A stretch of 33,828 nucleotides of DNA from a virus, in the IMG/VR virus record IMGVR_UViG_3300019754_000013, positions 1 to 33,828 of that record. The stretch is one strand, 5' to 3'. A model generated the notes under the pieces. That model was not told the DNA's origin and ran no database searches. It worked only from the letters and a program-made list of their open reading frames with translations. Made by a program: the position numbers and the translations under genes. Of the stretch, positions 1-33,828 are shown in pieces. How positions within the stretch are numbered: the stretch's first letter is position 1; each line of letters begins with the position of its first letter.

Positions 1-123
1 ACATATCAGTAGCACTCTGTAACGTCCAAGTTGCAGCTACTATATTTCCTTTTTTGAATGAAGTACTATTTTTGCTCATTTTCTTTTTAATAATAACACA
101 TTATTTGCGCATTGCTTCAACTC
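1..123. repeat. Left copy of 123-bp terminal direct repeat
   Basis: Bases 1-123 are identical to 33706-33828. The small terminase gene that ends the window reads from one copy into the other, and its start overlaps the stop of the sigma-like gene, so the two ends belong together. The likeliest cause is assembly of a circular or circularly permuted molecule cut at an arbitrary point inside a gene. A genuine short terminal repeat is possible but would be oddly placed within coding sequence. Confidence 0.95.
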
Positions 124-648
124 CTCGCTATACGCTTTTATTTTTCTCAATGCAACATCTTTGCAAAATCCATACATTCGCCCTAGGTTTTCAGACTTGA
201 ATCCGTTTATGTAATATAATGTAAGCATCTCTATCTTTTCGTCTGTAAGAGATGTTTTTATATCTTTATTTAATATCGCAAGAATAGCATCTACAAGCTC
301 ATATTCGGCTTCTTTTGCGTCGTATGTAGATTCCTCCCATATTGCAGCGTTTTCCTTTAATTCTCCGCTAATTTCCCTTTTTTGCCGCTTTATTATATCA
401 CGAATAGAAGGAGACCCGCACGACCTGCAATTTTGATTGAGAATGAAGAATATATACTTTGTAAATTCCCCTTTTTCAACCATCATATTAAACTTATCTT
501 TGTTTTTCTCAGCTCTCTCTAGTATCATATATACAACATCGCTTACCACCTCAGAAGGCGATAGTTGATTGCGAAAAGAGCCTTTTAATTTAAGATTCGC
601 TTGCCGAATTAATTCCGAATACAACTCTTCTATTTTCTTTTTGTACAT
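76..648 (-). CDS. Sigma-factor-like protein, first gene of the late operon
   Basis: This 190-aa protein resembles a small ECF-type RNA polymerase sigma factor. Residues about 1-90 are helical and carry a region-2-like segment (PSEVVSDVVYMILERA, 31-46). Residues about 135-180 look like a region-4 helix-turn-helix (TDEKIEMLTLYYINGF, then a second helix ending SEELK). The middle (75-130) is Lys/Arg/Glu rich. The gene follows a consensus late promoter with only 13 nt between the -7 element and the ATG. Its stop overlaps the ATG of the small terminase (ATGA) across the circular join. It may direct or enhance late transcription, but a non-sigma HTH regulator cannot be excluded. Confidence 0.6.
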   Translation of the reverse strand: MYKKKIEELYSELIRQANLKLKGSFRNQLSPSEVVSDVVYMILERAEKNKDKFNMMVEKGEFTKYIFFILNQNCRSCGSPSIRDIIKRQKREISGELKENAAIWEESTYDAKEAEYELVDAILAILNKDIKTSLTDEKIEMLTLYYINGFKSENLGRMYGFCKDVALRKIKAYSEELKQCANNVLLLKRK

Positions 649-661
649 ATTTCTTTTTTTT

Positions 662-692
662 CAAAGATAATATATTTATTTAAGCTTACAAA
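662..692 (-). promoter_or_regulatory. Late promoter of the - strand arm
   Basis: Read on the minus strand this is TTTG (692-689), exactly 19 bases, then TATCTTTG (669-662), a perfect match to the Bacteroidota -33/-7 signature. It lacks the TAGTTCAAA block of the early promoters. The start codon at 648 leaves a leader of only a few bases after any plausible start point. It is the only convincing minus-strand promoter found, so it may serve the whole late arm. Confidence 0.85.
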
Positions 693-729
693 GAACTGAT
701 ACACAATATTTTATGAATTTAATAAATGC

Positions 730-751
730 TTGTGCATTGCTTGTGCATTGC
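730..751 (+). repeat. Iteron-like tandem repeat array 1
   Basis: Two perfect head-to-tail copies of the 11-mer TTGTGCATTGC lie at 730-740 and 741-751. A degenerate copy (AAGTGCATTAT) follows at 762-772. The 11-bp period would place each copy on about the same face of the helix, as for iterons or multimeric operators. Confidence 0.8.
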
Positions 752-876
752 ATTAGCATACAAGTGCATTATTTACGTTTTTTATTTTGCAATTTATTTA
801 CATTTTAAATTGTTTCAATCAATTATTTTTGATTATATTAACACTTGTAATCGTGTGATTATCAGTATGTTAATGC

Positions 877-918
877 TTGTGCATTGCTAGTGTAATGCTT
901 AGCAATGCTTAGTTATGC
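877..918 (+). repeat. Iteron-like tandem repeat array 2
   Basis: Four consecutive copies lie at 877-887 (TTGTGCATTGC, identical to array 1), 888-898 (TAGTGTAATGC), 899-908 (TTAGCAATGC) and 909-918 (TTAGTTATGC). The period is 11, 11, 10 and 10, and every copy ends in ATGC or TTGC. The array directly abuts the AT-rich tract. Confidence 0.75.
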
Positions 919-970
919 TAATAAGATAATAATATATATAAGAATATATATAATAAATTATATATACAAG
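919..970. other. AT-rich tract, possible DNA unwinding element
   Basis: Nearly pure A/T with TATATATA-type runs immediately after iteron array 2. This is the arrangement seen at origins opened by an initiator protein. It could also simply be promoter-proximal spacer DNA. Confidence 0.4.
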
Positions 971-1031
971 AAAAAGCAAGCTTTTCAACTCCTAGAAAAA
1001 CAAAATAATTCAAAACTTTTTTTCTAAATAA

Positions 1032-1062
1032 TTTGCTAGTTCAAAAAGAAGTTGTATATTTG
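1032..1062 (+). promoter_or_regulatory. Early promoter P1
   Basis: TTTG at 1032-1035, 19 bases, TATATTTG at 1055-1062. The spacer starts with the block TAGTTCAAA shared with most other early promoters. The first gene starts 36 nt further on. P1 is almost identical to P2 for more than 40 bases. Confidence 0.85.
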
Positions 1063-1098
1063 CATTATCAAATTAATAACAATTTAAAAAATTACACA

Positions 1099-1305
1099 AT
1101 GAGACAAGAAATTTTATCAGCAATTGAGAATTACAACAATGTAGAACAAGGTGCTCCATTTTCTGAATGGATAGAACAAGAAGTTGAAGTTGGCGCATTG
1201 GATGCAACAGACGAAGAAATAGTTGAGGCGGTCGTTTACAACCTAGAAGAAAACTCAGAAGGATACAAGTTTATTGAAGAAGACACTGAATGGTTGAATA
1301 TTTAA
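1099..1305 (+). CDS. Very acidic small early protein
   Basis: A 68-aa protein of unknown family and the first gene of the early arm. Its reading frame stays open to a TTG at 1033, but that lies inside promoter P1, so the ATG at 1099 (MRQEIL) is the real start. It has 19 Asp/Glu against two Lys/Arg, a net charge near -17 with acidic residues spread along the chain. Small, strongly acidic first-expressed phage proteins include DNA mimics that block restriction enzymes or other DNA-binding host factors. That role is only an inference from charge and position. Confidence 0.8.
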   Translation: MRQEILSAIENYNNVEQGAPFSEWIEQEVEVGALDATDEEIVEAVVYNLEENSEGYKFIEEDTEWLNI

Positions 1306-1318
1306 TAACTTTCAGCTT

Positions 1319-1348
1319 CACCACGCTAGTTTTGCACCCTTCGTGGTG
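1319..1348 (+). other. Intergenic hairpin after the acidic early gene
   Basis: CACCACG (1319-1325) pairs with CGTGGTG (1342-1348) around a 16-nt loop. No U-run follows, so it is not a clear intrinsic terminator; it may be a processing or stability element. Confidence 0.5.
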
Positions 1349-1373
1349 TAATTCTATATTAAATTACAAACCT

Positions 1374-1387
1374 GCCCTTAAACGGGC
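1374..1387 (+). promoter_or_regulatory. Start-proximal hairpin before the pentapeptide gene
   Basis: GCCC-TTAAAC-GGGC ends 14 nt before the ATG at 1402. The following bases (CTTAAAATAAATAAT) nearly repeat those before the gene at 11537. This is one of four hairpins set 13-16 nt upstream of a start codon in accessory regions. Confidence 0.5.
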
Positions 1388-1401
1388 TTAAAATAAATAA
1401 T

Positions 1402-1935
1402 ATGAAAAGCAAAAGAAAATTAGCCATAGAAGCCCTTAAAGCTGGCGACAAGCATTTGTTTGATTTTATCGCGAAAGGCGGTTTGAATCTAAAGAAAGCT
1501 AATCTTAAAAATTTAGATTTAGCTACAGTTGGCTTTTTGGGAATAAACTTAAAAGGGGCTGACTTACGAGATTCTGATTTGTCGCTTACCGATTTCGGTT
1601 TTGAAATGCCAAAAAAAGTCAAATTGAGCGTGGAATATGACTTATCAGATGTTGGTATGGATATTATAGAACACGCTGTTAATCACGAAGGAATTGGATC
1701 GGTATTGATTGAGCTAGAGCAAGAATACAACGGAGTAACTTACAACACTGAATTTTGGGTTGAATACGAATTTATTAGCATCTCAGAAAACCCGATTTTG
1801 GAAAATGTGTCTCTAACGAGTGAATATGAAAAGGCTTATCTAAACTCTGATGACAGAGAGTTTATTCGCCCTAAAATTTTCGATAACATAAGCGTTGAGA
1901 GTATTACGCAAGCAATTAATAATTCATTGAATTAA
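1402..1935 (+). CDS. Pentapeptide-repeat protein
   Basis: A 177-aa early protein. Residues about 28-67 form eight consecutive pentapeptides of the A(D/N)LXX type (ANLKN, LDLAT, INLKG, ADLRD, SDLSL among them), predicted to build a short right-handed quadrilateral beta helix. The remainder (70-177) is an acidic domain that I do not recognise. Longer pentapeptide proteins such as Qnr and MfpA mimic DNA and bind gyrase. Eight repeats make only two coils, so gyrase binding is not assured. It lies between the acidic P1 gene and an unknown gene, consistent with a host-takeover or protection role. Confidence 0.75.
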   Translation: MKSKRKLAIEALKAGDKHLFDFIAKGGLNLKKANLKNLDLATVGFLGINLKGADLRDSDLSLTDFGFEMPKKVKLSVEYDLSDVGMDIIEHAVNHEGIGSVLIELEQEYNGVTYNTEFWVEYEFISISENPILENVSLTSEYEKAYLNSDDREFIRPKIFDNISVESITQAINNSLN

Positions 1936-2012
1936 TCAAAATGTCACGCAGCTAGTAGATATCGAACTACACTACTGTCAAAATGTAATCAAAACAATTA
2001 ATATAAAAAAAT

Positions 2013-2423
2013 ATGAAAGCAAAAACAGAAAAAAAATACGGTAAGTTAGGGGTTAAATCTAAAAAGTCAGCACCTGAAGAATTAAAGGTTGCTATTAACA
2101 AATGGTCGCCAGCACTCAGCCATGAAGATTCTGACTTATTAGTAGAATTAGGGTGGAATAGCTTGTGGGTTGGTGGATTTACAGACGAGCAAGCTGAATC
2201 CTTAAAAAACACACTTTTAGAATTTGCTAGGGTTGAGGCTATCAAGGAACTTAAAAAGTATGACAAGGTCAGAGTTGAGATTGATAATAAGGTTGTTGGT
2301 ATAGCAACAATTTACACAGAAAAAAAGGCACTTTGGGCAATATTTAAAGATTACAAGATTGACAACTTCAAACTCTCGAATGCGATCAAATGCAAAAAAT
2401 ATAATCTCACAAAAATAGACTGA
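2013..2423 (+). CDS. Hypothetical early protein
   Basis: A 136-aa protein of unrecognised family. The first 20 residues are very lysine rich (MKAKTEKKYGKLGVKSKK). A helical segment around 40-80 holds WSPALSHEDSDLLVELGW and FTDEQAESLKN, followed by a beta-rich C-terminus (KVRVEIDNKVVGIATIYTEK). It is the last gene of the P1 unit; promoter P2 starts 6 nt after its stop, and no terminator is seen between. An imperfect hairpin lies at 1949-1977 upstream. Confidence 0.7.
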   Translation: MKAKTEKKYGKLGVKSKKSAPEELKVAINKWSPALSHEDSDLLVELGWNSLWVGGFTDEQAESLKNTLLEFARVEAIKELKKYDKVRVEIDNKVVGIATIYTEKKALWAIFKDYKIDNFKLSNAIKCKKYNLTKID

Positions 2424-2428
2424 TTTAT

Positions 2429-2459
2429 TTTGCTAGTTCAAAAAGAAGTCGTATATTTG
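2429..2459 (+). promoter_or_regulatory. Early promoter P2 of the recombination operon
   Basis: TTTG at 2429-2432, 19 bases, TATATTTG at 2452-2459, with TAGTTCAAA after the -33 element. It differs from P1 at only two positions over about 42 bases. Its leader of about 155 nt is much longer than the 25-41 nt at other early promoters. Confidence 0.85.
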
Positions 2460-2462
2460 CGT

Positions 2463-2614
2463 TATCAAATTAAAAAGTTAAGAATGTGTAGAAAACTTAT
2501 TAACTTAAAAAGAAAGGAGGTGTAAACTCGTCTATGCGAGTATAAATAGATTTTAGGCATAGAGCGTCCCCCGACAGCGGTTGGGTGGGGTAATATTAAT
2601 TTAAAAACTTTATT
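2463..2614 (+). promoter_or_regulatory. Structured leader of the recombination operon
   Basis: The untranslated leader holds several elements. A 13-codon reading frame (2484-2525) ends in AAAGGAGGTG, a strong anti-SD match that is unusual in a Bacteroidota genome. CTCG/CGAG (2527-2530/2537-2540) can form a small hairpin that excludes a 7-bp pairing of TCTATGC (2531-2537) with GCATAGA (2557-2563). A stable hairpin pairs 2570-2575 with 2580-2585, extended by CC/GG around one bulge. Mutually exclusive pairings plus a short upstream frame suggest attenuation or a translational switch, though no ligand class is recognised. Confidence 0.45.
2484..2525 (+). CDS. Possible 13-aa leader peptide
   Basis: ATG at 2484 opens a frame encoding MCRKLINLKRKEV and stopping at 2525, just before the alternative hairpins. 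Translation would cover the Shine-Dalgarno-like AAAGGAGGTG. A second tiny frame, ATG CGA GTA TAA at 2534-2545, lies just behind that sequence. Either could be regulatory minigenes or chance; nothing beyond position supports translation. Confidence 0.25.
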   Translation: MCRKLINLKRKEV

Positions 2615-3160
2615 ATGATTGTAGATATTAGAAGCGAAGAGGCTAAACACACGCTAGGAGCGTTGAATTTTGCTTATAGTTTTAAGCGCAAAAATGGAGA
2701 GAAGGATTTTCGCACTTGCTTAAAAGATTCTTACATAGACATAGACGTAGCTAACGGAATGTATAGCTCGGTGCGTAAATCGTATAAACAGGAAGATGGT
2801 TTTTCTTCTGTTACTTTATTAACGCATATGCTCAAGGAGAAAAGTGACAAAATTATCGAAAAAATGCGGGGCGAAAATGCTAAACTAAAGGAAAATAACA
2901 AGCTGCAATCAAAATACATTGATGAAATAGAATCAGAGAATGAAGAGTATGCAGCCACTAATGAAAGATTCGCAAAAAACGAGAAGGCAAACAACGAAAC
3001 ATACACTAACGTATGCAACCAATTGACAGCTGAGAAAAACAGTTTGGGAGAGAGGGTAAATAACTTGAAAAACGACCTTAGAGAGCAATGTAACTTGACT
3101 GATAGGTACTTAACAGAGTTGAATCAATTGAAAGGCGCACTAGCGCTGTTAATAAAATAA
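2615..3160 (+). CDS. Coiled-coil protein of unknown function
   Basis: This 181-aa protein is the first gene of the recombination operon. Residues 1-75 form a mixed domain not recognised. Residues about 76-175 are a long Glu/Lys/Asn-rich predicted coiled coil (LKEKSDKIIEKMRGENAKLK and onwards). Such proteins often multimerise or bridge others; here it may assist the ERF/nuclease pair encoded downstream, but no direct evidence exists. It lies 4 bases upstream of the next gene. Confidence 0.7.
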   Translation: MIVDIRSEEAKHTLGALNFAYSFKRKNGEKDFRTCLKDSYIDIDVANGMYSSVRKSYKQEDGFSSVTLLTHMLKEKSDKIIEKMRGENAKLKENNKLQSKYIDEIESENEEYAATNERFAKNEKANNETYTNVCNQLTAEKNSLGERVNNLKNDLREQCNLTDRYLTELNQLKGALALLIK

Positions 3161-3164
3161 GATT

Positions 3165-3392
3165 ATGGCATTTAAATCAGAAAGAAGAATACTACTAGAA
3201 GGCATGCTGAAAGGCGAAAAGCTTTCATTCGATCTAATCGAAGAGCCCGAGATGCGCAGAATGGCGCAAGACTTAAACAGAGTTCTAAGAGAGAAAAGCG
3301 GTATCAAAAACGATATGACACGCTATTATTCAGTTAACAGAGTAAAAAATCAGGGTATAGTTTTGGTTACCCGTAATCGCAACGCAAAATGA
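3165..3392 (+). CDS. Small hypothetical protein upstream of ERF
   Basis: A 75-aa basic protein of unrecognised family, with an N-terminal helical part (residues 5-45) and a short C-terminal beta hairpin (VKNQGIVLVTRNRN). Its stop overlaps the ERF start by 4 bases (ATGA), so it is translationally coupled to the recombinase. A nucleic-acid binding helper is plausible from charge and location only. Confidence 0.65.
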   Translation: MAFKSERRILLEGMLKGEKLSFDLIEEPEMRRMAQDLNRVLREKSGIKNDMTRYYSVNRVKNQGIVLVTRNRNAK

Positions 3393-3931
3393 AAGAACTA
3401 AAAGACATACAGGTATCACTTAAGGTCAGCAAGGACAAAAAGGAGAAGTCGGGTAAATACAGCTACAGAAGCGTGGAAGATATAACAGAAGCCTTAAAAC
3501 CTCACTTGGAAATTACTGAGTGTGCTGTTACTCTAACGGATGACATCGTAATGGTTGGTAATAGAATTTATGTAAAGGCGACTGCTACTATTACTAACAA
3601 AAACGGGGAATCAGTAAGCACGAACGGGTTTGCTCGTGAATCAGAGGGCTCTAAATTTATGAGCGATGGGCAATTGACGGGAGCTAGCTCTTCTTATGCA
3701 CGAAAATATGCATTGTGTGGGCTGTTTTGTATTGACAGCGGTCAAGACCTTGACGGGCAACCTGTAGAGGTTAAAAAAGCGGTTAATAAATTCCCCGAAT
3801 TATCTAAAAAACTTCTTGTTTGCACAAAGCTTGACGAGCTTATGATATTATGGGAGGATAACGTAGACATGCAGTCAGATAAGAGTTTTCAGTTGCTATT
3901 CACTAAACGCAAAAAAGAGCTTACAGCATGA
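3389..3931 (+). CDS. erf: ERF-family single-strand annealing protein
   Basis: A 180-aa annealase of the ERF superfamily, which pairs complementary single strands in phage recombination and genome circularisation. Family signatures are YSYRSVEDITEALKP (residues 24-38) and TGASSSYARKYALCGLFCID (97-116), the latter the most diagnostic motif. The C-terminus after about 130 is variable. The following gene, overlapping by 4 bases, is a PD-(D/E)XK nuclease. This is the usual two-component exonuclease/annealase system, in which the nuclease makes the single strands that ERF anneals. Confidence 0.9.
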   Translation: MKELKDIQVSLKVSKDKKEKSGKYSYRSVEDITEALKPHLEITECAVTLTDDIVMVGNRIYVKATATITNKNGESVSTNGFARESEGSKFMSDGQLTGASSSYARKYALCGLFCIDSGQDLDGQPVEVKKAVNKFPELSKKLLVCTKLDELMILWEDNVDMQSDKSFQLLFTKRKKELTA

Positions 3932-4827
3932 GAAACAACCTAACAACTTCTAACGTGTTGCTCGATACTGAGCAACACAAATATTACCTTAACGGGGAAG
4001 AGATACAAGGTATAACGAAGATAATCAAAGAAATGCTATACCCCGATTTATATACAGATGTACCCGATCATATCCTCGAAAAAGCAGCCGAAAAGGGTAA
4101 TAGCATTCACGAGTTAATCGAATTTTGCGACACTGAGGGAATAGCATCCCAGGTACCCGAAGTTGCAGCTTATCAAGCTAGGTGCAGAGAATTAAATCTA
4201 AAACCTATTGCTAATGAGTTCATTGTAAGCGATAACGACAGAATAGCATCCCCGGTTGACGTAATTTTCGAGGGTAATATTATTGCAGATATTAAGACAA
4301 CCGCAAAATTATTCGAGGGGTGCGTAAGATGGCAATTATCTATTTACGCATGGCTTTTTGAGATGCAAACGGGACAAAAAGCAGGTAAACTGATGGTGTT
4401 ATGGCTAAGGGATAATGTAGCGCAATTCAAGGAAGTAGAGCGTATTCCTTCACATGAATGTGATAAGATGATTGAGGCTTATTTTGAGGGCAAAAAGTAT
4501 GTCAATAAGTATTCTGATTCGTTGAAGGAAGTTAGCAGCGATATGGCCGAGATTCTTAACATGATAGAGGTTAATGAAATTTCTATTAAGGAAGCTGAGG
4601 CGGAGAATAAGCTTCTCAAATCTAAGTTGATTCAGCTTATGGTAAAGGACGAACTAAAGGCGATTAAAACCGACACAATGAATGTTTCATATATCGCCCC
4701 AAGTGAGCGAAAAAAAGTAGATTGGAGAAGTTTCCAGGCGGCAGAAAATGAACTCTATACAGAGATTGCAAGTAAATATTCAAAACCAAATCCTATTAAG
4801 GGATCCATAAGAATAAAGCTGAAATGA
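3928..4827 (+). CDS. PD-(D/E)XK exonuclease partner of ERF
   Basis: A 299-aa RecB/Cas4-like nuclease. Visible active-site motifs are GNSIH (57-61, the GxxxH element), D111 in SPVDVIF, DIK at 121-123 (the E/DxK element) and QLSIY at 136-140 (the QxxxY element). Together they define the exonuclease branch of the superfamily. The C-terminal part (about 200-250) is a Glu/Lys-rich helical region. Coupled to ERF upstream and to a NinB-like gene downstream by ATGA overlaps, it likely resects duplex ends for single-strand annealing. Confidence 0.85.
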   Translation: MRNNLTTSNVLLDTEQHKYYLNGEEIQGITKIIKEMLYPDLYTDVPDHILEKAAEKGNSIHELIEFCDTEGIASQVPEVAAYQARCRELNLKPIANEFIVSDNDRIASPVDVIFEGNIIADIKTTAKLFEGCVRWQLSIYAWLFEMQTGQKAGKLMVLWLRDNVAQFKEVERIPSHECDKMIEAYFEGKKYVNKYSDSLKEVSSDMAEILNMIEVNEISIKEAEAENKLLKSKLIQLMVKDELKAIKTDTMNVSYIAPSERKKVDWRSFQAAENELYTEIASKYSKPNPIKGSIRIKLK

Positions 4828-5240
4828 AAACCTACAATTTGAAAAACAGCGCACAACGCAACGAATTTAAAGCAGCCTGTAACAGGGCTGCGAAAATGGG
4901 GTTAATTGTCGTGTTTGAGGAAGTTAAAGAAACTAGGTCTTTGTCTTTAAACAATTACTATCAATTCTGCATCAAGTATTTTGCTAGCCAATACGGTGAT
5001 ACGGCGCAGGCGGTGAAGGATGAAATCTTTAAAAAATTGTGCAATAAGGAAACGTTTATTCAAAGAGATGGCTCCTTAAAAAGTACAAAGGATTTAGATA
5101 GTAGAGAATTTTCTCTATGTATTGAGAGGTTTAAAAATTACGCTGCTATGAAGTGCGGAATCTGCATCCCTAACACGGACGATAACGCAGCGATGCAGGA
5201 AGCTAAGAATGAGATCAAAAAAAATAAGGAGTTTTTATAA
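4824..5240 (+). CDS. NinB-like recombination protein
   Basis: A 138-aa protein whose layout resembles the NinB/ORF family of phage recombination mediators: a basic N-terminal strand-helix, RSLSLNNYYQFCI (38-50), then KSTKDLDSREFSLCIERFKN (residues about 91-110) and a closing CGICIPNTDD segment. NinB binds single-stranded DNA and helps load annealing proteins. Its place between the ERF/nuclease pair and a NinG-like gene matches the lambda nin order. The 1-base TAATG overlap couples it to the next gene. Family assignment is by pattern memory and should be taken as probable. Confidence 0.6.
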   Translation: MKTYNLKNSAQRNEFKAACNRAAKMGLIVVFEEVKETRSLSLNNYYQFCIKYFASQYGDTAQAVKDEIFKKLCNKETFIQRDGSLKSTKDLDSREFSLCIERFKNYAAMKCGICIPNTDDNAAMQEAKNEIKKNKEFL

Positions 5241-5635
5241 TGGCAAATTTAAAACTTAAGCTAGACAAGGAATTTAGCAAGTATATCCGATACCGTGATG
5301 CGATGGATAACGGATGCTTCAAGTGCATATCGTGCGGTCGTATCCTCCCCTTTTCGCAAGCCGATTGCGGACATTACATTAACCGACAACACATGGCAAC
5401 GAGATTCTCAGAGATGAATTGCAACGCTCAGTGCAGGAAGTGTAATAGATTCCAGGAAGGCAATATGCAAGGGTACCGCAGGGGTTTAATTGCTAAATTC
5501 GGGGAGAATAAAGTAAAGGTGCTCGAATCTAAGCAGCACGAAACAATGAAGATTTCAGAGAGTGAGTATAAAATTATGATCAAATTCTATTCTAAGGAGT
5601 GGAAGAAATTAAAAAAAGAAAAAGGTTATGAGTAA
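5240..5635 (+). CDS. ninG: NinG/Rap-like recombination protein
   Basis: A 131-aa protein matching the NinG (Rap) family, which promotes Holliday-junction processing in lambdoid recombination. It shows CISCGR (29-34), then ADCGHYINRQ (41-50), RFSEMNCNAQC (55-65) and CRKCNRFQEGN (65-75). Paired cysteines (29/32 and 65/68) suggest zinc binding, and the GHY...R...RF...N pattern is family-typical. It resembles a degenerate HNH fold, so an HNH-like endonuclease activity is the alternative. It completes a four-gene recombination block. Confidence 0.85.
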   Translation: MANLKLKLDKEFSKYIRYRDAMDNGCFKCISCGRILPFSQADCGHYINRQHMATRFSEMNCNAQCRKCNRFQEGNMQGYRRGLIAKFGENKVKVLESKQHETMKISESEYKIMIKFYSKEWKKLKKEKGYE

Positions 5636-5981
5636 AGTGTATATATCAGGTAAAATTTCGGGGCTTAACTTCGACTTAGTAAAATTGAGGTTCGGGAGAG
5701 CGGAGTATGAAGTTTTGGGCGCATCAGACTGCGAAGTTGTAAATCCGATAAAAAGGGGTTTGCCGAAGTGGATGCCTTGGTTTCTTCACATGATTTATGA
5801 TATCATCCTACTACTTGGATGTAACGCTATTTACATGCAGCGAAATTGGAAGGATTCAAGGGGTGCAAAAATAGAACACTGGGTTGCGAAAAAGCTAAAG
5901 TACACAATAGTGTATCAAGCTCCGCTACTCTCCGAATATTGGCGCAAAATTGAGGTTAGGAAAAAGTTAGAATCTCTATGA
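5628..5981 (+). CDS. DUF4406-like (nucleoside deoxyribosyltransferase fold) protein
   Basis: A 117-aa protein beginning KVYISGKISG, the typical start of DUF4406 proteins related to nucleoside 2-deoxyribosyltransferases. VVNPIKRGLPKW follows (45-56) and ALYM-like NAIYMQRNWKDSRGAKIEHW (68-87), the other conserved elements with the D-S-x-G-A-x-x-E pattern. Members occur widely in phages, and a role in nucleotide salvage or modification is assumed. The gene overlaps the NinG-like gene by 8 bases and the next by 4. Confidence 0.8.
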   Translation: MSKVYISGKISGLNFDLVKLRFGRAEYEVLGASDCEVVNPIKRGLPKWMPWFLHMIYDIILLLGCNAIYMQRNWKDSRGAKIEHWVAKKLKYTIVYQAPLLSEYWRKIEVRKKLESL

Positions 5982-6157
5982 TAAATATACTTAAGAAACT
6001 GTCTAAGGAGGGTAGTAATATCCCACTTTCTAAAATAAAAACAGAGGCGGCAAAAAAGGGTATAAAAAATAAAAGGAAGGAGCTGCAAAAATTGTATCAA
6101 GACGGCATTATAGAATTCCACAACGGATTAAATCAGCCTTATTGTAGATTTCTTTAA
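5978..6157 (+). CDS. Small winged-helix-like protein
   Basis: A 59-aa basic protein starting MINILKKLSKEG and ending LNQPYCRFL. It starts within the stop of the upstream gene (ATGA). The sequence reads as helix, helix (IPLSKIKTEAAKKGIK), helix (RKELQKLYQDGII) and a short hairpin, compatible with a mini winged helix that binds DNA. It is the last gene of the recombination operon, just before the P3 dyad, so it could be a local regulator. That is inference only. Confidence 0.65.
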   Translation: MINILKKLSKEGSNIPLSKIKTEAAKKGIKNKRKELQKLYQDGIIEFHNGLNQPYCRFL

Positions 6158-6161
6158 TCTT

Positions 6162-6230
6162 AACAAAGCTTAAATTATAGCGTGATAGTTTGGTAGTACA
6201 AATTGTTACGCTATCTTTGTTTTATAATTT
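6162..6230. promoter_or_regulatory. Nested inverted repeats over promoter P3
   Basis: Three inverted pairs overlap here: AACAAAG (6162-6168) with CTTTGTT (6215-6221), AAATTATA (6172-6179) with TATAATTT (6223-6230), and ATAGCGT (6177-6183) with ACGCTAT (6208-6214). The right arms cover the -7 element of P3. This could be an operator, or a hairpin in transcripts reading through from the upstream operon. Confidence 0.6.
6189..6219 (+). promoter_or_regulatory. Early promoter P3 of the replication operon
   Basis: TTTG at 6189-6192, 19 bases, TATCTTTG at 6212-6219. The block is TAGTACAAA here, one base off the usual TAGTTCAAA. The first ATG follows 25 nt later. Confidence 0.85.
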
Positions 6231-6244
6231 AAAAAATATGACAC

Positions 6245-6544
6245 ATGACACATCAAGATTTAAAAGACCTAATAGGAAAGTATTTCAAACACCCGTTTAC
6301 GTTCAAAAAAAACGGTGAGTTTAGAATGTTACTTAATGCAGACTGCTACAAGATAGAGATTTCTACACCTTGCAGAGAAAGTACTAACCACTTTTTGTGC
6401 GTGCGTGTGCTTAGTGAGCGCACCCCTCCATGCCTGTCGAATGGTAAGTTAGTAGTAATCAAAAAAAGCATAAAGAAAGAGTTAATACAAGTAATTAAAG
6501 ATTTAAATTCATATTATGAAAAAGAGAATCAAAAAAATAGCTAA
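6245..6544 (+). CDS. Hypothetical protein, first gene of replication operon
   Basis: A 99-aa protein of unrecognised family. It begins with a helix (HQDLKDLIGKYF), has a beta-rich middle with Cys residues (DCYKIEISTPC, FLCVRVL) and ends in a basic helix (KKSIKKELIQVIKDLNSYYE). The upstream ATG at 6238 is in another frame and closes quickly, so 6245 is chosen. It overlaps the following membrane-protein gene by 29 bases. Confidence 0.7.
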   Translation: MTHQDLKDLIGKYFKHPFTFKKNGEFRMLLNADCYKIEISTPCRESTNHFLCVRVLSERTPPCLSNGKLVVIKKSIKKELIQVIKDLNSYYEKENQKNS

Positions 6545-6680
6545 GATGCTATGTTTAGCTGCAATTCCTGCATCGTTGTTAGGGTTATCGTATGTACTAG
6601 GAAGTGAATTTGTTGAGAAAATCGCAGACATTAGCTTGTTTGTTGTAGCGATCGCAGGATTCTTAATCTTCGAAAAATGA
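6516..6680 (+). CDS. 54-aa membrane protein
   Basis: Encodes MKKRIKKIAK followed by two hydrophobic segments, residues 11-28 (MLCLAAIPASLLGLSYVL) and 39-52, joined by a short acidic loop. The basic N-terminus suggests an inside start. The stop overlaps the ATG of the DUF4373 gene (ATGA), which supports real translation. An early two-pass membrane miniprotein could act on the host envelope or in exclusion; no family is recognised. Confidence 0.65.
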   Translation: MKKRIKKIAKMLCLAAIPASLLGLSYVLGSEFVEKIADISLFVVAIAGFLIFEK

Positions 6681-7408
6681 AAGATACGCAATACTTTTTC
6701 GCCCACGACTGCAATGCAAGGCAAGATGAAAAAATTGCACTTGTCAGGATGCAACACGGGGCAGAAGGATATGCAGCATACTTCATGACATTAGAAGTAC
6801 TAAGAACTGCATCAGACTATATGCTGAGTAGAAACTACAGTATACTATCGTTTGATTTCCATATATCGGAAGATGTGATTAAATCAGTGATAGAAGAGTT
6901 TGATTTGTTTGAATTTACCCCCGATAATCGTTTTTATTCGTCAAGAATGATGCGGAATATCGAAAAAACCACAGGAAGGGCGAAAAAAGCTGCACTTGCT
7001 AGATGGTCGAAGAAATCTAAAAAGTCAACAAAAAAAGCTGAGGATAAACATAAAGTTACGATAGCTGAAAAAATTGAAGCTTGCAAAAAGCGAAAAAAAG
7101 AGTTCTATAACGAAGTTGCTAGATTTTCAGATAAGTACGAACCTGAGATGCTGAGGGAGTTCTTCGATTGGTTTTCAGAACTGAACAAATCGGGTACAAA
7201 AATGAAATTCGAGCAAAATACAACTTGGGAAACTAGTAAGAGATTGGCAACATGGAAAAATAGAGACAAAAAGTATGGGAAAAATAAAAACGGTAAAGGA
7301 GATAATAGTCAGCGCTCCGAAAATGCAAAAGCGGCAATCAACAAGTTTAACAACGCAGCAAAAAAAGCTGAAAGTGGGGAAATTGGAACTATCGAGTTCC
7401 CAATATAA
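6677..7408 (+). CDS. DUF4373 (Lin1244/Lin1753-type) replication protein
   Basis: A 243-aa protein whose first 100 residues match the DUF4373/Lin1244 domain of phage replisome organisers: KDTQYFFAHDCNARQDEK (2-19), RMQHGAEGYAAYF (24-36), then a winged-helix-like part ending FYSSRMMRNIEK. The rest is Lys rich with a helical segment (120-190) that may bind DNA or a helicase. Such proteins are related to DnaD-type initiators and are thought to load the replicative helicase at the origin. The iteron region at 730-918 would be a natural target, though this is not shown. Confidence 0.8.
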   Translation: MKDTQYFFAHDCNARQDEKIALVRMQHGAEGYAAYFMTLEVLRTASDYMLSRNYSILSFDFHISEDVIKSVIEEFDLFEFTPDNRFYSSRMMRNIEKTTGRAKKAALARWSKKSKKSTKKAEDKHKVTIAEKIEACKKRKKEFYNEVARFSDKYEPEMLREFFDWFSELNKSGTKMKFEQNTTWETSKRLATWKNRDKKYGKNKNGKGDNSQRSENAKAAINKFNNAAKKAESGEIGTIEFPI

Positions 7409-7421
7409 TGAGTTTGCAATA

Positions 7422-7907
7422 ATGTTTAACGCGTCCTATTCAACCCGGCTGCAGTCGAAAAATGTAACTCTAAGTCAAGTTGTGGAAGGATGCACGCCTA
7501 CTCTTCACGAGATAACAGAAGTGTATAATAGAGATTGCGCAGAGGCTTTAATTTTCGCATGGTTGGTTGGATTCGACGCTTATATAGGGAAAGGTTGTTT
7601 TGATCAAAATCAGCTAAACGAACTATCTACGACTATTGTAAGTAAGATGTACAATTTGAAAATTGCGGAGGTAGCTATGTTCTTTGTGAAACTAAAAGAA
7701 GGGGAATACGGTGACATCTACGGCAAGATAAATCCTCTTTGGGTTACATCTGCATTTAGCAAGTTTTTCCGTGAAAGAGCTGGGGTAATAGCAGAAAACG
7801 AAAGGGAGAAGGAGAGAAAAGAACGTGAGTATAAACAAAAAAAAGAAGCTGAAACGGCTGTATCTTATCAAGAATATTTAAAATTAAAAAAGGAGGGCAA
7901 ATTATGA
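7422..7907 (+). CDS. DUF6633-like protein, replication-associated
   Basis: A 161-aa protein from ATG 7422. The frame is open back to an ATG at 7275, but that start would overlap the DUF4373 gene by 134 bases, unlike every other junction here (overlaps of 1-29). Motifs are GCTPTLHEITEVYNRDCAEALI, split across about residues 23-44, and YNLKIAEVAMFFVKLKEGEYG and INPLWVTSAFSKF further on. This resembles the family labelled DUF6633 in Bacteroides phages, often next to DUF4373 genes. The charged C-terminus (EREKERKEREYKQKK) is a predicted coil. The role is presumably in replication, by association. Confidence 0.65.
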   Translation: MFNASYSTRLQSKNVTLSQVVEGCTPTLHEITEVYNRDCAEALIFAWLVGFDAYIGKGCFDQNQLNELSTTIVSKMYNLKIAEVAMFFVKLKEGEYGDIYGKINPLWVTSAFSKFFRERAGVIAENEREKERKEREYKQKKEAETAVSYQEYLKLKKEGKL

Positions 7908-8365
7908 TACAAGAAATTTATAAAGAGATAAATCCAATGGCTGGTTACACTAGGTTTATTAAAGTAACGTATAGCGATTTTGGCATTAGCATAATCAAAG
8001 AAGAAACTAATCCCGCTGGATACTTTAGTTCTAGTACTATAACGGCAGCTATTGATCGTGATGCAAAAGCTTTTAAACTCATAATTGGTAATTTTTACTT
8101 AGATAGTGTTCGTGGTGATGGGCGATGTAGTAGGCATGGTGTAATGAGGCATTATTTTGATTTCTACATTTCGCAATTGAATCATTTTAATTTTTTTGAT
8201 GGAAAGATGGAATTTGACTCGGTCCAAAAGGTATTATACTATAGAAGATACAATAAAGTAGTGAAAAAAGGTTATTATGAGTGTTTTGATTTTTTGTGTG
8301 AGGCTTATATAATACTTATGAGAGAAAAAGGAGTAGCTTTGTTTAGAACCGCAGCGGGCTCGTGA
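7904..8365 (+). CDS. Hypothetical protein
   Basis: A 153-aa protein that I do not recognise. It is rich in aromatic residues and beta strands (TRFIKVTYSDFGISII, FKLIIGNFYLD) and has RCSRHGVMRHYFDFYISQL (95-113), with Cys and two His that might hold a metal. It overlaps the upstream gene by 4 bases (ATGA). Its use of CGT and GGT codons and run-on strands look a little different from its neighbours, perhaps a later insertion. Confidence 0.65.
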   Translation: MIQEIYKEINPMAGYTRFIKVTYSDFGISIIKEETNPAGYFSSSTITAAIDRDAKAFKLIIGNFYLDSVRGDGRCSRHGVMRHYFDFYISQLNHFNFFDGKMEFDSVQKVLYYRRYNKVVKKGYYECFDFLCEAYIILMREKGVALFRTAAGS

Positions 8366-8413
8366 AGTTTAAAGATTTATACATTATTAAATATATAAAC
8401 ACGTAAATAAATT

Positions 8414-8830
8414 ATGAACGAAAACGAAACAATATTATCAGCGATCCAAATCCTTCAAAAAAGGTTAAACAGGGATAAGAAGATAATTATCGCGCAAAAG
8501 CAGGAGATAGCGAGAAGTAAGAAAAGGGTTTATTTTTCACGAACGTTTGAAAAATCTAAAGGCACATACTCAATCGCTTGTCTTGCTAAACTTCTTGCGC
8601 AAGCTGGGGTTAAGACAGGGCAGAATAGACTGTTTGATTACCTTCGTGAAAACGGGTTTTTGGGGACAAAAGGAGTCTATTACAACGTTGCGAACCAGCG
8701 GTATATAGAGCAAGGTCTATTTAAGCTTAAGAAGTGTACTTTCCATGTGGGGGATGAGGTGGTGGAAAAAGAAATGACTGTCGTGACAGGCAAAGGGATG
8801 ACGTACTTTTTTAACAAATTGACGAAATGA
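8414..8830 (+). CDS. KilAC-domain antirepressor-like protein
   Basis: A 138-aa protein with a short N-terminal coiled coil (about 5-38) and a KilAC domain (about 50-135): SIACLAKLLAQAGVKTGQNR and LFDYLRENGFLG, then NQRYIEQGLFKLKK. KilAC is the C-terminal DNA-binding domain of many phage antirepressors. The usual N-terminal BRO, Rha or Ant domain is missing. As no repressor is visible in this genome, it may regulate host or phage promoters rather than act as a classical antirepressor. Confidence 0.8.
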   Translation: MNENETILSAIQILQKRLNRDKKIIIAQKQEIARSKKRVYFSRTFEKSKGTYSIACLAKLLAQAGVKTGQNRLFDYLRENGFLGTKGVYYNVANQRYIEQGLFKLKKCTFHVGDEVVEKEMTVVTGKGMTYFFNKLTK

Positions 8831-8997
8831 AAATTCCGATTTACGTAATAAAAACGTTGGTAAGAGTTCTCCCCTTTTTGATCAAAGAGGCGAGTAGGGG
8901 GAATCTTGGGTATAAGGATGCAAATGAGTTGAGATTGGCAAGGTTAATGCTAATAAAACTTAAAAGGTTGCTTGAAAAGAAGGGGGGGGTAATTTGA
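8827..8997 (+). CDS. Small basic protein downstream of KilAC
   Basis: A 56-aa protein starting MKIPIYVIKTLVRVLPFLIK, coupled to the KilAC gene by an ATGA overlap. It is basic and helical with a hydrophobic first third and a second helix (NELRLARLMLIKLKRLLEKK). The last codons contain a run of eight G (8982-8989), prone to slippage. Its stop codon overlaps the -33 element of promoter P4. Function unknown. Confidence 0.6.
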   Translation: MKIPIYVIKTLVRVLPFLIKEASRGNLGYKDANELRLARLMLIKLKRLLEKKGGVI

Positions 8998-9023
8998 TAG
9001 TTCAGAAAATAAGGCTATCTTTG
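8993..9023 (+). promoter_or_regulatory. Early promoter P4 of the lipoprotein gene
   Basis: TTTG at 8993-8996, 19 bases, TATCTTTG at 9016-9023. The block reads TAGTTCAGA. GATAG (8996-9000) and CTATC (9015-9019) make a dyad inside the promoter. The -33 element includes the stop codon of the previous gene. Confidence 0.8.
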
Positions 9024-9052
9024 TGGGGTAGTATTAATCAATAAATAAAAAA

Positions 9053-9604
9053 ATGAAAGAAAAAATAATTATGAAAACAAAGAAAACATCACAACTATTA
9101 GTACTATTATTAATTGCCGCAATCGCAACTATTATGTGCGCTTGCTCGAATGAGATTGAAAACAAAGCTGAAACAGGAACCAAAACAGGAATCAGGGAAG
9201 GGGACTTTATGAAGTCAGGCGATACAATAGTTAAGGTCGTAAAACTTGTGAATTCTTTTGCTTGTGTTGATGAAAATGGGGATATAGATAGCTCCCCGAT
9301 TTCACAATTAAGAGATATTAAACTCTCCTTAGAAGTTGTTTTTTGGGTGTTGGCTCAGGATGCGAGATTTACAGAGTATGAATTGTATTTTGAGTTTGAA
9401 AATTGGGATAAGACAATTCAGGGGTTTAAGTTTATACTAGAGAAACAGCTAAATACAATTATGATCGCAGACGGTTCTACACTTATTTATCCTATAATCA
9501 ACAACGTAAGAGAGTTACAGCACGCTTTCCAAGATTTACACTTTAAGAACTCTTTATTTGTGTCGTTTGAGGCTTTGAATAACGCTTTTAATACACCCGA
9601 ATAA
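9053..9604 (+). CDS. Early-expressed lipoprotein
   Basis: A 183-aa protein with a lipoprotein signal: a basic start, hydrophobic LLVLLLIAAIATIM and a Cys (MCACSNE). The likely lipobox is MCAC, Cys 31 counted from ATG 9053, or Cys 25 if the start is ATG 9071, which gives a more usual signal length. The mature part (EGDFMKSGDTIVKVVKL, then DGSTLIYPIINNVRELQHAF) resembles a protein type common in Bacteroides phages, usually without a signal peptide. With its own promoter and terminator it forms a single-gene unit, as expected for a superinfection-exclusion or envelope-modifying protein. That role is inferred. Confidence 0.75.
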   Translation: MKEKIIMKTKKTSQLLVLLLIAAIATIMCACSNEIENKAETGTKTGIREGDFMKSGDTIVKVVKLVNSFACVDENGDIDSSPISQLRDIKLSLEVVFWVLAQDARFTEYELYFEFENWDKTIQGFKFILEKQLNTIMIADGSTLIYPIINNVRELQHAFQDLHFKNSLFVSFEALNNAFNTPE

Positions 9605-9618
9605 ATAATTTCAAGATT

Positions 9619-9645
9619 GCGAGAGTGTTAAACTTTCGCTTTTTT
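9619..9645 (+). terminator. Intrinsic terminator after the lipoprotein gene
   Basis: GCGAGAGT (9619-9626) pairs with ACTTTCGC (9632-9639), including one G-U pair, around loop GTTAA, followed by six T. The core AGTGTTAAACT recurs at the inverted repeat 24141-24159. Confidence 0.85.
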
Positions 9646-9656
9646 GTTTGAAAAGT

Positions 9657-9687
9657 TTTGGTAGTTCAAATAAATGTAGTATCTTTG
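9657..9687 (+). promoter_or_regulatory. Early promoter P5 of the accessory operon
   Basis: TTTG at 9657-9660, 19 bases, TATCTTTG at 9680-9687, with TAGTTCAAA. The next gene starts 37 nt on. The promoter and preceding hairpin closely resemble the P7 unit at 24141-24197. Confidence 0.9.
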
Positions 9688-9724
9688 CAGTATTAATAAC
9701 TAAAAAATATTTTAATAAAATAAT

Positions 9725-10276
9725 ATGAAAGAAATTAAAGCCTATAAATGCGATTTTTGCGGGAAAGTGTATCAAAGAAGAATTTATTGCGAAAAGCACG
9801 AATATACTTGCGGGAAAAATCCTGATAACAAGCCAGTGTGTTGGGATTGTAAATACTTGCAAAAAGGTAAATTTGAATTTGACCCATGTGCTGATGATTC
9901 AGGGAGTTATATCACTTATTTCTGCGATAAAAGAGATGAAGAACTAATGCCTATTACATCTGCAAAGAAGGGGTATTATGAAAATGGAATAAGTGGTAAT
10001 GCTATCGCAATGCCTAAGGTGTGCAGGGGTTTTATTCGACGCACGATAGTTGTATTGACAATGAAAGAGAAGGGCTTACCTTGGGAAAGTGGGGAATTGT
10101 TTTTAGACAGGTGGGGAGCTCCAATATATAATAACAATTTCAGATATATACCATACGAGGGGAATGAACACATAAAAGAGGGTACTACTTCTAAGGACGT
10201 GAAATACATTTTCGATTTAACAGGAGATGTAAAAGAAGCAGATGATAGAGATTTGTATTTTCTGTTCCTTAATTAA
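9725..10276 (+). CDS. Zinc-finger-like hypothetical protein
   Basis: A 183-aa protein. Residues 8-29 (CDFCGK...CEKHEYTC) make a CxxC/C-x-x-H-type zinc site, and CWDCKYLQ (39-46) with later Cys residues (DPC, FCDK) may form a second. The C-terminal half is aromatic and beta rich and ends DDRDLYFLFLN. It opens the P5 accessory operon. Zinc fingers in small phage proteins usually bind nucleic acid or a host protein; no specific family is recognised. Confidence 0.7.
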   Translation: MKEIKAYKCDFCGKVYQRRIYCEKHEYTCGKNPDNKPVCWDCKYLQKGKFEFDPCADDSGSYITYFCDKRDEELMPITSAKKGYYENGISGNAIAMPKVCRGFIRRTIVVLTMKEKGLPWESGELFLDRWGAPIYNNNFRYIPYEGNEHIKEGTTSKDVKYIFDLTGDVKEADDRDLYFLFLN

Positions 10277-10308
10277 TACGAGTAAATTAATAAATAAATA
10301 AAGTAGTT

Positions 10309-11187
10309 ATGAAAGAATTAAATTTAGTAGAAAAATTAAAAAGATGCCCTAAATGGGTTGAAATTTACAGCACAATATCAGGATATGTTAGATTTAATCA
10401 CATATCAGATGTAGGGTTGAGTAGATGTATTAATACGGATGAGGGGTTAAAGTACTTCGAAGACGGAACTTGCAATTACTACGACGGAGAACACGACACG
10501 GACAGAGTAAAAGAGCAAGTTCTTTTCCCCAACAGCAAAAAGGGGAGTTGGGATTTGTTTCACTATGCATTAGCAGGTGAATACGTAACAGTAGTAGCAC
10601 TCAACCGCAAAGGCAAGGAAATTAAATACATTTGTCAAGTTGAGAATGACGGTGTATTTAATGTTGAAAGCGGTAAGACAAGCAAGTCTAACGGTGTTAT
10701 TGGCAAGAATTTGGTAGAGGTTAGAGCGGCTATTAAAGAAGAGATTGCTAAGCTTAACCCTGAGCCTAAATTTAAAAAGGGGGATATAGTAGTGGCTTCT
10801 TACGGCGGATTTAGCCCTACAGTTTTAATTTCAGACATTGATTACACGACAGGGGAGTGTAATACCAAACTCGGCACGGACAGACATTACGTTGCTTCTA
10901 TCGATAGAATTAGATTCGCCACGCAAGATGAAATAAACGAGTGGAAAGAAAAGCTTAGAAGTAAGTATAATGTGATGTTGAAGGATGGGGAGATAGTTCC
11001 TTGGAGAGCTGAAAGAATGAAGCCCTATTTCGTTGTATCAGACTTCGGAAAAATATGTGATACCATCGATAGTTATTCGTATATAGACAATAGGCGGTAC
11101 AAGCTTCACGAACGTGATATATACAACTACTTCGCAACTGAGAAGTTAGCGAAAGAGTCACCAATTTATAAAGCATTTCACAATTAA
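10309..11187 (+). CDS. Conserved Bacteroides-phage-type hypothetical protein
   Basis: A 292-aa protein beginning MKELNLVEKLKRCPKWVEIYSTISG. This start is common to a group of Bacteroidota phage proteins, together with the VLFPNSKKGSWDLF motif (about 72-85). A second domain from about 150 starts PKFKKGDIVVASYGG, an SH3-like beta barrel, and leads to RIRFATQDEINEWKEKL (about 203-219). The final 70 residues are a further aromatic domain. It appears modular, built of host-interaction-type beta domains. Function unknown. Confidence 0.7.
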   Translation: MKELNLVEKLKRCPKWVEIYSTISGYVRFNHISDVGLSRCINTDEGLKYFEDGTCNYYDGEHDTDRVKEQVLFPNSKKGSWDLFHYALAGEYVTVVALNRKGKEIKYICQVENDGVFNVESGKTSKSNGVIGKNLVEVRAAIKEEIAKLNPEPKFKKGDIVVASYGGFSPTVLISDIDYTTGECNTKLGTDRHYVASIDRIRFATQDEINEWKEKLRSKYNVMLKDGEIVPWRAERMKPYFVVSDFGKICDTIDSYSYIDNRRYKLHERDIYNYFATEKLAKESPIYKAFHN

Positions 11188-11192
11188 TAACC

Positions 11193-11208
11193 GCACCCTT
11201 CGGGGTGC
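11193..11208 (+). promoter_or_regulatory. UUCG hairpin before gene 11222
   Basis: GCACCC-TTCG-GGGTGC is a very stable UUCG-capped stem, with no U-run after it. It ends 13 nt before the ATG at 11222. It may be a weak terminator for the upstream gene or a start-proximal translation element. Confidence 0.6.
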
Positions 11209-11221
11209 TAAAACAACAGGC

Positions 11222-11440
11222 ATGGATAATATAGAAATCAGATGCGACACAAAAGAGCAAGTAGGCTTGTGTTTGAATAAACTCTTCGAGAATGGCGCAA
11301 ATTGGGCTATGGATGGTACAACTTGGAGCTGGAAGGATGGTTTTTACATTGTTCTTCACGTTGAATGCGATCTAATCAGGTATTCTCATAAGAAGTTAGA
11401 GCCTACAAAGATGGATGCGCTACAATACTTAAACCGATAA
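11222..11440 (+). CDS. Small accessory protein, paralogous domain copy 1
   Basis: A 72-aa protein with a compact beta-alpha-beta pattern: DNIEIRCDTKEQVGLCLNKL, then NGANWAMDGTTWSW, and a hydrophobic strand (FYIVLHVE) before DALQYL. The helix followed by G-x-x-W and a closing short helix recur in the products at 11537 and the C-terminal half of 12200, suggesting a duplicated accessory fold. It has its own start-proximal hairpin. Function unknown. Confidence 0.65.
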   Translation: MDNIEIRCDTKEQVGLCLNKLFENGANWAMDGTTWSWKDGFYIVLHVECDLIRYSHKKLEPTKMDALQYLNR

Positions 11441-11510
11441 CGTGTTTTTCTGAATCCTGCCGCAAGGTTTTTTGCTTTTCGGTGGGACTGTATCAAATTT
11501 AAATAAAATT

Positions 11511-11520
11511 CCCTGTTGGG
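11511..11520 (+). promoter_or_regulatory. Weak start-proximal hairpin before gene 11537
   Basis: CCC-TGTT-GGG ends 16 nt before the ATG at 11537 and is followed by GCTTAAAATTAATAGT, nearly the same as the flank at 1387-1401. The stem is short, so the support is mainly the shared flank and spacing. Confidence 0.35.
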
Positions 11521-11536
11521 GCTTAAAATTAATAGT

Positions 11537-11872
11537 ATGAAGAAATCAAAAACAATTACGGTGGCTACACCGAGCAAGTTAGAGTATCAAGCCGTGTTGG
11601 CAGTTGCGAAAACTTGGGGATACAAATGGAATTCTGGCAAGAATATAGACGTAGAGAAGGATGTAATAGCGTGGCATAAACATTGTAGTAGGACTTTTGT
11701 AGAGCTTTCCAAAGGCAGGGTTTTTGCAGGTTGGGGAGAGCCTTTGGGCGCACTCAGTTACGGGCAATTCTATGACTTATTCGTTGCTAAATCCGATAGG
11801 ACTATAAAAAGGTGTTTATGGGCTCTTGCGGCTGCGTTGGTCGCTTTGTTCGCAACAATTTTACTTTTGTAG
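11537..11872 (+). CDS. Accessory protein with C-terminal membrane anchor, paralogous domain copy 2
   Basis: A 111-aa protein. A TTG at 11516 is in frame, but the ATG at 11537 (MKKSKTITVA) is preferred: it follows the hairpin-plus-A/T flank seen at other starts. Residues 6-85 hold the domain ITVATPSKLEYQAV, AVAKTWGYKW and LSYGQFYDLF, alignable by eye with residues 90-176 of the 12200 product. The C-terminus (about 93-111, LWALAAALVALFATILLL) is a transmembrane segment, so the domain is held on the inner face of the membrane. Function unknown. Confidence 0.7.
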   Translation: MKKSKTITVATPSKLEYQAVLAVAKTWGYKWNSGKNIDVEKDVIAWHKHCSRTFVELSKGRVFAGWGEPLGALSYGQFYDLFVAKSDRTIKRCLWALAAALVALFATILLL

Positions 11873-11874
11873 GG

Positions 11875-12087
11875 ATGAGGCGTAAGAAAACAATGAGCGC
11901 AAAGAGATTAACTCTAAACTCGTTTCCATACTCGTACAACAGAAAGAACTATATCAACAAAAGAAATACGGGTGTAACATTTGATATGATAATGAATCGA
12001 AATATAGCGAAGTGTGCTAAATCACTTACGAACGAAGATGTAAAAAGAGAGTTTGAAAAAATGTTAGTACATCAATCTATATTCTGA
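11875..12087 (+). CDS. Small basic accessory protein
   Basis: A 70-aa very basic protein (MRRKKTMSAKRL at its start). The frame opens at 11812, but the ATG at 11875 lies 2 bases after the stop of the upstream gene and avoids a long overlap; ATG 11893 is a further option. The tail (TNEDVKREFEKMLVHQ) is a predicted helix. It is the last gene before a clear terminator. Confidence 0.65.
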   Translation: MRRKKTMSAKRLTLNSFPYSYNRKNYINKRNTGVTFDMIMNRNIAKCAKSLTNEDVKREFEKMLVHQSIF

Positions 12088-12093
12088 CTATTG

Positions 12094-12118
12094 AAGGGAA
12101 TGTTAAAGTTCCCTTTTT
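12094..12118 (+). terminator. Intrinsic terminator of the accessory operon
   Basis: AAGGGAA (12094-12100) pairs with TTCCCTT (12109-12115) around TGTTAAAG and runs into a T tract. It closes the P5 unit, and promoter P6 starts just after. Confidence 0.85.
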
Positions 12119-12131
12119 ATTTGATTATTTA

Positions 12132-12162
12132 TTTGGTAGCTCAAATAAAATGCGCATCTTTG
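12132..12162 (+). promoter_or_regulatory. Early promoter P6
   Basis: TTTG at 12132-12135, 19 bases, CATCTTTG at 12155-12162. This -7 element has C in place of T at the first position, and the block is TAGCTCAAA, so P6 may be weaker. The gene starts 37 nt downstream. Confidence 0.8.
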
Positions 12163-12199
12163 TTGCGTTGATATAATTAATAACTTAATAATAATTACT

Positions 12200-12775
12200 A
12201 TGAATGTGAAGAATGTTAGAAAATTTAGCGTTGACTACTTTTGGGCTTGCGGGGCAGCTTACGACTACGAATCAGATTGCGGCTATGGTTCTTTTTGGTT
12301 TGAAACTAATAAGGAACCTATGATAGATGTAATAAAATCTATGGAAGATTCCATAAAAAAGGCTCACCCGCTATACAACTCTGTTTATATAACTCGTGTA
12401 AATGAATTGTATAGTATGCATCATTTTCAAGAAGAATACGACTTCGAAGACTTAAACGTCAAAAAAGCAAAGGTAATCATTCCAGCAAAAACTTTAGGAG
12501 AATTCAAGGCTGTTTCTGTTATCGCAAAGAAACTAGGTTACGTTTTAGCAGAGGATATACCTGTGGCTTTGAATTGCTGCGAGTTTTCGTATAAAAGATT
12601 CAACAAGAATACGGGTGTAGTTTTGTGTGACGGAAAATTTATGACTACAGATATGAGGAATAACCCGTTTGGCTTAAAAGAAATCACAGCTAAGGATTAT
12701 GTGCGAATGTTTGATTTTTTTATTGCGAACTGCGTAATAAGTTTAAACAGCATTTATTCATTAGCTGATGAATAG
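12200..12775 (+). CDS. Two-domain accessory protein, paralogous domain copy 3
   Basis: A 191-aa protein and the last gene of the early arm. The N-terminal domain (1-85) holds YFWACGAAYDYESDCGYGSF and KSMEDSIKKAHPLYNSVYIT. The C-terminal domain (90-176) contains KVIIPAKTLGEFKAV, VIAKKLGYVL and EITAKDYVRMFDFF, matching by eye the domain in the 11537 product. It is a single-gene unit between P6 and the convergent terminator. Function unknown; duplication of the domain suggests a role in diversified host interactions. Confidence 0.7.
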   Translation: MNVKNVRKFSVDYFWACGAAYDYESDCGYGSFWFETNKEPMIDVIKSMEDSIKKAHPLYNSVYITRVNELYSMHHFQEEYDFEDLNVKKAKVIIPAKTLGEFKAVSVIAKKLGYVLAEDIPVALNCCEFSYKRFNKNTGVVLCDGKFMTTDMRNNPFGLKEITAKDYVRMFDFFIANCVISLNSIYSLADE

Positions 12776-12793
12776 GTAAAAGTGTATATACAT

Positions 12794-12824
12794 AAAAGGG
12801 ACACCGTTAGTAGTGTCCCTTTTT
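12794..12824. terminator. Bidirectional terminator between early and late arms
   Basis: AAAAGGGACAC (12794-12804) pairs with GTGTCCCTTTT (12813-12823) around an 8-nt loop. It has A runs on the left and T runs on the right, so it works for transcripts from either side. The last early gene (+) and last late gene (-) converge on it. Confidence 0.95.
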
Positions 12825-12846
12825 ATATTGTTACCCCCTTCCCTGT

Positions 12847-13152
12847 TCATCTCCTATCTCTTTCCTCAATCCTAGCCTTTATATACCCTAAATCCTGCTG
12901 AATACTAAGTAGGATTTTGTACATTTTATCTCCCTGGGAGCTAATTTTTCGATCGTTATCTGCGCATTGTTTATCCACCCTTCGCACGTCTGCCTTAATC
13001 GGGTTTAATTTACTCTCAACATCCTTGTTGCTTACTAGTTCGCTATACCCCGACATTGACGCTGTTAGGACGAATACCGACACACCGATTATCACATTGT
13101 TAACAATTCCTTGATTCTTTTCAAACCACGCCTTAATTTTCAAAATTTTCAT
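12847..13152 (-). CDS. One-TM coiled-coil lysis-cassette protein (holin or antiholin candidate)
   Basis: A 101-aa protein with one membrane segment near the N-terminus (about 17-36, VNNVIIGVSVFVLTASMSGY), followed by a long charged coiled coil (about 42-101, ending RIEERDRR). It overlaps the end of the endolysin gene by 20 bases and is the last gene of the late arm. One-TM phage proteins next to an endolysin are often holins, antiholins or endolysin regulators; which applies here is not clear from sequence. Confidence 0.65.
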   Translation of the reverse strand: MKILKIKAWFEKNQGIVNNVIIGVSVFVLTASMSGYSELVSNKDVESKLNPIKADVRRVDKQCADNDRKISSQGDKMYKILLSIQQDLGYIKARIEERDRR

Positions 13153-13582
13153 ATCGCCCTCCTTCGTACGTTAGCGCCTGTTGGCGGTTGTCTTCCTCTT
13201 TCCAAGAAATGTGAATCCAATATGCCCCGTTATGATGCTCAAAAATCAATTGGTCATACTCTAGTGACGTAGACAGTTGTTTAAATAGAGACTTTAGCAT
13301 ACTAGGAGAAAATCCAGGTACCATAAAATCGAAAGCCTCGCACCTCACGTGAGAGGATGTAGACGAACCGCCTATTTTTCTGTTTAACTCCTTGCATCTT
13401 TTACCTGATGTTACCACAACTGCGCACCCAACAATCTCCCTTACAAGTTCTATTGTCTTGCTAGCTGTGAATCTCAATTTGTTCAACTCCTTACGGGTTG
13501 GCTTGTTGTCGATTTTAAAAGCTGTAGCGGTGTTTGATCGCCACAACTCTAAATCTTTAAAGTGTTTTAAATCTACTTTCAT
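13133..13582 (-). CDS. Endolysin, peptidase M15 family
   Basis: A 149-aa zinc D-Ala-D-Ala carboxypeptidase-like or endopeptidase enzyme that cleaves peptidoglycan cross-links at lysis. Visible active-site motifs are SSHVRCEAFD (S-x-H-x4-A-x-D, H78 and D85), a Glu in QLIFE (E115) and the third metal ligand in WIHIS (H124). There is no signal peptide or wall-binding domain, so export depends on a holin. It sits between a u-spanin gene and a one-TM protein gene in a compact lysis cassette. Confidence 0.9.
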   Translation of the reverse strand: MKVDLKHFKDLELWRSNTATAFKIDNKPTRKELNKLRFTASKTIELVREIVGCAVVVTSGKRCKELNRKIGGSSTSSHVRCEAFDFMVPGFSPSMLKSLFKQLSTSLEYDQLIFEHHNGAYWIHISWKEEDNRQQALTYEGGRYENFEN

Positions 13583-13583
13583 A

Positions 13584-13997
13584 TTACTTTTTTCTTAGTT
13601 TGTAAATAACGTATAACGCAATGAAGATGATAAAAATTGGGCTAATTGTAAACCCTGCATCTATATCAGTAATAGTATGCTGTTTTACTTCTGTTTTTAT
13701 CTCATTATCCATTTTCCCTTGTCTTTTTTTTACCTCTTTTTTTTCTGTCCTTTCGTTTTGAACCTGCTTTTTTACTTTTAGAATCTCAACATCTTTCGCT
13801 ATTCCTTCTTTGAATCTCAATTCTTTGATTTTAACAACTATAGAATCGTTAGAAGTAATATTTAAATTCGCCTTATTTAAAACATTTGTAAGCTCATTTT
13901 CTGTTGTAGTAGTAGATTCTACTACATTTGTCTTTTTCGTAACTTCTCGTGAAGCTGAGCAGGCGCAGAGGGCGAATATTAATAGAATATACTTCAT
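13584..13997 (-). CDS. Unimolecular spanin (u-spanin)
   Basis: A 137-aa protein with both features of a u-spanin. The N-terminal lipoprotein signal is MKYILLIFALCACSAS, lipobox LCAC with Cys 13 the likely lipidated residue. The C-terminal transmembrane segment is at about 115-133 (ISPIFIIFIALYVIYK), ending in a basic KLRKK. The middle is a polar, charged, coil-rich span. It would tether outer to inner membrane and fuse them in the last step of lysis, as for T1 gp11. The gene overlaps the upstream holin-like gene by 4 bases. Confidence 0.8.
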   Translation of the reverse strand: MKYILLIFALCACSASREVTKKTNVVESTTTTENELTNVLNKANLNITSNDSIVVKIKELRFKEGIAKDVEILKVKKQVQNERTEKKEVKKRQGKMDNEIKTEVKQHTITDIDAGFTISPIFIIFIALYVIYKLRKK

Positions 13998-14182
13998 TTG
14001 ATTTTATTGTTTTGAAAAATTCCTTTAATCAACTCTTTAGCAGAGTTATTCTTTACGTAAATAAATAGCGCAGAGCAGATTGTTACAGGGAATAATTCCC
14101 ACAAACCCGATCCATTTTCGTGAATGTGGTAAAGCCCGAACAGGAACAATACCACACCCATTATGTTGGTTACCTTGTTCAT
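13994..14182 (-). CDS. Holin-like two-TM small membrane protein
   Basis: A 62-aa protein with two predicted membrane helices, about 4-19 (VTNIMGVVLFLFGLYH) and 29-44 (WELFPVTICSALFIYV), and a basic C-terminal tail. Length, topology and place at the head of the spanin/endolysin genes fit a small class II-like holin. It is coupled by ATGA overlaps to the genes on both sides. No specific holin family is recognised. Confidence 0.65.
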   Translation of the reverse strand: MNKVTNIMGVVLFLFGLYHIHENGSGLWELFPVTICSALFIYVKNNSAKELIKGIFQNNKIK

Positions 14183-14703
14183 ACGAAGTCTGACACTTTT
14201 ACCATTGAAAAATCCAATCCGTATTGAGTTATTACTCCCAATGAGTTCGTAAATGTTTTACTTTTCGCTGTCGCAGAGCCTGACCCCGTTAAGCCTAACT
14301 TTATTCTGAACTTATCGTTTTTTTCCAGCTGGAATAACCCCGCTAAAGGTAGAGACGTGGAACTATCATTTAGCTCGTTCATTACTAGGTGTCCTTCATT
14401 TTCCCAAGTAACACCATCGTCTGTTGATTTTTCAACCCATGCACTAAGATCAACATTTCCAAGGCTTTCGATGTATAAAAAGAAATCTACGTTATATATG
14501 CCTTTTTCTTGCACTGTAAAAACTCCAGACGCTAAGTCTATAGCGTAGCTAGTATCTATCACAGGCATATCTACAAGCGTATCAGCACCTATGATTAAGT
14601 CAGCAACTCGCCTACAGTGCATTCTAGGCTGATAACTTACAACGTCGGTGGGGTCTAATACGGGGATTAAGTTGCCCGTAAATGGATTTGTTACGTACTT
14701 CAT
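14179..14703 (-). CDS. Tail-associated beta-jellyroll protein, receptor-binding candidate
   Basis: A 174-aa protein, mostly beta strand. It includes GIYNVDFFLYIESLGNVD (about 87-104), VEKSTDDGVTWENEGH and FQLEKNDKFRIKLGL, then GSGSATA. The pattern resembles the C1q/TNF-like jellyroll heads of phage receptor-binding proteins and virion adhesins. It lies between the tail-tip genes and the lysis cassette, where receptor-binding proteins are commonly found. The specific role (fibre tip or adhesin) is inferred from fold and location. Confidence 0.6.
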   Translation of the reverse strand: MKYVTNPFTGNLIPVLDPTDVVSYQPRMHCRRVADLIIGADTLVDMPVIDTSYAIDLASGVFTVQEKGIYNVDFFLYIESLGNVDLSAWVEKSTDDGVTWENEGHLVMNELNDSSTSLPLAGLFQLEKNDKFRIKLGLTGSGSATAKSKTFTNSLGVITQYGLDFSMVKVSDFV

Positions 14704-14918
14704 TATTTATAATTTTCTTGCACTAAATAGTCTGTCAACGGAATGTCAATAGCCCATCTTATGCTTGTTCTATTACCTATTTTTTCGACTCTCATAATAT
14801 TCCATACCCCCTCTTCGGATTCTCCAATCTCAGAGTAACAGTTGTAAGTAACCGTCTCAGTTTCTTCTATAATTTCTCGAAGTGTTGCGGATGTAGGGAT
14901 TTGCAAATTTAAATCCAT
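14703..14918 (-). CDS. Small tail-region protein
   Basis: A 71-aa protein of a type found after tail-tip genes in Bacteroidota phages: VTYNCYSEIG, then EGVWNIMRVEKIGNRTSIRWA (split at about 35-56). It is mostly beta and acidic. It overlaps the next gene by 1 base. It may be part of the receptor-binding tip or a fibre connector; function is not established here. Confidence 0.6.
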   Translation of the reverse strand: MDLNLQIPTSATLREIIEETETVTYNCYSEIGESEEGVWNIMRVEKIGNRTSIRWAIDIPLTDYLVQENYK

Positions 14919-14923
14919 ATGCT

Positions 14924-14960
14924 AAAAAATTAGTGATAAACTACATTGCTTATCACTAAT
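14924..14960 (-). terminator. Hairpin plus T run between tail-tip and receptor genes (- strand)
   Basis: On the minus strand ATTAGTGATAA (14960-14950) pairs with TTATCACTAAT (14939-14929), followed by a T run. The stem is A+T rich, so it probably acts as a partial terminator lowering expression of the receptor and lysis genes. Confidence 0.65.
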
Positions 14961-14985
14961 ATAACACTATCATATAATTATATCG

Positions 14986-17496
14986 CTAAGTCCAAGTGTT
15001 TTGCCCCACTTTTACCCAAGAATCACCCGAATTAGTAGGGTTCGCCCTGCTATCTGTGCAGTAAATCATCTGTACACATTCGCCGCCTGCAATTGTTAAA
15101 TCAGCTCCTAGAATATACCTTACAGTTAGTGAGTATTGCAGACTTCTGTTGAATATTGTTACTATCTGTCCGTCATACCCTTGCCCTAGCGATATTTCAG
15201 CCCCCGAAGTGCTTTGAAGGGATAAAAATCTAACTCCATTCATGGAAATCTCTGCCCCTGAAACAAATAATCGAACAACTCCTTCTTGCTCCTTGCTTTC
15301 GATGTAATCCTTAATGATTCCTTCTACATCACTCTTATTAGTAGAATTACTTGTACCTTCTGAGTTTCCGCTTGCTTTGCTGAATTCTACGTTTTTTTCT
15401 TCATTTTCAAGCGTTAGATCAAAATGTTCTAATTCCTTCGTTCCAAATTCGGGGTCTATCCAAGTCTCAGGCTTGATTTGAGCAAACTCTACCTTGGTCA
15501 ACTCGCTAGCACCCGATTTAAATCCATCAATCAAATTTATTTTAAAGAGCCCACTCCCGAATTTTGCTGTGTTCAAATAAATTGTATCTCTAAGGCTTAA
15601 TTCTGCTATATCACTAGCTGTTAATTTAAGTTTTGCAGTTAACAAAATCAAGCTGTCATCTTCATATCCATACCCTTTGTAAAACTTATCGTAAAGGGTT
15701 GTTTTACACTCAACAATAGGTGATGTTTTTTCGTACGATTTCTCGACCGCCCAAGCCATCACGACGTTATTTGGATTCTCGATTTCGTCGAAGTAGTAAA
15801 TAAATCTACTTGTGTATATTGGTAGTCCCAATGCACCGCCCGTTGGTGATGTATATTCGTAGTCGGCAAAGCAAATTCTAGGCTTCGATTTGAAACTAAA
15901 TTTACCATCTTTGTTCGTAGCATCTAAATACCCTCCGATCGAATGAGGTGTAGCGGATGTAAGCTTTATATTGTTCGTAGCTTTTCCCCTCGCCGCTGCT
16001 GGGGTGTAATCGTATATCCTAGACCCCGTTTGATCAAAAAAATCTTTAGTAAAAAAAGTATCAGCTGATGAGAAGGAGAATGTATCTACTGAGCTCTTTT
16101 GAGAACTAATTGTTTTTATCGTTACACTATCTGCATCTATCTTACTTGACCAATCTCTTGTAACAGTAGATGACTTAAGCCATTCTTCCCAAGTTTCAAT
16201 ATGAATAACCCCATTTTCCTCTGTAACCATTGCGTTAAACATCGTTATTATGTCATCAAAGAAGGCTTTTTTCTTGTAATTCAGAGGCAATACATCATTC
16301 TTATATACCGCCTTGTTCCCTGAATAATACCCATCTATTTTCGTTATTCTGATATTGCCCTGGACTTCAAGGATAGAGCCGCCTGCTAAGTTTCTATTCA
16401 CGTCCCCGATAAATATCTCATTATCGAATTGAGTACATTCAAAATAACCCGTCCAAGTTGCAGGGTATGTTTCTGTGTAGCTCGTAAGCTCGACGGGGTC
16501 GCCATCAAGTTCAACGTCTATAATAGACCCGTTATACTCCCCTTTTTTTATTACCGCTACTTTTGGCTTCACGCTTGGAATCTCCGTGCCTGCATTTCTT
16601 CCTAGAATCACATCAAGCGTTATCTTGTATTTCCCTGCGGCTGGCAATGGGATAGAGTTTCCGACGTGCGTGTTTATAGTCTCTGTTATATCATCTTTTA
16701 TTGCGTAGTAATCCCTCCAAGGCTTTATATTAAGAGGGTAGTCGGTTGCAATAGCCAAGGGGTATAAGGTATCTATCCTATAATCCGCAAAATCCCACTC
16801 TGTGCATAAGTTCCTGTAATCTCCGTTAAACGGCACATACATACGTGTTAGGTACCTCCTTACAAGAGGGGAAAAAGTAATAGTTCTATCCGCTTCTATC
16901 ATCAAGTTTTCAAGGAGCTCCATACAACACAATGCAGGCATAAGTATCTCATTCTTATTGTAAGTTATCCCTTCTATGTTGTTGAATCTCATTAACGAAC
17001 ATCCGAAAAAAATCCCCTCTCCCGTGAATGGGTGAGGCTGACGATTATAGAATTCATCTAGCATTAGTTGACGTGTGGGGTAAATCGGGGAGGATGGTAT
17101 ATTTAAGTCCTTAGAAGTGTCTTTATTCCCTTTTATCAATTCATCCCCAAACAACACTTGTAGGTTTACATTATCCTTAAACAGCACAACTTCGTAATAC
17201 TCCTTAGAGATACTTGTGAGCTTCAAAATACCTTCTAAAACCGTCTGTCCGTTAACAGCAAGTTTAGCATCGTATCGCCCGTTCCTGTCAAATCCTCCGA
17301 CCTTGTTGATGTTAAACAACTCTTCAAACATCGCAACGTTTCTCTTAGTTTGCAAAACTTTGATCGGTTTTGAAAAGCTGGTTTTGCGCTTACTAAACTC
17401 CTTAACGTCTTTGATTTGAATTTTTAAAGACACCGAATCTATACCCGTCGTATCGACATCATAGTTATTGATGTATAGTTTTATTTGTTCCCTCAT
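14986..17496 (-). CDS. Tail tip or baseplate protein
   Basis: An 836-aa structural protein. The start (MREQIKLYINNYDVDTT) and KRKTSFSKPIKVLQTKRN (about 36-53) are typical of large tail-tip proteins of Bacteroidota siphoviruses. The long central part is beta rich with many aromatic residues. The last 120 residues follow a Ser/Asn/Gly-rich linker (about 705-720) and form a beta domain (VRLFVSGAEISMNGVRFLSL) like a fibre or needle tip. By position it is the distal, host-contacting part of the tail. It overlaps the upstream gene by 4 bases. Confidence 0.7.
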   Translation of the reverse strand: MREQIKLYINNYDVDTTGIDSVSLKIQIKDVKEFSKRKTSFSKPIKVLQTKRNVAMFEELFNINKVGGFDRNGRYDAKLAVNGQTVLEGILKLTSISKEYYEVVLFKDNVNLQVLFGDELIKGNKDTSKDLNIPSSPIYPTRQLMLDEFYNRQPHPFTGEGIFFGCSLMRFNNIEGITYNKNEILMPALCCMELLENLMIEADRTITFSPLVRRYLTRMYVPFNGDYRNLCTEWDFADYRIDTLYPLAIATDYPLNIKPWRDYYAIKDDITETINTHVGNSIPLPAAGKYKITLDVILGRNAGTEIPSVKPKVAVIKKGEYNGSIIDVELDGDPVELTSYTETYPATWTGYFECTQFDNEIFIGDVNRNLAGGSILEVQGNIRITKIDGYYSGNKAVYKNDVLPLNYKKKAFFDDIITMFNAMVTEENGVIHIETWEEWLKSSTVTRDWSSKIDADSVTIKTISSQKSSVDTFSFSSADTFFTKDFFDQTGSRIYDYTPAAARGKATNNIKLTSATPHSIGGYLDATNKDGKFSFKSKPRICFADYEYTSPTGGALGLPIYTSRFIYYFDEIENPNNVVMAWAVEKSYEKTSPIVECKTTLYDKFYKGYGYEDDSLILLTAKLKLTASDIAELSLRDTIYLNTAKFGSGLFKINLIDGFKSGASELTKVEFAQIKPETWIDPEFGTKELEHFDLTLENEEKNVEFSKASGNSEGTSNSTNKSDVEGIIKDYIESKEQEGVVRLFVSGAEISMNGVRFLSLQSTSGAEISLGQGYDGQIVTIFNRSLQYSLTVRYILGADLTIAGGECVQMIYCTDSRANPTNSGDSWVKVGQNTWT

Positions 17497-18566
17497 TTTT
17501 GTATGTTAAAGTTTTCTGCATAATAGTAAGATAGTGCATATTGAATAAGTCCCGATTCTTTTTTTCTGAGCACCTTAACTTTTTTGTTGTCTAAAATAAT
17601 AGATTGAAAACTGTTATTTTTCCAAACCTCAACAAGCGAGCTAACCCACAAATCCCGTAAACCTTTGCTTTCCTCTTCTGTAACGTAATTAGAATATGCC
17701 ATAAACATATGTTCAGCTTCACGAGCGTATACAGATTGCTTACCCTCTGAATCTGTGAATGTACTTGTTTTTATGTCTAGAGCCTCGTTCTCAGCTAGTG
17801 AGAAGTTGAAGTAATCAGTTGCCCCATTTCTGTTAATGTAACGCACCCTAGTGCCGTCAAATCGAGGGTGTTTGCTGTCTAAATAAACCGTGTGTTTAAT
17901 CTCCCCATTCACGAGAATTTCGTACCGAACTGTTTCAGCTATAAGAACCATATCGGAGAAGTTCAGAGAAAGAATAAACGTTGAGGATGAAGGAATTATT
18001 CCGAAGTATGCCGTCAAATCTCTATCCTCGTTCATATCCCCATCCCAATTGTATTGCCTAATCCGGACCTCAGACACTTGAAAATTTGGGTTATTGAGAT
18101 ACTGCACCGTTAATTTGTCGCCTATCGTAGATACGTGTATGTCCCCTGATTTGCTCAGAGGATGCCCGTATAAGAATAGCGATGTTTGATTTGGTTCATA
18201 AGGCAATGTTGTAGCGTTGAGAACTCTTCTTTCAAACCGAAAAGATGGCAAATCTATTGCCGTGCTACCATCGAATCCCTGCACGCTAAAATCATACTCT
18301 AGCAGTGTTTCGGTGTCGCTTTCGCTTTCAATGTCTGCAAACTCAGTCTTGATGTAGTTTTGAAGAATATACCGAACGTCTATCTCCCCTGTTTGATCAC
18401 TTCCGGGATAAACAACAAACTCTCTAATTATCGTGCTATTAATCGTGATTATCACCTTGAATGTAAGCACCCCAACAACCGCCGATAATTCCTTGAATAT
18501 GTACTTCTGCTCATTGCTGTATAGGGATGTGATTTCGCCAGGCGCTGATTTAATTAGTATTGCCAT
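17493..18566 (-). CDS. Distal tail protein candidate
   Basis: A 357-aa beta-rich protein starting MAILIKSAPGEITSLYSN, with EIDVRYILQNYI around residues 81-92. It lies between tail completion genes and the large tip gene, the usual place of the distal tail (Dit-like) or tip-attachment protein. No residue motif fixes the family, so the call rests on order and composition. Confidence 0.6.
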   Translation of the reverse strand: MAILIKSAPGEITSLYSNEQKYIFKELSAVVGVLTFKVIITINSTIIREFVVYPGSDQTGEIDVRYILQNYIKTEFADIESESDTETLLEYDFSVQGFDGSTAIDLPSFRFERRVLNATTLPYEPNQTSLFLYGHPLSKSGDIHVSTIGDKLTVQYLNNPNFQVSEVRIRQYNWDGDMNEDRDLTAYFGIIPSSSTFILSLNFSDMVLIAETVRYEILVNGEIKHTVYLDSKHPRFDGTRVRYINRNGATDYFNFSLAENEALDIKTSTFTDSEGKQSVYAREAEHMFMAYSNYVTEEESKGLRDLWVSSLVEVWKNNSFQSIILDNKKVKVLRKKESGLIQYALSYYYAENFNIQK

Positions 18567-18960
18567 ATTTTTGAGTTATTTTATTTTGTTCTATTTGTAT
18601 TTCTTCCGCTGTAGCTTCTGCGACATCCTTGCAGTACGCAAACGCCACGTCTCTTATATTCTCAAAGTAATATTTACCTTTTGTCCCCCTCTCCCCAATT
18701 TTCCGCATCACGGGGTATAATGCAGAGATAGGTAAACCCTTCCTTTTCAACCATTTTTTTATAGGAGTTGGGGGTGGCATCTTGCCTTTCCCTCTGCCCC
18801 AATTTGCGAAATACAAAGCATCGCTACTACGTACTTGAATGTGCTCCTTCATTTCCTTGATACTCGTATTTTTAACAAGCGATGCAGTGCTGCCTTTCGT
18901 ACTCCGAATCTTATTATCTAGTGCAATAAGAAGGTTTTCGTTTGCTTTCTTTAAGTCCAT
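18550..18960 (-). CDS. HK97 gp10-like head-tail joining/minor tail protein
   Basis: A 136-aa protein with the conserved block ALYFANWGRGKGKMPPPTPI (48-67) and IKKWLKRKG (67-75), then a MRKIGERGTKG segment. This matches the pattern of HK97 gp10-type proteins, which act at the head-tail junction or in tail assembly. It overlaps the tail-terminator-like gene by 10 bases, as expected for this pair. Confidence 0.7.
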   Translation of the reverse strand: MDLKKANENLLIALDNKIRSTKGSTASLVKNTSIKEMKEHIQVRSSDALYFANWGRGKGKMPPPTPIKKWLKRKGLPISALYPVMRKIGERGTKGKYYFENIRDVAFAYCKDVAEATAEEIQIEQNKITQKYGNTN

Positions 18961-19403
18961 GGCTGCATTGGTATTACTCTCTCATCTCTGTTAGACTGAA
19001 TATCAAGTGTTACGGACAACGAATAACCAGCAAGCCTATCGTCGTAGTCGATTAAAATCGGGGTCGCGGTTGCGTCTGTATCTATCGTGAATTTAAACTT
19101 CTCTTCGTTTTCATCGAAAAAATCCCTGAAATCCTGCACGAGGTTAAGACAATCATTCAGTACGAATAATAGATTACTATCATCAGGCATAACCTTATCC
19201 AAGAATAAGAATGTCAAACCCAAACTTGCAGCGTTGCGGTCTAGTACTATGTCATCCGTTAGCTGCATCCACATGAGAGGGTACTTTCTATTCCCCGCTT
19301 TTGGGTCTTCCGAATCAGTCATAACAACATACGTCTGTATCTGCTCGTGTAGTTCTGCGAACCTAGCGAATGTTTCGTTTAATTCTAGTAAATCTATTCT
19401 CAT
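18951..19403 (-). CDS. Tail terminator-like protein
   Basis: A 150-aa alpha/beta protein: MRIDLLELNETFARFAELHE, then YPLMWMQLTDDIVLD (41-55), LLFVLNDCLNLVQDFRDFF (78-96) and a final strand-rich part (YSLSVTLDIQ). Length, fold pattern and the gene order before a gp10-like gene fit the tail terminator or neck completion proteins of siphoviruses. The assignment is by position and secondary structure rather than a sharp motif. Confidence 0.6.
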   Translation of the reverse strand: MRIDLLELNETFARFAELHEQIQTYVVMTDSEDPKAGNRKYPLMWMQLTDDIVLDRNAASLGLTFLFLDKVMPDDSNLLFVLNDCLNLVQDFRDFFDENEEKFKFTIDTDATATPILIDYDDRLAGYSLSVTLDIQSNRDERVIPMQPWT

Positions 19404-19404
19404 A

Positions 19405-19656
19405 TTAGTTGAATATAAAGAATGATACTACACTATTTACAAAAGTCCCTGATATTGCACCCCAAAGATTAAAAAACATATCCTTTGTGCTATCTTCGCC
19501 CCAAGCTCCAAAATGCACACTTTCACGTGCTAATCCTGCTAACATTGCTGTATTGAAGCCAAACAGGAATGCAAGAATAAAACAAGCATTGAAGTGTAAC
19601 GATTCATCGCTCAGATTGCTTGTTAACCATTTGTAAAGTCTCTCTATTTTTTTCAT
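19405..19656 (-). CDS. Small membrane protein, YfiM/DUF2279-like
   Basis: An 83-aa protein with two hydrophobic segments (about 23-41 and 62-82). The centre, AGLARESVHFGAWGEDSTKD, resembles the G-x-x-K/R-E...D...D pattern of the YfiM/DUF2279 family of small membrane proteins common in Bacteroides phages. Many such proteins lie near lysis genes; here it lies inside the tail cluster. It could serve as a second holin-like protein. Function is uncertain. Confidence 0.55.
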   Translation of the reverse strand: MKKIERLYKWLTSNLSDESLHFNACFILAFLFGFNTAMLAGLARESVHFGAWGEDSTKDMFFNLWGAISGTFVNSVVSFFIFN

Positions 19657-19718
19657 TATGTCATTTTTTTAATCCCCGAAAGGTTTATTTTGAAGTGTTT
19701 ACTATCAATTTGAAAGGC

Positions 19719-19754
19719 AAAGTGTGTATCTCCCACGTGAGAGTATAACACTTT
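19719..19754. promoter_or_regulatory. Imperfect palindrome centred on CACGTG
   Basis: AAAGTGT, CTC and CAC on the left mirror GTG, GAG and ACACTTT on the right around the centre 19736/19737, with one mismatch and a 4-base internal loop (14 of 18 positions symmetric). It lies in the 150-bp gap upstream of the membrane protein gene. It could be an operator; no minus-strand promoter of the usual type is seen there. Confidence 0.45.
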
Positions 19755-19806
19755 TGCTTACTATTTGTAAAAGAAAAGCCCGAGAATTAACCCGAGCTTC
19801 TCAATA

Positions 19807-20052
19807 TTATAACACTTCGTCGACTTGATTCGCTTTTTCAATATCCTTACTAAACTCTAAAATCAACCCCTCAGCTATCCTAACGTCTATTCTTGCCTGC
19901 GCCCGAGCCTCTAATAGCGATTTCTGCTCAGAAGTCAACCTCTTGCCTAGCGCTTTTGCGGCGAGTATTTTATTCTCTGTGTGATCGGTATCGCTGAGAT
20001 ATGCAATTGCACCTGCTCGATACTCTACTAAGTTTTTTATTTGTTTTTTCAT
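19807..20052 (-). CDS. Small helical protein after the fibre gene, possible fibre chaperone
   Basis: An 81-aa, mostly helical protein (LVEYRAGAIAYLSDTDHTEN, then LTSEQKSLLEARAQARIDV). The YLSDTDH...K segment recalls short tail-fibre-assembly-type proteins with an L-x-x-TDY-x-x-K motif. It starts 4 bases after the end of the connector-fibre gene, the usual place for a fibre chaperone. The function is proposed from that location and weak similarity. Confidence 0.5.
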   Translation of the reverse strand: MKKQIKNLVEYRAGAIAYLSDTDHTENKILAAKALGKRLTSEQKSLLEARAQARIDVRIAEGLILEFSKDIEKANQVDEVL

Positions 20053-20056
20053 ATGT

Positions 20057-22537
20057 TTAATTTAATAATTCCCAATCTGTCGCCGAAACGGTGTCGGTAG
20101 ACTTGTATAATTTATCGCTCGTTGTGTCTAAGTAAGATTGTTGAGGAATTGCAGGGACAGAAGTCGGCGCACCCTCTCCCGAAAGAAACTCTTGATAAGG
20201 AGCTTCCTTAGTTGGTTCTGCCGTACGTGTTGTTCCTGAAATCAAACTCTTATCTTCGGGGGTTGCCCCCGTGTCTACGAGCTTGTGGGGCTGGATGTTG
20301 CGTCCTAGGTATTCGTGGAGGCAGCCAATTCTTTTAACTCTAAAATCCTTGATGTTGTATGTTGCCCCATTTACACCGCCTGCATTCGCTGCATATACAC
20401 CTATCGGTACATCCCTAGAAGCTTTAAAAATAACCCTATACGGTTCGTATGAAGAGCTAAGTTGGCTACGTTCTTCATATAATTTAATACCTGTGCCTGA
20501 TTGGAATCCTGGATATTGAGAAGTGTTAGTTGATTTTATCAAAAAACTAACTTCATAAAGTTCTCCGACAATCATTGCTTCTAAATATGTACCAAATGGG
20601 ACATTATCACCATCTGTTGTGCCTGTAAGTTTTAAGCTATTATCTATAGTGTCTAACTCTTTAGTACATCGAATAAGATAATTTATTTTATCTACTTTTT
20701 CCTGCGTATTTAGTTCGTTAAAATAATTATAATCAATAGAATTGCTTGATTTATAAATAGCTGGCAACTCATACCTATCTACACGTCCTGTGTTGTACCA
20801 TGTGCGGACATCTTCGTTAGAGGGTTTGGAGTTAAACTCCTGTATTAAACTATATTTACCGAATCTTGGTGAAGCTGAGGTGTGTGTTAATGGATATTGC
20901 GAAAAATCTATAGAATCAACCAAATGCTCACCATTAATCCATACATCTAATATATTATTATGATATGAGTAAATAATATCATAATATGAATCATTTAATT
21001 CTTTAAAATCAACTCTGCTGCCGTTAATAGTGTAATACGCTAAAACCCTACCATTAACGTAGTAAATCCTAAATTCATTATCAGAGCTAGATGCATCATG
21101 TCTTGTTTGAAAGAATGCAGTATAATTACCAATACCTCTATTGAATTTCACCCAAAATCTAATTGTATTGTCTATAATTTTCGGGTGTATTACAGATGTC
21201 AAACCTATATTAACCCCCGTAAATCCCTCTCTCCTCGTAATCTCCCAATCATTAAGACTCGTATTATCCTTTGCATAATACTGCCTACCCTTACTGTCCA
21301 GGCATCTTTGAATCTTGCTTGCGGGGTTAGCAATAGGATAAGGGTGCGCACTCTCAACAAGTAGATTATTAATCGTCGTATCAGTATATGCAAATGCTTC
21401 GTTTTTAGCCGTATTTATCTCCCCGACTAGTGCAGTGTTAAGCTCCCCCGTTTTCGTGTCTGTATAAGCCTCTGATGCTACCATAGCGGCTTCTATCGAT
21501 TCGTCTTTGCTCTCCTCTATTTTATTCAAGTACGTCACGGGTATTGTATCTTTGTCCGCTTTTGTTTCAAATTCCGCCGCTTGAGCTTCTGAAATTGGCT
21601 TTTCCCTGTCGTACGTATTATCAACTCTTGATAGTCCAATTGTTGTCGGAGTAATCATGTGTGGGTTACTTCTGTCTGCTATGTGAGCCTGAATGTTAGG
21701 GTTTTTTGGCTCATACTGTCCATGTGTGTGATAGCCTTCTGCTACTGTCCCCGCTGTCACCCCAAAATCCTTATTAAACGCTGTATTCTTATCGAATGCA
21801 TCCTCTTTCACGTTTAACGCATTAATAGCAGCTGTCGAAAGTGGTTTGTCCGCATCTGCTGTATTCTCTACGTTGTTTATCTGTAGAGTGTTTTTGAATG
21901 TAGTTATCTCCGCAGGTGTCAACTCCCCTAAATCCTTATTCAGCTTTTTGTCAAGCAAAGCGTCTATCTCTGTCTTGTTGTAAGTATCACTTGCCGAACT
22001 CTCCCCCAGCGTACTACTTGCAAACATTGAAGGCTCTTGTATTGTGCTGATGTCAAACAATGCATCACTTGCAAGCCTCTGTTCTGCTGTTACTTCTCCC
22101 TCAATCACATCGTCGTATTCGGGAAACTTATCTAAGCTAGCTCTTAGGTACTCAACCAAATCAGCCTCGTAAGAAGAATACAGAGATTTGATATTGCCTT
22201 GTATCACTCTTAACTCTACTACTGTAAGACTGTTTTCTTCCTTGCTTATACCCGATTCTGTAATTCGCTGAAACTTGTTATCAATAATGTACTTAATAGC
22301 GTAGTATGTTAATACTTGCTGTAGTCTGTTATCAACTAAATCTTTGTAATCCCCGTCCAGCGTTCCTGCGAGTGCATCTGACGTTATCTTTTCGTACAAG
22401 GCGGTACCTAATACGGGTTTAAGATTAACCTCTTGCGCAAGCTGTATCGCAGTGTCGAGAGTATCGTCTGTTATGTTAGAATCAACGTAAGCGTTAGCTT
22501 TGATCGATTCTTTACTTACTAAGTTTATTCTTTTCAT
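20057..22537 (-). CDS. Head-tail connector fused to a fibre and lectin-like domain
   Basis: An 826-aa protein with two unlike parts. Residues about 1-145 look like a head-tail connector/adaptor: helical, DDTLDTAIQLAQEVNLKPVL, and VLTYYAIKYIIDNKFQ. Residues about 185-400 are fibre repeats: YNKTEIDALLDKKLNK, HTHGQYEPKNPNI, RSNPHMITPTTIGLSRVDNT, REKPISEAQAAEFETK. Residues about 435-600 resemble a laminin-G/concanavalin fold (DNTIRFWVKFNRG, IDVWINGEH-like NNILDVWINGEHL), followed by a second carbohydrate-binding-like domain and a C-terminal beta segment. It overlaps the portal stop by 4 bases, the expected connector position. It would put fibres at the neck. Confidence 0.75.
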   Translation of the reverse strand: MKRINLVSKESIKANAYVDSNITDDTLDTAIQLAQEVNLKPVLGTALYEKITSDALAGTLDGDYKDLVDNRLQQVLTYYAIKYIIDNKFQRITESGISKEENSLTVVELRVIQGNIKSLYSSYEADLVEYLRASLDKFPEYDDVIEGEVTAEQRLASDALFDISTIQEPSMFASSTLGESSASDTYNKTEIDALLDKKLNKDLGELTPAEITTFKNTLQINNVENTADADKPLSTAAINALNVKEDAFDKNTAFNKDFGVTAGTVAEGYHTHGQYEPKNPNIQAHIADRSNPHMITPTTIGLSRVDNTYDREKPISEAQAAEFETKADKDTIPVTYLNKIEESKDESIEAAMVASEAYTDTKTGELNTALVGEINTAKNEAFAYTDTTINNLLVESAHPYPIANPASKIQRCLDSKGRQYYAKDNTSLNDWEITRREGFTGVNIGLTSVIHPKIIDNTIRFWVKFNRGIGNYTAFFQTRHDASSSDNEFRIYYVNGRVLAYYTINGSRVDFKELNDSYYDIIYSYHNNILDVWINGEHLVDSIDFSQYPLTHTSASPRFGKYSLIQEFNSKPSNEDVRTWYNTGRVDRYELPAIYKSSNSIDYNYFNELNTQEKVDKINYLIRCTKELDTIDNSLKLTGTTDGDNVPFGTYLEAMIVGELYEVSFLIKSTNTSQYPGFQSGTGIKLYEERSQLSSSYEPYRVIFKASRDVPIGVYAANAGGVNGATYNIKDFRVKRIGCLHEYLGRNIQPHKLVDTGATPEDKSLISGTTRTAEPTKEAPYQEFLSGEGAPTSVPAIPQQSYLDTTSDKLYKSTDTVSATDWELLN

Positions 22538-23772
22538 AATTCGTTATTAATAGGTTCGTCTACTTCTGTGTTGTCTTCGTCTACTTCTGTATTCGCAGTA
22601 TCTAGCGCATCTAGCTTATCTATAGAGAGTGAAGGATAATCATTGATTTTCATCAACCTGTTGAACACTTTCAAAATCTCCAATTGCTTGGGCTTGATTA
22701 CTGTTGTGAAAAAGATGGTGTAGGCTGTTATTAATTCATCCTTGCTCCCCAAACCTGAGGTCGTTGGTATACCCATTAGGTTAGGATTGGTAACCCTATG
22801 TCCTGATAGTATTTTTTGCCGAGTCTGCTCTGCTATGGTCTTGAATTTCTTCTCGCTGCCTGTCTCCTTGACTTTGTCAATGATAGGAGCTTTTTCCTTT
22901 GTTTTTGCAAACAAGATTAAAGGTGCACCCGTTTTTGCAGCCCCCGTGTGATTCTTCATAAGTACACCAGCTGTTTTCTTTTTTTGCTCAGCGTTGTATT
23001 CTCCCAAAAACGTTACTGTAGTAATGTCATTCATACCGTTCGCTAACCCTTTTTCAGAGTAGGCGTTAACGCTTATGTCAGCACGAATAGATGACAGACA
23101 AGCGATGTAGTCGGGATATGGATAATAGAAGGAATCAGAGCTATAAGGCTTGAAGTATAACAACTGAGTGTGTTCTAAATCATCTACACCATCTAGTTGC
23201 GCTAAGTCCCCCGTTTGTACCGCCTTTTTAAATTGTTCTGCACGTTGCGTTACTTGGTTGTAGTTGTACGCTTCAAAAATAGTTTCAGGTTGCCTTGTTT
23301 TCGTCCAATCGTACCGAAATACAAATTGATCAATCTCACCCCTCGCATTGACAGGCATACATCGCACTTTGTCAAATGGTATATGATTTATCTCTACCCA
23401 ACTTCTATAGTCCCTAGACCACGTTACCAGCAAGGCAAACCCCCCGTATTTTACGCTATCGTAAGCAATTTTGGGAAGCATATCATTTATTCCCCCAAGG
23501 CTATTAATGTTCTCTAGCTTATCGCTTGCGGTTACATTTTCTTCGTCCATCAGGAATCCTTGTCCTGCGACTTGATCAATTTTAAATCTCAAAATTGAGC
23601 TATGCAATTCGTTAAGTCTTGCTAATTCATCTAGCTGCATAAAAAAACTATCCGTGTTCCCTGCCTTGATGTGCGCAACTCCTGCACGCTTTTCAAAAAC
23701 AGGAATCTCGAACGATTTTGCAGTTTCTTCAAACGACATTAACACCTGCATTGATTCTCTGTTATCCTTCAT
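22534..23772 (-). CDS. Portal protein
   Basis: A 412-aa protein matching portal proteins of Bacteroidota siphoviruses. It has a helical start; GINDMLPKIAYDSVKYGGFALL (split at about 94-115); WVEINHIPFDKVRCMPV (126-142); DDLEHTQLLYFKPYSSDSFY; and a long helical C-terminus containing VTNPNLMGIPTTSGLGSKDEL. The portal forms the ring through which DNA enters and leaves the capsid. It is unusual that it lies downstream of the major capsid gene, separated from the terminase by about 8 kb. Confidence 0.85.
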   Translation of the reverse strand: MKDNRESMQVLMSFEETAKSFEIPVFEKRAGVAHIKAGNTDSFFMQLDELARLNELHSSILRFKIDQVAGQGFLMDEENVTASDKLENINSLGGINDMLPKIAYDSVKYGGFALLVTWSRDYRSWVEINHIPFDKVRCMPVNARGEIDQFVFRYDWTKTRQPETIFEAYNYNQVTQRAEQFKKAVQTGDLAQLDGVDDLEHTQLLYFKPYSSDSFYYPYPDYIACLSSIRADISVNAYSEKGLANGMNDITTVTFLGEYNAEQKKKTAGVLMKNHTGAAKTGAPLILFAKTKEKAPIIDKVKETGSEKKFKTIAEQTRQKILSGHRVTNPNLMGIPTTSGLGSKDELITAYTIFFTTVIKPKQLEILKVFNRLMKINDYPSLSIDKLDALDTANTEVDEDNTEVDEPINNEL

Positions 23773-24076
23773 AATCTACTGTTATTTTATCTACGTTGTG
23801 CTCCTCTACATCCTCTTTTGTAGTAGTTACACTGTAAGTTGTTTTGTACACTAATTTATCCCCCTGAAACACCTCAAAATCGCCCTCTAGCGGCTGCAAA
23901 TCAAGTGTTGATTCGTCTATTAAGAACTGCTTAAATCGCAATGGAAAAGCTGATATATCAACTACTAGAAGCGTCTTTTCGTCGCCACCATTCGAAAACT
24001 TAAGCGTGTAGGCATCTTCCTGATTTTTTATCGAGATTGCAACCCGTGTTAATGCGCCTTTTAAAATTGGTATCAT
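23762..24076 (-). CDS. Small virion-associated protein upstream of portal
   Basis: A 104-aa beta-rich protein: MIPILKGALTRVAISIKNQ, then FEVFQGDKLVYKTTYSV. The strand pattern and acidic C-terminus resemble small structural proteins in the tail or connector clusters of Bacteroidota phages. It overlaps the portal gene by 11 bases. It is the first late gene after the + strand insert, and no minus-strand promoter of the known type lies before it. Role uncertain. Confidence 0.55.
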   Translation of the reverse strand: MIPILKGALTRVAISIKNQEDAYTLKFSNGGDEKTLLVVDISAFPLRFKQFLIDESTLDLQPLEGDFEVFQGDKLVYKTTYSVTTTKEDVEEHNVDKITVDYEG

Positions 24077-24140
24077 CTAATATATAGTTAAGACTAAGTT
24101 AACGCAACCTAATCAATTTTATAACACCCAATAATCACAA

Positions 24141-24159
24141 ACAAAGTGTTAAACTTTGT
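24141..24159. other. Inverted repeat before promoter P7
   Basis: ACAAAGT (24141-24147), loop GTTAA, ACTTTGT (24153-24159). The core AGTGTTAAACT is identical to that of the terminator at 9619-9645, but the T run is weak. It may be a remnant terminator copied together with the promoter. Confidence 0.6.
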
Positions 24160-24166
24160 ATAATCT

Positions 24167-24197
24167 TTTGATAGTTCAAATAAATGTCGTATCTTTG
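24167..24197 (+). promoter_or_regulatory. Early-type promoter P7 of the inserted unit
   Basis: TTTG at 24167-24170, 19 bases, TATCTTTG at 24190-24197, with TAGTTCAAATAAATGT shared base for base with P5. It drives three + strand genes inside the minus-strand late arm. The first ATG is 41 nt on. Confidence 0.9.
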
Positions 24198-24238
24198 TAC
24201 TGTTGAAAATAATTAATAACACTTTAAAATAAAATATC

Positions 24239-24451
24239 ATGACAACAATTAAAGAATTAAGAGACGCAGCTAGCAGATTATCGGGTGAAAAAATTTACGT
24301 ATCTGTAGTTCAGAATTTCGGAGTGGTTAATATCACAATCAATGTAGCAGGTGTGAAAAATCCTATTATCAAATCTTGCGACTCTAAGAACGAGGCGATG
24401 AGTGTACTAACAGGAATTAGTTTATATCAATGCGCATTAAAATCTAAATAA
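24239..24451 (+). CDS. Small protein of the inserted + strand unit
   Basis: A 70-aa protein of unknown family: helix (TIKELRDAASRLS), strands (EKIYVSVVQNFGVVNITINV), loop, helix (SKNEAMSVLTGISLYQCAL). It appears to be a compact alpha-beta-alpha fold. It is the first gene of a three-gene unit with its own promoter, running against the surrounding structural genes. Such insertions (morons) often encode host-modifying or exclusion proteins; no motif fixes this one. Confidence 0.7.
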   Translation: MTTIKELRDAASRLSGEKIYVSVVQNFGVVNITINVAGVKNPIIKSCDSKNEAMSVLTGISLYQCALKSK

Positions 24452-24453
24452 TT

Positions 24454-24543
24454 ATGAAAAAAGAAAATTGTATCGCATTAGCGTACTGTGTAGTAACAGT
24501 ATTTATTACCGGAGTATTATCGCTATTGTTAGCGTTGTTGTAA
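24454..24543 (+). CDS. 29-aa single-TM microprotein
   Basis: The product begins MKKENCIALAYCVVTVF and continues with ITGVLSLLLALL, almost all of it one membrane helix after a charged start. Its ATG is 2 bases after the stop of the preceding gene, and the reading frame ends just before a hairpin. Phage and bacterial membrane miniproteins of this size are often toxins or regulators of membrane proteins. Translation is likely from spacing alone. Confidence 0.55.
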   Translation: MKKENCIALAYCVVTVFITGVLSLLLALL

Positions 24544-24549
24544 TTAATC

Positions 24550-24571
24550 ATCTCCCCTTTTACGGGGAGAT
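24550..24571 (+). promoter_or_regulatory. Start-proximal hairpin before gene 24585
   Basis: ATCTCCCC pairs with GGGGAGAT (8 bp) around TTTTAC. It ends 13 nt before the ATG at 24585 and is followed by TTAAATTTATAAT, like the flank at the other cassettes. Confidence 0.6.
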
Positions 24572-24584
24572 TTAAATTTATAAT

Positions 24585-24890
24585 ATGGTAAGTAGACATC
24601 AGATAACAGGAGCGGCTTATGATAAAATTGTAGCGAATGGAGAAGGCTCTTTCTCACGCAACGTTACAGAATTACTCGTTCGTAAATGTATAATTAGAAA
24701 GGTTGTGCCTAATCTGATATGGAAGAAAGGCGAAACATTAGATTTGGTTGTAGGCTGCTTGTTTAAGCCGATAAAATCAGTTAGAGTTATAATAACAAAA
24801 TCTTGGTACTCCGAAAAGGAACGTAAAAAGCATTACGAATTTAAAGTTGTTAAGCGAGTAGATAAAGAGCAATTAGAGATTAATTTTTAA
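24585..24890 (+). CDS. Third protein of the inserted + strand unit
   Basis: A 101-aa basic protein of unknown family: an N-terminal part (SRHQITGAAYDKIVANGEGS), a beta-rich middle (NLIWKKGETLDLVVGCLFKP), and KSVRVIITKSWYSEKERKKH, ending EQLEINF. Strand-rich with a basic surface, it may bind nucleic acid or protein. It ends 4 bases before a bidirectional terminator. No function can be named. Confidence 0.65.
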   Translation: MVSRHQITGAAYDKIVANGEGSFSRNVTELLVRKCIIRKVVPNLIWKKGETLDLVVGCLFKPIKSVRVIITKSWYSEKERKKHYEFKVVKRVDKEQLEINF

Positions 24891-24893
24891 CCC

Positions 24894-24927
24894 AAAAAAG
24901 CCCCTGTTTGATCGCAGGGGCTTTTTT
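24894..24927. terminator. Strong bidirectional terminator at the insert boundary
   Basis: AAAAAAGCCCCTG (24894-24906) pairs with CAGGGGCTTTTTT (24915-24927), 13 bp, loop 8. It terminates the + strand insert and also faces the - strand late transcript, whose probable tail tube gene stops at 24940. Late transcription of portal and tail genes must read through it or restart downstream. Confidence 0.95.
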
Positions 24928-24939
24928 AATAAACTATAC

Positions 24940-25428
24940 TTATGCTGTTACTACAGGCAAGTCAGCTTCCGCTATCACGGGGGCTGTTTTTGTTTCGTCT
25001 CCCGTGATCGTTACGGTATATCCATTCATGTCCGTGTGCGCTGTTCCTGTGCCCGCTTCTATTGCAGTCAAGTTACAACCCTCTTCGGCTCCTAGGACAA
25101 TGCCTACCCCGTTAAAGTCTACAGCGATAACAAGCAAATCATGTTTACTAAGTTCTTCTAATTCTGCTTGTTTTTCCGCAGATAATTTTGCGAAAACTAA
25201 CGTTCCAGCTTGTGCGTCTGCCGCTGAACCCGTTTCTACAGCCATTCCAAACGTATTCGTTACGTTACTAGAATGCTTGTTTGTTACGTACTTATAGAAC
25301 GCTCCGCCCGTGATAGTCGCTACTTTCGCTGTAGTCGATACCATTCCTTCTGTGAATACAGACGCTAAGACGTATTTAATACCCCCTGCTCCGTCGTATG
25401 TTTCTCTTGTTATTCCTATTTGTGCCAT
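24940..25428 (-). CDS. Probable major tail (tube) protein
   Basis: A 162-aa protein starting MAQIGITRETYDGAGGIKYV. Its GGIKYVLAS start, the central EKQAELEELSKHDLLVIAVD and later GVGIVLGAEEGCNLTAIEAG resemble a short virion protein common in Bacteroidota phages that I take to be the tail tube. Its C-terminus (ADMNG...TVTITGDETKTAP-like HTDMNGYTVTITGDETKT) fits that family. It follows the major capsid gene after a 51-base gap with a hairpin. The tail tube call is probable, not certain; a head decoration protein is the alternative. Confidence 0.6.
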   Translation of the reverse strand: MAQIGITRETYDGAGGIKYVLASVFTEGMVSTTAKVATITGGAFYKYVTNKHSSNVTNTFGMAVETGSAADAQAGTLVFAKLSAEKQAELEELSKHDLLVIAVDFNGVGIVLGAEEGCNLTAIEAGTGTAHTDMNGYTVTITGDETKTAPVIAEADLPVVTA

Positions 25429-25455
25429 TTTTTTTGTTTTAAGTTAAAAAATAGA

Positions 25456-25473
25456 TAGGGGATTTCTCCCCTA
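25456..25473 (-). other. GAAA-loop hairpin between capsid and tube genes
   Basis: On the minus strand TAGGGGA-GAAA-TCCCCTA, followed by ATCTATTTTTTAAC. The T run starts four bases after the stem, so it may be a weak terminator or a stability element setting the capsid:tube mRNA ratio. Confidence 0.6.
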
Positions 25474-25479
25474 AAAAAA

Positions 25480-26415
25480 TTACGATGCTTTTGTGTAAAG
25501 AACTTCCTCTTCTCTCACGATTGCAGTACCTAGCTTCCAATCAGCATCTAGCAACCAAGAATTACTATCGGTTGAGAATCTAAAGTTAATACCATCTTGA
25601 CCGTCTTCTGACTTCAAGTCAGTACCTACAATGATGTTCTCAGGGCGAGTAACAAACATTTCATTTTGCCCTGCTAGCCCGTAAAATCCAATTACTCGAA
25701 TCATTGTTCCAGGTATGTACGCTGACATAACAGGCTTGCCCGTATTCAAGTTCTGCGTGGTGATAACACCATTCAATCCAAATTTAGTTCTGTACCAAAC
25801 ATCGAAATTTTCAGGACTCATTGCAAGTATCATTTCAGTTTTGTTGAATTTCGGCAATTCAGATTTAACCTTTGACAAAATTCCGTTTACTTTAGAAAGA
25901 GCGTTCGCCTCAGTCAGCGCTACAGGCACTACACCCGTAATCTTGATCGTAGAACTTGCGTTCATTTTCTTCAATAACCCGTCGCACTCGTTAGCGTTTG
26001 AGCTATCCCCTACGAAAACCTGCGATTCGATGCGATCGCTAATCGCTACACCTTTCAGCCCAACGATTATGTCGGAAAAAGGCATATCCTCAGGTGAAGA
26101 ACCTCTCTTGAGTGCAAGTCCTGCTACCTTCTTGTCGAGCACGTACTTTGCGTATTTCTCACTGATTCCCATTGGGACTACAGACACGTCTACGTCGAGT
26201 ACTTTAACGCCTCCATCGAATCTATCTGCCTTCGTGTTGTCCGCTCCTCGAAAAACCGTTGAGCCCTCAGTGATGTCAATAGCCTTTTCGCTATTCTTAA
26301 TTCCCTCCTGCATCGTGAACTCTTGGAATACCTGAGTTTCTACAACTACATCTTTAAGGGGTCGTCTAGTTGTTCCAGCTACATAGTCAGCTGCTTGTGT
26401 GATGTCAAATGCCAT
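25480..26415 (-). CDS. Major capsid protein
   Basis: A 311-aa protein, the right size for a HK97-fold capsid protein without a delta domain. It begins MAFDITQAADYVAGTTRRPL; the middle has EMILAMSPENFDVWYRTKFG (193-212), and the C-terminal half has YIPGTMIRVIGFYGLAGQNE and EDGQDGINFRFSTDSNSWLL, typical of capsid P and A domains. It follows a scaffold-like gene and an XkdF-type protease. There is no motif test for HK97 capsids by eye, so this rests on gene order plus fold pattern. Confidence 0.8.
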   Translation of the reverse strand: MAFDITQAADYVAGTTRRPLKDVVVETQVFQEFTMQEGIKNSEKAIDITEGSTVFRGADNTKADRFDGGVKVLDVDVSVVPMGISEKYAKYVLDKKVAGLALKRGSSPEDMPFSDIIVGLKGVAISDRIESQVFVGDSSNANECDGLLKKMNASSTIKITGVVPVALTEANALSKVNGILSKVKSELPKFNKTEMILAMSPENFDVWYRTKFGLNGVITTQNLNTGKPVMSAYIPGTMIRVIGFYGLAGQNEMFVTRPENIIVGTDLKSEDGQDGINFRFSTDSNSWLLDADWKLGTAIVREEEVLYTKAS

Positions 26416-26431
26416 ACTTTTTGTTTTTTAA

Positions 26432-26953
26432 TTATTCGTCTAATCTTTTTCGTAAAATCTGAGCTTTGGTTAAATTAACCGCTGCACCTTCAACAGGGGC
26501 GATAATTGGATTTGTTCGTTTGCCCTCCTTTGAGAGTTTCGCCACAATCTCGTTCGCTGCTTCTGTTTTTGCTTTCTCCGCTGAAAGCTCAGCTTTCATA
26601 GATTCAAGTTCCTTGTCCTTAGCGGCGATAGCCTCAGATGTTTTCTTTTCTTCTGCTAATTTTAGCGCCTGCCATGTGCTTACAGTACCCCAAGTTACAT
26701 TCCCGTCATCGATGGTCAAGTAAATATCAGCCTCCCCGTCATCCATTTTCGCCAAGATATCTTTCAATTGATCAAGGTTTAAATCCTTTACATCTGTAGC
26801 CAGGTTTGTTGTTGCCTGCGCTGCTAAATTCGCCGCAGCCTCCTCAGCTTCCTTTTTTGCCTTATCCTCCTTAGCCTGTTTGCTCATGAAGATTTCTGAA
26901 ATCTTCCCAGCTATCGAAATGGCAAGTTTTTCTAGCTTACTTTCTTCGTCCAT
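26432..26953 (-). CDS. Capsid scaffold protein candidate
   Basis: A 173-aa, highly helical, charged protein. An N-terminal helix is followed by Ala/Lys/Glu-rich coil (30-55), a small folded part (DIYLTIDDGNVTWGTVSTWQ, 76-95) and a second coil (LKLAEEKKTSEAIAAKDKEL onwards) before a short basic C-terminus (ILRKRLDE). This composition and its place between protease and capsid genes fit an assembly scaffold that the protease degrades on maturation. Precise family not recognised. Confidence 0.65.
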   Translation of the reverse strand: MDEESKLEKLAISIAGKISEIFMSKQAKEDKAKKEAEEAAANLAAQATTNLATDVKDLNLDQLKDILAKMDDGEADIYLTIDDGNVTWGTVSTWQALKLAEEKKTSEAIAAKDKELESMKAELSAEKAKTEAANEIVAKLSKEGKRTNPIIAPVEGAAVNLTKAQILRKRLDE

Positions 26954-26996
26954 TGTTTTGCTCTTTAATTGTTAATAATTTTCATAATAATAACAC

Positions 26997-27569
26997 CTAC
27001 TCGCTAATTTCTTCTATTAATGTTTCCAGCAAGGTCTTATTTTTCCCCGCCTCTACCGCAACAGATTCAAATAAACCCTCGATTGAGAATCCCGTGTACC
27101 CTTCTCCGCTCTTAATAGATTCCCAAAGCTCATTGTCAAGAATCTTGTAACTTGCACACCAAGTTCCTTCTACTACAGATAGACCAAGAGCTACAGCCTT
27201 ATCGCATTCCGCATCCTCAACAATCCAGCTCTCGACCAATTTTGCTGAATCTGTAGGTAATAAATGCTCCAAGGACGCACCACCCCGTTCATCCTCCGAA
27301 AGAAACAATTCAGCACACTGTCTAATAGTGTCGGCAGAGAAGAATATCTCACATTCTCCTTTGTCAAACCCGCTGTTTCTGTAAATTTTTTGGTCAGGGA
27401 GTAAAACGACCCCCGTTACAACTCTCTTTTCTTCATCTGCCGAAAACTTTACCATCGTGGCGCTTTCTTTGAGCGCCACAAACGAGGATTCGTTGGCAGG
27501 CGAGGCGACAAGGGAGATATTGAACACCCCTTGCTCCTCGTTCTTTAATTTCATTTCAAATAATTTCAT
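26997..27569 (-). CDS. XkdF-like prohead protease
   Basis: A 190-aa protein matching the XkdF family of phage capsid-maturation serine proteases. The N-terminus reads FNISLVASPANESSF (16-30, the family's SLV-x-PAN block), then VVTGVVLLPDQKIYR (50-64), LEHLL with His 102, ESWIVE (113-118), EGTWCASYKI (134-143) and GFSIEGLF (160-167). These blocks occur in the family in this order. It would cleave scaffold and capsid precursors. It lies directly upstream of the scaffold gene. Confidence 0.8.
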   Translation of the reverse strand: MKLFEMKLKNEEQGVFNISLVASPANESSFVALKESATMVKFSADEEKRVVTGVVLLPDQKIYRNSGFDKGECEIFFSADTIRQCAELFLSEDERGGASLEHLLPTDSAKLVESWIVEDAECDKAVALGLSVVEGTWCASYKILDNELWESIKSGEGYTGFSIEGLFESVAVEAGKNKTLLETLIEEISE

Positions 27570-27572
27570 AGA

Positions 27573-30500
27573 CTATGATTCAAATTCTGATTCTCTTAAC
27601 TCCGCAGTTCTTGCAGCGTCCTTGATGTCATCTTGTACTATATAAACACGTTGAGAGTTTATTGCTCTAGCTATAGATTGAGATAATTTTTCATAATCTA
27701 TCTGAGAACCCCCACCTTTCGCAATTTCAAAAAGTTCCTTTTGCTGAGATTGCGTGAGTATCATCTCTTTACTATTCGCCAAAATATTGATATTATCCCC
27801 TGTATAAGAGTTCCCGTCTACAATTCCACCCGTTTCAAATTTTTGTACACCTTTTTTAGTTTTGCTTTTCTTGTCTTTTCCTGCCGAATTAATCGTAGCC
27901 AGCTGAGTACCAAGAGTTACACCAATCATTGCAGTTTGGGCAACCGCCTGGATAGTTCCGAACAACCCCATTTTTGCGTAACCTGCCCAAGTACCCATAA
28001 CAGCACTAGCGGCATCTAATACAGCACCTGTATAAGCTAGCGCCCTTCCATCCTCCGCAAAGGCAGATGCTTGTGTAGCCAGCGCCCCGAATGCGCTGAA
28101 TGTACGACTTGCGTTTTGCATCTTGACATCTGTAACAGCGTTATCTATAGCTTTTTTACGCTCTGCTGAATTTTCTTCTAACAGAAGGACAGCGTTGTTT
28201 AATTGCTTCTCAGTGATGTACTTTTTATCGTAATCATCCTTTAATCTCTTTTTTTGTTCTTCAAGCCTTAAATCCTCCTTAGCTTTTTCCGCCTCCGCTT
28301 TTTCATTACTTACTCCATCTTCGAGTTCTTTTTGCTCAATAGAAGCTTCATTTATAATGTCGTAATATCTTTGTATAGCTGATGCTTTTCGCTCCGCCTC
28401 CTGTTTATCATTTGCTTTGTCTATCGCCTCCTGTTTATCAGCCCACTTCTTTTTTATAGCCGCAATTCTTTCTTCTGACTTTTCCTGCAAGGCTACTTTT
28501 AATTCTAGCTTTGTCTCTTCATCTGTTTTTAATTGCTCAATTTCTTCAAGCGCTGCCTTTTTTCTGTCCTCTTCTGCTTCTAATTCTACCTCTAAGTTTG
28601 TTTTCTTCTGATATGATTTATTCCAATTTGCAAACTTTTTTCGTAGCGCCTTTATAGCTCTTATTATAGACTTCTCAGATTCCTCTTCATCTCCGCCTCC
28701 GTTTCCTTTCTTTTTTTTGATTGGGACAGCAACTGCGGGTCTAGTTTCAACAAGTGAAGATACTTTTATTTTGCTAGCAAGGATGTCGTTTGCTTTGTTA
28801 ATCTCTTTTATCTCGTCGCTAGCCGATTTTATGTTATCTTTATACTCAATTATTTTTTTATTTAAAGAATCGGCTATCTTTGTAAAAGAAGCACTTGCGT
28901 ACCCTGAGCCTATGACGTTCTCCTTCATAGCCTTGGCTCTATTTTTTCTGTTTTTCGCCAAACTGTCCTCTGTTGAATCAATGCTGGAGTTAAGATTATC
29001 TATATTTGATTCTAGCTCAACTATTTGCTTTTGATTTTCCGTTATTGCGTCTTTATATGCCTCCGTCTTGGCGACCTCTAAAATTCTTAGCCTAAGCTGC
29101 TTATAAGCCTCCGCAGCCTTCCCAACCGCAATTTCTTCTGCTGTTATATTTTTAAATACGTCTGGATGTTGCTTTATTAACTCATTAGCCGCCAGCAATC
29201 TATCTTTCATTGATAGATTTACGTTTGTCGATGCAGTGTATAATAAGTCTAATTTCGATGTTTGGCTTTTCGCATTTTTCAAACCCTTTTGAGTTGCGTC
29301 GTTTATTTTGTTTTGCACTTTTTCTGCTTTTTCAGCGCTAGAGCTAAACAAGTAATAAGCACTTGCCGCAGCCGTTAATAAAGTAACTAACCACCCGACC
29401 CAATTATTTTTTAATGCCGTATTAAAAGAACGAACCGCATTTGTTGCAATATTTGTCGCTACTGTAGTTATTCCTTGCATTCTTGTTAATCGAATCAACC
29501 CACTTATGTGAAGTTTTGTTGCAACCGTGGAAAGAATCATAGTTGTTTTATACGCAACCCATGCTGCAGTTGCTACGATTACAACTTTAGTTATAGCTTT
29601 TATTGATTCCGTATTTTTCCCCAACCATGTAACGAAAATTCTAGTATAATCAACGATTGATCGCATTATATTTCCCCCGTCTGACATTTTCAAGATAAAA
29701 CCTTGCCAGGCTGAGCCTAATAATTTTAAAGCCCCTGCCACGTTATCCCTTTGAATGTCAGCCATCGCCTGAGCCGCACCGCTTGCGTTTTCGTAAGATG
29801 TAGTTAAATCGTTTACCTTATCCTTATTATCTACAAGCACAATTAATGATGCCTTTGCCCGCTCCCCGACCAAGCTGCTGGCTTTTGCAAGTGTTAAATT
29901 CGACTTTCCTAAATCACCTAAAAATTGCTCTAGTGGCTTACCACTTTTTTCAACTTCTGAGAATATTCTTTTCAAAGACGTACCTGCCATACTCCCGTGT
30001 ATTCCTGCGTCAGCCATTGCTGACATAGCCGCTGTAGTCTGTTCTAGTGAAATATTAGCAGCTTTGGCAATAGGTGCAACGTATTTCATTGTTTCGCCAA
30101 ATCGCTCTAGATTAAGCGCTGAACTAGTGAATGATTTAGCCATTACATCGACAACATCCTTCGTCTTGCTTGCGTCCATCCCGAACGCTCGTACTGTCGC
30201 TCCTGCTATCTCTGCGGCTGTAGCTACATCCTCTTTAGTCGCTTCTGACAGTAGAATAGTCGCTTCTGTGGCATCTAATATTTCCTGCGTTGTGAACCCT
30301 AATTTTGCGTATTCAGTTTGCAGCGCACCGACTTCTGTAGCCGTTGCGGTTGTCGCCTCTCCAAGACGCATAGCGTCATCTTTCAGCAATTTAAATTGTT
30401 CATCCGTAGCTCCTGATATTGCGTGAAGTGATGACATTTGAGCCTCGAATTCTATCATCGTAGTAGTTGAAGACGAAAATACACGTCTTGCCGCTGACAA

Positions 30501-31232
30501 GCCTAAATATGTAGACGCTAGCATTTTAAGCTGAGATACCCCGTTTTTTGTAGCGTTGTTATTTTTTTGTTGCGAAACCGTTAGGCTGTCTAGTCGCTTT
30601 TGGGTATATTTTATTTGATTTGAAATTTTCTTGTAAGCTTCTGAACTTTTTCCTTGATTTTTAGCGATAGCAGACTGTCTATTGTATAGATAATTAAGCG
30701 TTTTGTTTAATTTTTTTGTAGCTATCTCATAATCTCCCACACTTAACGTATGCTTCCCTGTAGCCTTCTGCAATCTATTCATCTCTGAATATATATCAGC
30801 TGTTTTCTTTTCAAGGGCTCTACCCTCTGTTGTGTTTTTTCGCATCTCTGAACTCATACCGTTCAGCTTAATTTTATTTAGAGTGTATTCAGCTGATAAG
30901 CGATTGTAAGACCCAACTAGGCTTTCGTTCATCTTAACAGTTGCTTTAGCGAAGAGATTAGCAACCCGTCTTACCTCCTTTTCTTTAGCTAGCTCATAGG
31001 CTGTTTTTTCAATTTCTTTATTTTGCTCCTTTTTCGCCTTGATATTCTCTTTTGTGATTTCGCTGTCTTTTTTTACAGCAGTATCAAGCTCCTTCATTTT
31101 TGAAACAAAAGAACCTATATTACTATTTTTAATTAATTTATTTAAGTCTTTAAAAAACTTAAGTGCCATATCACGACCTTTTATCGTGATATCAATTAAT
31201 ACTTTTGCGCTGTTTTTTTGCTTGTTTGCCAT
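27573..31232 (-). CDS. Tail tape measure protein (TP901-type)
   Basis: A 1219-aa protein and the largest gene here. Residues about 258-425 are the TP901-type tape measure core: EFEAQMSSLHAISGATDEQF, TEVGALQTEYAKLGFTTQEI, DVVDVMAKSFTSSALNLERF, and AIAKAANISLEQTTAAMSAM-like KAANISLEQTTAAMSAMADA. A hydrophobic stretch at about 540-640 has several possible membrane segments, as expected for a protein released into the envelope at infection. From about 840 to 1060 it is coiled coil. At about 0.15 nm per residue it implies a tail of about 180 nm. The gene follows a probable tail chaperone, 4 bases away. Confidence 0.92.
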   Translation of the reverse strand: MANKQKNSAKVLIDITIKGRDMALKFFKDLNKLIKNSNIGSFVSKMKELDTAVKKDSEITKENIKAKKEQNKEIEKTAYELAKEKEVRRVANLFAKATVKMNESLVGSYNRLSAEYTLNKIKLNGMSSEMRKNTTEGRALEKKTADIYSEMNRLQKATGKHTLSVGDYEIATKKLNKTLNYLYNRQSAIAKNQGKSSEAYKKISNQIKYTQKRLDSLTVSQQKNNNATKNGVSQLKMLASTYLGLSAARRVFSSSTTTMIEFEAQMSSLHAISGATDEQFKLLKDDAMRLGEATTATATEVGALQTEYAKLGFTTQEILDATEATILLSEATKEDVATAAEIAGATVRAFGMDASKTKDVVDVMAKSFTSSALNLERFGETMKYVAPIAKAANISLEQTTAAMSAMADAGIHGSMAGTSLKRIFSEVEKSGKPLEQFLGDLGKSNLTLAKASSLVGERAKASLIVLVDNKDKVNDLTTSYENASGAAQAMADIQRDNVAGALKLLGSAWQGFILKMSDGGNIMRSIVDYTRIFVTWLGKNTESIKAITKVVIVATAAWVAYKTTMILSTVATKLHISGLIRLTRMQGITTVATNIATNAVRSFNTALKNNWVGWLVTLLTAAASAYYLFSSSAEKAEKVQNKINDATQKGLKNAKSQTSKLDLLYTASTNVNLSMKDRLLAANELIKQHPDVFKNITAEEIAVGKAAEAYKQLRLRILEVAKTEAYKDAITENQKQIVELESNIDNLNSSIDSTEDSLAKNRKNRAKAMKENVIGSGYASASFTKIADSLNKKIIEYKDNIKSASDEIKEINKANDILASKIKVSSLVETRPAVAVPIKKKKGNGGGDEEESEKSIIRAIKALRKKFANWNKSYQKKTNLEVELEAEEDRKKAALEEIEQLKTDEETKLELKVALQEKSEERIAAIKKKWADKQEAIDKANDKQEAERKASAIQRYYDIINEASIEQKELEDGVSNEKAEAEKAKEDLRLEEQKKRLKDDYDKKYITEKQLNNAVLLLEENSAERKKAIDNAVTDVKMQNASRTFSAFGALATQASAFAEDGRALAYTGAVLDAASAVMGTWAGYAKMGLFGTIQAVAQTAMIGVTLGTQLATINSAGKDKKSKTKKGVQKFETGGIVDGNSYTGDNINILANSKEMILTQSQQKELFEIAKGGGSQIDYEKLSQSIARAINSQRVYIVQDDIKDAARTAELRESEFES

Positions 31233-31236
31233 CTAT

Positions 31237-32076
31237 TTACTGTTTTTGTTGTTCTTCTCTCCTCTTCTGAATCATATAAGATACATATACCATAAATTCA
31301 TCAATAGGTTTTTTGCTCCATAAATCTATATCCGCCTTAGAGCTGCATACGCTGTTTATCACGTCGTACCAACCCCAGCGTGATGCCATTGATTTACGCT
31401 TATTAAACACTAATTTTTGATCATTTTCAGTAGCCCCGTTACCACCCTGCTCCCCATTTTCGAAAATAATAGGGTATTTCTCTGATAGCTCCATCCTCCA
31501 AGATACGACATACTGATAAATAGATAACAAGTAATCGCAGCCCATGTTTTTAAATTCGTCCTCTTTACTTTCCTCTTTACTTAACTTGTAATTTTTGATG
31601 AGCAAAATAGATTTAAATCCAAGCCCAATTTTTGCAGATTTCAACCTATACATCAATCTTTTTGGTGTTTTCCTATATAATAATACCATCAACATCGGGG
31701 CGACATCTAACGGATTGTTAGAGCTTCTAAAACAGTAATCCATATATATAAAATCCTCTACTGTTAAGTCTTTAAACATCCTTAAGCCGTAATATTTTTT
31801 GCCTTTTTTTATAATTCTAAAAACGGGAAGCAAGACACGATTAAACGCTTTTTTTATCCCACAAAACAGCACATTAATATCTTTTTCTGATAGTGTGTTT
31901 AAATCCTCAGAGGTGCATCCTGATGCGAGTTGAAGAACTTGTTTTTCTTTTACCGAATCAGGGATTTCAGAGCTTAATAAGCTGTGTATTTTTTTTCCTA
32001 AATCTACAGGTAAATCTATCAATGTAGTAGGTATTTTGTAGATATTATTCCCTATTTTAATTTCGTATTCATTCAT
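31237..32076 (-). CDS. Tail assembly chaperone candidate
   Basis: A 279-aa protein located between the large terminase and the tape measure gene. A C-terminal WGWYDVINSVCSSKADIDLW and YVSYMIQKRREEQQKQ resembles the tail assembly chaperones that sit before tape measure genes in Bacteroidota phages. The N-terminus (EYEIKIGNNIYKIPTTLIDL) is beta; the rest is helical and basic. No slippery sequence for a G-T type frameshift is obvious at its end, where it stops 4 bases before the tape measure ATG. Confidence 0.6.
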   Translation of the reverse strand: MNEYEIKIGNNIYKIPTTLIDLPVDLGKKIHSLLSSEIPDSVKEKQVLQLASGCTSEDLNTLSEKDINVLFCGIKKAFNRVLLPVFRIIKKGKKYYGLRMFKDLTVEDFIYMDYCFRSSNNPLDVAPMLMVLLYRKTPKRLMYRLKSAKIGLGFKSILLIKNYKLSKEESKEDEFKNMGCDYLLSIYQYVVSWRMELSEKYPIIFENGEQGGNGATENDQKLVFNKRKSMASRWGWYDVINSVCSSKADIDLWSKKPIDEFMVYVSYMIQKRREEQQKQ

Positions 32077-32090
32077 TTTTATTATTTTTT

Positions 32091-33392
32091 TTATACTGCA
32101 TAATCATAACCATCGTAATCATCGCAAGGAATTTCTACCATAGAAGTATCGTCATCTCCTTGCAAGTCAATTCTTGCTTTATTCGCCATCATTAACGAGT
32201 CGGGATAATCATCATGCCCGCCCACAGGGTGGGTATATCTTATCTTATTTGTCGCCGTTCTCACACCTAGATATTGGCACATTTGATCGTCTAATTCGGG
32301 ACATAAATCGGGGTGAGGTAGTGTTACATCCCTCTTTCCTATAGCTTTTAATAACTCTGTTACTAATTCTTGTTTACTGTCGTTTGTCGTTATCCACCTA
32401 TCTACATTTATTCCCAACTCTTCGAGAGTGTCGCACAGTCCTGCGCCTAATCCGTTAATCTCAATATACCCTCTTATGTTACCGAATTGCTTAATTATAG
32501 GAGATAATTCCCGAGCTTGCGCAGGTGTGGAAAGCTCTTTAGTTTCGTATATTAATACGGTAACACCATCTTTGTTTAGAACTGTTAAAACTGTTTTATC
32601 CGAACCAGCTCCCGAACAATCAAGTCCATAAAAAAACTTTTCGTTAGGGTCGTAATATTTGGGGAATTCTTTAAGCGTCTGAACAGCTGATATGTCGCCA
32701 AAAACGGAGCTTATTCCTTCCGCAAATTTTGCCAGGTATTCTTGTGCAAAAAGTTCGGGGGGCATCGATATTTTAGCCCTCTCTATCTCTCTTAAATCAT
32801 AAAATTTATTATCGTGATAAGACATTGATAAACATTGCACAAAGGGGTCTTCCGATAAACCCTCTTTCCACATTTTATAATACCAATTTTTGCCCCTTGG
32901 GGTGCTACATACTAATACTTTAGCGTTTTTTTTCGCCGAAAAGATAGGACGGATTAGGCTAAATTGTAAATCAGTATACAATGCTGCTTCGTCGAGCACT
33001 CCAAAATCCCCCGAATTACCCACTATCGAATCGCAGCCACCTGCTGAATAAAAGTTTAATCTTGTACCATTTTCAAACAAAATAAACCTACTTCCATTCG
33101 AGTTGTTAGTACTTCGTATAATATCAGAAGGAAGGAATTTTAAAAAATCAAGGAAAACTTTACGACACTGCGCTCCTGTAGCTAGGATTATATACCCGTC
33201 TTGATCGCTTTTTTCAAAAGAAAATGCAAGTGCTACACGCTCAGCCGTATAAGTCTTTCCCGACTGTCTACTAGCCTTTAGAATCCAATATTTAGTAACA
33301 GAAGCTGGAGTTGACAAGATGTTGTCAATTATACCCCACTGCTTCGGCTGCAAGTCATTAAGCTGTATCTCATATTCTACTTCTTGAATCAT
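32091..33392 (-). CDS. terL: Terminase large subunit
   Basis: A 433-aa packaging motor protein. The Walker A motif is ASRQSGKT (40-47), Walker B is FGVLDEAAL (130-138, D134/E135), and the coupling motif is VCSTPRGKNW (161-170). The RNase H-like nuclease shows FYGLDCSGAGSDKTVLTV (about 254-271, D258 the first acidic residue), YIEINGLGAG (309-318, E311) and HDDYPDSLMMA near the C-terminus. It pumps DNA into the prohead and cuts concatemers. It overlaps the small terminase gene by 4 bases. Confidence 0.95.
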   Translation of the reverse strand: MIQEVEYEIQLNDLQPKQWGIIDNILSTPASVTKYWILKASRQSGKTYTAERVALAFSFEKSDQDGYIILATGAQCRKVFLDFLKFLPSDIIRSTNNSNGSRFILFENGTRLNFYSAGGCDSIVGNSGDFGVLDEAALYTDLQFSLIRPIFSAKKNAKVLVCSTPRGKNWYYKMWKEGLSEDPFVQCLSMSYHDNKFYDLREIERAKISMPPELFAQEYLAKFAEGISSVFGDISAVQTLKEFPKYYDPNEKFFYGLDCSGAGSDKTVLTVLNKDGVTVLIYETKELSTPAQARELSPIIKQFGNIRGYIEINGLGAGLCDTLEELGINVDRWITTNDSKQELVTELLKAIGKRDVTLPHPDLCPELDDQMCQYLGVRTATNKIRYTHPVGGHDDYPDSLMMANKARIDLQGDDDTSMVEIPCDDYDGYDYAV

Positions 33393-33784
33393 TCCGTAGG
33401 CTTTTCCCCTAATTTTACGACTACTTTTTTCTGTATCTCAATATTGGTGTTTTCAACCTTGTCAGTTTCCCCCATTTGTTTGAATCTCCAAATCACAGGA
33501 GCAGCTTTATAGCGACCTACAATTGCACCTTTATGCAACTTATTAATAATCATATCGTTGATGTCATCCCTAAAATCCTGCAATTCGGGGAATCTTTCAA
33601 GGAGGTGTTTAATTGTTGACTTATACACGCCGACACTACGCCATACATCCGTTAGACTTGCTATTTTCAAATCCTCATTTTCTGTGTTCCTTAACGCCCT
33701 CTCAAACATATCAGTAGCACTCTGTAACGTCCAAGTTGCAGCTACTATATTTCCTTTTTTGAATGAAGTACTATTTTTGCTCAT
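33389..33784 (-). CDS. terS: Terminase small subunit, crosses the circular join
   Basis: A 131-aa protein next to the large subunit with the usual layout: an N-terminal helical part including TSFKKGNIVAATWTLQSATD, an HTH-like segment (LTDVWRSVGVYKSTIKHLLE, 44-63), a helical oligomerisation part, and a C-terminal beta strand (IQKKVVVKLGEKPTE). It recognises the packaging site. Its start is inside the right terminal repeat, and in the circle the ATG overlaps the stop of the sigma-like gene (ATGA). Identification is by position and fold pattern. Confidence 0.75.
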   Translation of the reverse strand: MSKNSTSFKKGNIVAATWTLQSATDMFERALRNTENEDLKIASLTDVWRSVGVYKSTIKHLLERFPELQDFRDDINDMIINKLHKGAIVGRYKAAPVIWRFKQMGETDKVENTNIEIQKKVVVKLGEKPTE

Positions 33785-33828
33785 TTTCTTTTTAATAATA
33801 ACACATTATTTGCGCATTGCTTCAACTC
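33706..33828. repeat. Right copy of 123-bp terminal direct repeat
   Basis: Exact copy of bases 1-123. It covers the 5' end of the small terminase gene and the last codons of the sigma-like gene. Removing one copy gives a 33,705-bp circle. Confidence 0.95.

Follow-up and report, generated by a model that had tools for sequence, protein, structure and literature searches.

One gene of the virus record IMGVR_UViG_3300019754_000013 encodes, in a single protein of 826 amino acids (20057..22537, minus strand), a putative head-tail adaptor domain, a fibre and a lectin-like C-terminal part. We consider it likely that this gene is a fusion of a DUF6712 head-tail adaptor with the fibre gene following it, the two being usually neighbours in Bacteroidota-type long-tailed phages, and that its product forms collar fibres borne by the adaptor. 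As anatomy, the fusion of connector and fibre has good support, and putative collar whiskers that bind glycans are the best inference as to what it builds. Throughout, the window denotes the whole stretch of DNA analysed, 33,828 bases long.

The fused gene and its genome

The window probably represents a complete genome because it carries a perfect terminal direct repeat of 123 bases (1..123, identical to 33706-33828), which leaves ~33.7 kb of unique sequence. Genes on the minus strand include those of the portal protein (22534..23772; PHROG portal 3e-16, portals of relatives 4e-44), of a PHROG 19091 protein that is common to the relatives and a possible tail tube by position and resemblance only (24940..25428), of the major capsid protein, assigned from its position and from weak homology with relatives (25480..26415), and of an XkdF-type head maturation protease (26997..27569; PF14550, relatives 2e-35). 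In the window and its relatives alike the order is protease, scaffold-like gene, capsid, PHROG 19091 protein, small gene, portal and DUF6712, and sequence homology between them extends to protease, capsid, PHROG 19091 protein and portal. The tape measure gene (27573..31232, minus strand; PHROG 1e-62) lies upstream of the capsid genes, between terminase and head protease. This is an unusual order; the order of the head genes is comparable in the relatives. A protein of 104 residues without family match (23762-24076) adjoins the portal, where the relatives have a gene of 110-140 residues; it may serve in the neck or as a stopper.

The left arm contains genes for an ERF recombinase, NinG and a Lin1244-type protein (3389-3931, 5240-5635 and 6677-7408). 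Promoters of the Bacteroidota type follow the consensus TTTG, 17-23 bases, TAnnTTTG. Eight such promoter-like boxes were observed against two expected, and no shuffle reached eight. They lie at 1032, 2429, 6189, 8993, 9657 and 24167 on the plus strand, five of these six in the left arm, and at 662 and 2410 on the minus strand. This excess suggests that the host probably belongs to the phylum Bacteroidota.

The fused gene is read on the minus strand from 22537 to 20057 through 826 codons open without interruption, and its start overlaps the portal gene by the four bases ATGA. A preliminary description of the window had reported the single unbroken frame and the four-base overlap; both are borne out by the reading-frame check, and the motifs it quoted occur in the protein, at about residue 186 (YNKTEIDALLDKK) and about residue 291 (NPHMITPTTIGL). 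A nucleotide search with the fused gene across phage records gave no match. Scans of IMG/VR and of genome contigs found no close relative, whether the query was the whole fused protein, its N-terminal part, the portal, the terminase or the fibre part.

Fibre-type repeats occupy residues 214-329 (21551..21898, minus strand). Their best match among PHROG tail-fibre families is PHROG 35419 (2.1e-10), several other PHROG families match as well, and tblastn finds them in tail fibre or minor tail proteins of many phages; the fibre repeats noticed earlier are supported by the PHROG tail-fibre matches. The laminin-G or concanavalin-like region at residues 457-560 (20858..21169, minus strand) is suggestive only. 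The laminin-G profile PF13385 scores 17.2 bits with the whole protein (E 0.006) and 19.1 bits with the C-terminal piece scanned alone (E 0.0015), against a Pfam cut-off of 27.6 bits, so that of the laminin-G-like domain claimed at the outset a weak match under the cut-off is retained. A model of residues 425-785, built without relatives, was unusable (pLDDT 37). The C-terminal tip, residues 711-823 (20069..20407, minus strand), has 30% identity to a separate 642-aa ORF of the human faecal phage MT835674, which comes after a tape-measure-sized gene. Modules like the tip and the repeats occur widely in phage fibres. For the rest of the C-terminal half, no close relative turned up in the phage, IMG/VR and relative-locus collections searched.

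The long structural genes of the window are those of the tape measure, the portal and an 836-residue protein (14986-17496), the last matching, weakly, only a family whose function is unknown. A second recognisable long fibre gene is not found in the window, and in this probably complete genome the claim that there is no other long tail-fibre gene stands to that extent. It is qualified by the 836-residue protein and a 174-residue protein (14179-14703), which could form an adhesion device and serve recognition at the tail tip.

DUF6712 as a candidate head-tail adaptor

Residues 39-143 of the fused protein (22109..22423, minus strand) match DUF6712 (PF20459) with 41.7 bits in the Pfam profile search, above the curated cut-off of 25. 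A profile search of the genome finds one DUF6712 match in the whole record (44.3 bits). The alignment to stand-alone relatives covers approximately residues 1-165 and reaches the C-terminus of these relatives.

An AF2 model of residues 1-175, built from the window sequence and 20 relatives, is all-helical (pLDDT 77.8, pTM 0.73), most of residues 1-140 being modelled with good confidence. When the model was aligned by VIA with the Foldseek candidates, the top solved match was 8q01_b, with an rmsd of 4.2 over 121 residues and a Z of 8.8, a value in the range reachable by chance for helical bundles and thus not decisive for helices. The next row had a Z of 6.9, and 8q01_b ranked above all unrelated rows among 996 chains. 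Chain b of 8q01 was confirmed by sequence as the adaptor of phage 812. Foldseek of the model against the PDB gave no significant match, and comparing the profile of the DUF6712 part with those of HK97 gp6 and of the 812 adaptor revealed no link. Sequence and profile matches to solved structures had low scores only and were taken as chance. Solved adaptors have a beta-hairpin, which inserts into the stopper ring; the model contains no strand, and its loop 96-105 is of lower confidence.

The gene lies directly behind the portal gene in the structural operon, as is the case for connectors, here with the ATGA overlap. Mostly from position and fold jointly, we regard it as very likely that the N-terminal part is a head-tail adaptor. 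The connector proposed for it in the preliminary description gains from the position behind the portal in relatives, from the helical model and from an adaptor as top solved match; it does not gain a sequence link to known adaptors, and the structural score is in the chance range for helical bundles. A fold of residues 1-150 unlike connectors was not obtained. A literature search found no mention of DUF6712, and head-tail adaptor is thereby offered as a likely function for this family.

DUF6712 might instead be a different component of the neck or collar, such as a collar subunit that anchors fibres, the adaptor being encoded by another gene. This reading draws on the missing sequence link, on the moderate structural match to the 812 adaptor and on the 104-residue protein that also adjoins the portal. 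We consider it unlikely: the place of DUF6712 behind the portal, its size (~167 aa) and its all-helical fold suit an adaptor, and an adaptor leads the solved matches. Even if DUF6712 were a different neck protein, the fibre would still be located at the neck.

Probable origin by gene fusion and the proposed collar

Relatives were collected as the best 80 matches of each of three IMG/VR scans. The first was alignment-based and used the N-terminal part, the second used another lead sequence, and the third had the head protease as query, so that its relatives were not selected on DUF6712. The first two sets contain 153 complete DUF6712 ORFs of 165-195 residues, and stand-alone DUF6712 ORFs occur in 25 further loci of the protease set. 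Among these ~175 sampled homologues none has more than ~40 residues past DUF6712 (the longest tail is 34 residues in the first two sets and 37 in the protease set), compared with ~670 in the window, and a second fused example was not found. Natural homologues thus keep the two halves apart, a check that the preliminary description had proposed. Because each scan lists the best 80 matches and may leave out near-identical records, fused members of a rare clade may have escaped. Loci of the protease set with a portal and without DUF6712 were considered as counterexamples and rejected, as all of them end at or just behind the portal by contig end.

In 132 of 151 loci of relatives the gene directly before DUF6712 is that of the portal. 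Downstream, an ORF of at least 150 aa begins within 600 nt in 75 of 107 loci, at a median gap of 125 nt; the other 32 loci have no such long ORF, and this neighbour is common, not universal. The intergenic stretch between the two genes measures 50-280 nt in relatives, and none of it is left in the window. The genes downstream of DUF6712 in loci L017 and L046 match Laminin_G_3 above cut-off (29, 32 and 153 bits) and also PHROG tail (fibre) or virion structural families. Nonlabens phage P12024L has a separate 184-aa DUF6712 gene, with a fibre gene two genes on. Given this conserved gene order and the often adjacent fibre-like gene, fusion of neighbours is the simplest account. The fibre part itself has no homologue in those loci of the relatives that were compared with it, and the fused fibre is therefore not traceable to a particular neighbouring gene.

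Two side observations concern the relatives. In L241 (15254-15998) and L247 (14964-15705) DUF6712 measures ~248 residues; some 80 of them are inserted behind profile position 58 and may be an extra outer domain of the adaptor. L005 and L006 (NZ_CP040811, CP045836) are 'plasmids' assigned to Escherichia fergusonii and Lysinibacillus with XkdF protease, portal and DUF6712; their phage head genes have near-identical spacing, many ORFs are annotated as broken, and the two resemble a phage genome that may belong to another host.

The fusion could be apparent only, if an error of base-calling or assembly had erased the stop that parts an ordinary adaptor gene from an ordinary, separate fibre gene. 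All sampled relatives keep adaptor and fibre apart, the join lies almost exactly at the point where the DUF6712 of relatives stops, and the fusion is seen in a single sequence, from a contig of an uncultured virus. We nevertheless find such an error quite improbable. The join region (residues 144-185) is open, without stop and with coding-like composition by codon position. Nothing like the intergenic stretch of the relatives remains there, and the conserved gene order makes misassembly unnecessary as an explanation. The nearest internal ATG, M171, does not resemble a gene start: the A+T content of its 18-nt context is 0.61, against a mean of 0.58 for internal ATGs and at least 0.72 for 19 of 22 gene starts.

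That M171 context also bears on a reading in which the frame is real and yields two mature proteins, an internal start (e.g. M171) or cleavage in the linker freeing the fibre, maybe for the tail tip. The junction (residues ~166-180; 21998..22042, minus strand) lies just past the end of the stand-alone relatives and contains M171, the linker is rich in Ser and Ala with low confidence in the structure model, and the C-terminal tip is shared with the separate ORF of MT835674 behind its tape-measure-sized gene. Against this, no Bacteroidota-type promoter was found on the minus strand near the junction. An internal start at M171, with the A+T context of ordinary internal ATGs and no promoter-like box nearby, was not supported, and we judge two mature proteins to be quite improbable as well.

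In the preferred reading, a fusion of adaptor and fibre, the ~165 N-terminal residues would form a ring under the portal, probably of 12 subunits, and the rest of the protein would leave the outside of this ring as fibres, probably grouped in trimers, with lectin-like tips. With a single DUF6712 in the apparently complete genome, a fibre is to be expected on each adaptor subunit, unless the protein is processed. The neck would thus bear as many as twelve projecting fibres, perhaps arranged in four trimers, as a collar of whiskers. The lectin-like region suggests that these whiskers would most likely bind surface glycans and aid adsorption. An accessory role in adsorption appears more likely than a role as sole receptor-binding protein, since the collar of TP901-1 is reported to be non-essential for infection. 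A bolder version holds that all twelve adaptor subunits extend covalently into lectin-tipped fibres and form a new class of adaptor, and that the fibre genes after DUF6712 in this group encode neck fibres through which the phage first or mainly contacts its host; we regard it as rather doubtful.

Comparison with known neck and collar proteins

A close parallel in architecture is the neck passage structure (NPS) of the lactococcal 936 and TP901-1 phages, which forms neck fibres with carbohydrate-binding tips; the TP901-1 collar is reported to be non-essential for infection (PMC6669499). Like the fused protein, NPS is a neck protein of 500-900 residues in which a ring-forming N-terminal domain is followed by a fibre and then by a carbohydrate-binding module (PMC6669499). 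Accessory host binding has been proposed for NPS (PMC6669499). Unlike the fused protein, NPS has an N-terminus resembling the beta-sandwich of BppU, forms a separate collar with a proposed 18 copies and contains no DUF6712. A BppU-like beta-sandwich is absent from the N-terminus of the fused protein, where DUF6712 is found and the model shows helices throughout.

The adaptor of phage 812 is a dodecamer with a helical core (PMC12886913). This core of gp96 (8q01 chain b, PMC12886913) matches the model of residues 1-146, an additional domain of gp96 lies on the outside of the neck, and putative whisker density surrounds the adaptor (PMC12886913). In contrast to the fused protein, gp96 has 302 aa, its extra piece is a beta-sandwich and not a fibre, and there is no detectable sequence similarity; the putative whiskers of 812 are not described as part of the adaptor (PMC12886913). 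T4 fibritin (wac), the collar spikes gp40 of XM1 and the appendages gp12 of phi29 also project from neck or collar, but they are separate proteins that dock on the neck and not covalent extensions of the adaptor (PMC10491603). P12024L gp08 (YP_006560407.1) belongs to the same Pfam family and lies near the portal gene with a fibre gene downstream; unlike the fused protein it stands alone with 184 aa, and the fibre, gp10, has its own gene.

Neck fibres are therefore already known, as separate proteins in the systems compared, and as far as the collections searched show, the covalent link between adaptor and fibre is new. The fusion is a clue that fibre genes beside DUF6712 in many uncultured Bacteroidota-type phages may encode neck fibres. 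If every adaptor subunit bears a fibre, the ring would fix both the number of fibres and their attachment. If true, this would be a covalent way to build a collar, instead of the docking of separate whiskers.
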